Assembly: GCA_027449865.1 (NCBI GenBank)
Contig: DAIDKV010000101.1
Coordinates: 1 to 64,000, forward strand
Direction: 5' to 3'
DNA length: 64,000 nt
From: Planctomycetales bacterium
GTDB taxonomy: Bacteria; Planctomycetota; Planctomycetia; Isosphaerales; Isosphaeraceae
Shown: in pieces, positions 1 to 64,000 of the stretch
Layout of the letters: every line of letters starts with the position of its first letter
Position numbering within the stretch: position 1 is the first letter of the stretch
Notes under the pieces: model-generated
The model's database searches: none
What the model was told of the DNA's origin: nothing
The model's input: the letters and a program-made list of their open reading frames with translations, nothing else
Made by a program: the position numbers and the translations under genes

Positions 1-64
1 GGGCCTCGCCGTAGACGAAGGACTTGAACTTCTCGACGCGATTGAGGATCGTCTGGATACGCAT
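1..64 (-). CDS. Transposase N-terminus (ISL3-like), partial
   Basis: Only the first 21 codons are in the window. From the ATG at 64 the minus strand reads MRIQTILNRVEKFKSFVYG. This resembles the start of ISL3-family transposases, where a short basic leader with a K/R-F-V-Y motif precedes the zinc-binding region. The gene continues off the left edge, so the catalytic DDE domain cannot be seen and intactness is unknown. The assignment rests on the N-terminal resemblance plus the terminal-repeat-like sequence at 158-183. Confidence 0.5.
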   Translation of the reverse strand, partial: MRIQTILNRVEKFKSFVYGEA

Positions 65-183
65 CCTGGGGCACTCCCGGTCTTGATGAAGTGTGGTAAC
101 TCCATCATGTCCCAGGGATGTCCCAGGATGCGATCCTTTCCCTCAAAGGCCGTCCCCGCTTCCACAGATTCTGCGGGAGAGCC
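1..183 (-). mobile_element. End of an ISL3-like insertion sequence
   Basis: The window opens inside an element whose transposase is read on the minus strand. About 95 bases beyond the transposase start, positions 158-183 read on the minus strand as GGCTCTCCCGCAGAATCTGT followed by GGAAGC. From memory this resembles ISL3-family terminal inverted repeats, which begin GGCTCT. The flanking CTTTTTTA (184-191) could be one copy of an 8-base target duplication, but the other end lies outside the window, so neither the repeat nor the duplication can be confirmed. The element sits downstream of the PEP-CTERM gene and its terminator and interrupts no gene visible here. Confidence 0.45.
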
Positions 184-240
184 CTTTTTTAGACGCGGTC
201 ATCTGGCAAAGGAGTGGGGCGAAACGACCGGGGGTCAGTT

Positions 241-274
241 CGAAAAAGAGGAATCCGCGCGATAGCGCGGATTC
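241..274 (-). terminator. Rho-independent terminator of the PEP-CTERM gene
   Basis: Positions 251-260 and 265-274 form a perfect 10-bp inverted repeat (GAATCCGCGC / GCGCGGATTC) with loop GATA. Read on the minus strand, the stem is followed directly by CTCTTTTTCG, a U-rich tract. It lies 34 bases beyond the stop codon of the gene ending at 308, the expected position for its intrinsic terminator. Confidence 0.8.
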
Positions 275-307
275 CGTGGGTTGGCTGGAATATTCGAGCG
301 GGGGTTT

Positions 308-1492
308 TCAGGCTCGTCTCGATTTGGAAGGGGTTGGTGCCTGGCGCCTGCGCCGGGCCGTCGCGAGGACGACACCCGCGAGACCAAGGGACGCCAGGAC
401 CAGCGTGGAGGGCTCCGGCACCGCCGCGCCGCCGATGCCGAGGATGTAGGTGTACCCGTCGGGCTTGTTGATGACCTGGTAGGTCTGGCCGGGGAGCGTG
501 GTGATGTTGATCTGATGATCGGCGATCATCGCGTCCAGCGTGCTGACCCAGTTCAGGTTGGATGCCGGGTCCTGCCATCGGAAGACCCAGTTATTCGGCG
601 TGGTGGAAGTGAAGACAAGGTCCATGGCGCTGGAGTAGGGCGAACCGCTGATGGAGAGGCTGTTCGACAGAGTTCCGAAAAATGTCAATCCCTGGCTATT
701 GGCCTCGTCCACGGTCAAGATGGCGCGGTTGGACAGGGAGATCTCGTTGCTGACCATGTCGCCACCGTGAAGGGTAAGACTGGTCGCAAAACCAACATTG
801 AGGTTGGTCAGCGTGACCTCGCCGAGATTCGTTACGCTCACGGCCGAGGAGCCATAGTATCCGGCGTCGAAGGTGGTTGCCGTCAGGGAATGCCCCTGCA
901 TGTTCAGGGACGAGCCGCTTTCCTGCACGCCGAGGGTGCTGGAGAGGTTCAGGTCTGCGCCCGCCGTCAGCGTGCCTCCGTTGTTGATGTAAATGGTACC
1001 CGTCACGTTTCCGCTCATCGTCGTCACCGCGCTCGATTCGACCCCAACATTTAGGTACGAGGTCACATCCTTGGTACCGAGAGTCAGGGAGTTGCCGTTG
1101 TCGACGATGACGCTCGACGCGGTGAACGATCCGCCGTTCTCATTCAGGACACCAGTACCGCCGGCCTCGGCGATTAACAGGTCGTTCGCGATCGCGAGGG
1201 TATGGCCCCCCAGGTCGAGCGTCCCCAATGTGCCGCCGCCGTTGCCCAGGTAGACGTTCGAGGCCGACTCGTTCGCCGTCAAGCTGACGGTCGCCACGCT
1301 CGCCGCACCGGTCGGGTAGGTGCTGCCAATGTAGACGTTGTTCGAGGACCCGGGGACGGCCCCGCCGGTCCAGATGGTGGAATCTTCCCAGTTGCCGCTG
1401 GTCTTCGCGCCCGTGTCCTGGGCGATGGCGACGACCGAGGCGCCGGCCCACGTCGCGAATAGGAACAGTCCGATCCTGATCGACCGTCTCAT
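308..1492 (-). CDS. PEP-CTERM sorting-domain protein
   Basis: A secreted protein of about 394 residues with an N-terminal signal peptide (MRRSIRIGLFLF, then a hydrophobic stretch ending near AIAQ). The body is rich in Asn, Gly, Ser and Thr in a beta-repeat style (GGSFTASS, GGTLTAGA, GGDMVSNE), as in autotransporter-like beta-helix proteins. The C-terminus is a textbook PEP-CTERM tail: VPEPST, a hydrophobic helix, then an Arg cluster. Proteins with this tail are processed by an exosortase and attached to or released from the envelope; no exosortase is in this window. The ATG at 1492 is preceded by AGGAG at suitable spacing and starts the signal peptide; the longer open frame upstream lacks such features. 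The specific function is unknown. Confidence 0.85.
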   Translation of the reverse strand: MRRSIRIGLFLFATWAGASVVAIAQDTGAKTSGNWEDSTIWTGGAVPGSSNNVYIGSTYPTGAASVATVSLTANESASNVYLGNGGGTLGTLDLGGHTLAIANDLLIAEAGGTGVLNENGGSFTASSVIVDNGNSLTLGTKDVTSYLNVGVESSAVTTMSGNVTGTIYINNGGTLTAGADLNLSSTLGVQESGSSLNMQGHSLTATTFDAGYYGSSAVSVTNLGEVTLTNLNVGFATSLTLHGGDMVSNEISLSNRAILTVDEANSQGLTFFGTLSNSLSISGSPYSSAMDLVFTSTTPNNWVFRWQDPASNLNWVSTLDAMIADHQINITTLPGQTYQVINKPDGYTYILGIGGAAVPEPSTLVLASLGLAGVVLATARRRRQAPTPSKSRRA

Positions 1493-1778
1493 GCGGAGGT
1501 CTCCTGGTGGTACGTCGATGTTCCGGGCGCGCAGCGCCGCCCTCACCGGTCGGTCCGGGCCCGGCGCGGCACGCCAACCGTAAAATCGGCCCAAAAACCC
1601 GAACCGGACGCGCACCTCAAAGAAAAATCGATGAATTTCACCCGCAACCCGATCTCGTCGCCACTTCTCCAGATGCTTTCGAACCACAAATCCCGAATCC
1701 ACCGATGGAATCGCAACCGGGTTCTGTTACTCTGTTTCCACCCCATGACGGTCGGTAACGTCCCGGGAAGCCACATCG

Positions 1779-2348
1779 ATGAGTCGAGACGAGGATTTGA
1801 TCCAGCGGGTCCGCGCCGGAGACCAGGCGGCGGCGACCGAGTTTTTCGAGGAATATCGGAAGGATCTCCGGCGGGTGATTCAGGCTCGGATGCGGGCGTC
1901 GGGGGTCACCTCGAGGGCGATGGGAGACACGTCCGACATCTTTCAGTTGGTGATGGCGGGGTTCCTGGTCGGCTCGGCGGTCGGTCGGTATCCGCTCGAC
2001 CGGCCCGACGAGGTCCGGGCGGTGCTCGGCCAGATCGCGAGGCGGCGGGTGATCGACCTGGTCCGTCGGATCCGGGCGCGCGGGCCGACGCCCGAGGGGG
2101 GCGTCGGCGCTGGCGGGCTCGATCCCGTGGCGCCCGACCCTGGGCCATTGAGCCACGCGACAATCCGCGACCTGATCGAGGCCGCCAAACAGATGCTCAC
2201 CCCCGCCGAGCGCGAGATCGCCGAAATGCGGAAGGACGGCCTGAGCTGGGAGGAGATCGGACACCAGACCGGGCGGTCGGCCGAAGCCGTCCGGAAGCTC
2301 ATCGACCGCGCCAGCGAACGAATCCTGAGGAAGCTGGAGAAGGAGTGA
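1779..2348 (+). CDS. ECF-type RNA polymerase sigma factor
   Basis: A 189-residue sigma-70-family factor of the extracytoplasmic-function size class. Residues about 5-100 form a region 2-like helical domain (LIQRVRAGDQAAATEFF ... RRVIDLVRRIRAR). Residues about 135-185 are a region 4 helix-turn-helix (LTPAEREIAEMR, WEEIGHQTGRS, AVRKLIDRA). The Gly/Pro-rich linker between them is typical. Its stop lies 7 bases before the next start, and that gene's Shine-Dalgarno AAGGAG sits in the last codons here, so the two are probably translationally coupled. In planctomycetes such sigma factors often lie beside Ser/Thr kinases; the inference is that the kinase controls or reports to this factor. No anti-sigma factor was seen. 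Confidence 0.88.
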   Translation: MSRDEDLIQRVRAGDQAAATEFFEEYRKDLRRVIQARMRASGVTSRAMGDTSDIFQLVMAGFLVGSAVGRYPLDRPDEVRAVLGQIARRRVIDLVRRIRARGPTPEGGVGAGGLDPVAPDPGPLSHATIRDLIEAAKQMLTPAEREIAEMRKDGLSWEEIGHQTGRSAEAVRKLIDRASERILRKLEKE

Positions 2349-2355
2349 TCGTACG

Positions 2356-5127
2356 ATGAGGGACGACCTCGTATCCAACGGCGACTCGATCGCGCCCGGC
2401 CTGGGTCGCCTGCTCCTCGCGATGGTCGCCGACTGGCGATCGGGCGACCGCCGGCCCATCTCCGATTACCTGGCGAGGCAACCCGAACTGGCTGAGAAGC
2501 CCGAGGCGATTCTTGAGCTGATCAACCAGGAAATCGCCCTTCGGCTGGAGTATGGCGAGTCGCCCCGAATCTCGGACTACCTTGCCGACCATCCGTCGCT
2601 GTCGGACGAGCTCGATCGCCTTTTCGTCCTGCACGCGATGGCCTCGGCGATGGGCGACGGCGCGCCGACCCGATCGTCGGCCGACGTCCGTCTCCCGGTT
2701 ATTCCCGGCTATGAGGTCGAACGCCGGATCGGTCGAGGCGGGATGGGGGTCGTCTACCTGGCGCGCGACCTCGCGTTGAAACGTCGGGTAGCGCTGAAGT
2801 TGCTCAATGACCCGGCCCGCGAGAACCCCGCACAGGCTGCCCGGCTCCGTCGCGAGGCCGAGGCCGCGGCGCGTTGCCAGCACCCGAACCTCGTGCCGAT
2901 CTACGAGGTCGGCGAATACGAGGGCGAGACCTATCTCGCCATGGAATATGTCGAGGGCGAGAACCTGGGCGTCGCTCTGGCTGGCGAGTCTCGCCCGCCT
3001 CGACAGGCCGCCGAGTTGGTTGAGGCGATGGCCCGCGCGATCGACCACGCCCACGCGAAGGGCGTGATCCACCGCGATCTCAAGCCGTCAAACGTATTGC
3101 TCGACGCCGAGGGCCGGCCACGAATCGCCGATTTCGGCCTGGCGAAGCTCCGCGACGCCACCACCGAGACCGAGGTGGGCGCGGTCCTGGGAACGCTCGC
3201 CTATCTGGCCCCCGAGCAGGCGCGTGCCGGTGTCGGTGAGGTCGGCCCGAAGGCCGATATTCACGCCCTCGGCGTCATTCTCTACGAGATCCTGACCGGC
3301 CGCCGACCCTATCGAGGGGCGACGCCCGAACAGGCTCTGCACGCGATCCTCCGTGAGCCGGTCGTGCCGCCATCGACGCGACGTCCGGGCATCCCGCGCG
3401 ACCTGGAAGCGATTTGCCTGAAATGCCTTCAAAAAGACCCGGCGCACCGGTATGCGACAGCAGCCGACCTCGCCGAGGATTTGCAGCGGTTCCTCGACGG
3501 CCGGCCGACACTCGCGCGCCCGCTTTCGGCCGCGGGACGAGCTGCCCGATGGGGTCGTCAGAACCGCGTCGCGGTTGCCGTGATCGCCGCCCTGGCGATC
3601 CTCTCAACCCTGAGCGCCTGGCAGGCCGCCCGTGCCACCTCCGCCGAGCGGCTCGCCCGGACCGAGGCGCGGCAGAAGGAGCTGATCAATACGATTCTGG
3701 TCGAAGGCATTCTCGGGCAAGGCGGCCGACATCATCTTCCGATCGACCAGTGGAGCTATGGCGATCTTCAGGTCCGAACGGCGCTCGACATCGGCGCCCG
3801 GGAAATTGACGCGGAGCTTCAGCGCGATCCCGTGGTCGAGGCGGCCGTCCGGCTGGCGATCGGCGAGTCGTATCGGAACCTCGGGCTGTCGGACCTGGCT
3901 CGTCCGCAGCTTGAGCGCGCCCTCTCGCTTCGGACGACGCACCTCGGCGCCCGACACCCCGATACGCTGATCGTCCAGGCTCGCCTGGGTCGGCTACTCG
4001 TCGATGACCACCCGGACGAGGCCGAGCCGATGCTAACCTCGGCGCTCGATGATCTGGCCGCCACGCTCGGGTCAGACCACACCGAGACGCTGGCCGTCAC
4101 GGCGGCGATGGGGTGGCTCCGGTTCCGGCAGGGAAAGCACGACGAGAGCCGGGCCCTGCTCGAAAGGACCGTCGGGCGGCTGCAAACCACCCTCGGCCCG
4201 GCGAATCCCCGGACGCTTGACGCCGTCGAGGAGCTCGCTGTCTCGCTCCTCCGTCAGGGCCAGACGGACGAGGCCCGACGAGTGACGGAAAACACCTTTC
4301 GGCTTCTGGATGAGCCCTCGGGCGCCGAGACCCGCGCTAAGCTGGTCGCGCGATCGCGGCTCCTGGACCTCATCGCGGTCGAGTTCAGGGATTCCGCCTG
4401 GGTGCTCCGCGAGGGCGAGGCGCTGATCTCGCCGATGCAACGGGTTCTCGGACGGAGCGACCCGGCCACGCTCGCGACGATCGCCCGGCTCAGTACGCAC
4501 TATCAGGTCGTCGAGCGGTTCGGCGGGGCCGCGCCCATGCTCGAGGAAGCCCTCGCGGAGTGTCGCAAGGCGATCGATCGCAACCGAGGAGCCGCGATCG
4601 TCCTGATCGGGAACCTGTCCGCGCATCGGCTCAGGCATCGGGACGTCGAGGGGAGCAAGGCCCTGCTCATCGAGGCCCAGGACCTCACCCGGGCGCTCGA
4701 CGGCCCCGATGCCGGGACGACCTCGGCCGGCAATCACACGCTCGTTCAGTTCCTCCTGCTTTTCCGCGAGCACGCCGCCGAGCGGCCTGCTCGCGAGCTG
4801 CTGGCCTATCTGCAACGGAACGCCCCCGAATCGAGCGAACGATCCATCGCCGAGGCCGAGCTGGGCTATTGCCTCCTCTTCCGCAGGAGCCGCGACGAGG
4901 GCGAGGCGAAACGCTTCCACGCCGAGGGCGAGGCGATGCTCGACCGCGCCTTCCGGGCGATCCGGCCCGATCGGCCCGACCTGAACCTCGCGCTCTCGAT
5001 CGAATACCGGCGGTTGCTGGGCCTCGTCGGCCAATGGTACGAGGAGGCCGGAGACGCCGTCCAGGCCGCGACCTGGAAGGCCCGGTTACTCGACTTCGGC
5101 TTCCCCGACAACCCGTTCGGCACCTGA
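2356..5127 (+). CDS. Membrane Ser/Thr protein kinase with repeat C-terminus
   Basis: A 923-residue Hanks-type kinase. Residues 1-115 are a helical N-terminal region of the kind seen before many planctomycete kinases. The kinase domain starts near 116: glycine loop IGRGGMGVVYLA, VALKLL lysine, HRDLKPSN catalytic loop near 238, DFGLAK near 257, APEQ in the activation segment. A single membrane segment lies near 404-425 (VAVAVIAALAILS), so the kinase is predicted cytoplasmic and the remainder beyond the membrane. Residues about 450-900 are alpha-helical with degenerate TPR-like repeats (AEPMLTSALDDL, ARPQLERALSL). All key catalytic residues are present. It follows the ECF sigma gene after 7 bases with the RBS inside the upstream gene, suggesting a shared signalling module. 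The ligand is unknown. Confidence 0.9.
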   Translation: MRDDLVSNGDSIAPGLGRLLLAMVADWRSGDRRPISDYLARQPELAEKPEAILELINQEIALRLEYGESPRISDYLADHPSLSDELDRLFVLHAMASAMGDGAPTRSSADVRLPVIPGYEVERRIGRGGMGVVYLARDLALKRRVALKLLNDPARENPAQAARLRREAEAAARCQHPNLVPIYEVGEYEGETYLAMEYVEGENLGVALAGESRPPRQAAELVEAMARAIDHAHAKGVIHRDLKPSNVLLDAEGRPRIADFGLAKLRDATTETEVGAVLGTLAYLAPEQARAGVGEVGPKADIHALGVILYEILTGRRPYRGATPEQALHAILREPVVPPSTRRPGIPRDLEAICLKCLQKDPAHRYATAADLAEDLQRFLDGRPTLARPLSAAGRAARWGRQNRVAVAVIAALAILSTLSAWQAARATSAERLARTEARQKELINTILVEGILGQGGRHHLPIDQWSYGDLQVRTALDIGAREIDAELQRDPVVEAAVRLAIGESYRNLGLSDLARPQLERALSLRTTHLGARHPDTLIVQARLGRLLVDDHPDEAEPMLTSALDDLAATLGSDHTETLAVTAAMGWLRFRQGKHDESRALLERTVGRLQTTLGPANPRTLDAVEELAVSLLRQGQTDEARRVTENTFRLLDEPSGAETRAKLVARSRLLDLIAVEFRDSAWVLREGEALISPMQRVLGRSDPATLATIARLSTHYQVVERFGGAAPMLEEALAECRKAIDRNRGAAIVLIGNLSAHRLRHRDVEGSKALLIEAQDLTRALDGPDAGTTSAGNHTLVQFLLLFREHAAERPARELLAYLQRNAPESSERSIAEAELGYCLLFRRSRDEGEAKRFHAEGEAMLDRAFRAIRPDRPDLNLALSIEYRRLLGLVGQWYEEAGDAVQAATWKARLLDFGFPDNPFGT

Positions 5128-5229
5128 GGCCCGACGACTCGCCTGGTCCTCGACCACCGTTTTTCCGAGAATCCACTTGGTCTTCGGTCTTCGGTCTCGG
5201 ATCGGCTCGGGCGCATCGAGGAGGCGGCG

Positions 5230-5973
5230 ATGTCGGAGCGATGGATCGATCGAATCGAACGTGACGGATACGTGATTCTGGAATCGGTCGCGACGCCCGA
5301 CGAGGTCAACGCGCTGCTTGCGGCCACCTTCGACTACGCGACGGGCTCAAACGACGGCCGGCTCGATCGCGGCGGCGAGGTCTACGGGGGTCGGGACCTG
5401 CTCTGGAGGCGTCCGGAGATCGCCCAGTTGGCGAGTTCACCGATGTTGATGGAGATCGCCGAGACGGTTCTGGGACCAGGGACGTTCGCGGTGCGCGGGC
5501 TCTTCTTCGACAAGACTCCGACTGCGAACTGGAATCTTCCCTGGCACCAGGACCTGACGATCGCGGCCTGCGAACGGCTCGATGTCCCGGGGTTCGGTCC
5601 GTGGACGCGTAAGGGCGGCATCCCGCACGCGATCGCGCCGGCCGCTTTACTGGAGCGGATGGTCACAATCCGCCTGCATCTGGACGACTGCGGCCCGACC
5701 AGCGGCCCGATGCGGGTTCTGCCCGGCTCGCACGCCGACGGCCGCCTCGACCCTCCGGCGATCGCCGCGTGGACGTCGCGTGCCCGGGATCAGGCGGTGG
5801 ACTGCCTCGTCCCGGCCGGAGGCGCCGTGGTGATGCGGCCTTTGATTCTGCACGCGTCGGCCTCCGGCACCGGCGCCGGACATCGTCGGGTGATCCACCT
5901 TGAATACACCGCTGAACCGCTTCCTGGCGGCCTGGAATGGTATCGGCCCGGGGCGACGGTCGCGTCGGCATGA
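5230..5973 (+). CDS. Phytanoyl-CoA dioxygenase (PhyH) family oxygenase
   Basis: A 247-residue protein of the Fe(II)/2-oxoglutarate oxygenase fold. It begins with the family's helical start (IERDGYVILESV ... DEVNALLAATFDYA). The iron site is visible: H-x-D in WHQDLTI near residue 105 and a distal His in LILHASAS near 205, followed by basic residues (HRRVIHLEY) that would bind 2-oxoglutarate. PhyH-family members hydroxylate varied small molecules, and the substrate cannot be deduced here. The ATG is preceded by GAGGAGGCG. The gene lies about 100 bases after the kinase and ends about 95 bases before the vault-like gene. Confidence 0.8.
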   Translation: MSERWIDRIERDGYVILESVATPDEVNALLAATFDYATGSNDGRLDRGGEVYGGRDLLWRRPEIAQLASSPMLMEIAETVLGPGTFAVRGLFFDKTPTANWNLPWHQDLTIAACERLDVPGFGPWTRKGGIPHAIAPAALLERMVTIRLHLDDCGPTSGPMRVLPGSHADGRLDPPAIAAWTSRARDQAVDCLVPAGGAVVMRPLILHASASGTGAGHRRVIHLEYTAEPLPGGLEWYRPGATVASA

Positions 5974-6067
5974 CGGGCCCGACGGCTCGCGGCGATCGGC
6001 GTACTTGGAACCTTTCAGGTCCGTCGCGAATCGGATAGACTGGGCCGATCCCTTCGAGGTCCCCGTT

Positions 6068-7837
6068 GTGGAATACCAATATATCGAGGCCAGCGGATCC
6101 TTGAGTCGCCCCTCCTCGGGGTCGTCTCCGGCTGTCCCGGGAGCACCCGGTGGGGGCGAGTTGCCGATCTGGCGGGGGAAGGTCGTCCCGCGGCAGCTCT
6201 GCGAGGCCGTCCCCGAGAGTCTGGCGCGCGAGTGCCTTGTCTTCCCGATCGCGGAGGAAGGTGAGAAGCTCGTACTCGCCGCGGTCGAACCCGACGACAT
6301 CGGTAACCTCGACAAGCTTACCTTTGTTCTCGGGAGACCGGTCCGACTTATCGCCGCCTCACGCGCGGGGGTTCAGGCGCTCATCGAGACATATTTCGGC
6401 CCGATGCAACGCGGTGGACCTGTCGATTCGATGCACCAGGAACGCATGGACGCGGCACAGCTTCGCTCGATGCTATCTCGAGACGCTCTCATCGCCTACC
6501 GCCATTCCGAATCGTCTCTCTTTCGCCATCGCGTCGAGGACCCGTCGCCATCCGCGTCCGGGCCTCGAACCGGCCTCGACACCTCGCACACCATCGGAGA
6601 CACGGGCGTGTGGTTCTACGTCGTTGAGGAGGGCCAGCGGGTGCTGGTGCGAAACCCCGACGGCACGATGGAGGTCGTCGAGGGCCCGCGCCGGGTCTGG
6701 CGCGGTCGCCGGGAATTTCAGCCGATGCTCCACCACGTCGCGCACCCGGGCGATTATCTGATCGTCCGATTCCGGGACGGCCGGCAGGAGCACCTCGCCG
6801 GACCGGCCGACCTCTGGTTCGATCACCGCATCCACCAGAAAGTCACCTGCGAGGAGATGCTCCAGGTCGCCGCCAAGGAGGCGGTCGTCGTCTACTCGCA
6901 GAAGGAGGGAACCACCTCGGTCCAGCGCCGGATCGAGTACGGCCCGACCCTCTTCATGCCCCGGCCGGGCGAGTGGCTGCACCGGTTCGTCTGGCACGCC
7001 TCCACCGGCGGCTCGCAGGGCGTGAAAAAGGTTCCCAAGGGGCTGGTCTTCCACAAGCTCTGGCTGATGCCGGATCAGATGTACCACGATGTGGATGACG
7101 TTCGAACGTCGGATGACGCCGTGCTGACGATTCGCCTGATGATCTTCTTCGAGCTGCTCGACATCGACCGGATGCTTGAGACAACCCACGACCCGATCGG
7201 CGACTTCGTCAACGCGGCGACCTCCGACGTGGTCGACTTCACCGGCCGGCACGACTTCGAGTCATTCAAGCGGCACACCGAGAGCCTCAACGAGCTGGAA
7301 ACCTACCGACAGCTCACGTCGAGGGCCGCACAATGCGGCTACCGGATCAACAAGGTGGTCTATCGGGGCTACGGAGCGCCCGACCGGCTCCAGCAGATGC
7401 ACGACCAGGCGATCGAGGCACGAACGCGGCTCCAGCTCGATCGAGCGACCGAGCAGCAGGCCCAGGAACTGGAGAGCTACAAGCTGGAGAGCCAGATGCA
7501 GCGCGCTGGGAAGCGTCGCCACGAGCAGACGGCCGAGGTCGCGCACCAGCTCGAACTCGACCGGCAGAAGCAGGAGGCCGAACTCCGCGCCCGGGAGGCA
7601 TCGTCCACCTCTCGACGCGAGCAGAACCGGCTCGACGCCGAGGCTCGCGCCGACCGCCAGGCACGCCTCGACCGCATCCGTCGCGAGCACCTCGGCGAAT
7701 TGCAGCGGCTCGGTGTGGACCTGACCAGCTACCTCACGCGCCACCGCGCCGACCGCGTGATCGAGCTTCGAGGCCCAGCCGACGGCGCCACCCACCTGCA
7801 CATCGACCCGGCGTCGAAGGCCGACGGATCGGCCTGA
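6068..7837 (+). CDS. Major-vault/SPFH-like protein with N-terminal MshEN domain
   Basis: About 589 residues from the GTG at 6068, preceded by GAGGT; the longer TTG frame from 5900 would overlap the previous gene by 74 bases. Residues about 32-111 match the type II secretion ATPase N-terminal (MshEN) fold: LARECLVFPI, EGEKLVLAAVEPDD, RPVRLIAASRAGV, ending ETYFG. No ATPase follows. Residues about 178-320 are short beta units resembling major-vault repeats (VLVRNPDGTMEVVEGP, HPGDYLIVRF, RPGEWLHRFVWH). Residues about 325-445 resemble an SPFH/shoulder domain (SDDAVLTIRLMIFFEL, DPIGDFVNAATSDVVDF). A long charged coiled coil (about 445-545) follows, like the vault cap helix. Role is unknown; self-assembly into a shell or ring is an inference. 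MshEN domains can bind c-di-GMP in other proteins, which would suggest nucleotide-regulated assembly, untested here. Confidence 0.65.
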   Translation: MEYQYIEASGSLSRPSSGSSPAVPGAPGGGELPIWRGKVVPRQLCEAVPESLARECLVFPIAEEGEKLVLAAVEPDDIGNLDKLTFVLGRPVRLIAASRAGVQALIETYFGPMQRGGPVDSMHQERMDAAQLRSMLSRDALIAYRHSESSLFRHRVEDPSPSASGPRTGLDTSHTIGDTGVWFYVVEEGQRVLVRNPDGTMEVVEGPRRVWRGRREFQPMLHHVAHPGDYLIVRFRDGRQEHLAGPADLWFDHRIHQKVTCEEMLQVAAKEAVVVYSQKEGTTSVQRRIEYGPTLFMPRPGEWLHRFVWHASTGGSQGVKKVPKGLVFHKLWLMPDQMYHDVDDVRTSDDAVLTIRLMIFFELLDIDRMLETTHDPIGDFVNAATSDVVDFTGRHDFESFKRHTESLNELETYRQLTSRAAQCGYRINKVVYRGYGAPDRLQQMHDQAIEARTRLQLDRATEQQAQELESYKLESQMQRAGKRRHEQTAEVAHQLELDRQKQEAELRAREASSTSRREQNRLDAEARADRQARLDRIRREHLGELQRLGVDLTSYLTRHRADRVIELRGPADGATHLHIDPASKADGSA

Positions 7838-7902
7838 GGGGCCTCAGACGATCTCCACACCCGGAAAGGGCGAAGAGATCGCCGAGGCCGAAGTCGATTG
7901 GA

Positions 7903-9582
7903 TCAAAGCATCGGCAGGTCGAGCTTTTCCTCGCTTGCGATGCGGCGGAGCTTGTCCTGGGCTCGCGACTCGATCTGGCGGACGCGCTCCTTGGTAATCC
8001 CGAGCTCGCGGCCGAGTTGTTCGAGCGTTTGCTCGCTCGCGCCGCCAAGGCCGAACCGGCTGATGATGATCTTCCGCTCGCGGTCGTCGAGCCGACCGAG
8101 CATTCCCTTGACGGCCTCCTGCATCCGCTTCAGAGCACTCTCATATTCGTGCTCGTCGGTCCGGTTATCGGCGGCGGCCTCGAACATCTCCTCGTGGCCC
8201 GTGACGAACCGATCGCGGCGGTAGTTCTCCTCGGGGATGGTCCGGGCGAAGTTCTTCATGATCGCCCACGAGGCATAGGTGCTGAACTTGTTTCCGCGGG
8301 AGAAGTCAAACTTCTCGACGGCGCGGATCAGCGACATGTTCCCATCGGAGACCAGCTCGAAGAAGTTGTTCGAGGGTCCGACGTGGCGTTTGGCGATCGA
8401 GACGACCAGCCGCAGATTCGCCCGGATGATCTGGTTCTTGACGGCCAGCGCCTCTTCCTGGAGCCGCTCGATCTCGTCGAGGTCGGCCGTCCGGGCCTTG
8501 GTTGGGTCGAGGTCCTGCCGCATCTCGTGGGCACGGAACTTCAGGTAGTTCATCTTCCGGAAGAGGTGTTTCTCCTGCTCGCGATCGAGCAGGGGGACCT
8601 CATAAAGACTTGCCAGGTACGGCGGCAGACCCTTCGGCGCCTTCGGCCGGCGGGGCGCCTTGCCGTCGGCCGGTTCGGGCATGGGCCCGGTGATCACCTC
8701 GGCATTCGCCGCGTCGTGGAAGCTTTCGTGGTCGATGAATTCCAGCTTGTTCGACAGAATCCGCTTCGCCCTCATCTCATTCAGGACGCGATAGATGCTT
8801 GAGCGCGTACGCCCGAACTGGCGGGCGAGCACCTCGGCGGATACCCCCATACGCGAGCGCCGATAGATCTGAGCCTTGGCTTCATCGTCGAGCGGCGGCA
8901 CGCTGTTCGGGAAGATCGCCCGATCGGGATTCTCACGATCGTAGGTCTTCAACGTCGATCGGACCGTCTCGGTAGAGCGTGACATCTTGCGTGCGATCCT
9001 CCGCGCGATCTCGACCAGGCCGGCCTGTCCTGGGCGTACCAGCGCCATGCGGCGAGCGCGTCGGATGATTTCCTCACGCTCGGCCTCGGTGAGTTGCCGG
9101 AACCGCGATCCCCTCTCCACCTGCACGCGATGGGCCGTGACGAACCGCTGCAGGCTGGACTCCAGGAACCCGACCTTCGTTCGGCCGTCGATCACAAATC
9201 GACGTGCCACCAAACCCCGACGCCGCCAACGTGCCACTGTCCGTGACGAGACGTTGTAGCGGCGGCTGACCTCGTCCACCGTCAAAACCGGCTCGGAAAT
9301 ATGCTCGATCGCCTGTCGCGCTGTCGCCGAGAGATCCTCGACGAAAAGCGTCAGGTCGTGACGGACATCCGGCCCGTCAAGGACGAGCGCCGGCCATCCA
9401 TCCGGCCGAAAGCCCGTGATCCGAAAGCAGACATATTCGTAAGGATACCTCTTGCCCTCGTCGATCTCCGACAAAAGGGCCTCGGCCCGGTTGATCTGCT
9501 CGAGCCTCCGATCCTTCGGCGCGTACCGGGTCTGTTGATCCTTCAACTGTTTCATCGCGGGATGACGGTACATCTTCCCCAT
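7903..9582 (-). CDS. Sigma-70 factor with multi-HTH N-terminal extension
   Basis: 559 residues. The C-terminal half is a primary-type sigma factor: region 2 (LRLVVSIAKRHV, DGNMSLIRAVEKFDFSRG, FSTYASWAIMKNFAR, residues about 370-440) and region 4 (ISRFGLGG, LEQLGRELGITKERVRQIE, about 495-545). Only about 60 residues separate them, so a full region 3 appears to be missing. The N-terminal part is unusual. Residues about 95-145 are a MerR/excisionase-type HTH (LTVDEVSRRYNVSSRTVARW). Two further HTH-like segments follow (LVEIARRIARKMSRSTETVR; AEVLARQFGRTRSSIYRVL). Residues 1-90 are not recognised. The ATG at 9582 follows a GGAAG-type RBS. It is convergent with the vault-like gene. It may be a planctomycete alternative or group-2 sigma factor. 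Confidence 0.85.
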   Translation of the reverse strand: MGKMYRHPAMKQLKDQQTRYAPKDRRLEQINRAEALLSEIDEGKRYPYEYVCFRITGFRPDGWPALVLDGPDVRHDLTLFVEDLSATARQAIEHISEPVLTVDEVSRRYNVSSRTVARWRRRGLVARRFVIDGRTKVGFLESSLQRFVTAHRVQVERGSRFRQLTEAEREEIIRRARRMALVRPGQAGLVEIARRIARKMSRSTETVRSTLKTYDRENPDRAIFPNSVPPLDDEAKAQIYRRSRMGVSAEVLARQFGRTRSSIYRVLNEMRAKRILSNKLEFIDHESFHDAANAEVITGPMPEPADGKAPRRPKAPKGLPPYLASLYEVPLLDREQEKHLFRKMNYLKFRAHEMRQDLDPTKARTADLDEIERLQEEALAVKNQIIRANLRLVVSIAKRHVGPSNNFFELVSDGNMSLIRAVEKFDFSRGNKFSTYASWAIMKNFARTIPEENYRRDRFVTGHEEMFEAAADNRTDEHEYESALKRMQEAVKGMLGRLDDRERKIIISRFGLGGASEQTLEQLGRELGITKERVRQIESRAQDKLRRIASEEKLDLPML

Positions 9583-10346
9583 CCTGGTCTTCCCCCGATG
9601 CCCGGGCCGTTAACCCAACACTCCCGATCCGACCTCATTCGCGCCTCAACCACTCTCTTCCATCGGTCGCAGTCCCGGCGACCTCGGCGACGAAAAAACT
9701 CGGACTGCAAATCGATTCTAACAATCTTCTCAGCGTAAAGGGCCCCGATTTCGTTCGGCGACCTGGGCGATTTCTTGCCGCGATCGCCCCGACTCCCTTA
9801 ATACGTCCTCCATCCACCACCGGATCGCCGAATCCCAATGGATCGTTCGATTTTCGATTCCTGACTGTGACGCATGAGATCCTTCAGGAAATCCGCAAAC
9901 CTTGTTCCACTGGAGCCGATCTCGCGAAACCCTCTCATCGGCTCGGAGCGGCCTCTGGTTCCGATCTTACTACTTCCAACGCCCGTTTTAAACAGACGTT
10001 TGAATCGGCCGGAGTGTTCGCGCTTCTCTTGAAGAAAATATGGATTGCGAATAAAGGATCGAACAGGGAGGGCTCCGATTTGTGTCGCCCGTCGAAAGGC
10101 TTTCGAGCGATCCTCTTGTGGTATAAGGAGTTAGGTGGACCGTATTTTGTTGGGACGATGGGAGGCCGTCCTCTCCCTGGAGTCGAGTTTTTTTTGCGCG
10201 CGTTGATCAGCGACCACGGGAGAGTGAGCCGGTCGAAGGTTGGGAGAGCCCAGCCCAAATTGACGGGTCCGGGCAAGTCTTGATAATGGGCACCGCGGCC
10301 GGTTGGGAACTCGGCGAATTCGTCGCAGTGATGCAGGGAGGCGAGG
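9583..10346. other. Intergenic region between sigma factor and secreted-protein gene
   Basis: About 764 bases with no convincing gene; open frames in it lack domain content and RBSs. It must hold the promoters of both divergent flanking genes. A possible extended -10 (TGGTATAAG, ending 10127) lies upstream of the plus-strand gene, with only a weak -35. A run of eight T at about 10188-10195 follows small GC-rich inverted repeats (GGACG...CGTCC near 10153-10171), but the distance is too long for a standard terminator. A small RNA ending there is possible but unsupported. The stretch is visibly richer in A/T than the coding DNA. Confidence 0.4.
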
Positions 10347-11855
10347 ATGATCGGTCTCGACGGGGGACGATCGGGAGGGGAGTCGCGGGTTCGAGGGCGG
10401 TCCTCGTGGGCCTGGGCGGTCCTTGTACCGGCGATCGCCGCGGGAGCGACGAGTGCGGTGGCGGCCGAGGGACCGTCGGCGGTGATCCTCCGGGAGAGCT
10501 TTGATCGCGGGGCCTCGTCGCAGGTTCGGATCGAGCTGAGCGCCGACGGGCTGTTCCAACCGGGCTTGCCTCGGGGCGAGATGAAGGAAGGGGCGAAGAT
10601 GCCGAGGCCGCTCGCCATCAAGGTCCGGACCCGGTTGATTTTTTATGAGCGGGTCCTCGACGTGTTTGACGACCCGGCGGCGCTCAGGATTGGCGGGAGC
10701 CCCGCTGGCGCTGGTGCTCGTCAGGGCGAGGCTCTCTCGCGGGGACGTCCGAGGAAGTCAGTTCGGCACGTCGTTCAGGCTGCGGCGGCGATCAATGGCG
10801 AGGTGCGTTCGCATACCGCTCAGCTTCGTCCCGATATTACGCTGCTGGTCGCCGAGCGTCGCCGGGGGGACGCAACGGCGACGGTGGTCTGCCCCGCCGG
10901 GCCGCTCGAGCGTTCCGAACTGGAACTGGTGGAGGTCGAGGGCGATCCGCTGATCCTCTCGGAGATGCTTCCCGATAGCCCGGTCGTGGTCGGGCAGAGC
11001 TGGCCTGTGGGCCAGGCGGCCGTCCGTGGGATTAGCGGCTATGACACGATCACCCGGAACGCCCTTGAGGCGACGCTGGAGCGGCTCGAAGCGGACCGGG
11101 CGACGATTCGGGTGCGGGGCCGGATTGAGGGTTCCTTGCAGGGTGCCACTGGAGCAATGGCCTGCGACGGGCTGCTGAGCTTCGACCGCCGCCTGGGATG
11201 GATCGACCGGTTTGAGATCAACCGGAACGAGAATCGGCGGCCGGGGCCGGTCGAGGCGGGCATAGACGCGAAGAGCACAATCCTCGTGACCCGGAAGGCT
11301 GAGCAGCCGCCGGCCACGCTTTCCGATGCCGCCCTGACCCGAGTCTCGCTGGAGGTTTCGCCGCGGACCGAGCGACTGGTCGAGCATGGTCCCGACGGCC
11401 GGACCGAGTTCCTCCACGACCGAAACTGGCATGTGGTTGGGGGCGACGGTAAGCGGGTGCTCGTCCTCAAGCGGATGGAGGGTCCGAAGGTCGTTGCACA
11501 GTGCAACCTGATGGTCGAGCCCCCGGCTGGGAGAGGCAAACACCTGGATCCAAAAGCATTTCGCGAGGAAGTCAAGCGTGCCCTGGGGGGACGTTCCTCG
11601 GTGGAGTTTCTCGGCATGGGCGAGATCCCCGGAGACCCGGCGGGCGGCTACAGGTACAAGGTCGGTGTCCAGGGTACGGAGGGGGGATTGCCCGTTGTCC
11701 GCTACTACTACCTGATCGCCGCTCCGTCCGGTGAGCAACTCGTCGTCAGTTATATCCTCGCCGCGCAGGATGTCCCGAAGTTCGGCGAGGAGGATGTCGC
11801 GATGATGACGAGTCTTCGATGGCTCCCCGATCGCCAGGCCGCACTTCCCAGATGA
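10347..11855 (+). CDS. Secreted protein of unknown function
   Basis: 502 residues, not recognised as a named family. The ATG follows GGGAGGCGAGG. The N-terminus is a long signal peptide (SSWAWAVLVPAIAAGATSAVAAEG) with likely cleavage after AVA, so the protein is exported. Residues about 190-320 form a beta-rich domain (LPDSPVVVGQSWPVG, IRVRGRIEGSLQG, DGLLSFDRRLGWIDRF). The last about 140 residues (FLHDRNWHVVGGDGKRVLVL ... YYYLIAAPSGEQLVVSYIL) are arranged like PsbP/DcrB-type folds, where a small beta sheet scores lipid- or envelope-associated proteins; this is fold-level inference only. It stands alone between long intergenic regions. Function unknown. Confidence 0.7.
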   Translation: MIGLDGGRSGGESRVRGRSSWAWAVLVPAIAAGATSAVAAEGPSAVILRESFDRGASSQVRIELSADGLFQPGLPRGEMKEGAKMPRPLAIKVRTRLIFYERVLDVFDDPAALRIGGSPAGAGARQGEALSRGRPRKSVRHVVQAAAAINGEVRSHTAQLRPDITLLVAERRRGDATATVVCPAGPLERSELELVEVEGDPLILSEMLPDSPVVVGQSWPVGQAAVRGISGYDTITRNALEATLERLEADRATIRVRGRIEGSLQGATGAMACDGLLSFDRRLGWIDRFEINRNENRRPGPVEAGIDAKSTILVTRKAEQPPATLSDAALTRVSLEVSPRTERLVEHGPDGRTEFLHDRNWHVVGGDGKRVLVLKRMEGPKVVAQCNLMVEPPAGRGKHLDPKAFREEVKRALGGRSSVEFLGMGEIPGDPAGGYRYKVGVQGTEGGLPVVRYYYLIAAPSGEQLVVSYILAAQDVPKFGEEDVAMMTSLRWLPDRQAALPR

Positions 11856-11955
11856 GCCCAGATGAAACAAACTCAGGCGTGATTCCTGCCGAGAGCGTAG
11901 GGATGCACGCCCGACATCGCGGGAGAGAGTGCGAGAAATTTCATATCAGATACTC

Positions 11956-11985
11956 TTCCGAAAACAGAGGCGAACGCCCTATAAT
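11956..11985 (+). promoter_or_regulatory. Candidate sigma-70 promoter for the protease gene
   Basis: A perfect TATAAT hexamer lies at 11980-11985, inside otherwise GC-rich DNA about 160 bases upstream of the protease start. The matching -35 (TTCCGA at 11956-11961) is weak with a spacer of 18, so the promoter call rests mainly on the -10. Confidence 0.3.
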
Positions 11986-12142
11986 CGGTCGAACCATTCG
12001 GGCCAGGTCGATGTAAGAACGCCACGCGAAGGAGGGTGGTGGGTCGCTGTTCCCTCGAGGGACGCCCCACCGCCAGGAGCGTTCATCATCGCCTTGCGTC
12101 TCTTCCTTGCACGGCATTGATCGCACTCCAGGAACTAGCAAC

Positions 12143-14623
12143 GTGAGCTTCAAACTGGTTCGCCGTCCGTACCGGAACCGTCCCCGATCCGCGCGCGCCC
12201 GGAGGTGGACGTCCCGATTCGAGGGCCTCGAGACACGCTCTCTGCTGAGCAACCTGCCCGTGGCCGAGCCGATGTACCAGATTGGTTCGATGGCAACATC
12301 CAGCCCCATCGCCGGAGCCTTTTCGCCCTCGCAGATTTCGACGGCCTACGGCTTCAACAACGTGAGTTTCCAGGGTGTCGCGGCCAATGGCGCGGGGGAG
12401 ACGATTGCAATCGTCGACGCCTACAGCGATCCGAACATCCAGACGGACCTGAATACCTTTGATAGCCAGTTCGGTCTCCCCTCGACCACGATCACCCAGG
12501 TCAATGAGAACGGTGGGACGTCGCTACCGGGTCCAGACACCTCCGGTGGCTGGGGGATGGAGACATCGCTTGACGTCGAGTGGGCTCACGCGATGGCCCC
12601 CGGAGCGAAGATTCTGCTGGTCGAGGCCAACTCGTCGAACGAGTCGGACCTGCTGGCGGGTATCTCGTATGCCGCGCAGAATGCCAATGTCGTTTCGATG
12701 AGCTGGGGTGGGGGCGAGTATTCGGGCGAGACCTCGTACGACAGCACGTTTAGCGTCCCCGGTGTGGCGTTCGTCGCGTCGTCGGGCGACGCGGGGGCGC
12801 CGGTCTCCTGGCCGGCTGCCTCGCCGAATGTCCTGGCGGTTGGCGGGACGGCACTGACGCTCAACGCGAACGGCGGTTACGGAAGCGAGACCGGGTGGAG
12901 CGGCAGTGGCGGCGGGCCGAGTGCTTACGAGTCGATGCCGACGTACCAGGCGTCTGCGAACACGGGCGCCTCGACCCGTTCCAATCCAGACGTTGCGTAC
13001 AACGCCTCGCCGAATACCGGGTTCGCCGTTTACGACTCGTACCAGAATGGCGGATGGACGCAGGTCGGCGGCACCAGCGCCGGTGCTCCGCAATGGGCCG
13101 CGATCCTGGCGATCGCCGACCAGGGCCGCGCCCTCGCCGGCATGCCCGCGCTCGACTCCAGCAACGCCCAGGAGGTGATGACCGAGCTCTACCAGGCACC
13201 CTCCACCGACTTTCACGACATCACCAGTGGGACCAGCACCGGGAACCCGAACTACTCCGCGACAGTTGGCTATGACTTCGTTACTGGCCTGGGCACTCCG
13301 AACGTTGCCAATGTGGTACAGACGCTCGACGGCGGCGTGATCACCGCGCCCGACACGCTCGTCGTCTCGGTCCCCAGTTCCGCGACCGCCGGCCAGTCGT
13401 TGAACTTCACGGTCACAGCCGACAAGGCGACCGGAGGAGTGGATACCGGGTTCACCGGGACGATCACATTCTCCAGCACCGACGCGAAGGCCGGATTGCC
13501 GGGTAGCTACACCTTCACGTCGGCGGACCAGGGGATACACACCTTCTCGGTCACGTTCCAGACGGCCGGTTCGCAGTCGATCACCGCCAGCGGCTCGGGC
13601 CTCTCAGCGACGTCGTCAGGGATGAATATCGTTCCGGCTGTGCCGACGAATTTGAGCGCGACGGTCGCCTCGTCGTCGCAGATCAACCTCTCGTGGACCG
13701 CCGCCGCCGGCGCCACTGGGTACGAGATCGAGCGGAGGACCGGGGGCGGCGCCTGGACCCAGATCGCTACGAGCACGTCGACGATCTACCAGGACACCGG
13801 CCTCGCTGCTGGGACCGGTTATTCGTACCAGGTGATCGCGACCGGAGGCGGGCTCATCTCGGCGGCCAGCAACGTCGTCACCGCGACCACCCCCAGTGCG
13901 GCGAGTGCCCCCACGACGACCGACTCTCTCTGGAGCGGGCTCTCCACCCCGCCGGAGAACGCCTATGCCTGGGGCTCGTACGAGCTCGGCCTGCAATTTT
14001 CCTCGACATCCGGTGGCGTGGTCACGGGCGTCCGCTTTTACAAGCAGACCTGGATGAGGGGCCCGAACGTCGGTACTCTCTGGTCCTCGACGGGTCAGGT
14101 GCTCGCCTCGGCGTCCTTCACGGGCGAGTCGTCGTTTGGCTGGCAGCAGGTCACATTCTCCAACCCGGTGACCATCCAGCCGAACACCACCTATGTTGTC
14201 TCGTTCTCGACCTCGTCGAGTTACTTTGGAATCACGACGGGATACTTCAACGGACAGACCGTGAGCAATGGTCCGCTCCAGGCCCCTTCTAACGGTGTGC
14301 TCGGAAGCAACGGCGTTTACCAGTTGGCCGGCACCTTCCCCAGCATCGGCTCGGGCGGGATGAACTTCTGGGTCGACGTCAACTTCTCGCCCTCGGCGAC
14401 CGCGAGTGTCCAGGCCGCCCCAGCCACCGCCTCCCCGGCGGCGAACACGCCCTGGGGTTACTTCGCCACCTCGCAGGTCGCGAATGGGACGACCACCAGC
14501 ACCCAGGCCACCACAGGCAAGTCCACCACAACGGCCGCCGTCGTCGGCACCTCACGACGGGTTGTCAACCAGACGCAGCACACCTCGACCTGGGGCGCCT
14601 CCCGTCGATGGTTCCGCGACTGA
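12143..14623 (+). CDS. Sedolisin-like (S53/S8) secreted protease with FnIII and DUF4082
   Basis: About 826 residues from the GTG at 12143 (RBS AGGAA); a TTG at 12107 is the alternative start. The N-terminus carries a basic leader and FEGLETRSLLS, a variant of the planctomycete LEPR-xLL sorting/export segment. The peptidase domain shows sedolisin hallmarks: the E-x3-D pair in METSLDVEWAH, oxyanion/serine region VGGTSAGAPQWAAI, SSGDAGAP, and a C-terminal DITSG...GYDFVTGLGTP calcium-type loop. After it come an Ig-like beta domain (about 410-500), a fibronectin type III repeat (VPTNLSATVASSSQINLSW), and a DUF4082-like module (LGLQFSSTSGGVVTGVRFYK). Catalytic residues appear intact. No propeptide is evident, unlike many sedolisins. 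Probably surface or extracellular proteolysis. Confidence 0.82.
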   Translation: MSFKLVRRPYRNRPRSARARRWTSRFEGLETRSLLSNLPVAEPMYQIGSMATSSPIAGAFSPSQISTAYGFNNVSFQGVAANGAGETIAIVDAYSDPNIQTDLNTFDSQFGLPSTTITQVNENGGTSLPGPDTSGGWGMETSLDVEWAHAMAPGAKILLVEANSSNESDLLAGISYAAQNANVVSMSWGGGEYSGETSYDSTFSVPGVAFVASSGDAGAPVSWPAASPNVLAVGGTALTLNANGGYGSETGWSGSGGGPSAYESMPTYQASANTGASTRSNPDVAYNASPNTGFAVYDSYQNGGWTQVGGTSAGAPQWAAILAIADQGRALAGMPALDSSNAQEVMTELYQAPSTDFHDITSGTSTGNPNYSATVGYDFVTGLGTPNVANVVQTLDGGVITAPDTLVVSVPSSATAGQSLNFTVTADKATGGVDTGFTGTITFSSTDAKAGLPGSYTFTSADQGIHTFSVTFQTAGSQSITASGSGLSATSSGMNIVPAVPTNLSATVASSSQINLSWTAAAGATGYEIERRTGGGAWTQIATSTSTIYQDTGLAAGTGYSYQVIATGGGLISAASNVVTATTPSAASAPTTTDSLWSGLSTPPENAYAWGSYELGLQFSSTSGGVVTGVRFYKQTWMRGPNVGTLWSSTGQVLASASFTGESSFGWQQVTFSNPVTIQPNTTYVVSFSTSSSYFGITTGYFNGQTVSNGPLQAPSNGVLGSNGVYQLAGTFPSIGSGGMNFWVDVNFSPSATASVQAAPATASPAANTPWGYFATSQVANGTTTSTQATTGKSTTTAAVVGTSRRVVNQTQHTSTWGASRRWFRD

Positions 14624-14657
14624 TCCCCTTCTCAGGCCCAATCGATCGAACCGAGAT

Positions 14658-14702
14658 GGTCCGTCACGTGGAGGCTCCTTCCGTGGCGGACCGTCCGTTT
14701 TA
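14658..14702 (+). terminator. Rho-independent terminator after the protease
   Basis: An 11-bp stem, GGTCCGTCACG (14658-14668) pairing with CGTGGCGGACC (14682-14692) with a single G-T pair, is followed by GTCCG and a TTTT tract at 14698-14701. It starts 35 bases after the protease stop codon. Confidence 0.65.
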
Positions 14703-14797
14703 CTTCACCCCGACCACTCCCCACACCCGATCGTTCCCCATGATAAACTTGGGCAACCGGAATTGATCGATAGATTGGGTAAAATGGGGAAATTTTC

Positions 14798-15421
14798 ATG
14801 CTGGAAACGATGCCGGAGGTGGAAGAGGACGTTGAGCCGATCGGTGGGGAGGCGCGGCTCTCGGGGTGGAAAGAGGAGTTACGGGCCGACCTGGACGAGG
14901 CGTTAATGACGGGCGGCGGGCGTTGGTCGCGAGCGGTCGCGGCGATCGCCTGGATTCACCTGGTGATTTTCCTGGGATGCCAGACGATTTACGATCAGGA
15001 ACGGCCCCGCGATCCCCGGCATTTGTTGCTTTGGGGTGCCGAGTTTATCGCGGTTCTTGGGGCCCTTCGACTGATCGGAGGGCGGGGCTGGATACGGTCG
15101 TCGGCGGCGATCGGGCTGATTACCCGGTTTTGGGGGACGTTCCTGATCCTCTCGTTCAACGTGGTTTCGCTCAACGAGTTGATGGGATGGGAGGTGCGCT
15201 GGTATCGCCCGGCGTGGGGGACGATCAGCTCGTTCTTCCTGGCGTCGATGGGATGGCTCTTCACGCCGAAGATGTTTATTCCGGCCGTTCAGATGTATTT
15301 CACCGCGCTGTTAATGCTTCGATACCGGGACTACGACAACCTGATCTACGGAGTCTCGTGGTGGCTGGCACTGATGGGGATTGCGGCTCGACTTCGTCGC
15401 CGGGAGATGGGTCGAGGATGA
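14798..15421 (+). CDS. Integral membrane protein of unknown function
   Basis: 207 residues, family not recognised. An acidic N-terminal tail of about 45 residues is followed by about five hydrophobic segments (AVAAIAWIHLVIFLGC, LLWGAEFIAVLGALRLI, FWGTFLILSFNVVSL, SSFFLASMGWLF, YGVSWWLALMGIAARL). It is therefore predicted to sit in the membrane with the acidic tail in the cytoplasm. The C-terminus is basic. The start is the ATG at 14798 after an A/T-rich leader. It is convergent with the asparagine synthase gene, 21 bases away. Confidence 0.7.
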   Translation: MLETMPEVEEDVEPIGGEARLSGWKEELRADLDEALMTGGGRWSRAVAAIAWIHLVIFLGCQTIYDQERPRDPRHLLLWGAEFIAVLGALRLIGGRGWIRSSAAIGLITRFWGTFLILSFNVVSLNELMGWEVRWYRPAWGTISSFFLASMGWLFTPKMFIPAVQMYFTALLMLRYRDYDNLIYGVSWWLALMGIAARLRRREMGRG

Positions 15422-15446
15422 GCCGCGCGGCCGTGCGCCGGCTCAT
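15418..15446. terminator. Hairpin between convergent genes
   Basis: ATGAGCCG (15418-15425) pairs with CGGCTCAT (15439-15446) across a 13-base GC-rich loop. It covers both stop codons of the convergent pair and could stop transcription in both directions. No T-tract follows on either side, so this is a weak call. Confidence 0.3.
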
Positions 15447-17458
15447 TGGGCCGGCGCGGGGTCGCCTGGCTGGGGTAATGGGAGATTGAGGTCGATGGCG
15501 GGCGCGCCGTTCTCACGGAGCGGAGTGGGCTCCCAGACGGGCAACTCGCAGAGTCCGCCGCCGAGGAAGGTATGGTGCCAGAGCTGTGTGGCGATGACAC
15601 AGGTCAGGCTGAGGTCCATGATGATCCGCTTGGGCGTGATCGCCAGGAATCTGGACTGTGCCTGGAGTTCTCGGGCAACGCCTTCGGGGTCGAACCAGCC
15701 GGTTTTCTGGAGTGATTCCCGGCTGAGAAGCTGGTCGACCCATTGCGGGCGGTCGGGTGCCAGGAATGCGGATGTCCGGCTCGCCCGGAACATGGTCTTG
15801 GGACGGTTGGCGATCCGTGGCGGGAGAGTTCGCGCGGCAACCTGCCGGAGTAGCCACTTATCGACGCGGCCCCGGAGCTTGTACTCGGGAGCGATCGAGG
15901 CACAGAAGGCGACCACGTCCTCATCGAGAAGGGGATAGCGTGCCTCGACCGAGGAGTTCATCGCGACGCGGTCTCCCTTGGCCTGGAGCAAAAGCCCGGC
16001 GAGCATCACCTTGTAGCCGACGTAGAGTGATTGGTTCAAGGGGGCCCATCGGGTGATCCGGTCGTTGGTCAGGTCGAGGTCCTCGTAGGCGAGATGGCCG
16101 TCGAGTTGTCTCCAGAGGTTGGGCGAGTAGACGAAGGAACGTCCTTGCGCCATCAGGTCGTAAACGTCCTGCTGGGCGGAGCGGATGCCGCGGGTCCCGA
16201 GCGGCGGCGGGACGTGCGCCGGATTTCCTCCCATGGAACGGAGGACCATTTTGCGAACGGCCGGATTGATGAACGTAAGGCCCCACCCGATCAGCCGTTC
16301 CCGGATGGCCTGGGTCTTGAACCAGGGGTAGCCGGCGAGGGCCTCATCGGCCCCCTCGCCGGTGAGGACCACCTTGTACCCTTGCCCGTGGACGGCCGAG
16401 GCCAGCCGCATCAGGCAGGCGCACGACGAGTCCATCACTGGTCCCTCGGCGGCTCGAATCAGCTCCGGGTAGGCGGCGACGATGTCGCGGCGGTTCATGG
16501 TCACCGTGGTGAGTCGGGAACCGAGGGCGGCGGCCGACTCGGTGGCGTTCGTTCGCTCATCGGGACCGGCGCGGTCGAGTCCGATCGTGAACGAGGGGAC
16601 GGCCGCGCCTCGCTCGCGCGAGCTGAGGCCGAGGACGACCGTCGAGTCGAGTCCGCCGCTGATGTACGAGACGACGGGAACGTCGCCCCGGAGCCGGATC
16701 TCCACGGCCCGCCGCATCCTTGCCTCCAGCTCGTCAATGAGCGGAGTCGGATCGTCGAGACGGCGTTCCTGGCCGGCATCGGGGAAATCGAGGTCCCAGT
16801 AAATTCGCTTTTCGGTTCGGCCGTCGCGCACCCGGACCAGTTGACCTGGTGGGATCGATCGGATTCCCTCGAAATAAGTTCGCGAGGTCCCCGCGCAGAA
16901 TGTGTGGAAGAACAGGTCAATCCCCTTCGGATCCGGCCGCGCCGAGATCATCCCCGAAGAGAGCAGGGCTTTCATCTCCGAGGCCCAGAGCAGCCAGCCA
17001 TCAGCCTGGGCATAGTAGAGGGGACAGATGCCGACGCGATCGCGGCCGAGCAGGAGTGTCCGGTTCTTGCGGTCCCAGAGCGCGACGGCGTACTGTCCCC
17101 TCGCCTTGACGAACATCTCCTCGCCGAGATCCTCGTATAGGTGGACCCAGAGTTCCGTATCGCATCGGGTCGAAAGCCGATGGCCCCGGGCGACCAGTTC
17201 GGCCTGAAGCTCGGGATACTCGAACACTTCCCCATTCTGGGTGACCCAGATGGAGCCGTCCTCGTTGGGAATCGGCTGGCGTCCACCGGCGAGGTCGACG
17301 ATGGAGAGCCGACGTGCTCCCATCGCCAGGCCCGGCTCGAGGTGGACCTGCTCGTCGTCGGGTCCTCGGTGGGCGATTGCGCCGGTCATTGCCAGCAATC
17401 GTGCCCTCGGGAACTCGCGACGGCCCTCCAGATCGATCGCTCCGGCGATGCCGCACAT
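15443..17458 (-). CDS. asnB: Asparagine synthase (glutamine-hydrolysing)
   Basis: 671 residues from the ATG at 17458; the open frame upstream overlaps mlaD and is not used, because the mature enzyme needs Cys2. The N-terminal class II glutaminase begins MCGIAGAIDL, so the nucleophilic Cys is intact, with RLSIVDLAGGRQP and NGEVFEYPEL following. The synthetase domain has the PP-loop SGGLDSTVVLGL near residue 265. Both AsnB halves therefore look catalytic. The length, somewhat above 600, and the C-terminal tail suggest an AsnB-like enzyme of the kind also found in capsule or exopolysaccharide amidation, so the substrate need not be free aspartate. It follows mlaD by about 100 bases on the same strand. 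Confidence 0.88.
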   Translation of the reverse strand: MCGIAGAIDLEGRREFPRARLLAMTGAIAHRGPDDEQVHLEPGLAMGARRLSIVDLAGGRQPIPNEDGSIWVTQNGEVFEYPELQAELVARGHRLSTRCDTELWVHLYEDLGEEMFVKARGQYAVALWDRKNRTLLLGRDRVGICPLYYAQADGWLLWASEMKALLSSGMISARPDPKGIDLFFHTFCAGTSRTYFEGIRSIPPGQLVRVRDGRTEKRIYWDLDFPDAGQERRLDDPTPLIDELEARMRRAVEIRLRGDVPVVSYISGGLDSTVVLGLSSRERGAAVPSFTIGLDRAGPDERTNATESAAALGSRLTTVTMNRRDIVAAYPELIRAAEGPVMDSSCACLMRLASAVHGQGYKVVLTGEGADEALAGYPWFKTQAIRERLIGWGLTFINPAVRKMVLRSMGGNPAHVPPPLGTRGIRSAQQDVYDLMAQGRSFVYSPNLWRQLDGHLAYEDLDLTNDRITRWAPLNQSLYVGYKVMLAGLLLQAKGDRVAMNSSVEARYPLLDEDVVAFCASIAPEYKLRGRVDKWLLRQVAARTLPPRIANRPKTMFRASRTSAFLAPDRPQWVDQLLSRESLQKTGWFDPEGVARELQAQSRFLAITPKRIIMDLSLTCVIATQLWHHTFLGGGLCELPVWEPTPLRENGAPAIDLNLPLPQPGDPAPAQ

Positions 17459-17561
17459 CTCGGAAGTCCTCTCCAGGCCAGCGGATAGGGCGGGCCGTGC
17501 GCCCGACGGTTCCGCGAAGGTCCCTGGAATTATACCATCCCGGAAGGCGTCGGGCCGATCG

Positions 17562-18677
17562 TCATGCCTGCGGCGTGAACAGGATGATCTCGACGCGGCG
17601 AGGGGGAAGGTCCGAAGGTGTGGGATCGACGGCGTGCGGTATCTGGCTACCGAAGCCGACGGCCGCCACCTTTCGCCGTTTGAACCAGCCGACGGATTGG
17701 ATGGCGTGCTGGTCGACGAGGTACTTGCGAACGGCGTCGGCCTGCTCCTGGGTGAGGATCTCGGCGAGTTGCTCGTCGCGGTCATGATCGGTGAACGCGG
17801 CGATGACGACCTGTGTGGCAGGACCGCTCGTCTTCTGAAACCATCGGGCGATCTCATCGAGTCGGGTCCGTCCAACCGGGCTGAGTACGGCGCTACCGGA
17901 CTCGAATAGCTCGTCGTCGCGGAGCGACCGGCTGTTCCGTCGAGAGCCTGGCTGGTAGAGGACTCGCTCGCGATCGAGATAGGCGCGGTGGTCGAAGTAC
18001 CGCGAGATCGGCCACGTTTGCTTGAGTGCCGCCAGGTTCTCTTCGAGTGAGGTGAGCGTCCGCTCGCCGCGTCGAGAGAGCGTGAGGAGGTCGCGATAGA
18101 TCGTCTCGTCGCGGATCAGCTTACCGAGGCTCCCCTCGCCGCGCCGGATGGAGCCGGCAATCGCGTTGACCTCCGCGAGGCCCTGCTCGGCCGACTGGGT
18201 CAGTCCTTCGAGGCGGTCGATCGTCCCGCTGGCGCGGCGAGCGATGTCGGAAAGATCAACGGGCCGCTCGGAGCCGATCCGGCCCATTTCCTCGATGGCG
18301 GGTGCGTCGGGTCGGCCTGGTGTCAGCTCGACGACCTTCGCCCCGACCATCCCCTCGGCAAGAATCCGGGCGATGGCGTCCGACCGAACCAGCGGCCGGA
18401 GCCGCTGATCGATTCGGAGCACCAGCTCGACCGGTCGGCCAGGCACGGAGGGGGCGATCACCTGCTCGACGACACCGGCGTCCATTCCCTGAATCCGGAC
18501 CCGGTGGCCGGCCTCCAGGCCGGCGATCGTGGCGAATTCGGCCCGGACACGGAATGTCGGCTGGACCTTCCAGTGTCGGCCCGCGACCGCTCGAATTCCC
18601 CAGCCGGCGAGCGCCAGTACCGCGAGCGCCAGGCCGAGACTTGCCGCTGCTCGCCAGGGACCGATCCCGCGTCTCAT
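17562..18677 (-). CDS. MlaD/MCE-domain protein with OmpA-like C-terminus
   Basis: 371 residues. One N-terminal membrane anchor (AAASLGLALAVLALAGWGI) precedes an MCE/MlaD domain (TFRVRAEFATIAGLEAGHRVRIQGMDAGVV ... AEGMVGAKVVELTPG, residues about 38-120), the periplasmic lipid-binding unit of Mla-type transporters. A helical stretch follows (SEQGLAEVNAIAGSI, EENLAALKQTW). The C-terminal about 110 residues resemble an OmpA/MotB fold (LFESGSAVLSPVGRTRLDEIA ... LTQEQADAVRKYLVDQ ... AVGFGSQ), which in other proteins binds peptidoglycan. The fusion would place the lipid shuttle next to the cell wall. The gene starts 12 bases after the MlaE-type permease stop, so the two form an operon. No MlaF ATPase is in the window. 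Confidence 0.8.
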   Translation of the reverse strand: MRRGIGPWRAAASLGLALAVLALAGWGIRAVAGRHWKVQPTFRVRAEFATIAGLEAGHRVRIQGMDAGVVEQVIAPSVPGRPVELVLRIDQRLRPLVRSDAIARILAEGMVGAKVVELTPGRPDAPAIEEMGRIGSERPVDLSDIARRASGTIDRLEGLTQSAEQGLAEVNAIAGSIRRGEGSLGKLIRDETIYRDLLTLSRRGERTLTSLEENLAALKQTWPISRYFDHRAYLDRERVLYQPGSRRNSRSLRDDELFESGSAVLSPVGRTRLDEIARWFQKTSGPATQVVIAAFTDHDRDEQLAEILTQEQADAVRKYLVDQHAIQSVGWFKRRKVAAVGFGSQIPHAVDPTPSDLPPRRVEIILFTPQA

Positions 18678-18689
18678 CGAAGGGGCTCC

Positions 18690-19475
18690 TCAGGGGCTGC
18701 CGATCACGGACCATCGGCCTCCGGCCACGGACCACTGGATCAAGGGGACCATCACGACGTTCGAGGCGAAGACGATGAGAACCGAGCGAACGACTCCTCG
18801 AATCGCCGCCTGGCCGACCGCCTCGGCCGACGAGTCGGCGTTCAGCCCGGTCCAGCAGGCCGTCAGGCCGATGAGCATGCCGAACACAGCGGTCTTGAGC
18901 GTGGCCGGGAGGATATCGGCGAGGTCGAGGAAGGTCAGCGATCGACTCCAGAAGAGGCGGGCGGTCAGGCCCCCGGCGGAAAGCTCGGCGGCCAGCCCGC
19001 CAAGCATCGCCGAGGCATCGAGAACCACCGTCAATAACGGGACGGCGGCCGCACAGGCGATCGCTCGGGGCGAGACCAGGCTGGGCACGGGATCGACACC
19101 GAGGGCGAGTCGAGCGTCGATTTCCTCGTTGAGGACCATCGTTCCCAGCTCGGCTGAGAGCCCAGCGCCCATCCGGCTTGCCACGAGAAGACCCGCAAGG
19201 ATCGGGCCGATCTCCACCAGAACCGCGACGGCCAGGAAGCTCGGCAGTGTGGATTCGGCGCCGTGCTGGACGAGGAGCCGATGGGTTTGGAGCCAGGTCA
19301 CGAGTCCGACGCTCAACCCGGCCCCCGCGACGACCGGCAGGCTCCGCACGAAGACCTGCTCGAACTGCACCAGAACCTCGCCAGGGTGCCGCGTGATCGC
19401 GACCGGAACCGCGGCCGCGGTCTGGACGGTGAACGTGAGGAATTTCCAACCGGCGGCCAGCCAACCCGCGACCAA
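18690..19475 (-). CDS. MlaE-type ABC transporter permease
   Basis: 261 residues with about five to six membrane segments and the conserved MlaE core: VEIGPILAGLLVASRMGAGLSAELGTM. A signature follows with EEIDARLALGVDP and ACAAAVPLLTVVLDASAMLGG. This is the inner-membrane permease of retrograde phospholipid (Mla/MCE) transporters. The start is TTG at 19475, preceded by the strong RBS GGAGGGAG with 5-base spacing. The last residues (QWSVAGGRWSVIGS) carry a doubled WSV motif and look like low-complexity sequence added to the family's normal end. It is divergent from the J-domain gene. Confidence 0.85.
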   Translation of the reverse strand: MVAGWLAAGWKFLTFTVQTAAAVPVAITRHPGEVLVQFEQVFVRSLPVVAGAGLSVGLVTWLQTHRLLVQHGAESTLPSFLAVAVLVEIGPILAGLLVASRMGAGLSAELGTMVLNEEIDARLALGVDPVPSLVSPRAIACAAAVPLLTVVLDASAMLGGLAAELSAGGLTARLFWSRSLTFLDLADILPATLKTAVFGMLIGLTACWTGLNADSSAEAVGQAAIRGVVRSVLIVFASNVVMVPLIQWSVAGGRWSVIGSP

Positions 19476-19620
19476 GTGACTCCCTCCCTCCCGTGGAAAT
19501 CGCGTCCCTCGAAGGTATTCCGAGTCCAGGTGGTATTATTATTGTAGGGAAGCCAGCCCGGCCACCAGCGGACCGGTCGGTTTCGTTCGCCGCCCGGGTC
19601 GTGTCAGGCTCGTCGGAATC

Positions 19621-20148
19621 ATGGAAATGGATCCTTACGCGATCCTTGGCGTCCCGAGGGGTTGCTCCCGCGATCGGGTCAAGGAAGTCTTCCGGACAAT
19701 GGTTCAGCAGGCTCACCCGGACCATGGCGGAGACAGCGAGGCCTTCGTCTTACTCTGCACGGCTTATCGCCAACTCCTGGCTGAGCTCGACGCCAGGGAC
19801 GAGGCGGATCGGACCCCGCCCCGAGACTGGCACGAGCCTGCTCCGTCGGCGCCGCCGGTCCGTCGTGAGGATTATCTCGCGTGGATGCGGCAGGTGGCGC
19901 GGGAATCGGCGCGCCGACGCGCGGCCCCCTGGTGGCGACGGCATCCGCGAGAGGCGCGCGCCGGTCTCCTGGGCCTGATCGGTCTGGTTGGGTGCCTGGT
20001 TTTTGCCGCCGCGATGGCACTTGGGATGCGATCGACAGCACCGGGAGCCCGGCACGCGGTCAGGGCGCGAAGCTCACCCGCGATTCGATCAGCTCCGGCC
20101 GAATCTCCGATCGACCGAACAGCGAATTCCGCGGATCGACGATTCTGA
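19621..20148 (+). CDS. Membrane-anchored J-domain protein
   Basis: 175 residues. Residues 4-65 are a J-domain (DPYAILGVPRG, RDRVKEVFRTMVQQAHPDHGG) with the essential HPD triad at 32-34, so it should be able to stimulate a DnaK/Hsp70 ATPase. There is no G/F-rich region and no zinc-finger domain, so it is a class III (DnaJ-C-like) co-chaperone. A single hydrophobic segment near 117-137 (LLGLIGLVGCLVFAAAMAL) would put the J-domain in the cytoplasm next to the membrane, with a short Ala/Pro/Ser-rich tail. The partner is unknown. It is divergent from mlaE; no DnaK gene is nearby. Confidence 0.8.
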   Translation: MEMDPYAILGVPRGCSRDRVKEVFRTMVQQAHPDHGGDSEAFVLLCTAYRQLLAELDARDEADRTPPRDWHEPAPSAPPVRREDYLAWMRQVARESARRRAAPWWRRHPREARAGLLGLIGLVGCLVFAAAMALGMRSTAPGARHAVRARSSPAIRSAPAESPIDRTANSADRRF

Positions 20149-20227
20149 TCCAAAGCGGTTGGACGATCGTCTCGCGGACCTCGGTCGGCCGGGTTGATCC
20201 CCGTTGCGAAGATCGATCCGGAGTCGT

Positions 20228-20253
20228 CGCCCGGAGGAAGAGACCTCCGGGCG
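20228..20253. terminator. Perfect hairpin between convergent genes
   Basis: CGCCCGGAGG (20228-20237) and CCTCCGGGCG (20244-20253) form a perfect 10-bp stem with loop AAGAGA. It lies between the stop of the J-domain gene and the stop of mdh and could terminate both. No U-tract is present, so bidirectional intrinsic termination is only inferred. Confidence 0.5.
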
Positions 20254-20283
20254 CGATCGCCCGCAATTTGCTAATGCGAGACA

Positions 20284-21279
20284 TTAGAGAGCGGGGCCGA
20301 GGAGGTCCTTAACAGCGTCGCGCTCGGCGATCAATTCCTGAGCCGAGGCATCGATGCGGCGGCGGGCGTCGTCGTCGATCGGCAGGCCCTCAACGATCTT
20401 GAAGGTTCCATCGCCGGGTGAGGTCAGCGGATAGCCGTAGATCAGTCCAGCCGGGACACCGTAGCTGCCGTCCGAGACGACTGCGGCGCTGAACCAGTCG
20501 TCGTTCGGCGTGGGGTGGCTCAGCGAGTACAGGCTATCGAGCGCGGCATTCGCGGCCGAGGCCGCCGACGAGTTGCCCCTTGCCTTGATCACCGCCGCGC
20601 CCCGCTTCGCCACGGTCGGGATGTAGGTCTCGGCCAGCCACTTCTCGTTGCCGATCACCTCGGGTGCCGGCTTGCCGCCGATTCGGGCGTTCTTGTAGTC
20701 GGGATACTGCGTATCGCTGTGATTACCCCAGATCGTCATCCGCGTGACCGACGAGACCGGCACACCGGCCTGCCGCGCCAGCATCGCCTCGGCGCGGTTT
20801 TGATCCAGCCGGGTCATTGCGAACCATCGGTCGGCCGGAACCTTTGGCGCGTGCGACCTGGCGATCAGGGCGTTCGTATTGCAGGGATTCGCGACGACCA
20901 GAACGCGGACATTTGGCCCGCCCACGTCGTTGATCGCCTTCCCCTGTCCGGTGAAGGTGGGACCGTTGGCGCGAATCAGGTCGGCGCGGGTCATCCCTTC
21001 CTTCCGCGGCAGACCGCCGACCAGCACCACCCAGTCGGCGTCGGCGAACGCCTCCTCGGGCTTATCCGACGCCTTCACGTCGGCCAGCAGCGGGAAGGCG
21101 CAGTCGTCGAGCTCCATCATCGTCCCCTGGAGCGCCGGCAGGGCCGTGGTGATCTCCAGTAGCGAGAGCGCCACCGGCCGGTCGGGGCCGAACGCGGCCC
21201 CCGAGGCGATCCGGAACAGGAGGGCATAGCCGATCTGGCCACCCGCCCCCGAGACGGCGACGCGAATTGGCTTGCTCAT
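20284..21279 (-). CDS. mdh: Malate dehydrogenase
   Basis: 331 residues, the usual length for the NAD/NADP-dependent cytosolic-type family. The N-terminal Rossmann motif is [17 protein letters not shown]-like acid pairing (MMELDDCAF) and [20 protein letters not shown] follow. The catalytic His lies in [13 protein letters not shown] near residue 185. It interconverts malate and oxaloacetate in the TCA cycle and cytoplasm. The ATG at 21279 has a GGAG RBS nine bases upstream; an in-frame ATG five codons earlier is less suitable. It is monocistronic and convergent with the J-domain gene. Confidence 0.93.
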
Positions 21280-21371
21280 ACAGCGAGACTCCATCTTTCA
21301 ATTAGGAAGAGGTCGTGTTTTCCTCAACCTCCCTAGACTGGCAGGAATCTCGTCGCGATGGAAGATCGTTG

Positions 21372-24300
21372 TCAGCGGTGGCGTCGAACTGGCCGATGCG
21401 GGATCGTACCGAGCCCGATCCGGGCCACCCGACGAGTGGGGTGCTGAGCAAAGCCGATCGAGGCCGAACTGGTCGTGGTAAGGCTCATCGGTACCCCGCC
21501 CGTCGCCGACTTTGAGACCACGACCTGGACTGCGTACCGGCGTGAGGCCGAGAACCGATGCCGGCCGACGACCGTGTACTGTCCGCCTGAGCCCTCAACG
21601 ATTCCCCGGCTGGTTCGACCGTCACCCCAGTGGATGATGGCCGTGAACACACCCGTAAACGGCGCCGACGGGTCGGTGAACGTCGCGACCACCCCGTTGA
21701 AAAGCTGTCGGCGCCCCGCCGCGATCACCATCGGAGCGATCGTCGGGCCGACCGGAGCGACGGGGACCGGCGTCGGCGTCGGGGCCGTCGGCGTCGAGCC
21801 TGTCTGAACCATCGCCGGAGCGCTCAGGCCCGAGTAACTAAACTCCGACATCGCTTCGACCGCATACACGTACGTCGCCGAAGCAGAGACTCCCGCGTCC
21901 TGGTACGACGTCGACGCCATTGGAGGCGCGATCAGCTCCCACATCCCGCCAGGCGTCGCCCGCTCCACCAGGTACGACGTCGCACCTGCCACCGGCGACC
22001 AGTTCAGGTTCACCTGTGTCGCTCCCACCGCCACCGCCGAGACGACCGATGGAGCCGGCAATGTCAGGCCCGTCGGTGCCGGCGAGGGCGATGGTGTCGG
22101 CGAGGGCGATGGTGTCGGTGATGGCGATGGTGTTGGTGATGGCGATGGTGTTGGTGTTGGTGATGGCGTTGGAGATGGAGAAGGGGACGGTGTCGGAGTC
22201 GGCGAGCCTGGCGTGGAGATATCCAGGTTCTGAAGATTGAACGGCCAGTAGGGGAGTCCGCCGAGGGTTTGGGTCGGCACGGATGGCGACTGGATCACAC
22301 CGTTGACGGTCGCGGCGTAGACCTGGCCGGTCGAGCCGGCCTGGTTCGTGACCGTCCCGTTCGAGGCGATCCACTCGGTGGCATTGGCGGAAACGTTCGC
22401 GACCAGCTCGCCCGGGTCGACGAAGATCGGCCGGTTATTGCCGAAGAGAGTCAGGGCGTTCCCAACAGTCCAGGGGAACCGAGGGCTTCCGTGTGAGCCC
22501 GGCGGCTCGGCACTCCAGCCGCTGCCGAGGGTGATTGTCGGCGGCGTCGACACTCCTGCCGGATCGTTCCCCAGCGCCGTGTACTGAGTGGCCCACTGCT
22601 GGAGGAACGAGGAATCGAACTGAAATGTGTTTCCAGTGATCGTCGTCGAGAGATAGACGCGGCCGTTAAGGCTGGTGGAGCCCACCATCGAGGCCCAGTA
22701 ATTGACCGAGTGCTGGACGGCGGCCTGAATGCCGCCGAGCGAGTCTCGGATCGTGTTCCCCGAGATGGTGATGCCGAGGGTCGGCAGGGCCGTCCATCCC
22801 CAGGGGGTCGGGAAGGCCGTTCCCGCGCTGGGAGACGAGGCGATCGGCGCACCGACCAGGATGGCAGTTCCGTTGTAAACATTATTATAGGATGTGCCAC
22901 CGGTGATCTGGTTGCCGGTGATCGAGGTGCCGTAGCTTTCGCCATCGACCACCACACCGGTTCCCGCCTTGCCTGTGAGATCGATCGTGTTGCCGGCGAT
23001 GGTGGTGTTGACGAAGCCACCGGTAACCGCCAGGACGTAGTAGCCACCGGTCGGAGGAGCGGGGAGTGGATCCTGCATGAGCAGGGTCAGCGAGCCGCCC
23101 GAGAGGCCCGCCTGCTGGGCCACGCGGTAATAGGTCCCGGCCATGGTCATGTTCGGCGTGCCGTCGGCGTTGACGCCAGATAGGATTGAGACGACCAGGC
23201 CTGGTCCGGTCCAGCTTGGCGCCACACCGGTTCGGAGATTGTTCAGGACGAGCCGGCGGCCATCCGAGGAGGTTGCCGCCGGCCGGCCGGTGAACAGAAC
23301 GGAATAGGAGCTTTCGGCGAGGATCGTCTCGGGCGAGTTCAGGCCGCCGAACTGCCCGGTGGTCGGGTCGTAACCCATCTCGGTGCCCGACCAGCCGGCG
23401 CCCCCGCCGAAGGAATTGTTGAGGATCTGGTCGTTGGTTCCGCTGACGGCCATCACGACCAGGCGGAAGAGGCTTCCGGCCGGGTCCGACTGCGTGACGA
23501 CGTTTCCTTCGATTGTCGATCCGTTCGACGAGTGCAGGCCGAAGGCGTTGGTTGAGTAGGTATCGGCCTGGGCGCCGAGGACCTGATTGTTCGAGACCGT
23601 CCAGGGGCCGCCGAAGAGGTCGATCGGTCCGCCCTGAAACGTCCCGCCGGTGATTGTTCCGCTGTCGGAGTCGTTGGTTCGGATGAGGTTGATGGCCGGC
23701 TCACCGGCATATTTCCAGGCTCCACCGCCGAGCTGTTGCGCCTGCGCGGAAAGCGCGGCGAAGCTGGAGGCGTCGAATGCCGGAGGGCCGTAAATTGAGA
23801 CGCCTGAGAGCGTCAGCACGTCGCGGTTTTGATTGGAGTTCGAGTCTCGGGTGTCGATCACCGCATGAGTGATTCCCAGGTTGTTCATCGGATCCCAGAG
23901 CGCAGGCGTGTCGCCCGCCGGATTGCTCCAGCGGAGAGGCTGGCTCATGTCGAACCGGATCGTGAAGTTCTGGAAGTCAAGCTGAAGGTTCGTCCCGCCC
24001 GGGTTGCTGGTGTAGATGGCCCCTGAGGCCGAGGCCGGCCAGGCCGACGTGTTTCCCTGCTGGAAGAGGAGCGTGGCACCGTTGCCAATGATCTTGACCG
24101 AATGCGTGATCTCCAGCGGCTGCGTGATGACGATGGTCTGGCCGGCGGGCAGGTTGATCGTGTCGTACAGTGGGGTGGTTGACATCAGATCGGCGCGAAG
24201 CTCCGCCTCGGTCGTCGGCGGGGTCGGTGCTGCCTGAGCGTTGATCGACTGAGTCAGCAGGGCGAGGTTGGCGTTGGTTCCGGCGAAGGGTGTCGCGTAA

Positions 24301-25160
24301 ACCTGCGATGAGTCTGGCAGGTCAACCTGCAGCAGCATCGAGGTCGACGACCCTGCTGTCGGCGCGTCGTTGCCGGCTGGTGGGAAATACAGGTCAACCA
24401 CGCTGGTCGAACCGGCACGGAGTGTTGCGTAAATGTGGTTATGATCGAGCGTGTTGTTCGTGCTGTCCCAGAAATTCGAGAACGGGTCGCTGAGCGTCCA
24501 GGTGACCTGTCCGAAGGTCGCGGGATCGAATGCGACTCCTGAAGGCGCCGTGACGACCAGGTGGTTGTAGCCCTGCTCGTAAGACGCGCCGGTGCCGTCC
24601 TGGCCGAGATTCTGCACGGCGAACGTGCCGAGAACCGGAGTCGGCGTTGGAGTCGGCGGCATCGGATCGGTGGCCGATGTCAGGTTGTCGATCGCAACCG
24701 AGACGACGTCGGGCGTCGTGCTGTTCTGGTAGTCGATCGTAAGGGTCAACGTCGAGCCGTTGGTGAGCTGGATGATCGGCCCAGTCGATCCGCCGAGCGG
24801 CAGAGAACTGTCCGCCGGAGGCCGGTCACTCTGGACCGACGGATTGAGGTAGAGATCGCCCTGCCCGGAGGTCGTCGAGGCGAAGAACTCGGCGAGCGCG
24901 AAACCACTCGGGTCGGGCGCGGTGGCCCAGGCAAAGCCTCCAGGCGCGGTCACGGCGATCGACGCAACTGGCCCGGAGAGGTTCGAGAGCCGCAGGTGAA
25001 GGTCCTGGATGCCATCCGGACCCTGAGAGGCTGTCGAACCGACCAGATCCTGTCCGTCCTGTCCCAGGCTCGTGACGACCGCAGAGAGCAGCCGACGCAG
25101 TTCCAGGGAGCTGACCTCGGGGTTCAGTCGGACTCTCCGACGTCCTTGGCGCGACTTCAT
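21372..25160 (-). CDS. Giant secreted parallel beta-helix protein, LEPR-xLL-like start
   Basis: 1262 residues. The N-terminus (MKSRQGRRRVRLNPE, then SSLELRRLLSA) resembles the LEPR-xLL export/sorting segment. Residues about 30-300 are beta-rich with a GQDGTGASYEQGY repeat of the first block, TLTLTIDY and similar. A right-handed beta-helix (pectate-lyase/polygalacturonase style) covers about 330-900 with recurrent N-x-I/V-x-G-N turns (ITGNQITGG, IAGNTIDLTG, ISGNTIRDS). A Pro/Thr/Ser linker near 990-1030 is encoded by an 18-base tandem repeat. A fibronectin III domain (VNLNWSPVAGATSYLVERA) and a PKD-like Ig module (FTAIIHWGDGRTSRG) follow. Polysaccharide binding or degradation is the usual role of such helices; the catalytic site was not identified. 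Confidence 0.8.
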   Translation of the reverse strand: MKSRQGRRRVRLNPEVSSLELRRLLSAVVTSLGQDGQDLVGSTASQGPDGIQDLHLRLSNLSGPVASIAVTAPGGFAWATAPDPSGFALAEFFASTTSGQGDLYLNPSVQSDRPPADSSLPLGGSTGPIIQLTNGSTLTLTIDYQNSTTPDVVSVAIDNLTSATDPMPPTPTPTPVLGTFAVQNLGQDGTGASYEQGYNHLVVTAPSGVAFDPATFGQVTWTLSDPFSNFWDSTNNTLDHNHIYATLRAGSTSVVDLYFPPAGNDAPTAGSSTSMLLQVDLPDSSQVYATPFAGTNANLALLTQSINAQAAPTPPTTEAELRADLMSTTPLYDTINLPAGQTIVITQPLEITHSVKIIGNGATLLFQQGNTSAWPASASGAIYTSNPGGTNLQLDFQNFTIRFDMSQPLRWSNPAGDTPALWDPMNNLGITHAVIDTRDSNSNQNRDVLTLSGVSIYGPPAFDASSFAALSAQAQQLGGGAWKYAGEPAINLIRTNDSDSGTITGGTFQGGPIDLFGGPWTVSNNQVLGAQADTYSTNAFGLHSSNGSTIEGNVVTQSDPAGSLFRLVVMAVSGTNDQILNNSFGGGAGWSGTEMGYDPTTGQFGGLNSPETILAESSYSVLFTGRPAATSSDGRRLVLNNLRTGVAPSWTGPGLVVSILSGVNADGTPNMTMAGTYYRVAQQAGLSGGSLTLLMQDPLPAPPTGGYYVLAVTGGFVNTTIAGNTIDLTGKAGTGVVVDGESYGTSITGNQITGGTSYNNVYNGTAILVGAPIASSPSAGTAFPTPWGWTALPTLGITISGNTIRDSLGGIQAAVQHSVNYWASMVGSTSLNGRVYLSTTITGNTFQFDSSFLQQWATQYTALGNDPAGVSTPPTITLGSGWSAEPPGSHGSPRFPWTVGNALTLFGNNRPIFVDPGELVANVSANATEWIASNGTVTNQAGSTGQVYAATVNGVIQSPSVPTQTLGGLPYWPFNLQNLDISTPGSPTPTPSPSPSPTPSPTPTPSPSPTPSPSPTPSPSPTPSPSPAPTGLTLPAPSVVSAVAVGATQVNLNWSPVAGATSYLVERATPGGMWELIAPPMASTSYQDAGVSASATYVYAVEAMSEFSYSGLSAPAMVQTGSTPTAPTPTPVPVAPVGPTIAPMVIAAGRRQLFNGVVATFTDPSAPFTGVFTAIIHWGDGRTSRGIVEGSGGQYTVVGRHRFSASRRYAVQVVVSKSATGGVPMSLTTTSSASIGFAQHPTRRVARIGLGTIPHRPVRRHR
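22081..22206. repeat. 18-base tandem repeat encoding a Pro-rich linker
   Basis: Seven units of 18 bases run from 22081: GGCGAGGGCGATGGTGTC twice, GGTGATGGCGATGGTGTT twice, then three more diverged units. On the minus strand they encode the SPTPSP-type linker between the beta-helix and the fibronectin domain of the 1262-residue protein. Such tracts commonly vary in copy number between strains. Confidence 0.85.
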
Positions 25161-25296
25161 GGCGGCTCTTCAGAGGTACGAGGGAACCCGTCCTGGCGTG
25201 GGCGTCCGTCGATTCCTTCCGAAGAACTTTAGCTCAAACTCAGGTCTCCCTCCGAATTTAGTCGGGTTGCACCGGATCGCAAGAGAAAGCAGGCGC

Positions 25297-25345
25297 ACCG
25301 TGATGAGCGGCGATCGTTGCTGCCGGCACAATCCGCTCATTCGGT
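25297..25345. other. Nested palindrome upstream of the beta-helix gene
   Basis: ACCG-TG-ATGAGCGG (25297-25310) pairs with CCGCTCAT-T-CGGT (25333-25345). Inside it TTGCTGCCGGCACAA (25317-25331) is a smaller near-palindrome around TGCCGGCA. The whole lies between the MFS-gene stop (25400, minus) and the beta-helix start (25160, minus), so it could be the MFS terminator or an operator for the beta-helix gene. No T-tract was seen. Confidence 0.4.
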
Positions 25346-25399
25346 GAGACGCGTAGGCCAGGCTGTATGGCCTGAATGCGTTGGCTGGGTCGCGAGAGT

Positions 25400-26818
25400 T
25401 TAGCGTGGGGCTGGAGTTGTGCGGAGCTTGGCAATCATGAGGGCGAGTTCGCGCGGGAGATGACGAACACCGGCCAGCAGGACGGCGCCCGCGAGGATGG
25501 GAGCTGGTAGGAGGGCGAGCCAACCCGCGACGAGATTCTCGGGATCGTGGCCGGGTCGGGCGACAGGGACAGCGCCGATGACGGCGAGGACGCGGCCGAG
25601 GCCCGTCGCCAGTGTGTCGTCTCGGGCGCAGGTGTCGATCACCCATCCCATGACGGTCGGGGACCAGAGGTCGCCGAGGAGGTGTCCGGCGGCGATCGCC
25701 GCGCCAAAGGCGGCGCCCCTCATGTTGGGCATGGTGACGCCAGCGAGGATCGTGAATCCGATGGGGACGACGAAAAACATTGCGGCCTCGGCTGGCAAGA
25801 GTCCCACCTCGACCGCGACCGGATTTGGGCCGTAGGCGGTGGCTAGCAGACCGGCGGCAGCGGCGAACATCGCCAGGGCTGGGACCAGGAATAGCTGGCG
25901 TGAACGGGTCGGCGCGATCCCGTCCGCGACAAGACCGCCGGCCGTCAGACCGGCGATCGCGGCGGAGAGCAGGATCAATCCGGCAACCTGCTCGGCCCGG
26001 GAGGCTGTCAGTCCGCGTGCCATGAGCCAGGGAGGTGACCAGTAGGCCAGTCCCGCGATCGCGAATGAGGCCGCCGTCATCCCAAAAATCGAGTAGTTGA
26101 ATGAGGAATTGACTATAAGGTCGACATAATCGTTCTGGCTCGGGCCCAGGCGATCGTGGAGGATCAACCGGGATGGTGGGGCTGGCTCGCCCGTCCCGCG
26201 GATCGGTTCGGGGATGAGCAGGGCGAATAGCGCCAGCGGAATGCCGGGCGCTCCCACCGCAAGGAAAGCGGCCTGCCAACCCGCCGCCGGCGCGATCTCC
26301 GCGGCAAGCAGCCGGCCCAGCACTGCCCCGGCTGGGACCGCCAGGAAGAGCACCGAGAACACCCGGCCCCGGGCCCCGCGAGGGAAAAGGTCAGCCAGCA
26401 GCGTCAGCGCGATCACGGTGGTTGCCGCGCCCCCGGCACCGGCCGCGGCGCGAGCCGCCTGGATCTGGTCCGAAGACCGGGCCAGACCGGTCGCGACCGC
26501 CGCGAGGCTCCATCCGGCGAACGCCAGGGCCAGCACCCTCGGTCGGCGGAGCCGATCGGACAAGTAACCGACCATGGGCCCGCCGATGGCGGCGCCGACG
26601 AGCAGGGCTGTTGAGAGCCAGCCGGCTTCCAGCTCGTCGAGACCCAGCTCGGAACGGACCGGCTCCAGCACCGCCCCCATCAGCCAGACGTCGGCCGCGT
26701 CAAGCGCGTGCATCGCGAAGACGAGCCCGAGCACGCACCACGCTCGCCAGGCCATCGACGGTGGCGGCGGTGTGGACGGCGGACCGTCCGCGAGGTTTTC
26801 TCCACTGGTCTGACTCAC
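25400..26818 (-). CDS. Major facilitator superfamily transporter
   Basis: 472 residues with twelve predicted membrane segments. The family motif region between segments 2 and 3 reads GPMVGYLSDRLRRPRVL, close to the MFS motif A (G-x3-D-R-x-G-R-R). N-terminal substrate-side helices contain DAADVWLMGAVLEP. A central loop (EPIRGTGEPAPPSRLI) and a second half with ADGIAPTRSRQLFLV follow. The overall shape is like sugar-acid or organic-anion MFS carriers, but the substrate cannot be read from sequence. The start is GTG at 26818, preceded by GGAGA. It lies 44 bases downstream of the first HEAT/cytochrome gene. Confidence 0.82.
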   Translation of the reverse strand: MSQTSGENLADGPPSTPPPPSMAWRAWCVLGLVFAMHALDAADVWLMGAVLEPVRSELGLDELEAGWLSTALLVGAAIGGPMVGYLSDRLRRPRVLALAFAGWSLAAVATGLARSSDQIQAARAAAGAGGAATTVIALTLLADLFPRGARGRVFSVLFLAVPAGAVLGRLLAAEIAPAAGWQAAFLAVGAPGIPLALFALLIPEPIRGTGEPAPPSRLILHDRLGPSQNDYVDLIVNSSFNYSIFGMTAASFAIAGLAYWSPPWLMARGLTASRAEQVAGLILLSAAIAGLTAGGLVADGIAPTRSRQLFLVPALAMFAAAAGLLATAYGPNPVAVEVGLLPAEAAMFFVVPIGFTILAGVTMPNMRGAAFGAAIAAGHLLGDLWSPTVMGWVIDTCARDDTLATGLGRVLAVIGAVPVARPGHDPENLVAGWLALLPAPILAGAVLLAGVRHLPRELALMIAKLRTTPAPR

Positions 26819-26862
26819 GGTCGGAAGTCTCCGAAAATGGCGGTGCTGGAGCGAGTGCCGTT

Positions 26863-29800
26863 CTACTTCTTCTCGATGTTCCTGAGGGTCTCGAGGTAGG
26901 CGATCAGGTCGGCGAAGTCGCCGGGCGAGATCCCCTCGGCGAGGCCACTCGGCATCAGGGAAACATCGCCGCGTTTTCGGGCCTCGACGTCGTCCTTCGC
27001 GACCTTCACGAGCTTTGCGTCGGCGTCCTGGATTTGAATCGCGTCGGCTGTCTCGTTGCGGACGATTCCGGTGACGATCCGGCCATCGGCCAGAGCGAGG
27101 ACCTCTGCCTCGTAGCCCGAGGAAATCCGCGCTGAGGGGGTCAGGACCGAGGCGACCAGCTCATCGCGCGGATACTTCGACGCGACGCTTCCCAGCTCCG
27201 GACCGACGTTACCCCCCTCCTTGCCGACGGCGTGGCACTTGATGCAGGCCAGGCCCTTGGTATCGAAGAAGATCCGACGCCCGCGAGCGGGGTCGCCCTT
27301 CCCGTTCATTGCGGCGGCCCGGTAGGTGTCGGGGTTAAAGGCCCCGGTCGATGGACCCTTCAGGAAGGCGAAATCCGCAGGCGCGGTCACGGAGACCGCG
27401 AACTGCCACGGACCACCTCGGTTTCCACATCGAATCAGGACACGATTTGTCCCTTTTTTCAGGTGGATCTCGAAACGGCTGCTCTCGGGATTGAAGCCGC
27501 GTCGGTCAGCAAACTGGTAGACCTCCTGGCCGTTGAGCCAGACGGTGAGCGTGTCGTCGGACCCGACCGCCATCTGAGCGGAACGGTCGACGGCGCTCTG
27601 GATCTCGGCGTAACCAAAGGCGGCGAGGTCGTCGCCCTGACTGTAGATCCGGCCGAGATTGATCTGGCCGCCGTCGTCGATCGCCTCCGCCGACCGCCAG
27701 GCGACCCGCTTTCCTCCGGCGCCCTCGAAGCTGGCCGAGGGGTCGATGGGCTTCTCGGGCGAGAGGACGGCATTGGCGTCGATTGTGAATGGACCGACGA
27801 GCCGCCACTGGGCGATCGGGGCCAGGCCGGCGAAGATGGTTCGGAGCTCGGGGATGAGCGAAGGTGAGAGTTCATGCCGGCCGGCAAGCTGGTCGAGCAC
27901 CGGCGCGGCGTGGTTGCGGATGCTCGCAATCGCCGAGACCGAAGCGCGGCGAAGGTCCGCGCTTTTATCCGCGAGGCCGCGAAGGTAGACCGAGAGCGCG
28001 CGGATATCGGGGACGGCGGTGAGAGCCAGGGTGGCCTCGAATCGAGTGTCGGGCGAGTCGGCCGCGGCGATCAGCGCGGGGATCACTTCGCGGTCCTTCA
28101 AGACCGCCGTCGCGGCGATCGCCCGGCGACGGACCGTGACCTCGGGATCCTCCAGATGCGAACGGACCGCCGCGAGGACATCGGCCGGCAGGGCGGTCGT
28201 CGTCGGGGCAGGGGCCTGCGCGGGTCGTCGTCGCGGACGTCGATTGAAGCCCCGAGGCGCGGGGGCCTCGGCGATTGCCGCGATCGCGTCGATCCCGGCG
28301 GCGCGAACGGTCGCCTGTGGAGCGCCCAGGGTCTTTTTCAGGAACGGGAGAGCGTCCGTATCGTGGATTCGCCCGAGTGCCGCGATCGCCTGCACGCGGA
28401 GGTTGGGCGAGAGCCGATCCCCAGAGACCAGCGCGCCGATCGACTCGACCGCGGCATCTCCGCCGATCGACTCGACGGCCGAGAGCGCAGCGTCGCGGAC
28501 CGGGGCCGGTGTCGAGCCATCCCGAAACGCGGCGGCGAGCATACCGATCGACTCGCTGTCGCGAAGCTGTCCCAGCGCCCGGGCAACGGCGCGGCGGACA
28601 TCGGCGTCCTTCTCACCAGGGAACTGTGATCGGATCGCAGCGCGAGAGTCGTTGTCCTTCGCCTCGGCGAGAGCGTCGATCGCGGCGATTCGGATACGGC
28701 TGGAGGGGTCGCGGAGCATCGAGCGGCCCGCGTTCAGGACGCGAGTGGTCCCTTCCCAGGCGATGGTCTTCGCGGGCGGCTCGCTTCGGGCCGGTTGCGT
28801 GCCCCACCACTTGCCGTCCCAGGGCGGACGCTTCCGGTGGGCCTCGGCGAGGAACCGGATCGCCTGAACCCGCTCATCGGTCGGACGCTTCGCATTGTTG
28901 GCGAACCGGATCAGCTCGTCGACCGCCGACGTTGCATAAACCTCCTCCATCGCCAGGAGAACGCCGGCGCGGACCTTCGGGTCGGGCGAATCGAGGCCCT
29001 TGGCCGCGGCTCGCCAGTGGCCGATGCGCTGCAAGGCTCGACGCGCTGAGAACGCGACATACCCATCCGGATCGGCGAGCGACCCGAGCAGCGCAGGTAC
29101 GGCGTGGGCCTCACCAATCCGTCCCAGGGCGATCGCGGCCTGGAGCCGGACCGTCGGCTCGCTGTCCTTCAAAAGCCCGACAAGTTGCGCCTCGTGGCCA
29201 CCGGTGGCACGCTCGCCCAGGGCTCGAGCGGCCTGGGCGCGGACATCCGCCTCGCTCGCCCCCAGCGCGGCCACCAGAGCGTCGGTCGCCTCGGGAGTCC
29301 CCCCGGCGATCGCATCGACGACCCAGACGAGATGGCGACGACCAAGTGCAGGCGTGCTCTTATTTTTAAGTGCATTGATGGCTGGTTCGAGGGCCGCCTT
29401 GCCGCGGTGCACGAGCGCCGCCTGGGCCCGGCGCCGCTCCTGGTACGAGGGGTGGTCGAGGTGGTGGATCTGATCGGCGATCGAGTCGGTATCGCGACCG
29501 CGCGGGCGGGGCTTCGTGACGGATCCCTCGTAGGTCACGGCGTAGACACGGCCGAGCTTTTCGGTCTTGTTCCCCCAGCCGCCCATCGACCAGTCGGCGA
29601 CGTACATGGTTCGGCCGTCGGGCGAGAGGGCCAGGTCGAGCGGGCGGAAGCTCTCGACGCTGCCCGGCTTGATGAAGTCGATCACCTCGGCGATCTTGAA
29701 GGTGGCCCCGTCGGGGACGAAGCGGAACGCCTGGACCGATCGCTTGCCCCACTCGGCCCAGAAGACCAGGCCGCGGTATTTCTCGGGCCAGGCATCCTCG

Positions 29801-30642
29801 CCGTAGTAAAGCCCGCCGCAGGGCGAGCCGCCACCGTACTCAGCGATCCGCGGAAGCATTCGGTCCTGGCGATTGTGGTAATCGTACGGATACCCATAAT
29901 AGCCACCGTCGATGTGATAGGTGACCCGCGTCCACCAGCCAAGGCCATCGTCGGTATTGTCGTAGGTGAACAGGTTATCGCGATCGTCGAGGTTGGGCTC
30001 GAGGTGGTTACGGGTGCCGGTGGTGAAGACCTCAAGGCCCGTGCCGTCGGGGCGGCATCGGAGGGTGCCTCCGCCGTGGACCTGCGCCGTCCGGCCGTCG
30101 GGGCCGGTGGCCTTTGGAACGCCCTTGTCGCCAACCGATATGTACATGTATCCGTCCATGCCGAACTTGAGGCCGGAGACGATGTGGTCGTTGAAGTCGT
30201 TGGGGAAGCCGGCGGGCTGGCCGAGGTCCTTGAACAACTCTTTCCGCTCATCAGCGCGGCCGTCGCCGTCGCTGTCGCGAAGGACGGTGAGGTTCGGCAT
30301 GTTCATGACGTAGAGCGCGCCATTGTGCCAGGCCATGCCGAAGATCGCGTTGAGCTTCTCCGCGAAGACGACGGGTTCTTTCCCCTCGCGGAACAAAAGG
30401 ATGCGGTCGATCGGCTTGGAAGCGGGGCCGACCTGGTCCATCGGGTCCTCGCCGACGAAGAGCGAGCCGTCAGGCGCCACGGCGACCTGGCTGGGGTATT
30501 GCACCGCCGGGACCGCGGCCACCAGGCGGATCTTGAATCCGTCGGGCACCTTCGGCAACTCGCCGCGAGCGACCACGGGAACCAAGGAAAGAAGCGAGAA
30601 GACGAGCAGGACGAGTGCTCGACATCGGGAGGGGCTGGTCAT
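26863..30642 (-). CDS. PVC-type membrane-bound dehydrogenase / HEAT-repeat cytochrome (copy 1)
   Basis: 1259 residues from the ATG at 30642, where a signal peptide begins (RALVLLVFSLLSLVPVVARGE); earlier in-frame ATGs precede no signal. Residues about 20-380 form a beta-propeller similar to quinoprotein glucose/sorbosone dehydrogenases (VAVAPDGSLFVGED, DSDGDGRADE, FGMDGYMYISVGD, YHNRQDRMLP). Residues about 400-950 are HEAT repeats (LGRIGEAHAVPALLGSLADPDG). A beta-sandwich module follows at about 1000-1120 (TVWLNGQEVYQFADRRGFN), probably carbohydrate-binding-like. The end is a c-type cytochrome with CIKCH as the haem site and a distal Met region (GDVSLMPSGLAEGIS). Such proteins are frequent in planctomycetes; exact substrates are unknown, and periplasmic electron transfer from sugar-type compounds is inferred. 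Confidence 0.82.
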   Translation of the reverse strand: MTSPSRCRALVLLVFSLLSLVPVVARGELPKVPDGFKIRLVAAVPAVQYPSQVAVAPDGSLFVGEDPMDQVGPASKPIDRILLFREGKEPVVFAEKLNAIFGMAWHNGALYVMNMPNLTVLRDSDGDGRADERKELFKDLGQPAGFPNDFNDHIVSGLKFGMDGYMYISVGDKGVPKATGPDGRTAQVHGGGTLRCRPDGTGLEVFTTGTRNHLEPNLDDRDNLFTYDNTDDGLGWWTRVTYHIDGGYYGYPYDYHNRQDRMLPRIAEYGGGSPCGGLYYGEDAWPEKYRGLVFWAEWGKRSVQAFRFVPDGATFKIAEVIDFIKPGSVESFRPLDLALSPDGRTMYVADWSMGGWGNKTEKLGRVYAVTYEGSVTKPRPRGRDTDSIADQIHHLDHPSYQERRRAQAALVHRGKAALEPAINALKNKSTPALGRRHLVWVVDAIAGGTPEATDALVAALGASEADVRAQAARALGERATGGHEAQLVGLLKDSEPTVRLQAAIALGRIGEAHAVPALLGSLADPDGYVAFSARRALQRIGHWRAAAKGLDSPDPKVRAGVLLAMEEVYATSAVDELIRFANNAKRPTDERVQAIRFLAEAHRKRPPWDGKWWGTQPARSEPPAKTIAWEGTTRVLNAGRSMLRDPSSRIRIAAIDALAEAKDNDSRAAIRSQFPGEKDADVRRAVARALGQLRDSESIGMLAAAFRDGSTPAPVRDAALSAVESIGGDAAVESIGALVSGDRLSPNLRVQAIAALGRIHDTDALPFLKKTLGAPQATVRAAGIDAIAAIAEAPAPRGFNRRPRRRPAQAPAPTTTALPADVLAAVRSHLEDPEVTVRRRAIAATAVLKDREVIPALIAAADSPDTRFEATLALTAVPDIRALSVYLRGLADKSADLRRASVSAIASIRNHAAPVLDQLAGRHELSPSLIPELRTIFAGLAPIAQWRLVGPFTIDANAVLSPEKPIDPSASFEGAGGKRVAWRSAEAIDDGGQINLGRIYSQGDDLAAFGYAEIQSAVDRSAQMAVGSDDTLTVWLNGQEVYQFADRRGFNPESSRFEIHLKKGTNRVLIRCGNRGGPWQFAVSVTAPADFAFLKGPSTGAFNPDTYRAAAMNGKGDPARGRRIFFDTKGLACIKCHAVGKEGGNVGPELGSVASKYPRDELVASVLTPSARISSGYEAEVLALADGRIVTGIVRNETADAIQIQDADAKLVKVAKDDVEARKRGDVSLMPSGLAEGISPGDFADLIAYLETLRNIEKK

Positions 30643-30680
30643 GAGCGAGGCCCTGAGTCTGGGTATCGAGTTTGGAGGAA

Positions 30681-30780
30681 CCACGAAAAGCACGGGAATT
30701 CGGAGCAATCGCGAAAACATAAAAATTCGGTGCAACCGCGAAATCATGGGAGTTCGGAGCAACCACGAAATGACACGGAG
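30681..30780. repeat. 27-base tandem array next to the GxxExxY gene
   Basis: Three units of 27-28 bases follow one another: 30681-30708, 30709-30735 and 30736-30762. Each has the pattern CCRCGAAAN-CAY-GGGA-TTCGGAGCAA, and a fourth partial unit starts CCACGAAATGACACGG at 30763. The fourth unit merges into the left arm of the inverted repeat around the GxxExxY gene. The array lies just upstream of the HEAT/cytochrome start at 30642. Confidence 0.8.
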
Positions 30781-30793
30781 AGCACGAAAAAGA
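30761..30793. repeat. Left inverted-repeat arm around the GxxExxY gene
   Basis: The sequence AACCACGAAATGACACGGAG followed by AGCACGAAAAAGA is matched in reverse complement by 31200-31232 with only a couple of mismatches over about 33 bases. It begins three bases beyond the corrected stop of the GxxExxY gene (30796). The arm shares the ACCACGAAA and CACGAAAAAG core with the array at 43175-43308. Confidence 0.75.
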
Positions 30794-30795
30794 GG

Positions 30796-31174
30796 TTAGA
30801 CAACAAGTCGCTGGTAATCGAGTTTCTCGGGGGCGCAAAAAGTTGACCAGGAGGCCGAGTTTCATGTCCGTCGCACGAAGGTAGTTGATGGCCTGGGCAC
30901 GGTGTTCATCGATCAGGCGGGCGACGGCTTTCACCTCGACGATGATCTTACCGTAACAGACAAAGTCCGCCTTGTAGAACTGGCTGAGGGTCCGCCCCTT
31001 GTAAAAGATCGGCAGCCTTTGCTGCGAGACAAACGGAATCCCGCGCTCGGCAAATTCAATCTCCAGACATTCCTGATAGACCGCCTCAAGAAAGCCGCGT
31101 CCCCGGATCCGGTAGACCTCGAAACAGGCCCCTATGATCCGATAAGACTCCTCCTCATAAATGAGTTTACCCAC
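30796..31174 (-). pseudogene. GxxExxY family gene with a +1 frameshift
   Basis: From the GTG at 31174 (RBS GGAGG six bases upstream) the frame reads MGKLIYEEESYRIIGACFEV, then the family signature GFLEAVY near residue 27-33. KADFVCYGKIIVEVKA and RAQAINYLRATDMKLGLLVNF follow. The frame then slips at AAAAA (30837-30841). Removing one T on the coding strand restores the family's normal end (NFCAPEKLDYQRLVV) and a TAA at 30796, giving about 125 residues, the usual family length. Without correction the frame runs on into the 27-base array as low-complexity sequence and overlaps the cytochrome gene. The slip could be a real mutation or a homopolymer sequencing error. GxxExxY proteins have no established function; the fold resembles nucleases of the PD-(D/E)xK kind (KADF, IVEVKA), which is inference. 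Confidence 0.85.
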
Positions 31175-31199
31175 TCAAACCCTCCGCCTTCGTCTCCGT

Positions 31200-31232
31200 C
31201 TTTTTTCGTGTCCTCCGTGTCATTTCGTGGTT
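31200..31232. repeat. Right inverted-repeat arm around the GxxExxY gene
   Basis: The reverse complement of this segment matches the left arm at 30761-30793. It lies about 26 bases upstream of the GxxExxY start and overlaps the last codons of the glycosyltransferase gene (stop at 31220). The C-terminus of that protein may therefore have been altered by the insertion. Together the arms delimit a unit of about 470 bases (30761-31232). Confidence 0.75.
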
Positions 31233-31969
31233 CCGTCTTTCTTTCCCCAACTTGTGGTGGCTTCCCGTCTCCCTCGCAATCGAACGGACAGGGCCACGAT
31301 TGTCCGGAGGATGCGCCAGCCGTCGCGGAAGGCGCGGAGCTTGCTCTCGGTCCCGGCGATTCGGGGGTGATAGGGGACGGAGACTTCCAGCACCGGCATC
31401 CGTCGCGCTGCCGCCTCCCCGGCCAGTTCGGTTTCGATCTCGAAGCCGGTCGAGCGCAGGTCGGCCTCGCGGATGAACCGTTGGCTGAAGCCTCGATAGC
31501 CTGAGAGAAGATCCGTGGTTCCCCGGCCGATCAGGAGGGTAAACGCCGCCCGAATCAGCAGATTACCGAGGCGACGGGTGAGCGTCATCGCTCCGGCGCC
31601 CGGGACCGGATGGCGGGCACCGACGGTCATCTCGGCCGTGCCGTCGAGTACCGGCGCGACCAGCATCGGGGCCGCCTCGGCGGGATAGGTTCCGTCGCCG
31701 TCGGTCAGGAGCACGACATCGTAATCCGAGAGGATGGCGAAAGCGGCGCGTACCGCGTAACCTTTCCCCTGCTCGGGGACGTCGATCACGCGGACGCCAA
31801 GGCCCCGGGCGAGGTCGCCGGTGCCGTCCGTCGAATTATTATCAAAAACCACGATCTCGGCGCCTGGGAGGGTCGATCGGAAGGCCTGGATCACGGAGGG
31901 GATCGCCGCCGCCTCGTTGTAACACGGGATGGCGACGGCAATCCGGGGCTCGGCGTTGGGTTTCGTCAC
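31220..31969 (-). CDS. Family 2 glycosyltransferase
   Basis: 249 residues from the GTG at 31969; a TTG at 32014 would add 15 residues, and neither start has a clear RBS. The GT2 (GT-A) fold is evident: AVAIPCYNEAAAIPSVI, VVFDNNSTDGTGDLA and the metal/UDP site VLLTDGDGTYPAEAA near residue 90. MTLTRRLGNLLIRAAFTLLIG and a DLLSGYRGFSQRF acceptor loop follow, resembling dolichol/undecaprenyl-phosphate sugar synthases and DPM1-like enzymes. There are no C-terminal membrane helices, so it is a peripheral cytoplasmic enzyme, probably for polyprenyl-phosphate sugar or glycan synthesis. The last residues (SWGKKDGTTK) are encoded by the repeat arm. Confidence 0.85.
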   Translation of the reverse strand: MTKPNAEPRIAVAIPCYNEAAAIPSVIQAFRSTLPGAEIVVFDNNSTDGTGDLARGLGVRVIDVPEQGKGYAVRAAFAILSDYDVVLLTDGDGTYPAEAAPMLVAPVLDGTAEMTVGARHPVPGAGAMTLTRRLGNLLIRAAFTLLIGRGTTDLLSGYRGFSQRFIREADLRSTGFEIETELAGEAAARRMPVLEVSVPYHPRIAGTESKLRAFRDGWRILRTIVALSVRLRGRREATTSWGKKDGTTK

Positions 31970-32036
31970 GGGCGGGAGCTTTCGTCTCGCGGGTGGCGGG
32001 GACGTCCTGATCAAAACGAGGACAGAGGACAGAATT

Positions 32037-32071
32037 GGGGACGGCCGCTCGAAAACCTGGAGTCCGTCCCC
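32037..32071 (-). terminator. Possible terminator hairpin after HEAT/cytochrome copy 2
   Basis: GGGGACGG (32037-32044) pairs with CCGTCCCC (32064-32071) across a 19-base loop. It lies 18 bases beyond the stop of the minus-strand HEAT/cytochrome gene at 32089. No T-run follows on the minus strand, so the call is tentative. Confidence 0.35.
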
Positions 32072-32088
32072 ATATTTATCAGAACAGA

Positions 32089-35000
32089 TTATCTGGACGT
32101 GAAGCCGATCGGATGATCGGCCACGATCGTCGTCACCAGGCTCGCGCCGCCGGCAACGCCGGCGCGGACCGGCAGGCGGATCAACAGCGAGACCGAGCCG
32201 GCCTGCAGGTCGAACGTCGCCGATCGTGCGTCGCCCTCCGCCGGTCCGAGGTGCACGGGCTTGCCATCGACCCAGGCCGAGACCTCGGCCTTCGTATCCA
32301 GGACCAGCCGGGCCTGCTGCATCACGGTGGAAACCATTGGTATATAGAGATACGCAGTCGTTGGTGAACCGCCCGACGCCATCGCCGAGAGGTCCACCGA
32401 GCCTTCCGCGCTGGCATTCACTCGACGCCAGGCGAGGTTGTGGCCGCGACCGTCGTCGACGGTCGCGGTGAGGTCGAGCTTCGTGCCTGGGTCGAGCTTC
32501 GAGGAGTCTGCGAGCGGACCGAGCACCTGATACTGTCCGACGATCGCGACTGGCTGCTTGAGCGTCGAGAGGAACGAGACGAGGTCGACCAGTTCGGTAT
32601 CGGTGATGGTCTGGGCGAGGCCGTCGGGCATGAGGGAGACGTCGCTCGTCCTGCGCTCCTCGATGCTCGACGTCGGGATCGTCACACGCTCACCTGTCGC
32701 GGTTTTGAGGATCAGCCTCCCGGGGGTTTCCTCGACGGGGAGGCCGGTGATCACCCGGCCGTCGTCGAGGGCGCAGACGACCGACCGGAAGTTGTATCCG
32801 ATTGCGGCACTCGGGCTGAGGATCGACCGGATCAGCTCATCCCGGCCGTACTTCACGCCGATGGTCGAGAGATCGGGACCGATCCATTGACCGCGGCCCT
32901 GCACGCGGTGGCAGCTCCCGCAAGAGTTCTGACCCTCGCGGAAGAAGACCTCCCGGCCGTGTCCGGGGTTACCCCTGCGCCGAAGTAGTTCGGCGATCGG
33001 CGGGAGGTCGCGCCCGCCCGCGAGCTTCGGCATCGGCAAAATCTTCTCGGCCGCCTCGCGGATGCCCCGGAGCGGCGAGGTATAGAGGATCGTGGTTGCG
33101 TCGGCCTTGAGGTCGGCGGGGAGTTTGCCCGTCTTCGCCAGTTCGAGCACGCGATTGGCACCATCGGGGACTGCGGAGAGAGTACGGATGGCCTCGCGTC
33201 GGAGTCCCAATGGATAGGCGCGATCGATAATGATGTCGGCAAGCCGGCCCCGGGCGCCGGAGTGCCGGGCCATCACGCGGAGGGCGGCCTCGGCGACCGG
33301 GTCGCTGGTCGGTCGGCCCCGGGTGGCGGCGACCATTTGTTCGGGCACTCGATTCGGGGTAACCGGGAGCGGAGCCAGGGCCTCGAGCGCCGCGACCCGG
33401 ACCTCGACCGGCAACTTTTCGTCGTGCGCGAAGCCTTCGAGTATGCCGCGATATCGACCGTCTCGGGTGGCGGCGGCCATCGCGATTCCGTCGAGTCGCG
33501 AGGAGGGATCGTTCATCGCGTCGAAGATCAGCCTGATGATCCGGGGCCGCTCGTGGGCCTGGTTCCACGGACCGCTCAGCCGACGTGCGAGCATCTCCTC
33601 CAACTGCTCGCGACGGAGCGGGTCGTTCGTCCGCCCGACCATCGAGGCGACCACCTCGGCCGCGGCCGGATCACTGATCCTTTCGAGGATCTCATCGGCG
33701 GCCTGCTCCAGGTCGGGCGTCGTCAGGTAGGGCGTGATCTTTTCGAGAAGGGGCAACTCCTCGCGAACGTGTAGTCGCCAGGCCAGGCCGAGATTCTTGC
33801 TCAGCGCCGAGGCGGGTAGGCTTGGCGCCCCGATTGGAATGTATGCCTCGTTGCGATCGACCGGGAAATACGGCGGCAACGCGACCCTGCCGCCCCTCGG
33901 CGACGGTGCCGACATGGCACCATAAAGCGTCCCGTCGAGCAGGCCGGCGAGGTAGGCGCTTTCCCGCTTCTCCAGCGCCAGGCCGAGGGCTTCGAGGTAC
34001 CAGCGATCCTGGCCGTCCCACGAGGCGGCGAGCTTCCGCAGGGCGTCGCCGACCTTCTCCGTCGGCAGGTTGCGGAGGGCCAGAATCAGCTCGCGGCGGA
34101 CGCCCGCGTCGGGGTCGTCGGACATCGGCAGGAGGACGGCCAGGTTGTTCATCGCGATCGGCTCGGGGCGATCCTTCGGGTTCGCATGGGCGACGTGCCC
34201 ATTGTCGGCGCAGTCGCGGCCGAGCATCCGGACGACCATCTCGCGGACTCGGGGATCCTTGTCTCGCACGAATTCCAGGACGCTGGGGATACCGCCGATC
34301 TCGAACAGGGTCCAGATGGCGCGGGCCCGCTCGGCAGGCTTCTGATCCGGTCCGGCGGCATCGGCCAGCGCTTCCATCAGGTGCCGTTCCCCCTTGACCG
34401 TCTTGACTCCAGCGCTGCCCGCCGGGACCCGACCCATCTCGATCAGCCCCCGACGAGCGGCATCGGCGGTGGCGATGTTCGGCGACTTCAGCGCCGCGAG
34501 CAGGCCGGGCACGGTGGCAAAGTCGGCCATCGGTTTGGCGAGCTTGTGGCCCTTCGGAGCGACGCGATAGATCCGGCCGGTGGACTGGTCGCGGAAGGCG
34601 TGGCCGCCGACCCCCGCGTCGTACCAGTCGGCGACGAAGACGGATCCATCGGGAGCCGCACACGCGTCGACCGGCCGGAACCAGGGGTCATCGCTGCCGA
34701 GGAAGACCTTGTAATCGGTCCGGAACGCGGCGCCGTGGCGCTGGATCGGGAAGAAGTTGACCTGCCTGGTGCCGGCGTCGACCTCCAGCACGGCGCCCTT
34801 GTATTCCTTCGGGAGCAGGTCACCCTCGTAGACCATGATCCCGCACGGGCTCCCGTTGCCGGTGCCGACGATCTTGGGGACGTTCCCGGGAACCTCCTCG
34901 CCCCAGTGCCGGGGCGAGCCGGGCGTCCGATAGCCGTAATGGCCGCCGTCCATCGCCCAGATCACCCGACAGCCTCGGTTGCCGTCGTCGTCGTTGTCGC

Positions 35001-35820
35001 TGGTGAAGATATTTCCAAACGAGTTGAGGCTGGTCTCGTAATTGTTCCGCTGCCGGTCGCAGATGATCTCGAACTGGGTTCCGTCGCGATTGACGCGGAG
35101 GGTGTTGGCGAGCTGATCGCTCCAAACGTGCCGGCCGGACTTATCGACGACGTCGAAATTCTGCTGCCGCTCGGAGTGGTCGTGCTGGACCGAGCAGCAG
35201 CCGTCGCCGTGGGTGAAGTAGAGCTTGCCGTCGAACCCGAGCGTCATCCCGTGGACACCGTGATCCGAGTCGACCCCGCCGAAGCCGGTAAGCAGGGGAT
35301 AGCGCTTGTCGGCCTTATCGTCGCCGTCGGTGTCTTCCAGGACGAGGAGATCGGGGCTGTTGCCGACGAAGACGCGACAACCGGCGTACTTCCCTTCCTT
35401 CGTCCAGCGCTCCTCGACGGCGATCCCCATCGGGACGGGGAAGATCCGGTCGGCGAAGACGGTGACCTTGTCGGCCTTGCCATCGCCATCGGTATCTTCG
35501 AGAATCTTGATCCGATCAGCCTCCTCGATCCGATGGAACCGCCGGTTGCCGCCTCGGGTGAGGCGGTAGTTGAGGCCCTCGGTGACCCAGACGCGCCCGC
35601 GGGAGTCGACGTCGATGGTGGTGGCGTTACTGAGCATCGGCTCGGCGGCGAAGAGGGTGGCTTCGAGGCCCTCGGCCGGCTTGAGCTTCCGGGCGGATTC
35701 CTCGGCGCTCACCTGGGCCGAGGCGGGCGAAGGCGCGATCGCCACAAGCCCCCCGGCGATCGCCAGGATTCCGAGGATTCGGACGAGCGGGGCGCCCAGG
35801 GGCGCGGAACGTTGCGGCAT
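32089..35820 (-). CDS. PVC-type membrane-bound dehydrogenase / HEAT-repeat cytochrome (copy 2)
   Basis: 1243 residues from the ATG at 35820, preceded by AAGGAG; the signal peptide (ILGILAIAGGLVAIAPSPASA) follows directly. The order matches copy 1. A beta-propeller comes first (TTIDVDSRGRVWVTEG, LEDTDGDGKADK, LGFDGKLYFTHGDG, YKVFLGSDD, FRPVDACAAPDGSVFVADW). HEAT repeats cover the middle third. A c-type cytochrome with CGSCH follows in the last third, with the GDVSLMPDGLAQT-like Met region (TSDVSLMPDGLAQ) after it. The end is a beta module (YLYIPMVSTVMQQARL). It shares architecture but little close identity with copy 1, so duplication is old. Predicted periplasmic. The repeat cluster 35946-36262 lies just upstream of its start. 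Confidence 0.82.
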   Translation of the reverse strand: MPQRSAPLGAPLVRILGILAIAGGLVAIAPSPASAQVSAEESARKLKPAEGLEATLFAAEPMLSNATTIDVDSRGRVWVTEGLNYRLTRGGNRRFHRIEEADRIKILEDTDGDGKADKVTVFADRIFPVPMGIAVEERWTKEGKYAGCRVFVGNSPDLLVLEDTDGDDKADKRYPLLTGFGGVDSDHGVHGMTLGFDGKLYFTHGDGCCSVQHDHSERQQNFDVVDKSGRHVWSDQLANTLRVNRDGTQFEIICDRQRNNYETSLNSFGNIFTSDNDDDGNRGCRVIWAMDGGHYGYRTPGSPRHWGEEVPGNVPKIVGTGNGSPCGIMVYEGDLLPKEYKGAVLEVDAGTRQVNFFPIQRHGAAFRTDYKVFLGSDDPWFRPVDACAAPDGSVFVADWYDAGVGGHAFRDQSTGRIYRVAPKGHKLAKPMADFATVPGLLAALKSPNIATADAARRGLIEMGRVPAGSAGVKTVKGERHLMEALADAAGPDQKPAERARAIWTLFEIGGIPSVLEFVRDKDPRVREMVVRMLGRDCADNGHVAHANPKDRPEPIAMNNLAVLLPMSDDPDAGVRRELILALRNLPTEKVGDALRKLAASWDGQDRWYLEALGLALEKRESAYLAGLLDGTLYGAMSAPSPRGGRVALPPYFPVDRNEAYIPIGAPSLPASALSKNLGLAWRLHVREELPLLEKITPYLTTPDLEQAADEILERISDPAAAEVVASMVGRTNDPLRREQLEEMLARRLSGPWNQAHERPRIIRLIFDAMNDPSSRLDGIAMAAATRDGRYRGILEGFAHDEKLPVEVRVAALEALAPLPVTPNRVPEQMVAATRGRPTSDPVAEAALRVMARHSGARGRLADIIIDRAYPLGLRREAIRTLSAVPDGANRVLELAKTGKLPADLKADATTILYTSPLRGIREAAEKILPMPKLAGGRDLPPIAELLRRRGNPGHGREVFFREGQNSCGSCHRVQGRGQWIGPDLSTIGVKYGRDELIRSILSPSAAIGYNFRSVVCALDDGRVITGLPVEETPGRLILKTATGERVTIPTSSIEERRTSDVSLMPDGLAQTITDTELVDLVSFLSTLKQPVAIVGQYQVLGPLADSSKLDPGTKLDLTATVDDGRGHNLAWRRVNASAEGSVDLSAMASGGSPTTAYLYIPMVSTVMQQARLVLDTKAEVSAWVDGKPVHLGPAEGDARSATFDLQAGSVSLLIRLPVRAGVAGGASLVTTIVADHPIGFTSR

Positions 35821-35945
35821 CGTGGTCGGCTCCTTCTTCGGTGCGATCGGGGCGATGTTGGGATTATTCTCCCCGGGCCGCCGGGGCGCGTCCAGAGCCG
35901 AGACGCGGGGCTTCGGGGCCAGGCCGTTCGGGTAGGATTTCGGAG

Positions 35946-36262
35946 TTTCACGCAGAGACGCAGAGGGCCGCAGAGACGCAGAGAAGACCGAGAGATTCAA
36001 AACCCGTTTCACGCAGAGACGCAGAGGGGCGCAGAGACGCAGAGAAGAGGATTTCCGAATGAATTCCGGATAACAGCGTTCCCTGGAAACCCCGGAATGC
36101 CCGTCGGCGGGCCAATCGAGGGTAGAACTCTCTGCGACTCTGCGTGAAACTCCGAGATTCCGGTCTTCTCTGCGTCTCTGCGGTCCTCTGCGACTCTGCG
36201 TGAAACCGTCTTGGAATCCTCGGTCTTCTCTGCGTCAGTCTGCATCTCTTCGTGAAACTCCG
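35946..36262. repeat. Cluster of five repeat copies in two orientations
   Basis: This gene-free stretch of about 640 bases (35821-36460) is dominated by one repeat. Two forward copies TTTCACGCAGAGACGCAGAG... occur at about 35946-35987 and 36007-36050. Three inverted copies lie at about 36128-36150 (short), 36164-36206 and 36224-36262, reading ...CTCTGCGTGAAAC. Within each copy CGCAGAGACGCAGAG is itself a tandem of a GCAGAGAC-type unit. The 80 bases between the two orientations contain no recognisable gene. Paired arms could form a very long hairpin. Confidence 0.85.
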
Positions 36263-36460
36263 GCCCCTTTTCGGACATCTCCACGACCATACCACTCTCC
36301 GGCCCGCGTATCCGGCAGGCCGATTTTCTTCATGCCCGGTCGGAGGCGGGGATCGTGTTCGGGCTGAGTCGGGCGCTGCCATTGAGCGGCCTGATCCGTT
36401 AGACTTGGGTCTACATCGACCAGTGATCGCGTTGATCCACGACCATCGGGGCCCGAATCC

Positions 36461-36718
36461 GTGCTGCCGACCTATTCCGCCATCCTTCGCTATGGCACGC
36501 TCGACTGGGGCGAAGACGGACCGCCGCCGCTGCCGGCTGGGGCCATCCCGATCCATGTCACGCTCCTGGTGCCGCCCGCCCCTGCGACCGGCGGGCCGGC
36601 GATGGCCTCGGCGCTCGAGGCCATCGCAGCGGCCGGCGGCCCTTCGGGCTTCGACGACCCCGCGGAATGGCAGCGGGAGGCCCGGGCCGATCGCCCACTG
36701 CCCCGCCGGGACGCATGA
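36461..36718 (+). CDS. Putative antitoxin of a PIN-type toxin-antitoxin pair
   Basis: 85 residues from a GTG at 36461; the RBS is weak. The start MLPTYSAILRYGTLDWGED resembles short planctomycete proteins found before PIN toxins, and IPIHVTLLVPPAP is the next strand. The C-terminal half is Ala/Gly-rich then acidic (ASALEAIAAAGG, DDPAEWQREARAD), as in flexible antitoxin tails that block a PIN active site. The TGA stop overlaps the ATG of the toxin gene (ATGA), the standard coupling in such operons. No helix-turn-helix or AbrB motif could be placed with confidence. Confidence 0.65.
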   Translation: MLPTYSAILRYGTLDWGEDGPPPLPAGAIPIHVTLLVPPAPATGGPAMASALEAIAAAGGPSGFDDPAEWQREARADRPLPRRDA

Positions 36719-37092
36719 TCCTCGATAGCAACCTCATCATCCATGCCGCCCGACCCGTGTATCCCGGCCTTCGCCGGCTCATTGCCGAACGATCGCCGGC
36801 GGTCTCGGCTGTGAGCGTTGTGGAGGTCCTGGGCTACCACAAGCTCTCGGAGGTCGACCGGGCGCATTTCGAGGCGTTCTTCGCCGCGGCGGAGGTGCTG
36901 CCTTTGAGCGACTCGGTCGTGGCGCGGGCGGTCTCTCCGCGGCAGGCTCGCAAGATGTCGCTCGGCGACGCGCTCGTCGGGGCGACGGCGCTGGTACTCG
37001 GTCGAGAGTTGCTCACCCGTAACCTGAAGGACTTCACGGGAGTGCCGGGGCTGGTCGTCTCAGACCCGATCGCCAACGGCGACCCGGCGTGA
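36715..37092 (+). CDS. PIN-domain (VapC-like) toxin
   Basis: 125 residues. The ATG at 36715 overlaps the antitoxin stop by four bases, and starting there gives the normal PIN beginning MILDSNLIIHAARP with the first acidic residue D4. The other acidic residues fit the metal site: E in VVEVLGYH, D in SLGDALVGATAL and D in NLKDFTGVPG. PIN toxins are Mg-dependent RNases that cleave tRNA or mRNA when the labile antitoxin is lost. All four acidic positions are present, so it looks active. It is convergent with the AsmA-like gene, 18 bases away. Confidence 0.82.
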   Translation: MILDSNLIIHAARPVYPGLRRLIAERSPAVSAVSVVEVLGYHKLSEVDRAHFEAFFAAAEVLPLSDSVVARAVSPRQARKMSLGDALVGATALVLGRELLTRNLKDFTGVPGLVVSDPIANGDPA

Positions 37093-37110
37093 GCCCCACC
37101 GAGGCGACGA

Positions 37111-40100
37111 TTACTGCGAGCGCGCTGAAAGGGTCATCGTCTTGAGGAAGAACCCCATCGCGGCGCCGGGGTTGATCGAGCGGTCGGTGTTCACGATTGG
37201 GTCGCGGATCGTCCCGCTGATTCGAAATTTCATCAGCCGGGAAGAAACAAAATCACGGACCTGGTCGATCTGCGAGGCGCGGCGGGCGACCTCGTCGGCG
37301 ACGTCGGGCGAGCGAGCCATGATCGCCTGACCGCTCTGGTAGACGCCTCGTGTGTTGTTGACGACTACTTCCAGATTCAAACGGCCGTCGAAGTGCATCG
37401 TCCCGGTCGCGTGAACCTGCATCAACGGGCCGACGAGCGTCAACTGTTGGATGTAGAGCTTCCGCTCGGCGATTGTCGCGTGGATATCACCGTCGTCGAA
37501 GACGCCGCCGCCTGTTGAGCCGAGAGAACGGTCGAGTTCGTCGAGCAGAGGGATATCGACGAGCGAGGCCTGGTCGAGGTCGAAAACCATCTCACCCCGG
37601 TAGCTCGTCGGGTTCGCCGGGTCCGTCCCGTAGATCGAGGCGAAGCCCGAAAGCCGGCCCGGGACCGATCGCGTTCCCATCTCCTCCCGGCTGAGGATGC
37701 GGAGGTCCACATCGTCGACCGTGAGCCGGGCGCGGAAGTCGCGGCGGTTGCCGACCGCGAAATGCGCCTCGCCGCCGATCCGTCCACCCGCGAGCTTGCC
37801 GCCCGCTCTTCGGACGTGCAGCGACCCGTTCGGCGTTCCGTCTCGCGAGATCGACCAATCGCCCGGGACATGAAGTGCCTCGAGCATCAGGCCGTTGATC
37901 TGGCCCCGGTCGACCCGGAACTCCAGCGAGCCCTGGCCGCTTCCGTCGGCGCGGCCCGAGACCCGCAGAGTCCCGGCCGCCGCGAACCGACGTTCGGCTT
38001 CGGGGATGAACGAGAGGACACGTGCGAGCATCAGGTTGTCGATACGAAGGTCGGCGCCGTAGCGGTCCTGGCCGTCGGAACCTCGCGAGGCCCAGACGCC
38101 CCGGCCCGAGATCCGGCCGCCAAAGAGTTCACCGTCCATCGGGCCGATCCGCCAGCCCTCGGGCGACTTGCTCACGCCCGCCGAGATCTGGCGTGTCAGC
38201 CGATAGTCGAACCCATAGATCAGCTCGTCGAGCCGGATCGTCGCCTCGCCGTGGGTGTGGGCCAGGTCGAGTCCGCCGACAGCCCGGCCGTGGCCGCGGA
38301 CCGTCGCCACCCCACGCAGGTCGGTGACCGCGCCAGCGGCCCCCGTAGCGGTCCAGATCTCATAGAGATTGAGCCCGATCGCCTCGAGCTCAGCGCGAAG
38401 GCGCTCGTCGGAGGCGTTGTTCGACAGGTGTCCGTCTCCGGCCATCCGGATCGTGCCGCCCATTCCCTCTGCCGAGATCTCGAACCGAGGATTTCCCTCG
38501 TGCATCGTCAGTGCGACCTTCACCCCACGCGCGGGGACACCGCCGACCTTCAGATCTGGGGCGGTGAGATGGGCCTCGGCCGAGATCGGCAGATCAGAGG
38601 TGCCCGGCGTTTGCTCGGCGGGGGCGTACTTGAACCGACCCTGGCCGTGGGCGTGGCCCGTCACCCCGATCGAACCGCTGGAATCCACCTGGCGGGCCAG
38701 TTCGGTGGTGTCCACATTCTTGAGCAGAAACGTGCCTTCGATCGGTCGAGCCAGGCCGTCGACTGGCAAGCGTGCCTCGGCCGAGACCAGACCGCCGAAG
38801 CGCTGATGCTCCTCGGCCGTGATCTGGATCGACTCGCCCTTCGTCGACCAGCGGACCGGGACATTGCCGATGACCATTTGGCCGTATTCCAGGCCGGTGA
38901 GCTTCGCCCGACCGTCACTGGCGATTTGCCAGGGCTTCATCCTCCCGCCGGCGCGGGCCTCAACGGCGATCGTGCCCCGGATTTTCTCCTTCGCGGAGCC
39001 GGAAGATTTCGAGGCGATCGAGATCGCCTCGCTGGCGGGAAGGTTGGAGGTTTGCAGGTCGCCGTCATAGGCATAGGGCGCGAAGAGGTCCAGCCCGAAT
39101 CGGCCCTTGAAAGAGGCACCGCCGAGCCGGCCTGAGAGATCCGTGAGTGTGAGGTGTCCGCGCTCAACCGAGAGGCGAGCTCGAACGTCGTGGGCGACGG
39201 TCGAGTCATAGGCCACCTCGGGCATCTCGGCCTGACCGGAGGCGTTCCAGACCCGCGGGTCGCTCGGCGAGGGTCCGCGGCCGTGGGCCGAGGCGCGGAT
39301 CGTCAGGCGGCCGGAAAGTGGCAGCGCCTCGGGTGGCGACTGCGAGGCCGGTCGCGAGGTCGACAAGGATGGCGCGGCGGTCGCCAGTTCGGCGATCGGC
39401 AGTTCCGAGCCCTCGAAATCGACCTTGAAGTCAGGCTCGTCGGCCGCCAGATCGATCCGGACCTGACCTCGGAAACCCCCGTGGGGCAGGGGCCCCCTTG
39501 CGGGCGCCGGCTCGGTCGAGGGAGGACGTCCGCCGCCCCCGGGTCGGTTGAGCAGGCGACCGCGGAGGTCGGCCACCTCAATGATCCCCTCCGACATCTT
39601 CATCTGTCCGCTCAGTCGGCCGAGGTCGAGGCTGCCGATCTGAACGCCGGCGATGTCGGCGTTGCCGTCAGCCCGGTACGCTTTCCAGTCGTTCAGCGAT
39701 CCCAGCGGCATCCGGATCTCGGCGGCGAGATCCAGTCGACCCGTCACGGGGAGCGGTCGGCCGCCCTCGGGATGCTTCGGGGTCTCCAGTCGTGCGAGCG
39801 ATCGGTCGAGGTCGACATCCTTTACCCGGAATTCGCCTCGCACCCACTGTGGCAGGAAGGGACCCTCATTCTTCAGATTCTCTGGGTTCACTCCTGCCCG
39901 CAGTCCTTCGCCGCGAAGACGGAGCGCCAGGTGCTTCAACGGGATGCCGCGGATTTCGGCGTACGCGACCACACCCTCGCCGTCCGTCCCGGTCAGATCG
40001 ATACCTGCCGGCTGCATGACCATTCTGAGGTCCGCCTTGCCGGTGAACCGCCCTCGGACCCCCAGGCGATGCAACTGCCAGGAGGAGGGAAGCGCAGTCA

Positions 40101-41118
40101 GATCGACATCATTCAACTTCAACTTAAGATCATAGCTGTCTGGCTTGTCGCGGAAATTGAGAGGTCCGGCGAACTCGACCCGTCCATCGCACATCCGGCC
40201 GCGAACGCCTTCCAGGGTAACGATCTTGTCGCGAATCAGTACCTTCCCGGTCGCATCGCGGCCGGAGAGCCCGAGGGTCGGCAGCTCGACAGAGGTCCCC
40301 TCGAAGATCGCGGTGGTCTCCATGGAGATCGTCCCGGGCATCGCCGGATCCGAGGGGGCTCCCACTTTCTTGCCGCCCTCGTGGACCGGGGGAGCGTATC
40401 GATAATCGAGGACCACCCCGATCGGGCCGGTCGGCTGAACGAAATCCCAGACTTTCTCCTCGATGAACGGAATCCGACGCGCCTTCTCCAGATCGGCGGG
40501 CAGATGCTCGGCGGTCATGTGGAGGGAATACCCGGCGAAGTCCGGCGTGAACCGGCCCTCGACCACGGGATGGCCCCACTCAGGGTCGTCGGCCTTCGCC
40601 TCGTATCGCGGACCCTCCGGCGAGGGGCCGAGCGTTCCGCCGAGGCGACGGATCACCATCGCCTCCCGCCCCTCCTGGCGCATCGTGAGAGTCCCATCGC
40701 GGACGGCCAGAGTCGGGAGCGCCCCGCCACCGCCGGACTTCATCGGGATCGTTGTCTTCGGCCGCCCATCGGCGGTGATCTGGAAGTCGATCGTCGGCCG
40801 GACGAACTCAATCCGGTCGGGTACGAACTTTCCTCGGATCAGTCCGAAGGGCGTCAGGTCGGTCGAGACTCGGTCCACCCGTGCCCAGGCCGGCGAGTTG
40901 GGTTCGGGCGTCTCGCGCAGGACCAGGCCCGTCACACCGGCCGACGTCCCATCGATCCACCAACCTTTGATGGCGACATGTCCGGTATACTTCGCCTGAA
41001 TCGCGGCAACGATCGCGGCCGGAATGGCCCATTTCCAGGCCGCTAGCCCGAGCAGCGGCACCACCACGAGCATCCCCAGGGCCACTCGGCGCAAGCGCCT
41101 GGAAGTCATCATTATCAT
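37111..41118 (-). CDS. AsmA/TamB-like giant envelope protein
   Basis: 1335 residues. An N-terminal membrane anchor (VALGMLVVVPLLGLAAWKW) is followed by over a thousand residues of repeating amphipathic beta strands (LAVRDGTLTMRQ, FEGTSVELPTLGLSG, ADIAGVQIGSLDLGRLSGQM, DLRGRLLNRPGG). This is typical of the AsmA, TamB and YhdP group. The C-terminal section (FDLDQASLVDIPLLDELD, GTMHFDGRLNLEVVVNN, SSRLMKFRISGTIRDPIVN) matches the AsmA C-terminal pattern. These proteins form hydrophobic grooves bridging inner and outer membrane for phospholipid transfer or outer-membrane biogenesis. The start follows GAGGGGG; ATG codons at positions 1, 3 and 4 make the exact start uncertain by a few residues. Single gene, convergent with the PIN toxin. 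Confidence 0.78.
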   Translation of the reverse strand: MIMMTSRRLRRVALGMLVVVPLLGLAAWKWAIPAAIVAAIQAKYTGHVAIKGWWIDGTSAGVTGLVLRETPEPNSPAWARVDRVSTDLTPFGLIRGKFVPDRIEFVRPTIDFQITADGRPKTTIPMKSGGGGALPTLAVRDGTLTMRQEGREAMVIRRLGGTLGPSPEGPRYEAKADDPEWGHPVVEGRFTPDFAGYSLHMTAEHLPADLEKARRIPFIEEKVWDFVQPTGPIGVVLDYRYAPPVHEGGKKVGAPSDPAMPGTISMETTAIFEGTSVELPTLGLSGRDATGKVLIRDKIVTLEGVRGRMCDGRVEFAGPLNFRDKPDSYDLKLKLNDVDLTALPSSWQLHRLGVRGRFTGKADLRMVMQPAGIDLTGTDGEGVVAYAEIRGIPLKHLALRLRGEGLRAGVNPENLKNEGPFLPQWVRGEFRVKDVDLDRSLARLETPKHPEGGRPLPVTGRLDLAAEIRMPLGSLNDWKAYRADGNADIAGVQIGSLDLGRLSGQMKMSEGIIEVADLRGRLLNRPGGGGRPPSTEPAPARGPLPHGGFRGQVRIDLAADEPDFKVDFEGSELPIAELATAAPSLSTSRPASQSPPEALPLSGRLTIRASAHGRGPSPSDPRVWNASGQAEMPEVAYDSTVAHDVRARLSVERGHLTLTDLSGRLGGASFKGRFGLDLFAPYAYDGDLQTSNLPASEAISIASKSSGSAKEKIRGTIAVEARAGGRMKPWQIASDGRAKLTGLEYGQMVIGNVPVRWSTKGESIQITAEEHQRFGGLVSAEARLPVDGLARPIEGTFLLKNVDTTELARQVDSSGSIGVTGHAHGQGRFKYAPAEQTPGTSDLPISAEAHLTAPDLKVGGVPARGVKVALTMHEGNPRFEISAEGMGGTIRMAGDGHLSNNASDERLRAELEAIGLNLYEIWTATGAAGAVTDLRGVATVRGHGRAVGGLDLAHTHGEATIRLDELIYGFDYRLTRQISAGVSKSPEGWRIGPMDGELFGGRISGRGVWASRGSDGQDRYGADLRIDNLMLARVLSFIPEAERRFAAAGTLRVSGRADGSGQGSLEFRVDRGQINGLMLEALHVPGDWSISRDGTPNGSLHVRRAGGKLAGGRIGGEAHFAVGNRRDFRARLTVDDVDLRILSREEMGTRSVPGRLSGFASIYGTDPANPTSYRGEMVFDLDQASLVDIPLLDELDRSLGSTGGGVFDDGDIHATIAERKLYIQQLTLVGPLMQVHATGTMHFDGRLNLEVVVNNTRGVYQSGQAIMARSPDVADEVARRASQIDQVRDFVSSRLMKFRISGTIRDPIVNTDRSINPGAAMGFFLKTMTLSARSQ

Positions 41119-41354
41119 CGATGATGGTCCCCCTCAGGACGCTCCAAGAGCGAACCGCGTGCCATCCGCGGCGGTCGATCGAAACCTCGACCTTTTCTAC
41201 GCCCCTCCTGATAAGATCGGCCATCGACCAGGGTGGAGATTGGTAGAATCGGCCGAAAATTCCGAATTATCCTTCGGAGCGGTAAACTCGGCGCCTCGCT
41301 GGCCTCGATTTTAGATAAGGCTGGGCTCACATGACATGTATGAGCCTGGCGCCG

Positions 41355-41687
41355 CTAGAAATGGGTCAAACGATCGGCCGTGCGGACCCCAAGGATTCGG
41401 GCCCAGATTCGGGGCTCAACGGCTGTCTTCGGGACGTAGAGTCCATCGGGCGGGACCTGCATCTCGGAGGTTCCTGTGAACTCCCGGCGGGCAGGGTCGC
41501 GAAGGTCAACGTAAATGGCGCCTTCGTCGAGCCGAGCACCCATCGGTAATAGGGAGACGAGGCAGAGGTCGTCGTCGGTCCAGTCCACCAGTTGGAGGCG
41601 TGCTTCGTTGTTCTGAGCCGCGGTGCGCGGTGCACCGGCGGCCGCCACGGCGCCAGGCCGTAGGGGATTCGTTGGTCGGTCGATCAT
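41355..41687 (-). CDS. Small conserved-looking protein of unknown function
   Basis: 110 residues from the ATG at 41687, preceded by GGGGGAG ten bases upstream, a good start within a longer frame. The first 30 residues are low-complexity. The rest has a clean alternating pattern (LQLVDWTDDDLCLVSLLPMG, GAIYVDLRDPARREFTG, MQVPPDGLYVPKTAVEPRIW), suggesting one small all-beta domain. Family not recognised. It is divergent from the aldo/keto reductase gene, sharing about 200 bases of upstream DNA. Confidence 0.6.
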   Translation of the reverse strand: MIDRPTNPLRPGAVAAAGAPRTAAQNNEARLQLVDWTDDDLCLVSLLPMGARLDEGAIYVDLRDPARREFTGTSEMQVPPDGLYVPKTAVEPRIWARILGVRTADRLTHF

Positions 41688-41887
41688 GATCGTGGACTCC
41701 CCCCGCCCTGGAGTCTGTAAGACCCTGGGGCAGACCTTAATTATTGCATACTTCGTGCCGGGCGTACAGGTATCGACACGACCGAAGGCATCGATTACGG
41801 TGTCGTTTACGTCGAGTGAGCAAGACAGCCAGGCGATCGCAATTCGAGGCCCGATCGATCGATCGGGCGAGAATCCAGGAGAGTCCC

Positions 41888-43138
41888 ATGCAAGAACGAG
41901 AGCGGGATCGGACGGGTCAACTGGACCGCCGGAGCTTCCTGGGCGCGGGGGCCGGGGCCCTTGCCGCAGCGGCGGCCGTCGGGTCCGAGGCGGTTGGAGG
42001 GCAGGCTCCGGCGCAGGCCGAGGGCGGCCACAAGGCGACCGACTCGGCCGTTCTGGCAAAGCGGAAGCTAGGCAAGAGCGGTATTGAAGTCTCGATGCTG
42101 AACATCGGGACGTGGCGAAGTCCGGGCGTTGAGCGGTTACTCCGGTTCGCCTGGGCCAACGGCGTCCGGTATGTCGACACGGCGAAGTCGTACGGCAGCG
42201 AGCCGGCGATTGCCCGGTGGCTTCAGGCCAACCCGGGTGCACGTAAAGAGCTGTTCCTCGTCACCAAGGACCACCCCCGCTCGCCCGGTCAGCTTGTCGA
42301 GGAGTTGGAGAAACGGCTCGAAGCGTTGAAGACCGACTACATCGACCTGATCTTCATCCACGCGCTGGGCGACCACGACTTCGCCAAAGAAGTCGAGTGG
42401 CCGAGGAGCAAGGAGTTCAAGGAAGCCGCCGAGGCGATCCGGAAGTCGGGCAAGGCGCGGCTGGTCGGGTTTTCAACCCACCACCCGAGGCGCCCGGAGA
42501 TCCTTCAGGCGGCCGTGCAGGGCGGGTTCATCGACGCGATCATGCTCCAGAGTAACCCCTGGATCGCCCAGGAAGACGCGATGAACCGGGCACTCGACGC
42601 CTGCCACAAGGCCGGGATCGGTTTGATCTCGATGAAGCAGGTCGCCGGAAACATGAATCTTGACGAAGTTGCCCGCCGACTTCCCGAGATGGCTGAGAAA
42701 AAGCAAACCCCGTACCAGGCGCTCCTGCATGCCATCTGGAGCGACGAGCGATTCTCGTCGGTCTGTGTTTCGATGCGAAACACGGACCAGATCCGCGAGA
42801 ACACCGAGGCGGCGAGGACGTACCGGAAGCCGATGACCCGCGCGGAGATCAACCGCCTGCGGGATGCCTGCATTGCCGCCGGGCCGACCATGTGCGCCTC
42901 GTGCGACGGTCGATGCGCCCACGCTGGCGGTACCAAAGCCGAACTGGGGAACCTGACACGGTTCCTTACCTATCACGAGCACCACGGCTACCGTTCCGAG
43001 GCGCGCCGGCAATACGCGGCACTCTCGGCCGAAGCCCGCGAGTGGAAGGGCGCTGACCTCGACGCCGCCCGCGAAGCCTGCCCCAACAAGCTCGATTTCG
43101 CCACGCTGCTCCCCCGGGCTGACGAACTGCTCGCCTGA
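41888..43138 (+). CDS. Tat-exported aldo/keto reductase
   Basis: 416 residues. The ATG at 41888 is preceded by AGGAG. The N-terminus has a twin-arginine signal (DRRSFLGAGAGALAAAAAVG), so the protein is predicted to fold in the cytoplasm and be exported. The AKR barrel follows, with KRKLGKSGIEVSMLNIGT and the YVDTAKSYGSE region that supplies the catalytic Asp and Tyr. LETDYIDLIFIHAL-type (LKTDYIDLIFIHALGD) places the Lys/His. The last about 100 residues hold a cysteine cluster (MCASCDGRCAH) resembling the C-terminal 4Fe-4S motif of some AKR-ferredoxin proteins, but with only three close Cys. The exact substrate is unknown. Confidence 0.82.
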   Translation: MQERERDRTGQLDRRSFLGAGAGALAAAAAVGSEAVGGQAPAQAEGGHKATDSAVLAKRKLGKSGIEVSMLNIGTWRSPGVERLLRFAWANGVRYVDTAKSYGSEPAIARWLQANPGARKELFLVTKDHPRSPGQLVEELEKRLEALKTDYIDLIFIHALGDHDFAKEVEWPRSKEFKEAAEAIRKSGKARLVGFSTHHPRRPEILQAAVQGGFIDAIMLQSNPWIAQEDAMNRALDACHKAGIGLISMKQVAGNMNLDEVARRLPEMAEKKQTPYQALLHAIWSDERFSSVCVSMRNTDQIRENTEAARTYRKPMTRAEINRLRDACIAAGPTMCASCDGRCAHAGGTKAELGNLTRFLTYHEHHGYRSEARRQYAALSAEAREWKGADLDAAREACPNKLDFATLLPRADELLA

Positions 43139-43174
43139 CCGGCAATCAAAATCCACCACGGATCAAAAATTGAA

Positions 43175-43308
43175 GAGGAACCACGGAAAACACGAAGGAC
43201 ACGAAAAAGAGAATGGATCTTTGGGCCTCGCCAATGATCGTTTCGCCTGGTCGATCGAGAAATCCTTATCTCTTCTTTTTGTGTCGTTCGTGGTTTTTGT
43301 GGTTCCTC
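43175..43308. repeat. Inverted CACGAA-type array between two genes
   Basis: The left arm runs from 43175 (GAGGAACCACGGAAAACACG, then AAGGACACGAAAAAGAG). The right arm from about 43270 to 43308 reads, in reverse complement, GAGGAACCACAAAAACCACG followed by AACGACACAAAAAGAAG. The arms agree at most positions over about 36 bases and flank a loop of about 57 bases. Neither gene nor domain was seen inside. The repeat core is related to the arms at 30761 and 31200. Confidence 0.8.
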
Positions 43309-43502
43309 CTGAGGATCTCCATTTTGCGGATTCGGCGATTCTTCGGATGACACCGAAAATGGCGGGAATTCACTTGAGTTCCCACGGGAGAACTCCCATA
43401 GTGGCAGTTGGCCGGGTGGGTGTCGACCGGACAGTATCGGCGGATGCCGGCGATTCGATCGACGAGATGGCAAGCGAGCGAGTGAGACCGAGAGACCGGG
43501 TC

Positions 43503-43856
43503 ATGGCGAAGAATATCTACGTCGGCAACCTGCCGTACGAGACCACGAGCGACGACCTGCTGGAGCTTTTCGGCACGTATGGGTCGGTCATCAGTGCCCA
43601 GGTGGTGATGGACCGATTCAGCGGACGAAGCCGGGGCTTCGGCTTCGTTGAAATGTCGGATGACAGCGAGGCCCAGGCGGCGATCGACGCGTTGAACGGC
43701 CAGCCGTACGGCAACCGCCCATTGACCGTCAACGAGGCCCGCCCGCGGACCGACGCCCCCCGTCGTGGCGGTGGCGGTGGCGGCGGTTACGGCGGTGGCG
43801 GTGGCGGCCGTGGTGGTGGTGGTTACGGCGGTGGTGGCGGCTACGGCGACTACTGA
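43503..43856 (+). CDS. RRM-type RNA-binding protein with Gly-rich tail
   Basis: 117 residues. Residues 1-80 are a single RNA-recognition motif, with RNP2 as IYVGNLPY near 4-11 and RNP1 as RGFGFVEM near 44-51. The aromatic residues that stack on RNA bases are in place. Residues 85-117 are almost pure Gly/Tyr/Arg (GGGGYGGGG). This matches the small bacterial/cyanobacterial Rbp proteins, usually linked to cold response or mRNA localisation; a similar role is inferred. The ATG at 43503 is in frame with a longer upstream frame that lacks any domain. It is transcribed alone; the inverted repeat at 43175-43308 lies upstream and might be in its leader. Confidence 0.9.
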   Translation: MAKNIYVGNLPYETTSDDLLELFGTYGSVISAQVVMDRFSGRSRGFGFVEMSDDSEAQAAIDALNGQPYGNRPLTVNEARPRTDAPRRGGGGGGGYGGGGGGRGGGGYGGGGGYGDY

Positions 43857-44122
43857 TGAATGGCGCGACGAGACGAGAACCCACGACCCTCCGGATCGCG
43901 GGTTCGAGGCGGTTGCCGGCTTCGACCGAACACCGATCCGATCGGCCGTGTGGACATTGGCCGACTGGAGCCGGCTCTCACACGGGAGGAACCGGGGCCG
44001 GATGACAGTGGCGTCAGTCGGTCCCAATCTGGAGGAAGCTGGGGACGACGCACCAATCGCCGGCTGGAGCTGGCTCCGAGAATCGACCACGCAAAGTGTG
44101 TGCGTTCAAGGAGCCGGGCCCA

Positions 44123-45355
44123 TCAGCGTCCCGAGATTTCGTCGGCCGTCGGCTGACGAGCGGGGATCTCGTGAGGGCCCCGATAGGCGGATACCAGGTC
44201 GGGACGCCTCGACAGCCGCGCCACGATCCGCTCGGCCGCTCGATCGGTTGCGCCCGGATGCGCCACCCGCCGACGGAGCGCTTCGAGTGACGCGAGCGTC
44301 CTCGCTCGCTCGTTGGTCTCGTCCAGCCAGGCGAGGGCCCATCGGACGAGCTCGGGCGAGGCGTCGCGGCAGGTCAGGTATTCGGGGAAGACCTCCTCGT
44401 CGGCGAACAGGTTCACCAGGCTGATGTACTTCGCCTTGATGAACGGCCGGGCGATCCAAAGGTCGATTCGCTTGACCTTGTAGAGCACCACCGAGGGAAG
44501 TTCGTCGGCCATCAGTTCCAGGCCGACCGAGCCCGAGACCGCCCAGGCCAGCCGGGCCAGGCGGATGATCTCGGGGGTCCGTCCGGCGAAGACCTCGATC
44601 GGCGGTCGAGGACCAGTGCCGAGGACCTCGTTGAGGACGCCCTCGGCCATCGCCTTGTGCCGTTCGTGAAGGCAGGCGACCGCGAACCGCACCTCGGGTC
44701 GCGTCTTCGAGAGTTCGCGGGCTGCGCGGATCATGTCTGGCAGATTTCTTCGCAGTTCCTGGGTGCGCGAGCCTGGGAGGATCGCGACCATTGGCCCGGG
44801 CCGGACGCTTTGATCGGCGAGGAAGCCGTCGTCGAGCGGTCGCTCGGCCAGTTCATCGAAGTAGGGATGGCCGACGTAGACCGCATCGGGGACACCGCGG
44901 CTCTGATACCACTCCGGCTCGAACGGCAGGCTGCAAAGCACCTGATCAATGTATTTTTGGACCTTCTTTACGCGCCAGCCGGCCCAGGCCCAGAGTTGCG
45001 GCGGGACGAAGTAGAACACGGGGATCCCCCTCGCCCTGGCGCGCTTCGCGATCCACCAGTGAAGCCCCGGGTAATCGATGAGAACAACGGCGTCGGGGCG
45101 ATGGTCGCGGAAGTATCGATCGGCCCTGAAGACCAGGCGGATGAAGGTGAAGAGGTTGAGGAACACGTTCAGGAACCACATGACCGCAAGGTCGGCCAGA
45201 GGGTAGAGGAGTTGTCCTCCCGCGGCGGCCATCCTCGGCCCGCCGTAGCCGACGAATTGCAGGTCGGCCTCGGGCAGTCTCTTGCGGATCGATCGGATCA
45301 AATTGGCGGCGTGCAGGTCGCCGCTCGGCTCCCCGGCCGAGATGAAGATGCGCAT
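44123..45355 (-). CDS. lpxB: Lipid-A-disaccharide synthase
   Basis: 410 residues from the ATG at 45355, with GAGG upstream. The start MRIFISAGEPSGDLHAANLI is the family signature, and SAGEPSGD is diagnostic. Further on come PDAVVLIDYPGLHWWIAKRA, PVFYFVPPQLWAWAGWR, LPFEPEWYQ, VYVGHPYFDEL, AILPGSRTQELRRNLP and SGSVGLELMADELPSVVLYK. The enzyme condenses UDP-2,3-diacylglucosamine with lipid X to form the lipid A disaccharide. Its presence supports an LPS-like outer membrane. No other lpx gene is in the window. All motifs look intact and the length is normal. Confidence 0.93.
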   Translation of the reverse strand: MRIFISAGEPSGDLHAANLIRSIRKRLPEADLQFVGYGGPRMAAAGGQLLYPLADLAVMWFLNVFLNLFTFIRLVFRADRYFRDHRPDAVVLIDYPGLHWWIAKRARARGIPVFYFVPPQLWAWAGWRVKKVQKYIDQVLCSLPFEPEWYQSRGVPDAVYVGHPYFDELAERPLDDGFLADQSVRPGPMVAILPGSRTQELRRNLPDMIRAARELSKTRPEVRFAVACLHERHKAMAEGVLNEVLGTGPRPPIEVFAGRTPEIIRLARLAWAVSGSVGLELMADELPSVVLYKVKRIDLWIARPFIKAKYISLVNLFADEEVFPEYLTCRDASPELVRWALAWLDETNERARTLASLEALRRRVAHPGATDRAAERIVARLSRRPDLVSAYRGPHEIPARQPTADEISGR

Positions 45356-45599
45356 GAACGGAGCCTCGCTTCCTTGCTCGGTCGATGTCCCTGGTCGGTT
45401 CCTTCCAGAAGAGCCAGCGTAAACTAGCAAATCCCGGACCTGCTGAGAAGCCGAGTCACGTCGAAGACCGCCGGTCGCCGGTAGGAGGCATGCCGGCTTT
45501 TCTCGGTTGGGCTGATGGCCTTCTCTGTGGTCTCACTTCTTGCTGCTCAGAAACGCCTGGGGACTCTGGAGTAAGTAGTGAGATTGAGCGGCCTCCGAC

Positions 45600-47660
45600 C
45601 TATCGATCGCGGTCTCGGGGGCAGAGTTCATCGAGGCGTTTGTGCATCCGTGCCCGACGCTCCGACTGCTCGGGGCGATCGGCCAGGTTGTGTTGTTGTT
45701 TCGGGTCGAACTTGAGCGAGAACAGTTCCGTCGGGCGCCGGCTGTACTCGATCATCGTGTGATCCTCGGCGACAATCGCTTCCATCCAGAGGATATCCGA
45801 GGTCCGGAAGTCGTCCCCCTTGAGTCGGGGCTCATCGAGCTGGGAGAGGACCGCGTCCGGCTCGACCGGGGCGTTCGAGCGCCAGTGTCGGGCGAGGTTC
45901 TGGCCGGGGAACGGCGACCGGTCGCCAGGCAAGAGCAGGCCTGTCATCGTTGAGGGGAGGTCGCGAAGCGAGACAGGCGCCGCGATTCGACGTCCCCTCG
46001 CGTGGGCAAACCGGTCGGGATGGGAGTCGTCGCGGGCGGTGGGTGGGATCAAAATCAGGGGGACGTGCGTCTGCTCGTTGTAGAGCGACGACCCGTGTCC
46101 GAAGTGGCCGTGCTCGCCGAAATGCTCACCGTGGTCCCCCGTGATCACAACCCAGGTATTGGCCAGCCGGCCCTCCTCGCGGAGGTTCTCCAGCAGCCGG
46201 CCGACCTGATCGTCCAGGCCCGAGAGGCATTCATCGTAGAGGTCGCCAAGGCGACGAGCCACGGCTTCCACTTCCTTCTGGCGGGCGTCATGCTGTGCGG
46301 GATCGGCCGCTTCCAGGGCCCTGGCGGCCTTCCAGCCATCCTCGGGACGAGCGCTGTCCTTCGACGGCGGCGGACCGTGGTAGAACCGCTGGGGTGTCTC
46401 GGCCATCGGCAGGTAAGGGCCATGTACGTCCATGAAATTCAGGAAAAGAAAGTACGGCCGGCGGTCCCCGGCTTGGCTTTCGATCCATTGCCGGCCCTCC
46501 GCGGCGATCGTGGTTGCCGGCTGGTGGTAGTCGTAGGGATAGAAGTCGATCAGATGGAAGCCCACTCGTCTTGCCAGACTGATCGCCATCGGACCGAGTG
46601 CTGAGCTCGTCAGAGCCATCTCGAGCGAGACCTCGTCTCGCCAGGGGTAGTCGACGTAGTGGTCGAAGCCGCGGCCGACGCCGTACGACGTGTTGCACAT
46701 CCGGACGTTCGCCACAATCCCGGCCGTTGCGTAACCCTGATCGCGGAGGTGCTCGGCGATCGTCGGGCGGTCGAGGTGGTAGGCCCGGTCAACACAGGCT
46801 CCGTGCTCCGACGGCCAGAGGCCGGTGAACATGCTGATATGCGAGGGGAGCGTCCAGGGCGCCGTCGATCGGGCCGTCTCGAAGGTGATTCCCCGGCGTG
46901 CCCAGGCGTCGAGCCGTGGAGTGGTCGGACGGTGGTATCCGTAGAGGCTCATTCGGTCGGCGCGAAGGGTGTCCAGGACGATCCAGAGGAGGTTGGGCGT
47001 GGGCTTTCCAGCGCGGAATACGGCGGGGCCTTTGGCCGATGCCTCGACGTGCCACTGGGTGGCAACGAGGAGGCCCAGCAGACCAATTCCGGCCACCGCG
47101 GCGATGGGGATCTGACGTTTCCAGCCGAGGGTGGGGCGGACAATCAGTCGACGCGTCCGGTAGCCCAGTCCGACGGCGATCGCCATCGGCGCGATGGGGT
47201 GCAGCCCTCGGATGGCGAGCATTGGGCCAAGGAAGAGCAGGAAGCCCAGGACGGCTCCTGTCCAACCCCAGGCGGGTCCAGGCTCGATGACGCCCGGCGA
47301 TCGCCGCATCCGCCAGGCGGCCAGGGCGAGCATGGGGGCCATCATTGGGATCGCCGCCAGAATGACCAGCACGGCGGACGTCGCGGGGATCAGCCAGCCG
47401 GCGTGCCGGCTGATCATCAGGGTGGTCCAGTCCACATAATGGATTCCCTGCATCTGAGCCATCAGGACACCCAGTTCCAGGACGCCTGAGAGGACTCCGA
47501 CGGCCACCGCTGCCGAGATCGCCTCGCTCCAGGTGGGGGCCCGACCCACAACCGGCTCGCGAACCATCCGACGGTGGAGCAGTCCCGGTCTGCGCCCAGG
47601 GGCGTGCCGAACCTCGGGCGCGGTTCCTTCCGTCGAGGACGGTTCCGGACGAGTCGTCAT
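45600..47660 (-). CDS. Membrane alkaline-phosphatase-superfamily (sulfatase-like) enzyme
   Basis: 686 residues. About five membrane segments occupy residues 45-200 (SAAVAVGVLSGVLELGVLM, LVILAAIPMMAPMLALAAW, GAVLGFLLFLGPMLA). A sulfatase/phosphotransferase fold then follows from about 222: LLWIVLDTLRADRMSLYGY metal-binding Asp, TTPRLDAWARRGITF, FLNFMDVHGPYLP, TGDHGEHFGEHGHFGHG. The nucleophile region is APWTLPSHISMFTG; it lacks the Cys/Ser-x-Pro-x-Arg of sulfatases, with Thr at the nucleophile and His where Arg is expected. Other metal residues are present. A phosphotransferase or atypical hydrolase acting at the membrane is therefore as likely as a true sulfatase. Start ATG at 47660. Confidence 0.78.
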   Translation of the reverse strand: MTTRPEPSSTEGTAPEVRHAPGRRPGLLHRRMVREPVVGRAPTWSEAISAAVAVGVLSGVLELGVLMAQMQGIHYVDWTTLMISRHAGWLIPATSAVLVILAAIPMMAPMLALAAWRMRRSPGVIEPGPAWGWTGAVLGFLLFLGPMLAIRGLHPIAPMAIAVGLGYRTRRLIVRPTLGWKRQIPIAAVAGIGLLGLLVATQWHVEASAKGPAVFRAGKPTPNLLWIVLDTLRADRMSLYGYHRPTTPRLDAWARRGITFETARSTAPWTLPSHISMFTGLWPSEHGACVDRAYHLDRPTIAEHLRDQGYATAGIVANVRMCNTSYGVGRGFDHYVDYPWRDEVSLEMALTSSALGPMAISLARRVGFHLIDFYPYDYHQPATTIAAEGRQWIESQAGDRRPYFLFLNFMDVHGPYLPMAETPQRFYHGPPPSKDSARPEDGWKAARALEAADPAQHDARQKEVEAVARRLGDLYDECLSGLDDQVGRLLENLREEGRLANTWVVITGDHGEHFGEHGHFGHGSSLYNEQTHVPLILIPPTARDDSHPDRFAHARGRRIAAPVSLRDLPSTMTGLLLPGDRSPFPGQNLARHWRSNAPVEPDAVLSQLDEPRLKGDDFRTSDILWMEAIVAEDHTMIEYSRRPTELFSLKFDPKQQHNLADRPEQSERRARMHKRLDELCPRDRDR

Positions 47661-47769
47661 CGGGCTCCCTCCGTGAATCGAATCAGACGCGCAACGTCAA
47701 TCCCCGGGAATCGGAATAAAGCGAACGGCCGATGTCGTCAACCCGGGATTGTGTCGCGATTCGTGCGAT

Positions 47770-48543
47770 CTAGTCGTCCTGCAAACGGGATTCGAGGCGA
47801 TCGAGCTCATTCCAGGGGCCTCGACTTCGGAAGCGAGGCAGGGGAAGTCTGGCGGCGATCGCCTGGGCGGCGGCAGAAGAGACGTTGTCGCGGCGGGTGG
47901 CTTCGCCTCGGAAGATGGTGAACCCTCGCGTACGCGCCAGGATCTCGCGACGGGTCCGACCCTCAGGGGCGTCGGGCCAGGGCTCGACCCTTTCTTGCCA
48001 TTCGAAAAGATGCGGTAGGATGTGGCTCATGTAGGCGAAGTAGTCGGGGTTATCGGTCTGCAGGAAGAGGCGGCCGCCCGGCGCCAGAATGCGGTGAACG
48101 TCGGCCAGGAATTCGGGCGTGAGCACGCGGCGGTGGGCCTGTCGTGCGTCGTGGTAGGGCTGAGGGTGGTAGAGGTGGACCTCGGCCGCCGCGGCCTCGG
48201 CGACGTACCGGGAAACGAATGTCTCGGCGTCCTTGACGACGAACCGGACGTGGTGCAGGCCCCGCTGATTGGCCCGTCGGGTTGCGTATCGGATGACGAC
48301 CGGCAGGATGTCGACGCCGACGTGATCGTGGTCGGGTCGGTTGACGGCGCTCAGCAGGGTGGATCGGCCGTTGCCGCAACCGAGGTCGAGCACCAGCGGC
48401 GCCGACCGGCCGAAGATCGAGCGCCAGTCGATCGGGCCCGCCTCGGGGAGCCGCTTGATCGCCGTCTTCGCCCAGCGTTCGGGCGGGAGGATCTCGCCCG
48501 GAATGGGAACGCCCAGCTCGTATTCGATCGATCCGTCGGACAT
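47770..48543 (-). CDS. trmB: tRNA (guanine-N7-)-methyltransferase
   Basis: 257 residues. The SAM motif I is VLDLGCGNGRSTLL near residue 50. VGVDILPVVIRYATRRAN and a QTDNPDYFAYM segment follow. The family's usual N-F-P-D-P-W-P motif is replaced by VHLYHPQPYHDARQAHRRVLTP, which keeps the Arg-rich follow-on and P-EFL but lacks the Asp and Trp. The enzyme places m7G at tRNA position 46. The substitution means activity is likely but not certain. Start ATG at 48543; it is divergent from hisE, with a heptamer repeat array between them. Confidence 0.78.
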   Translation of the reverse strand: MSDGSIEYELGVPIPGEILPPERWAKTAIKRLPEAGPIDWRSIFGRSAPLVLDLGCGNGRSTLLSAVNRPDHDHVGVDILPVVIRYATRRANQRGLHHVRFVVKDAETFVSRYVAEAAAAEVHLYHPQPYHDARQAHRRVLTPEFLADVHRILAPGGRLFLQTDNPDYFAYMSHILPHLFEWQERVEPWPDAPEGRTRREILARTRGFTIFRGEATRRDNVSSAAAQAIAARLPLPRFRSRGPWNELDRLESRLQDD

Positions 48544-48583
48544 GCCGCGGCTTCCGGGGATGGCGTCGGCGGGGTAAACTTGG

Positions 48584-48710
48584 TTTTTAGTTTTCGGTTT
48601 TCAGTTTTCAGTTTTCAGACCGGATGACCGGTGACGAGAGTTGAGGACTGGACCATCGCCTTGGCTGGATCACTGAAAACTGAAAACCGAAAACTGAAAA
48701 CCGAAGACTG
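48584..48710. repeat. Inverted heptamer array between trmB and hisE
   Basis: The left arm (about 48586-48617) is made of tandem GTTTTCR heptamers: five units reading GTTTTCG, GTTTTCA, GTTTTCA and flanking variants. The right arm (about 48672-48710) is TGAAAAC, TGAAAAC, CGAAAAC, TGAAAAC, CGAAGAC. The arms are reverse complements over about 36 bases around a 50-base loop that contains ACCGGATGACCGGT. The array occupies the divergent promoter region of trmB and hisE. A longer, upstream start of hisE would translate it into KTENRKLKTED, an artefact. Confidence 0.88.
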
Positions 48711-48774
48711 TCTGCCGAGAACCATCATGGCCGCCGGAACGTCCGTAGGGAAGGGAAGAGGAGCGCGAGCCGAC

Positions 48775-49119
48775 ATGTCCGGGTCATCGATCATGCAGTC
48801 GCTAATGGACGTCATCGAGGAGCGCAAGACCCGAGATCCGGGCGAACGGTCGTACGTCGTCCAGTTGCTCCAGGGCGGCCTGGCGAAGATCGGAGGCAAG
48901 ATCGTCGAGGAGGCCGCCGAGGTTGTCGAGGCCGGCGACGAGCCGGGCGACGCCGGCCGCGAGCACCTGGTCAAGGAGGTCGCCGACCTGGTCTTCCACG
49001 CGATGGTCCTGCTTGGCCATCGTGAGGCCCGGTGGGAGGACGTCGAGGCCGAACTGGGGCGACGGTTCGGCATCAACGGGATCGACGAGAAGGAGTCGCG
49101 AGGAAAGGCTTCTAGCTGA
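48775..49119 (+). CDS. hisE: Phosphoribosyl-ATP pyrophosphohydrolase
   Basis: 114 residues from the ATG at 48775, with GGAG upstream at long spacing. Earlier in-frame starts would translate repeat sequence. The start MQSLMDVIEERKTRDPGERS, then IGGKIVEEAAEVVEAG and EHLVKEVADLVFHAMVLL, is the MazG-like all-helical HisE fold with its metal-binding E-x-x-E and E-x-x-D. It converts phosphoribosyl-ATP to phosphoribosyl-AMP in the second step of histidine synthesis. No other his gene lies near; it is followed by mnmA with one base between the stop and the next start. Confidence 0.87.
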   Translation: MSGSSIMQSLMDVIEERKTRDPGERSYVVQLLQGGLAKIGGKIVEEAAEVVEAGDEPGDAGREHLVKEVADLVFHAMVLLGHREARWEDVEAELGRRFGINGIDEKESRGKASS

Positions 49120-49120
49120 G

Positions 49121-50206
49121 ATGAGCGATCGAGTTGTGCTGGCGATGAGCGGAGGCGTGGATAGCTCGGTCGCTGCCGCGCTTCTGAAGGAGCAGGGGTA
49201 CGACGTCGTCGGCCTCTTCATGAGGACTGGGGCGCACGCGGCCGACGAGGAGCGTCGGACGAAGACGTGCTGCAGCGTCGCCGATGCCCTCGACGCGCGG
49301 TCGGTTGCCGACCGGCTCGACATCCCGTTCTATGTCCTCGACTTCGAGCGCGAGTTTGGCCGGATTCAGGACGACTTCGTCGACGAGTACCTCGCCGGCC
49401 GGACGCCGAACCCGTGCGTCCTCTGCAACATCTGGCTGAAGTTCGGCAAGCTCTGGTCGTACGGCAAGCAGGTTGGGGCCGACTTTGTGGCGACCGGCCA
49501 CTATGCCCAGATCGCCCAGGCCCCCGACGGAACCCACCGCGTCGCTCGGGGAGCCGACACGGGGAAGGACCAGTCTTATGTCCTTTTCGGCCTGAGGCGC
49601 GAGGTCCTGCCGCACGTTCTGTTTCCGGTTGGTGGCTTCGCCAAGGCCGAGATCCGGCAGATGGCCCGCGATCGCGGCCTGCCGGTCCATGACAAGCCCG
49701 ACAGCCAGGAAATCTGCTTCGTCCCCGACGACGATTACCTGGGCTTCGTTCGGGCGCGTCGCCCGGCTCGCGAGACGGCCGGACGGATCGTGGACGAGTC
49801 GGGGAAGGTGGTCGGCGAGCACGAGGGGATTGAGGCGTTCACGATCGGCCAGCGCAGGGGGCTGGGCGTTGCCGTCGGCGAACCTCGGTACGTCGTCGCG
49901 ATCGAGCCGCTCGCCCGGACGGTGACGATCGGCCCTCGCGAGCAACTCGACAGCCCCGGCCTGGTCGCCGAACGGTTCAACTGGCAGGGGCCAGCGCCCG
50001 ATCCGGGGCGACCGATCGCCTGCCTGGCTCAGATCCGGGCCCGACACCGCGCGGTCCCGGCGATGGTGGAGGCCCTCCCGGACGGCGGAGCGAGAATCGC
50101 GTTCGAGACACCCCAGCCGGCCGTCACGCCGGGGCAAGTCGTGACCGTCTACCAGGAGAGTCTGGTGCTCGGCGGCGGCTGGATCAGGGCCGCGAGTGCC
50201 CGTTGA
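49121..50206 (+). CDS. mnmA: tRNA-specific 2-thiouridylase
   Basis: 361 residues, the normal length. The PP-loop is VVLAMSGGVDSSVAAALL at residues 5-22. The catalytic Cys pair is visible in TPNPCVLCN near 105 and PDSQEICFV near 200, both in the right contexts (RGADTGKDQSYVLF, PVHDKPDSQEICF). The C-terminal PUA-like barrel follows (VTIGPREQLDSPGL, QIRARHRAVPAMV). MnmA thiolates U34 of Lys, Glu and Gln tRNAs using sulfur relayed by partner proteins. Stop of hisE and start here are one base apart, so co-translation is likely. The last 23 bases overlap the convergent gene at 50184. Confidence 0.95.
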   Translation: MSDRVVLAMSGGVDSSVAAALLKEQGYDVVGLFMRTGAHAADEERRTKTCCSVADALDARSVADRLDIPFYVLDFEREFGRIQDDFVDEYLAGRTPNPCVLCNIWLKFGKLWSYGKQVGADFVATGHYAQIAQAPDGTHRVARGADTGKDQSYVLFGLRREVLPHVLFPVGGFAKAEIRQMARDRGLPVHDKPDSQEICFVPDDDYLGFVRARRPARETAGRIVDESGKVVGEHEGIEAFTIGQRRGLGVAVGEPRYVVAIEPLARTVTIGPREQLDSPGLVAERFNWQGPAPDPGRPIACLAQIRARHRAVPAMVEALPDGGARIAFETPQPAVTPGQVVTVYQESLVLGGGWIRAASAR

Positions 50207-50780
50207 CCGACGCTGGCGCGATCTCTCGGGCCCGCGCGGCGATCGTCCTGGCGAGTTTCCTGGCCGATTCGAGGAACATGGCGCATCGCGAACGGAGCGA
50301 CTCGGGCTCGTTGTGCGCCAGTAGTTTGCGGAGGTCGATCCCGAACGGCTCGTATTCGGCCCGGTAGCCGCCTTTCCGCATCAGGAGAACCATGAGCAGC
50401 CCGGCGGTTGAGTTGTGGGTGTGAACGTAGAACCGGGTCGCCTTCAGATGCCTCGGCTGATGCCGGCAGAGCCAGCGGATGACCTCCATTCCGCAATCGA
50501 CGTCGGCGCTGTCGACATAGATCTTGCCACCGAGGTCGTGATCGAGGTGGATCTCGTCCCAGGGTTCGGCGAGGCGGGCGAGGCAGTCGGGGACGTTCGT
50601 TACCCAGACGGCCCCGGGATACTTGTCGAGGAAGGCCTCGGCTCGCTTCGGGTCGTCGTCGAGGAACAGCAATCGGGGCGAGCGCAGCCGACGGATCCAG
50701 CCGACGACGTTTGGCTGTCGGCGTGGAGACGGCGGCGGAGGGCAGGACTCGTTGAGCGGGACCTGGGGAGTGCCGGTCAT
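50184..50780 (-). CDS. Cyclic-phosphate-processing receiver (cPRR)-like protein
   Basis: 198 residues. The core matches, from memory, the receiver-like domain proposed to process cyclic phosphates in conflict and RNA-repair systems. It begins LLFLDDDPKRAEAF near residue 36. WDEIHLDHDLGG near 74, DCGMEVIRWL and FYVHTHNSTAGLLMVLLM follow. The acidic pocket (DDD, HLDHD) and the H-x-H-N stretch fit metal-assisted phosphate chemistry. The N-terminal 30 residues are Pro-rich. The last 40 residues are helical. The neighbourhood holds no obvious toxin or ligase, so the family call is by motif and the function is inferred. Last gene of the minus-strand run that begins with thrC; its end overlaps mnmA by 23 bases. 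Confidence 0.62.
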   Translation of the reverse strand: MTGTPQVPLNESCPPPPSPRRQPNVVGWIRRLRSPRLLFLDDDPKRAEAFLDKYPGAVWVTNVPDCLARLAEPWDEIHLDHDLGGKIYVDSADVDCGMEVIRWLCRHQPRHLKATRFYVHTHNSTAGLLMVLLMRKGGYRAEYEPFGIDLRKLLAHNEPESLRSRCAMFLESARKLARTIAARAREIAPASVNGHSRP

Positions 50781-50820
50781 GGGATTCCCGGTTCGGAGGC
50801 GGCCTCGCGGTGCGGGTCGA

Positions 50821-51198
50821 TCATCGGTCGAGATCGCCCGCCGACGCCCGGCGCGCGGTATCTTCGAGCGGATATTCCCAGATGGAAAGACCTTGCGCCG
50901 AGAGCTCCCGGAGTCTCAGGAACCCTCGCGTAATCCGCCGTTCCTCCTCGGCGACGAAATCCGGATCGAGCCCTGCCTTCGCGAATGGTCCCTCCGTCAC
51001 GACGACTGGCTCGAAGCCTTCCACAACGATGAACTGAGCAAGTGTTGGGTCGCACCGGATGTGATGTTCGGGCATCCGGTCGAGCTGGTCGGCCTTCACC
51101 TCGCCCAGTACATAGCGCAAGTATAGTCCCGATTCGGCGATCTCCTCCACTTCCCCTCCGCAAACGACGCAGAGGTATCCCTGGTCACAGATGGCCAT
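50821..51198 (-). CDS. Small protein with a possible zinc-ribbon start
   Basis: 125 residues. The start (CDQGYLCVVCGGEVEEI) has three Cys, two of them in C-x-x-C spacing, possibly half of a zinc ribbon. A compact alpha/beta region follows (YLRYVLGEVKADQLDRMPEHHI, PTLAQFIVVEGFEPVVV) and a helical tail (EERRITRGFLRLRELS). Family not recognised. ATG at 51198 is the first codon of the frame. It lies 59 bases after the small membrane-protein gene and 40 bases before the cPRR-like gene, in the same minus-strand run. Confidence 0.65.
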   Translation of the reverse strand: MAICDQGYLCVVCGGEVEEIAESGLYLRYVLGEVKADQLDRMPEHHIRCDPTLAQFIVVEGFEPVVVTEGPFAKAGLDPDFVAEEERRITRGFLRLRELSAQGLSIWEYPLEDTARRASAGDLDR

Positions 51199-51257
51199 CG
51201 CCGGTGCCTCCGTTCTGTCTCCCGATCAGCGAACCGGACGTCGCCGCGATCTGGCAT

Positions 51258-51494
51258 TCATGATAACCACCGGGCCAGGCAGCCGACCAGCACGCCGAGG
51301 ATGGCCGCCAGGCCCGAGAGCGAGACGATACCCTGGATGAAGCCTGGCATAGGACGTACGAGCTTCGTCCAGACGACCAGCCCCAGGACGGCGCCCGCGC
51401 AGCCGGCCGCCGGATGAAAGCGAAGCGCCAGTAGGAGCGGCCCTTGCGTGCAGATGAGAAGGAGCAGGATCGTCAGGGCCACGGCGCGTGACAT
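51258..51494 (-). CDS. Small two-segment membrane protein
   Basis: 78 residues from the ATG at 51494; GGAGG lies six bases upstream of this ATG but directly abuts an earlier in-frame ATG at 51500, so 51494 is preferred. Three hydrophobic stretches are seen (ALTILLLLICTQGPLLLAL, CAGAVLGLVVWTKLV, IVSLSGLAAILGVLVGCL). The function is unknown. It is in the minus-strand run downstream of dapB. Confidence 0.6.
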   Translation of the reverse strand: MSRAVALTILLLLICTQGPLLLALRFHPAAGCAGAVLGLVVWTKLVRPMPGFIQGIVSLSGLAAILGVLVGCLARWLS

Positions 51495-51562
51495 TGACAT
51501 CCTCCGAGCTGATCGAGGTGGCCGGGAACGGAAGCGGCACAGCCGTCGGGGCCTCCGGGGCA

Positions 51563-51961
51563 TCAGCGACCCACGATCAGATGGCCCCAGCGAGGCGTTT
51601 CCGCGACCACCTGGTATTCATCCTCGTAGACCACCCGACCCGGCCTCTCGGTCGTCACCAGACGGACAGGAACGCCGTGTTCTCTCAGGATGGCGACGAT
51701 GTCCCACATCCGCTGGATCGGCTCTCCGGCTTCCGCGCGGAACCAGGCGACGGCATCTCGCGTCCAGGCACCGCTGCGGAGCTTCTGCTCGAAGGGCGGG
51801 CAGGGAAGATGCTCATTGAACCACTCGTAGATTTCCTCCAGCCGCTCGGACTCGTAGTCGTAAAGCTCCCCCGCGTCGCGAAGGAGCCGGGCCTCGGTGA
51901 TGATGCCGGTGAGCCAGGCCGCGTTCTCGGCGTCGGCCCCGACGACGAATCGCACGTACAT
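51563..51961 (-). CDS. Conserved-looking protein of unknown function
   Basis: 132 residues from the ATG at 51961, preceded by GGGAG nine bases upstream. The longer frame above it overlaps dapB. Residues about 1-45 begin MYVRFVVGADAENAAWLTG and continue with ITEARLLRDAGELYDYESERLEEIYEWFNEHLPCPPF. The C-terminal half (AWFRAEAGEPIQRMWDIVAIL, PVRLVTTERPGRVVYEDEYQVVAETP) is alpha/beta. Family not recognised. It follows dapB by 67 bases on the same strand. Confidence 0.65.
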   Translation of the reverse strand: MYVRFVVGADAENAAWLTGIITEARLLRDAGELYDYESERLEEIYEWFNEHLPCPPFEQKLRSGAWTRDAVAWFRAEAGEPIQRMWDIVAILREHGVPVRLVTTERPGRVVYEDEYQVVAETPRWGHLIVGR

Positions 51962-52028
51962 CGTGGCTGGCTCCCAGAATGGTGAGCCGTCCTTCCCGCG
52001 AGCCTCGAAGACGGTATCTCCCGGCCGA

Positions 52029-52826
52029 TCAGGCCAGGACATCCTCCATCGTATAAAGCCCCGGGGGCTGGTGGGCAAGGAACTTCGCGGCGTCGAGAGC
52101 GCCTCGGACGAATCCATCTCGATTGATCGCCCGGTGGCCCAGTTCGAGCGTCTCTCCCATCAGCGAGAAGACGACCTGGTGCTCACCGGGGCAGTCAGCC
52201 ACCCGCAAGGCATGGATGCCGATCTCGCCCGGCGCCCGGACCCCAACCGATCCCGGCGCACCGGGAATCAGCCGGCTCGCCGCCAGCCCACGGCCCGCGA
52301 CCTCGCCCAGCCGGATCGCCGTTCCGCTCGGGGCGTCCTTCTTGGTCCGGTGATGCCGCTCGATGATCTCGACGTCCGCCGAACTGCCCAGCACCCGGGC
52401 CGCCTCGCCGACCAGCTTCATCAGCAGGTTTACCGCCCGGCTCATGTTCGGGGCGATCAACAGGGGGATTTCGCCCGAGGCCGATTCCAGCTCCTGACGC
52501 TGTTCCGGCTCCAGACCCGTCGTCCCGACGACCAGAGGGACCCGGTTCTCCCGGCACCATCGGCCGATGGAGAGCGCCGCGGCGGGTGTCGAGAAGTCGA
52601 TCATCGCATCCACATTCGACCCGGCCGGGACGGCCTCGCTGATCGCAACGCCGAGCGGAGCCAGTCCGACGGCCGTCCCGGCGTCGTGACCGAGTGCCGG
52701 ATTCCCGGCGTGCTCCAGCGCTGCCGAAAGCGTCAGCGCGGGATCCTCCGCCAGCAACTGGATCAGTCGACGCCCCATCCGCCCCATCGCGCCGTGGATT
52801 CCGACGCGGATACGAGCTAGCGACAC
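52029..52826 (-). CDS. dapB: 4-hydroxy-tetrahydrodipicolinate reductase
   Basis: 265 residues from the GTG at 52826. The Rossmann start is IRVGIHGAMGRMGRRLIQLL; MIDFSTPAA and VVGTTGLEPEQ come next. The catalytic signature ERHHRTKKDAPSGTA, with the His pair and Lys-Lys, is near residue 158. It reduces the lysine/diaminopimelate pathway intermediate and so supplies cell-wall DAP and lysine. Downstream of thrC by 33 bases; thrC and dapB are both aspartate-family genes and probably share an operon. All key residues are intact. Confidence 0.94.
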   Translation of the reverse strand: MSLARIRVGIHGAMGRMGRRLIQLLAEDPALTLSAALEHAGNPALGHDAGTAVGLAPLGVAISEAVPAGSNVDAMIDFSTPAAALSIGRWCRENRVPLVVGTTGLEPEQRQELESASGEIPLLIAPNMSRAVNLLMKLVGEAARVLGSSADVEIIERHHRTKKDAPSGTAIRLGEVAGRGLAASRLIPGAPGSVGVRAPGEIGIHALRVADCPGEHQVVFSLMGETLELGHRAINRDGFVRGALDAAKFLAHQPPGLYTMEDVLA

Positions 52827-52859
52827 GGTGTCACCCCTCTCGAAAAACGCACGAACCGA

Positions 52860-54311
52860 TCACGCAGGCGCCGATGCCTCAGAATACAGCGCGATCGTTC
52901 GAATGATGTCGTCGAGGTCGTTGGCGACCACGACCGGACGGTTGGCGAACCCCGCCCGCTTGACCCCTCGGCTGCCGAGGACCGAGTCGAATAGCTCCTG
53001 ATCGCCGCTGTGATAGGCGACCGTGGCTGTCGGGTCCTTGAGCTGGTGCCCTGTCAGGATGCAGACGACCCGGTCGGACGGGGCAATGACTCCCGCTTCA
53101 CGGAGTCGCTTCGCACCCGCGACGCTCGCGGCGCTGGCCGGCTCGCACCCGAGTCCGCCCGCGCCGACCCTTGCCTTGGCGTCCATGATCTCCTGGTCGC
53201 TGACCATCTGGACCACCCCACCGCAGAAGTGCAACGCACGCAAGCACTTCTTCAAGTTCACAGGGCGGTTGATCTCGATCGCCGAGGCGATCGTCGATGC
53301 CTTGATCCCCTCGGTGTCGAGCTGGGTGTAGTAGGAATCCACCGTCGACATCTCGGGGAGTCCGTCGAGCCAGGCCAGCTTCCGGTTGCCGACCAGTTCG
53401 TCGAGCGTTCGCGCCCCGCTTGCGTTGATGACCGCGAGTCGAGGCACCCGGTCGATGAGCCCAAGGTATTTCAGTTCGATGAGGGCCTTGCCGAATGCGC
53501 TCGAATTGCCGAGATTACCGCCTGGAACCACGATCCAGTCGGGAACCTCCCAGCGGAGGGCTTCAAGGATGCGGAAGATGATCGTCTTCTGCCCCTCCAG
53601 CCGGAACGGATTCACAGAGTTCATCAGGTAGATTCCCAGGCGGTCGGCCACCTGTCGGACGCGATGCATGGCGTCGTCGAAATCGCCGACGATCTGGATG
53701 GTCAGGGCTCCGTGGTCGAGAGCCTGAGCGAGCTTGCCATAGGCGATCTTGCCCGAGCCAATGAAAATGATCGCCCGGAAGCCCAGGTCAGTCGCCGAGC
53801 AATAGACGGCGAGCGCCGCTGAGGTGTTCCCGGTACTCGCACAGGCCACGCGATGCGCTGAGACCATTCGCGCGTGCGTGAACGCGGCCGTCATGCCATT
53901 ATCCTTGAAACTTCCGGAAGGATTCATTCCTTCGTACTGGAGCCAGAGACGACCGTGATCGAGGCCGACGTACTGGGCGACCTTATCGGCCGATTGAAGG
54001 AGAGTTTGGCCTTCGCCGATGGTGACGATTTTTTCGGGTGGGGCGAATGGAAGGAGGTCGCGGAATCGCCAGACGCCGGAGAAGTTCAGAGGGTCGTGTC
54101 GGTCGGCCCATCGCGACTGGAAATCGGCGAGGCAATTGGGGACCGGGAGGCGATCCCAGTTGTAAACGACGTCGATGAGGTCGGCGCAACGAGGGCAGGC
54201 GAAGTGAGTTTCGTCGATGCCAAAGGTGGCCGCGCACGACGGATTGATGCACTGCTGGTAAGCGGCCGTCCGCAAGGAAGCGGACACGGGTGGGGTCGTC
54301 TGCTGGATCAT
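52860..54311 (-). CDS. thrC: Threonine synthase
   Basis: 483 residues from the ATG at 54311; the longer frame upstream is Pro/Gly-rich junk. The N-terminal about 40 residues hold a C-x4-C ... C-x-x-C pair ([23 protein letters not shown]), a zinc-ribbon-like leader seen in some long threonine synthases. The PLP site is [16 protein letters not shown] with the lysine near residue 130, followed by [16 protein letters not shown]. The phosphate cradle [14 protein letters not shown] is near 275. It converts O-phosphohomoserine to threonine. It begins the minus-strand run and is divergent from the ArsR-type gene. Confidence 0.93.
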
Positions 54312-54514
54312 CGGTCGGTCGCTCGATCGCTGGCTGAGGCCGGGACGGGGGCGGCCCGCCGGCCCGGATGCTGCTGGGCCCCCATGCCCCCACTCTACGA
54401 CCGGCCGTCCCCGCGGGCAAGCGACGATCGCCGGCGCGGGCGCTGGAACTGGCATGGCCGGGCCCTATTGTTCATTAACCCGAGAATTCAATTGCATGAG
54501 CCGAACAAGAGGTC

Positions 54515-54543
54515 TTGACGACTCGTAGGCATAAATCTATTAT
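54515..54543 (+). promoter_or_regulatory. Sigma-70-type promoter of the ArsR-family gene
   Basis: TTGACG (54515-54520) and TATTAT (54538-54543) are separated by exactly 17 bases, a near-consensus housekeeping promoter in an A/T-rich patch of the genome. It lies about 95 bases upstream of the ArsR-type start codon and points toward it. Confidence 0.6.
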
Positions 54544-54638
54544 AAGCTGTAGCGATTCTTAACTGGTCGGCTAGGGCCCCGGCCGCGCGAGCATCGATCG
54601 ACGGAAATCCCCAGTCCATAGCGATTTGAGGTAAAGCA

Positions 54639-54977
54639 ATGCCTCCGTCCACCACGAAGTCCTCCCGGTCGTCGAAGTCGTCCGGCGGAGCGGGCGGTCG
54701 TACCACCGCCGAGATCCGTCGCGTCGCGGAGCTGCTGAAGCAGGTCTCCGATCCGACCCGTCTCCAAGTCCTCATGCTGCTGAGTGAAAAGGAACGGAAC
54801 GTCACTGAGTTGTGCGCCGATCTGGGTACGCAGAGCCAGCCCGCGGTGAGCCACCATCTGGCGCTGCTGCGGCATGGCCGGCTGATCGAGCCCCGTCGCT
54901 CGGGGAAACATAATTTCTATGCCCTGACCGAGGCTGGTCGGGAGCTTGCGCAAGTTGTGAATTCGGTCGTAAGTTGA
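54639..54977 (+). CDS. ArsR-family winged-helix regulator
   Basis: 112 residues. The first 20 are Ser/Lys-rich. The winged helix-turn-helix follows: EIRRVAELLKQVSDPTRLQVLMLL, NVTELCADLGTQSQPAVSHHLALLRH and the wing LIEPRRSGKHNFYAL. Classic arsenic/cadmium sensors carry ELCVCDL; here it is ELCADLG with one Cys, so a metal-thiol site of that type is not complete. The ligand may be something other than metal. It has its own promoter at 54515-54543 and no adjacent transporter or detoxification gene; likely autoregulated or controlling genes elsewhere. Confidence 0.85.
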   Translation: MPPSTTKSSRSSKSSGGAGGRTTAEIRRVAELLKQVSDPTRLQVLMLLSEKERNVTELCADLGTQSQPAVSHHLALLRHGRLIEPRRSGKHNFYALTEAGRELAQVVNSVVS

Positions 54978-55071
54978 GCGGAGCGAGGGATGGTCTCGGT
55001 CGGGGCTGGCCTCCGCGAAACGATCTCCTGGTCGGGTCGATTGCGGGGGCGAGCCCACTCCCCATTTGGGG

Positions 55072-55938
55072 TTATCTCCTGCTCCACTGCTTCAATCGGT
55101 CGAGTCCGATCGCCAGGTCGCGCAATCGGCCCGACTGGTCACCGACCTCACGCTCGATGACGAGCGGACCGGAATAGCCAATGGTTTCCAGCGCGGCGAG
55201 GAACGAGGGGATATGCACCTCTCCCTCGCCGAGCGGGACTTCCTCGCCCCAGGTTCCTGGAACCTTGGGACGTCGGGCGTCTTTCAGGTGGACCGATTGG
55301 ATGTCGGCCCCGAGGATCTCAACGGCCCGGATTGGATCGCCCATGTCATAGAGCAGCATGTTTGCCGGGTCAAAGTTGACCCGGATCGATGGCGATTTGA
55401 GGTCATCGAGTGTCTGACGGAGGAGTTCAGCGGTCTCCTGACCGGTCTCGAACGCGAGTGTGACGCCCGCCTCGGCAGCGAGCTGTCCGGCTTCCGCGAG
55501 GGTATCCAGCATCGACGATCGGCCTGGGTCGCCTGGCTCCGGGAGGAATCCGGCATGGAGGGTCAGGTCCTTCAGCCCAAGGGCCCGCGTCCGCTCCAGT
55601 CCCCATCGAAGGCGGTCGAGCCGCTCGGCCCGTGTGGAGGGATCGCCGAACCCGCCGGTCCGTCGGATGGTCTCGGGCGTCGTGTAATCCTCGCCCGGAA
55701 AGCCCAGCATGGCGCCCGTCATGACGATCCCCGAAGCCAGAGCCGCCCGGGGCATGTCATCGCCCTCGTCCCAGCTTGCATGATGAGGATCGCCACAGGC
55801 GATTTGCACCACGTTGATCCCGAGTTGGTCGAGCAGGGTGCGTAGCTCGGCGATGCTTCGGACCTGGAGACTCCAACTGCAGACGCCGAGGGCCCTGGGG
55901 GTCACAGCCCGCGTGTTCGGCTCTGGTGATTGCGTCAT
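55072..55938 (-). CDS. Sugar-phosphate isomerase/epimerase (TIM-barrel)
   Basis: 288 residues from the ATG at 55938. This is the AP-endonuclease-2/xylose-isomerase-like barrel: RALGVCSWSLQV start, LGINVVQIACGDPHH, DLTLHAGFLPE, LAFETGQETAELL, NFDPANMLLYDMGDP, QSVHLKDARRP and GPLVIEREVGDQ. His, Glu and Asp residues at these strand ends are the usual metal ligands. Members act on keto-sugars or myo-inositol compounds; the substrate is unknown. It is convergent with the ArsR-type gene, with no shared operon. Confidence 0.85.
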   Translation of the reverse strand: MTQSPEPNTRAVTPRALGVCSWSLQVRSIAELRTLLDQLGINVVQIACGDPHHASWDEGDDMPRAALASGIVMTGAMLGFPGEDYTTPETIRRTGGFGDPSTRAERLDRLRWGLERTRALGLKDLTLHAGFLPEPGDPGRSSMLDTLAEAGQLAAEAGVTLAFETGQETAELLRQTLDDLKSPSIRVNFDPANMLLYDMGDPIRAVEILGADIQSVHLKDARRPKVPGTWGEEVPLGEGEVHIPSFLAALETIGYSGPLVIEREVGDQSGRLRDLAIGLDRLKQWSRR

Positions 55939-56094
55939 GTTTTGCCCTCTTCACGGCCGACGGCCGCGCATGGTCCTCCGACGATCCACCCCGGATCGTG
56001 TTGATCGGTGATCATAGCGGCCGACGTTCCGCCTCGCGACCTCCTGTCGGTGTTCGGCGCGGGAATCCGGGGGAGTGATCCGGCGGGGATCGAA

Positions 56095-57072
56095 TTAGAG
56101 GGAAGTGAGGAGCTCGACCGATTGCGTGTCGCGTGGGGGGGGACAGGGGAGAAAGTCTCGGGCGAGGACGACGCAATTCCGACCACTGGCCTTGGCCTGA
56201 TAGAGGGCTTCGTCGGCGGCCTCGATCAGCTCGATCGGAGCGACGGGCCAGCCTGGCGGACCGTAGGCGAGGCCGATGCTGACGGTCGCGTGGATCTCGT
56301 CGCCGGCTGCTCGGATTCGCCGGGAGGCGACGCCCGATCGGATTCGCTCGGCGCGGTCGGAAGCGAGGTCCAGTGAGCCAGCCGGGAGCGCGACGATGAA
56401 CTCCTCACCGCCATACCGCGCGACAAGGTCCTCGTTTCGAGTGGATTCGCGGATCACGCCGGCGACCTCGCGGAGCACGACATCGCCAACCAGGTGGCCG
56501 TGGCGGTCGTTGATCCGTTTGAAATGGTCGACGTCGGCCATCATGACCACCAGGCCCAGCCCCTGTGCGGAGGCACCCGCGGCCAGTCGGCCGACCTGCC
56601 CAAGGAAATAGGCACGATTATAGGCCCCGGTGAGGCCGTCCCGGACGGTCCGCTCGAACATCTCACGCTGGAAGTGCTCGTCCGAGGAATCCAGGCGGAC
56701 CAGCTTCAGAACGACACCGCTTCCAAGCTGAATGCGGTCTCCGTCCTCGACCGGGAAGGTCCGGCCAGGGGCGAGCCGGTCGCCGTTGAGAAACGTGCCA
56801 TTGGTGCTCGACTCGTCCGTAACAGTGACCTGGCCGTGCGCATCCATTCGGACGATCGCGTGGCGCCTGGAGACAGTCATATCGTCGAGGGGAAAGGTAT
56901 TTTCGCTCGAGCGGCCGAGGCTGGCGCCCTCGTCACCCATCCGGAGCATTGTCCCGGGAATGCCGCCGCGGATGACGATCAGGTAGGCGGAGTGCCGTCC
57001 ACCCGATCGCGGCTCGGCACGGCCGGCGAGGATCGGCGATTCGCAAAACTGCGTGCTGGCTTTCGCATCCAT
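56095..57072 (-). CDS. FHA-GGDEF diguanylate cyclase
   Basis: 325 residues from the ATG at 57072; a TTG at 57171 would add 33 unstructured residues. Residues about 30-120 are an FHA domain (LGRSSENTFPLDDMTVSRRHA, DESSTNGTFLNGDRL), which binds phosphothreonine. Residues about 140-310 are a GGDEF domain (RDGLTGAYNRAYFL, VMMADVDHFKRINDRHGHLVGD, YGGEEFIVALP). The active-site loop reads GGEEF, a catalytically acceptable form. An obvious RxxD inhibitory site was not seen. It would make c-di-GMP under control of a Ser/Thr kinase. It is the last of the minus-strand lptB run, 132 bases downstream. Confidence 0.87.
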   Translation of the reverse strand: MDAKASTQFCESPILAGRAEPRSGGRHSAYLIVIRGGIPGTMLRMGDEGASLGRSSENTFPLDDMTVSRRHAIVRMDAHGQVTVTDESSTNGTFLNGDRLAPGRTFPVEDGDRIQLGSGVVLKLVRLDSSDEHFQREMFERTVRDGLTGAYNRAYFLGQVGRLAAGASAQGLGLVVMMADVDHFKRINDRHGHLVGDVVLREVAGVIRESTRNEDLVARYGGEEFIVALPAGSLDLASDRAERIRSGVASRRIRAAGDEIHATVSIGLAYGPPGWPVAPIELIEAADEALYQAKASGRNCVVLARDFLPCPPPRDTQSVELLTSL

Positions 57073-57204
57073 GTTGGGACCCCGCTCGACGGATCCGTCG
57101 CCCTCGACCTGGGCGAGGTCGTCCGCGCGCCGTCGTCGCGCAACCCTAGGTCGCGGAGCGGGAGGCGTCAAATTGGGTAGGGATTGATGCGGAGGGCCCC
57201 CCGA

Positions 57205-58272
57205 TTACGGGCTGGGCTCCTCGTAAACGCCCGGAACGGGTTCGTCGGAGAGGGGCGGGACGGGAGGGAGTTCGTCCGAGTTAAGGCCGATCATCGCCTG
57301 GATTGAGGATGGCTCGATCTCGCCGAGGATCAGATCCGTCGTTACGTAATCGCCCATTGCATGAATGGATGCGTCAACCCCGTAGGCTTTGGCCTCGAAC
57401 CCAGGCGCGGGCGAGGCGAAGGGTGGGGCCGGTGCCAGGGCCGGCATCGGAACGGAAGGGGCCGGTACCGTGGCCTGGCCGGGAGCCTCGGGATCGGTGT
57501 GGGGGTGTGAGAGCGAGACCGGACGGCGGCGGTCGAGCAGGTGACCCACGTCGAAACGCTCGCCGATGTAGTGGCGGCGCACGTCGGGGTTGTTGAGGAT
57601 CTGCTCGCGATTCCCGTAGGCGAAGACGCGCCCCTCTCGGATCAGGTAGCAGCGGTCGGTGACCTCGAGCGTCTCACGGAACTGGTGGTCGGTCAGGAGG
57701 ATGCCAATGTTGTACCGCTCGACCAGGTCGCGGATCTGGTCCTGGATCTCGGCGACCGTCTTCGGGTCGATGCCCGCGAACGGCTCGTCGAGCATGATCA
57801 GCTTCGGTTCGGTGATCAGCGATCGGGCGATCTCAAGTCGGCGACGCTCGCCACCGGAGACCCGGTTGGCCTTGGTCTTGCGAATCTTGGTCAGGCCGAA
57901 CTGGTCGAGGAGCTCGTCCTGCCGGTCACGACGCTGCTTCCGCGTCATGTTCGGGCGGGTCTCGAGGATTGCCATCAGGTTGTCTTCGACGGAGAGCTGC
58001 CGGAAGACGCTCGCGTCCTGGGCCAGGTATCCCATCCCCGCGCGGGCGCGAAGGTACATCTGCATGTTCGTGATGTCGCGGCCGTCGAAGAAGACCTTGC
58101 CACCGTCGGCGGGAATCAGGCCGATGGTCATCCGGAAGCTGGTGGTCTTTCCGGCACCGTTGGGTCCGAGCAGGCCGACGACCTCGCCGCGGTCGACGTC
58201 GAAGTCCACGCCGTTGACGACCTGACGGCGTCCGTACCATTTCTCGAGGCCCCGGACATCGAGCAGTGGCAT
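57205..58272 (-). CDS. lptB: LPS export ABC ATPase LptB with Pro-rich tail
   Basis: 355 residues from the ATG at 58272, preceded by AAGGAGG. Walker A is GLLGPNGAGKTTSF near residue 36, LSGGERRRLEIARSL-type signature (RVSGGERRRLEIARSL) near 137, and Walker B LIMLDEPFAGIDP near 158. QDASVFRQLSVEDNL and YIGERFDV are LptB-specific. The domain ends near 245; normal LptB is about 240 residues. A further 110 residues are Pro/Ala-rich (PSVPMPALAPAPPFASPAPG) then acidic, with no recognised fold. LptB energises LPS extraction from the inner membrane with LptFG, which are not in the window. It lies 78 bases downstream of the second signal peptidase gene. Confidence 0.9.
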   Translation of the reverse strand: MPLLDVRGLEKWYGRRQVVNGVDFDVDRGEVVGLLGPNGAGKTTSFRMTIGLIPADGGKVFFDGRDITNMQMYLRARAGMGYLAQDASVFRQLSVEDNLMAILETRPNMTRKQRRDRQDELLDQFGLTKIRKTKANRVSGGERRRLEIARSLITEPKLIMLDEPFAGIDPKTVAEIQDQIRDLVERYNIGILLTDHQFRETLEVTDRCYLIREGRVFAYGNREQILNNPDVRRHYIGERFDVGHLLDRRRPVSLSHPHTDPEAPGQATVPAPSVPMPALAPAPPFASPAPGFEAKAYGVDASIHAMGDYVTTDLILGEIEPSSIQAMIGLNSDELPPVPPLSDEPVPGVYEEPSP

Positions 58273-58350
58273 GAACCGATCCTCCTTGATCGCGAAACCT
58301 GGCCCCCCGGCCAGGCGATCCCGCCCGCACATCCGGCTACACGGGGAAAG

Positions 58351-60045
58351 TCATCGGATCCACTTCATCCGCTCGAGATAGGGCCGGAACGGGAACCGAA
58401 AGTCGCGGCCCCAGGCAATCTCGGGCCAGACCGGAACACCGTGGGGCCAGTAGATGAAGAAGGCCTTGCCCGTGAGATACTGGCGAGGAACCTCGTATGT
58501 TCGCCGGCTTCGGGTCTCGTCCCAGGAGATGTCGCGTTCTCCCCACCGACGACTATCCGAACTGCACGGGCTGTTATCACCCATCATGAAGAACCGATCG
58601 GCGCCGATCTCGAAATCGCGACGGCCCGGCCGGGTCATCCTGGAGAATCGCGAGGGGTCGCCCAGCAGGTCGAAGAGTTCCGTCGGGGTTGAGGGCGTCC
58701 GCTCGTTCCACGCCAGTTCGTAATCGTGCTTACCGGGCTCCTGGGTATAGTAGATATCCCGTTTCAGGACAAGATCGGCCGTCTCAATCGTCGCCTGACG
58801 CACGGCGATCGCCGCGGGGGCCAGGTCGGCGCCCGTCGGGACCGGGTCAACCTCCCCGTCCTCGTAGGCGAAGCCCTCGCCACCAACTGGTCGGCCGTCA
58901 ACCACCAGCATCAGCCGGTTGTCTACGTTGGCGAACTCGACCCGATACCGCCCCGCTCCCTTGATCGGCGTCGCGACCTGGCCGAGAACCTCGTCTCCCC
59001 GGGTAAACGTCGCCTCTCCGGTCTCCAGGTCGACCGTACAACGATGGACCACGCCCCCCTCGATCAGCTCCCAGCGGACCGAACCGCCCGCCTTCACTTC
59101 CTTGATGTCGAGGCGAGATTGGATGGTCAGGTCGCCGACCCAGTCGGCTTGCATCCAGGGGGCGAGCCTATCCTGAGGGTTGGGGATGTTGGTGTTGTAT
59201 GAATAGAAGTCAGTGATGAGTGTCGGGCGGGGTGCCCGGGGCTCTCGGCCCTCGAGGATCGCGTCCCACTGTTCAGGGTCGGGGACCAGGTGGCTGTACC
59301 GAAGTTCGGACCAGTCAGAGCTTCCCTCGGACCGATACTGGCTTTCCGAAGAGGAGGCCGACCATCCCGATCCGCCGCGCCATCGGGCCCATTCGGGGCG
59401 ATCGGCCAGGGCCCGGGGTCGATACCGGTCGTCGTGGACCGTGATCTGCATCGACGACTGGTGTTTCCACGGCTTCCGGGCAAGGACGAATCGGTCTTGC
59501 CCCTGTGCCCGGAGGTAGAGGTCGCCGTGGGCGATCCGGATCGTCTCGCCGGGAAGACCGACCAGACGCTTGATGTAGCTGACATCCGGGTCCTCGGGAT
59601 ATCGAAAGACGACCACGTCCCACCGCTCGGGGGAACCGCTGCCGGGGAGGAACGGCAGGTCGTAGGGGAACATCATCACAAGGATGCGATCCCCCTTGAA
59701 GCTCGGCTGTTCGGCCAGGGATCGGTCAAGGAACCGGCAGTTCACGCAGAGGCCCGCGTCGACATCGCGGTTCGGATAGCCCGATGCCTCGACCTCGCCC
59801 GAGGCGTTCACCGCGTAGACAAAGCCACACTGCGGGCAGGCGACTTCCTTGTGGCGGCCCATCAAGGTCGGTGCCATCGAGCCGGTCGGGATCACGAAGG
59901 CCTGCGCCTCGAAGCCGCGAACCACCAGCGCCAGGATGAACGCCACGACGATCGCCTCGACGGTGTCGCGGTAGCTTTCCTTCGGCGGCGGCTCGGCCCG
60001 GCCGGTCATGGTGGCGGATGGCGGAGTGGCGGAGGACCGTCCCAT
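58351..60045 (-). CDS. lepB: Type I signal peptidase with inserted domain (copy 2)
   Basis: 564 residues from the ATG at 60045; an ATG at 60099 is an alternative. One membrane segment (AIVVAFILALVVRGFEAQAF) precedes the nucleophile Ser56 in PTGSMAPTL. The general-base Lys lies in SYIKRLVGLPGETIRI and box E is MGDNSPCSSDSRRWG, so the catalytic dyad is intact. Between Ser and Lys sits a zinc-ribbon-like pair (ACPQCGFVY, CVNCRFLD). Between Lys and box E lies an insertion of over 250 residues with a LamG-like beta-sandwich segment (RYRVEFANVDNRLMLVVDG). Bacterial SPase I usually has about 300 residues. It cleaves signal peptides at the outer face of the inner membrane; the insert may bind a partner. 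Confidence 0.87.
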   Translation of the reverse strand: MGRSSATPPSATMTGRAEPPPKESYRDTVEAIVVAFILALVVRGFEAQAFVIPTGSMAPTLMGRHKEVACPQCGFVYAVNASGEVEASGYPNRDVDAGLCVNCRFLDRSLAEQPSFKGDRILVMMFPYDLPFLPGSGSPERWDVVVFRYPEDPDVSYIKRLVGLPGETIRIAHGDLYLRAQGQDRFVLARKPWKHQSSMQITVHDDRYRPRALADRPEWARWRGGSGWSASSSESQYRSEGSSDWSELRYSHLVPDPEQWDAILEGREPRAPRPTLITDFYSYNTNIPNPQDRLAPWMQADWVGDLTIQSRLDIKEVKAGGSVRWELIEGGVVHRCTVDLETGEATFTRGDEVLGQVATPIKGAGRYRVEFANVDNRLMLVVDGRPVGGEGFAYEDGEVDPVPTGADLAPAAIAVRQATIETADLVLKRDIYYTQEPGKHDYELAWNERTPSTPTELFDLLGDPSRFSRMTRPGRRDFEIGADRFFMMGDNSPCSSDSRRWGERDISWDETRSRRTYEVPRQYLTGKAFFIYWPHGVPVWPEIAWGRDFRFPFRPYLERMKWIR

Positions 60046-60123
60046 CGCGTGGCTTTCCCTTTCGTGATCGCGTCCCAATCCGACGGGCCCCTTTGGCATC
60101 CCGAGGCACTCACAGGCACACTC

Positions 60124-61603
60124 TCACCGAATGTAACGGATCCGGCGGGGATCGGGAACCCAGCAAACCGACCGCCCAAAGACCTTCAGCGGCACCAGGG
60201 CCCCCGGCAGGTGGACCAAAAACGGCTTGCCCAGCAACATCGATCCCGGCACCACCGGCCCGACTCCCCAGAACCGCGAGTCATTCGAGACCGGACTGTT
60301 GTCCCCCAGCACGAAAAACTCGTCGGGACCCAATTCGACCGAGGAATGGATGGATCGCCCCGCCCTCGGCATCCCGGCGAGTGTTGCTGTGTAGTAAATA
60401 TCCCGGAATACCTTCAAGTTATGGATGGTGAGGGCTCCACCGTCGACCCCCAGGCCGAGCGGAGCTTCACCACGGCCGATGCCTCGCCTGGGATGTTCGT
60501 AATCGTAAGGCTCGAAGAGCGATTCGCCGTCGATGGCGACGGTGACCCGACGGTCGAAGGCGGAGGCTTCGAGCCGGAAGGACTCTGGCCAGGGATCATG
60601 GCCCTGGAACGGGTTTGATCGCTCAATTATCGGAACCCGAACGCCATTGTGTGTCAGCTCAACGCGTCCATTTAGCCCGACCGGGATCCGAACGACGAAC
60701 TGGTCGGCTCCGTTGCGTAGGGCCACCGAGAGGGCCTCCACCGATCGATCGGCGGTGATCTCGGCCTCGAGGCCAAGGTCGCTGATCTCATTGTCGGAGG
60801 GCATTTCGCCGCCGTTGTAAGCGTAGAAGTCGCGGACGGGGCCATAGCGCCCGCGGTGAGGATCCCAGTGTTGATAGATGACCCAGTCACCGGGCCCAAT
60901 TCCTGACTGGGCCTGGTGAATGAACTGGCCCGCTGACCGCGACCATCCTGTTCGGGTGGATCGATAACCCCACCCCGATCGAAAAGTCCAGCGCGGGAAG
61001 CGGTCGGCGTCGCGGGGCTCGAAGCGGCTCTCGTGGACCGGGATTCGGATGGCACGCTGATCTTCCAAAGTCTTCCTGAGGATCTGGCCGTCGGCGTAGA
61101 CGTCGCCCGCCTCGATCCGGATCGATTCGCCCGGAAGGCCGACCACCCGCTTGACGTAGGCCTGCGAGGGGTCGCCGGGATAGTGGAAAACCGCGACCTC
61201 CCATCGCTTCGGCGGGCGAAAGTCGTACAGGAACTTCTGGACCAGAACTCGATCGCCGCCGCATTCGACGGCCGGAACCGAATCCAGCCCCGACTCGCCG
61301 CAGTTCGGGCAGACCGCCGGGCCCGAAAGACCCTCCTCATCGATTCCCACGTCGAACGGGTAGGCGCAGTTCGGGCAGACGATCTCGCGGTGCCATCCCA
61401 GGAGCGTCGGCGCCATCGAGCCGGTCGGCACCACGTACGCCTCGGCCGAGAACGTCCGGACCACGATTACACAGAGGACCAGAAGCACCAGCAGCTCCAC
61501 CGTCTGGCGCACGGGGCCCATCGACGGCCCCCCATTCCGGCCGGAATCGCGATCGTCGCTGTCGGTTGAATCGACCATCAGAGATTGGGCCTGTCTGGCT
61601 CCA

Positions 61604-61620
<17 letters not shown>
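60124..61620 (-). CDS. lepB: Type I signal peptidase with inserted domain (copy 1)
   Basis: 498 residues. It starts at the ATG at 61620, overlapping the lepA stop by 17 bases; an ATG at 61578 is an alternative. The membrane segment is [15 protein letters not shown], the nucleophile Ser68 lies in PTGSMAPTL, and the Lys is in [16 protein letters not shown]. Box E is [15 protein letters not shown]. Two zinc-ribbon-like Cys pairs ([18 protein letters not shown]) are placed as in the next gene. The inserted region between Lys and box E again includes a beta-sandwich-like stretch ([18 protein letters not shown]). The two genes are tandem paralogues with about 78 bases between them. Both look active. 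Confidence 0.88.
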
Positions 61621-63421
<1,801 letters not shown>

Positions 63422-64000
63422 ACCCTCGGGTGCGGCCGTCTTGGCCCGGCTGGCCGTTCAAGATCGGGGAAATTGGGAGATTGCGTGGATAACAGGCGAG
63501 GCGTTCCTGGGAATGCGGGCGCACCGGGCGCGCACGTGCATGCTGGATCATTATATTGGACGAGGTCAACGCCGAGAAGTCGGGTTCTTCGCCGCCCGGA
63601 TTCCGATGAGGCTCTCGAATCGATCGCGAAGGCGCGAAACGACGAAAGCGCGAAGAAGGTAGGCCAGCCTGCGTCTGCTGACACTCCTCCATTTCGTGAT
63701 TTCGTGGTTTCGTGCTTTCGTTGTCGAATCGAAGGCGAGTGCCTTTCGCCCCCGATGGTCCTCGCGTTTGGATGCGCCGATCCTGGAGCGTCGAATCCCA
63801 GTGCAGATTCCTGCTCCGCCTCACCTGAACTCGGCCAGATCTGGTGTGATGAGGAGTGGCGGTCGGCGTGCTCAAACTTCTGCCGTAATCGTGACTCGTG
63901 GGCAGCGACTCACCGCAGATCATGTGCCCTGGCGCAGTTGGAACTTGCGAGAGTGCGTTCCTTTTGATTTCCGTCGGAATTTTGGGCTAATTCTTTTCTA
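63422..64000. other. Gene-free right end
   Basis: No gene could be supported on either strand in these 579 bases. It holds the lepA upstream region and the inverted CGAAA-type array at 63621-63725. The rest shows no recognised promoter or RNA gene. A partial gene could begin beyond the window. Confidence 0.5.
63621..63725. repeat. Inverted CGAAA-type array upstream of lepA
   Basis: The left arm (63621-63659) is a 9-base-period run: GCGCGAAAC, GACGAAAGC, GCGAAG. The right arm (63687-63725), read on the minus strand, is ACGAAAGCACGAAACCACG followed by AAATCACGAAATGGAGG. The arms agree at roughly three quarters of positions and flank a 27-base loop. They share the CACGAAA core with the arrays near 30.8-31.2 and 43.2 kb. 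Confidence 0.7.

What the first reader, a model, noticed from the sequence alone, without database searches (positions are those of the whole stretch)
6068..7837. Bacterial vault-like protein carrying an MshEN nucleotide-binding-type domain
The order MshEN, vault-like beta repeats, SPFH/shoulder-like domain, long coiled coil mirrors the repeats-shoulder-cap helix order of eukaryotic major vault protein, but with an extra N-terminal domain seen elsewhere on type II secretion and pilus ATPases. No ATPase is attached. Some MshEN domains bind c-di-GMP, so one could imagine a shell or ring whose assembly responds to a nucleotide. Seen: motifs and order. Known: MVP and MshEN families. Inferred: assembly and ligand.
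Basis: partly seen in the sequence, partly recalled or inferred. Interest (0 to 1): 0.8.

Follow-up and report, generated by a model that had tools for sequence, protein, structure and literature searches.

The report
Bacterial mini-vault protein with docking domain
This planctomycete gene encodes a shortened relative of the eukaryotic vault shell protein, with three wall repeats instead of nine, carrying a domain taken from a secretion-system motor; it offers a bacterial way into the unsolved question of what vaults do.

Summary
The 589-aa ORF (6068-7837, +) has, in order, an MshEN-family domain (Pfam E=7e-12), three vault-type beta repeats, an SPFH/shoulder domain, a 109-residue helix and a conserved tail. 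AlphaFold2 models of the window protein and of a core-only relative both match solved major vault proteins first (E=2.5e-15 and 1.9e-12), ahead of every SPFH protein. A profile comparison with genuine planctomycete MVPs matches the repeats at about 2e-6. The protein nevertheless misses Pfam's MVP_shoulder cut-off, so it is vault-like rather than an MVP ortholog.

The family exists in three architectures in Planctomycetota and Myxococcota. MshEN was most simply gained once, in one planctomycete clade, with a linker (ESVDSMLxEFTDTAIDF) shared only with GspE-type ATPases of the window's own class: a domain captured from the resident secretion motor.

The c-di-GMP idea is not supported. Only the C-terminal MshEN subdomain is present; the nucleotide-binding four-helix bundle and its RLG motifs are missing from all 44 members.

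Best reading: a soluble mini half-vault cage whose rim carries a GspE-derived docking domain. The fold is well supported by prediction; oligomerisation and docking are inferred. A new variant of a known kind, worth testing in Gemmata and Nannocystis.

The parts
6056..6059 (+). Shine-Dalgarno-like GAGG, 8 nt before the GTG start
   Evidence: read directly from sequence
6068..7837 (+). mini-vault gene, 589 aa, GTG start, stop included
   Evidence: start shared by relatives
6068..6109 (+). conserved N-terminal peptide (MxYxYxxxxGAL[QN]E; here MEYQYIEASGSLSR), residues 1-14; also present in relatives without MshEN
   Evidence: alignment; G10 in 37 of 38 rows; low pLDDT in the model
6110..6181 (+). 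variable, predicted disordered linker, residues 15-38; no RLG c-di-GMP motifs
6182..6406 (+). MshEN-family C-terminal subdomain (GspE N1-type), residues 39-113
   Evidence: PF05157 E=6.9e-12; PilB structures E=4.5e-9 with the family profile
6407..6460 (+). linker shared with GspE of the same class (family consensus ESVDSMLxEFTDTAIDF; partly degenerate here: GGPVDSMHQERMDAA), residues 114-131
   Evidence: 58% mean pairwise identity in the family
6461..6607 (+). variable linker with weakly predicted helix, residues 132-180
6608..6733 (+). vault-like beta repeat 1, residues 181-222
   Evidence: model strands; hhalign to bacterial MVP repeats E=1.9e-6 / 1.5e-6
6734..6856 (+). vault-like beta repeat 2, residues 223-263
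   Evidence: as above; 31% identical to repeat 1
6857..7024 (+). vault-like beta repeat 3, residues 264-319
7025..7378 (+). SPFH / MVP-shoulder-like domain, residues 320-437; most conserved part
   Evidence: Foldseek MVP then SPFH; 66-78% mean pairwise identity
7382..7708 (+). long cap-type helix, residues 439-547
   Evidence: AlphaFold2; same in core-only relative
7709..7813 (+). conserved C-terminal tail GVDLTxYLTxxRADxVIELRG...HLHL, residues 548-582; candidate cap-closing strand
   Evidence: alignment; D562 and H578 in 44/44; not folded in the monomer model

Best explanation
The gene encodes the subunit of a soluble bacterial 'mini-vault': a homo-oligomeric ring or half-cage in which three vault repeats form a short wall, the SPFH/shoulder domain forms the hinge, and the 109-residue helices bundle into the cap, closed by the conserved C-terminal tail. 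In this planctomycete clade the N-terminal rim, which corresponds to the vault waist, also carries a domain captured once from the resident GspE-type secretion ATPase: the C-terminal MshEN subdomain plus the peptide that follows it. I propose that this domain works as a docking tag, bringing the cage to the membrane platform or partner that GspE's N-domain uses (GspL/PilM-type), and not as a c-di-GMP sensor. Shown by sequence: domain order, shared ancestry of MshEN and linker with same-class GspE, absence of the nucleotide site, conservation. Shown by structure prediction: vault-type fold. Inferred: oligomerisation, cage shape, docking and partner. The confidence given is for the vault-like cage subunit; for the docking role it is about 0.3.
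For: Fold: AlphaFold2 core pLDDT mostly above 90. PDB Foldseek top 12 all MVP, E=2.5e-15 for the best; the independent model of a core-only relative gives the same ranking, top 11 all MVP, best E=1.9e-12. Profile-profile match of the repeat region to real planctomycete MVP repeats, E=1.9e-6 and 1.5e-6; the shoulder segment is weaker at 0.0024, but better than all 30 column-shuffled controls, of which the best was 0.085. No N-terminal membrane segment: the only hydrophobic 19-mers above 1.6 lie in the predicted SPFH strand region. Capture: the 22 MshEN-bearing members form one side of a branch (1 change, support 87/87). Their MshEN profile scores 82-97 bits against GspE of the same class and at most 65 against the other MshEN proteins examined from the phylum, and groups with same-class GspEs in a tree (82/91). 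The ESVDSML linker is found only in same-class GspEs among the MshEN loci examined, and is more conserved in the vault family (58%) than MshEN itself (44%). A PilM homologue and GspE/PilB ATPases are encoded in the genome.
Against: The protein fails Pfam's MVP_shoulder cut-off and the family's sequence profile does not find MVP in the PDB. TM-scores to MVP are modest (0.26-0.50 normalised by query) with high rmsd, partly because of hinges and the long helix. No oligomer could be modelled. No conserved gene neighbourhood points to a partner. In the window's own protein the GspE-type linker is partly degenerate.
Confidence: 0.7

Rival explanations
1. It is a bacterial SPFH (flotillin/HflK-C-like) membrane scaffold; the similarity to vaults comes only from the shared SPFH domain and long helix.
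For: Erlin, flotillin, stomatin, prohibitin and HflK/C structures also match (E 4e-7 and weaker). Band_7 is hit weakly in 7 of 44 members. Canonical SPFH proteins form half cages, which is what three repeats might give.
Against: MVP outranks all SPFH proteins by about 8 orders of magnitude in E-value for the window protein and 4 for the core-only relative. The repeat region, outside SPFH, independently aligns with MVP repeats. No transmembrane segment upstream of SPFH, whereas membrane binding by motifs upstream of SPFH is the rule in canonical members (PMC13100048).
Confidence: 0.15
2. The cage is as described, but the MshEN domain is a c-di-GMP-responsive assembly switch.
For: MshEN family match. 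The genome has another MshEN ATPase with two intact c-di-GMP motifs, so the signal may exist in the cell.
Against: The c-di-GMP-binding N-terminal subdomain is missing; 0 of 44 members have even the relaxed motif; the papers place the binding site in that subdomain with a single contact from the C-terminal one. The same-class GspEs that were scanned (L002, L015-L017) also lack the motif.
Confidence: 0.05
3. The MshEN domain is only a structural spacer or extra oligomerisation module thickening the rim, with no external partner.
For: It evolves faster than the core (44% versus 61-78% identity); relatives do without it.
Against: It is retained in all 22 members of a clade spanning Isosphaeraceae, Gemmataceae and Pirellula-type families, and the attached GspE linker is conserved more strongly than the domain, which suggests a specific contact.
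Confidence: 0.3

Closest known systems
Eukaryotic major vault protein (MVP) and full-length bacterial MVPs (here L064-L070)
   Same: Beta repeats, then SPFH-type shoulder, then long cap helix, in the same order; best PDB fold match; no membrane segment
   Different: Three repeats instead of nine in eukaryotic MVP; 109-residue helix; does not pass the Pfam MVP_shoulder or Vault models; conserved N-terminal peptide and different C-terminal tail; extra MshEN domain. True MVPs in the same phylum pass Pfam (E=1e-31) and match PDB MVP at 1e-32, so the two are separate families
SPFH cage proteins (HflK/C, flotillin, erlin, QmcA)
   Same: SPFH domain followed by a long helix; half-cage assembly expected
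   Different: Vault repeats before SPFH; no transmembrane anchor; fold rank well below MVP
GspE / PilB ATPase N-terminal domain (MshEN, T2SSE_N)
   Same: MshEN C-terminal subdomain and the linker after it, closest to GspE of the same class
   Different: No N-terminal c-di-GMP bundle, no N2 or ATPase domains; attached to a vault-like protein

Membership tests
Major vault protein | Match to curated MVP_shoulder / Vault repeat models above cut-off | tested here: not met
   No hit for the window protein at E up to 10; genome search negative; best of 44 relatives 0.017; positive control L064 109.5 bits
Major vault protein | Order repeats - SPFH shoulder - long cap helix, with MVP as best fold match | tested here: met
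   (predicted models)
Major vault protein | Vault-type repeats by sequence profile | tested here: met
   hhalign E=1.9e-6 and 1.5e-6, probability about 90%
Major vault protein | Nine N-terminal repeats | tested here: not met
   Room for three between residues 181 and 319
Major vault protein | Assembles into a 39-fold half-cage or 78-mer | not testable with these tools
   needs EM
[quoted passage not shown]
   stomatin SPFH TMt 0.74-0.77, rmsd 2.5-2.8 A
SPFH family (stomatin/prohibitin/flotillin/HflK-C) | Membrane anchor upstream of SPFH | tested here: inconclusive
   No transmembrane-like segment upstream by hydropathy; amphipathic or lipid anchoring not excluded
MshEN c-di-GMP receptors | PF05157 domain | tested here: met
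   E=6.9e-12
MshEN c-di-GMP receptors | N-terminal four-helix subdomain with two 24-residue RLGxx motifs | tested here: not met
   0 of 44 members, two in the same-genome control L003
GspE/PilB ATPases | Walker A/B ATPase domain | tested here: not met
   Pfam finds no ATPase family, and the NCBIfam GspE/PilB matches cover only their N-terminal part

The most novel reading that the evidence does not exclude
Planctomycetes and myxobacteria build mini-vaults, and in one planctomycete lineage the shell has been physically coupled to the secretion/pilus apparatus by taking over the docking domain of its ATPase, so that a vault-type cage assembles at, stores or delivers something for a type II secretion or pilus-like machine.
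Probability: 0.25. Interest if true: 0.85.

Novelty: new variant of a known kind. Interest (0 to 1): 0.6.

Why it matters
What vaults do is a long-standing open question, and recent papers still call the MVP repeats unique to the vault (PMC13100048) and vaults exclusive to eukaryotes (PMC11855390, abstract). A family of bacterial vault-like proteins with a core of about 400 residues in culturable genera (Singulisphaera, Gemmata, Zavarzinella, Limnoglobus, Nannocystis) allows gene deletion and in situ imaging. The MshEN capture gives a concrete hypothesis about what such a cage is connected to. It also bears on how the vault fold could have arisen from SPFH cages by adding repeats.

Tried and rejected
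c-di-GMP control: rejected, binding subdomain and motif absent. Duplicate or paralogous copies in the genome: none. Operon partner: neighbours of the relatives clustered by BLASTP show no conserved gene beyond lineage-level synteny such as TrpB upstream in Gemmataceae; an earlier ORF clustering was polluted by antisense shadow ORFs and was discarded. Matching the family to MVP by HMM profile against PDB sequences: no hit. Labelling L049 as MshEN-bearing was an alignment-length artefact, corrected with an HMM. Viral structure search: essentially SPFH/Band 7 proteins, no closer viral relative. Co-occurrence of mini-vault and true MVP in 392 planctomycete genomes: none shared (12 and 7 genomes), but only about 0.2 expected by chance, so uninformative. 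Hits on G087, G167 and G327 are GspE MshEN domains, not vault-like proteins. The tool's repeat alignment misplaced repeat 3; repeat boundaries come from the model and inspection.

Full report
OBSERVATION. The frame 6068-7837 on the + strand is open, encodes 589 residues and starts with GTG. Pfam finds MshEN at residues 39-113 (E=6.9e-12) and nothing else of note. NCBIfam aligns the same stretch with the N-terminal parts of PilB and GspE and with part of the c-di-GMP-activated glycosyltransferase NfrB, below their whole-protein cut-offs. The genome carries no second copy; the other MshEN matches are GspE/PilB-type ATPases on contigs C104 and C235.

RELATIVES. A scan of genome contigs gave 42 loci and a search of 392 planctomycete genomes gave 12 with the core, counting the window's own. 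Three architectures emerge. (A) N-terminal peptide plus core, in Nannocystis and other Myxococcota and in some planctomycete lineages. (B) N-terminal peptide, MshEN, core, in Singulisphaera, Gemmata, Zavarzinella, Limnoglobus, Bythopirellula and related lineages, including the window. (C) Core only, in further planctomycetes. The core is strongly conserved: 56 columns are invariant across 44 sequences. The N-terminal peptide (G10 in 37 of 38 rows) and a C-terminal tail GVDLTxYLTxxRADxVIELRG...HLHL (D562 and H578 in all 44 rows) are conserved even though the monomer model leaves them largely unfolded, as one would expect of parts that fold only in an assembly or against a partner (inference).

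FOLD. AlphaFold2 on the 44-row alignment gave pLDDT 79.6, above 90 over most of the core, with strands at 183-363, a helix-rich SPFH half at 366-422, a closing strand at 425-436 and one helix from 439 to 547. Foldseek against the PDB ranked twelve MVP chains first (E 2.5e-15 to 2.5e-10), then erlin, HflK/C, flotillin, prohibitin and stomatin from 4e-7. A second model, of the 401-residue core-only protein L008, repeated the order with MVP first at 1.9e-12. Foldseek E-values are nominal, and global TM-scores are modest (about 0.3-0.5), because the hinges and the long helix do not superpose as one body. By sequence the tie to MVP is weaker. The protein fails the curated shoulder model, whereas real MVPs from the same phylum pass it by far and match PDB MVP at 1e-32. 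A profile of the family does match the repeats of those bacterial MVPs at 1.9e-6 and 1.5e-6, and its shoulder segment matches at 0.0024 against a best of 0.085 in 30 column-shuffled controls. The repeats are outside the SPFH domain, so this speaks against the rival that only the SPFH fold is shared. The stretch 181-319 has room for three repeats of the kind V..GE..VV...DG....l.GP..vW.

WHERE THE MshEN DOMAIN CAME FROM. On the core tree the 22 MshEN-bearing proteins are one side of a single branch (1 change, support 87/87; tree). An HMM of their MshEN scores the GspE-type ATPases of the window's own class at 82-97 bits and the other MshEN proteins examined from the phylum at 65 or less. In a tree of the domain, 21 of 22 vault-type MshENs group with four same-class GspEs (82/91; few columns, so weak). 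The linker after the domain, ESVDSMLxEFTDTAIDF, occurs in the same-class GspEs and in most vault-family members, but in none of the other MshEN loci examined. In the vault family it is more conserved (58%) than MshEN itself (44%). The simplest account is one capture of the GspE N-domain and its linker by a resident mini-vault gene, followed by retention across several planctomycete families. In the window's own copy the linker is partly degraded (GGPVDSMHQERMDAA).

LIGAND. Published structures place c-di-GMP in the N-terminal four-helix subdomain, on two 24-residue motifs, with one contact from the C-terminal subdomain (PMC5013675, PMC11731258). Here only the C-terminal subdomain exists, preceded by a variable disordered stretch. 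The relaxed motif, with leucine also allowed at position 1, is found in none of 44 members, but twice in the PilB-type ATPase L003 of the same genome. The nucleotide-switch idea is therefore not supported.

MECHANISM. Most likely the protein forms a soluble ring or half-cage built like a short vault. The chain has no membrane-spanning segment before the SPFH domain, which in canonical SPFH proteins is where membrane binding lies (PMC13100048). In MVP the N-termini meet at the waist (PMC13347060), so MshEN and the N-terminal peptide would decorate the open rim or the waist. In type II secretion the GspE N-domain is the part that binds the GspL platform (own knowledge of the EpsE-EpsL work); the captured piece is of the same kind. 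I therefore propose docking to a secretion or pilus platform. A PilM homologue is encoded on contig C64, which allows but does not show this. Neighbouring genes give no help: PhyH dioxygenase upstream, sigma factor convergent downstream, and nothing conserved around the relatives.

NOVELTY. Searches of the open PMC library found no description of this family, of a three-repeat vault-like protein, or of MshEN joined to a vault-like shell; the library is partial. Bacterial MVP-like genes have been noted before (own knowledge), and true MVPs are found here in 7 of 392 planctomycete genomes. This is a new variant of a known kind.

Noticed in passing
L064-L070 (whole loci): Full-length MVP genes in 7 of 392 planctomycete genomes, well over the Pfam cut-off and (L064) matching PDB MVP at 1e-32, although reviews call vaults exclusive to eukaryotes.
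   Followed up: partly
window 7903-9582, - strand: Sigma-70 factor with regions 2 and 4 and several helix-turn-helix matches in an unusually long N-terminal part.
   Followed up: no
window 1779-5127, + strand: ECF-like sigma factor directly followed by a Ser/Thr kinase with TPR repeats; kinases of this type lie near the mini-vault gene in 6 relatives as well, which may only reflect how common they are.
   Followed up: partly
L041-L047: In Nannocystis the core lacks MshEN but is about 61% identical to the window core, closer than several core-only planctomycete proteins (about 44%), which suggests transfer between phyla.
   Followed up: partly
window 6068-6109 and relatives: N-terminal peptide YxYxxxxGALQE kept with and without MshEN; could be a self-contact or a partner or cargo tag.
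   Followed up: no
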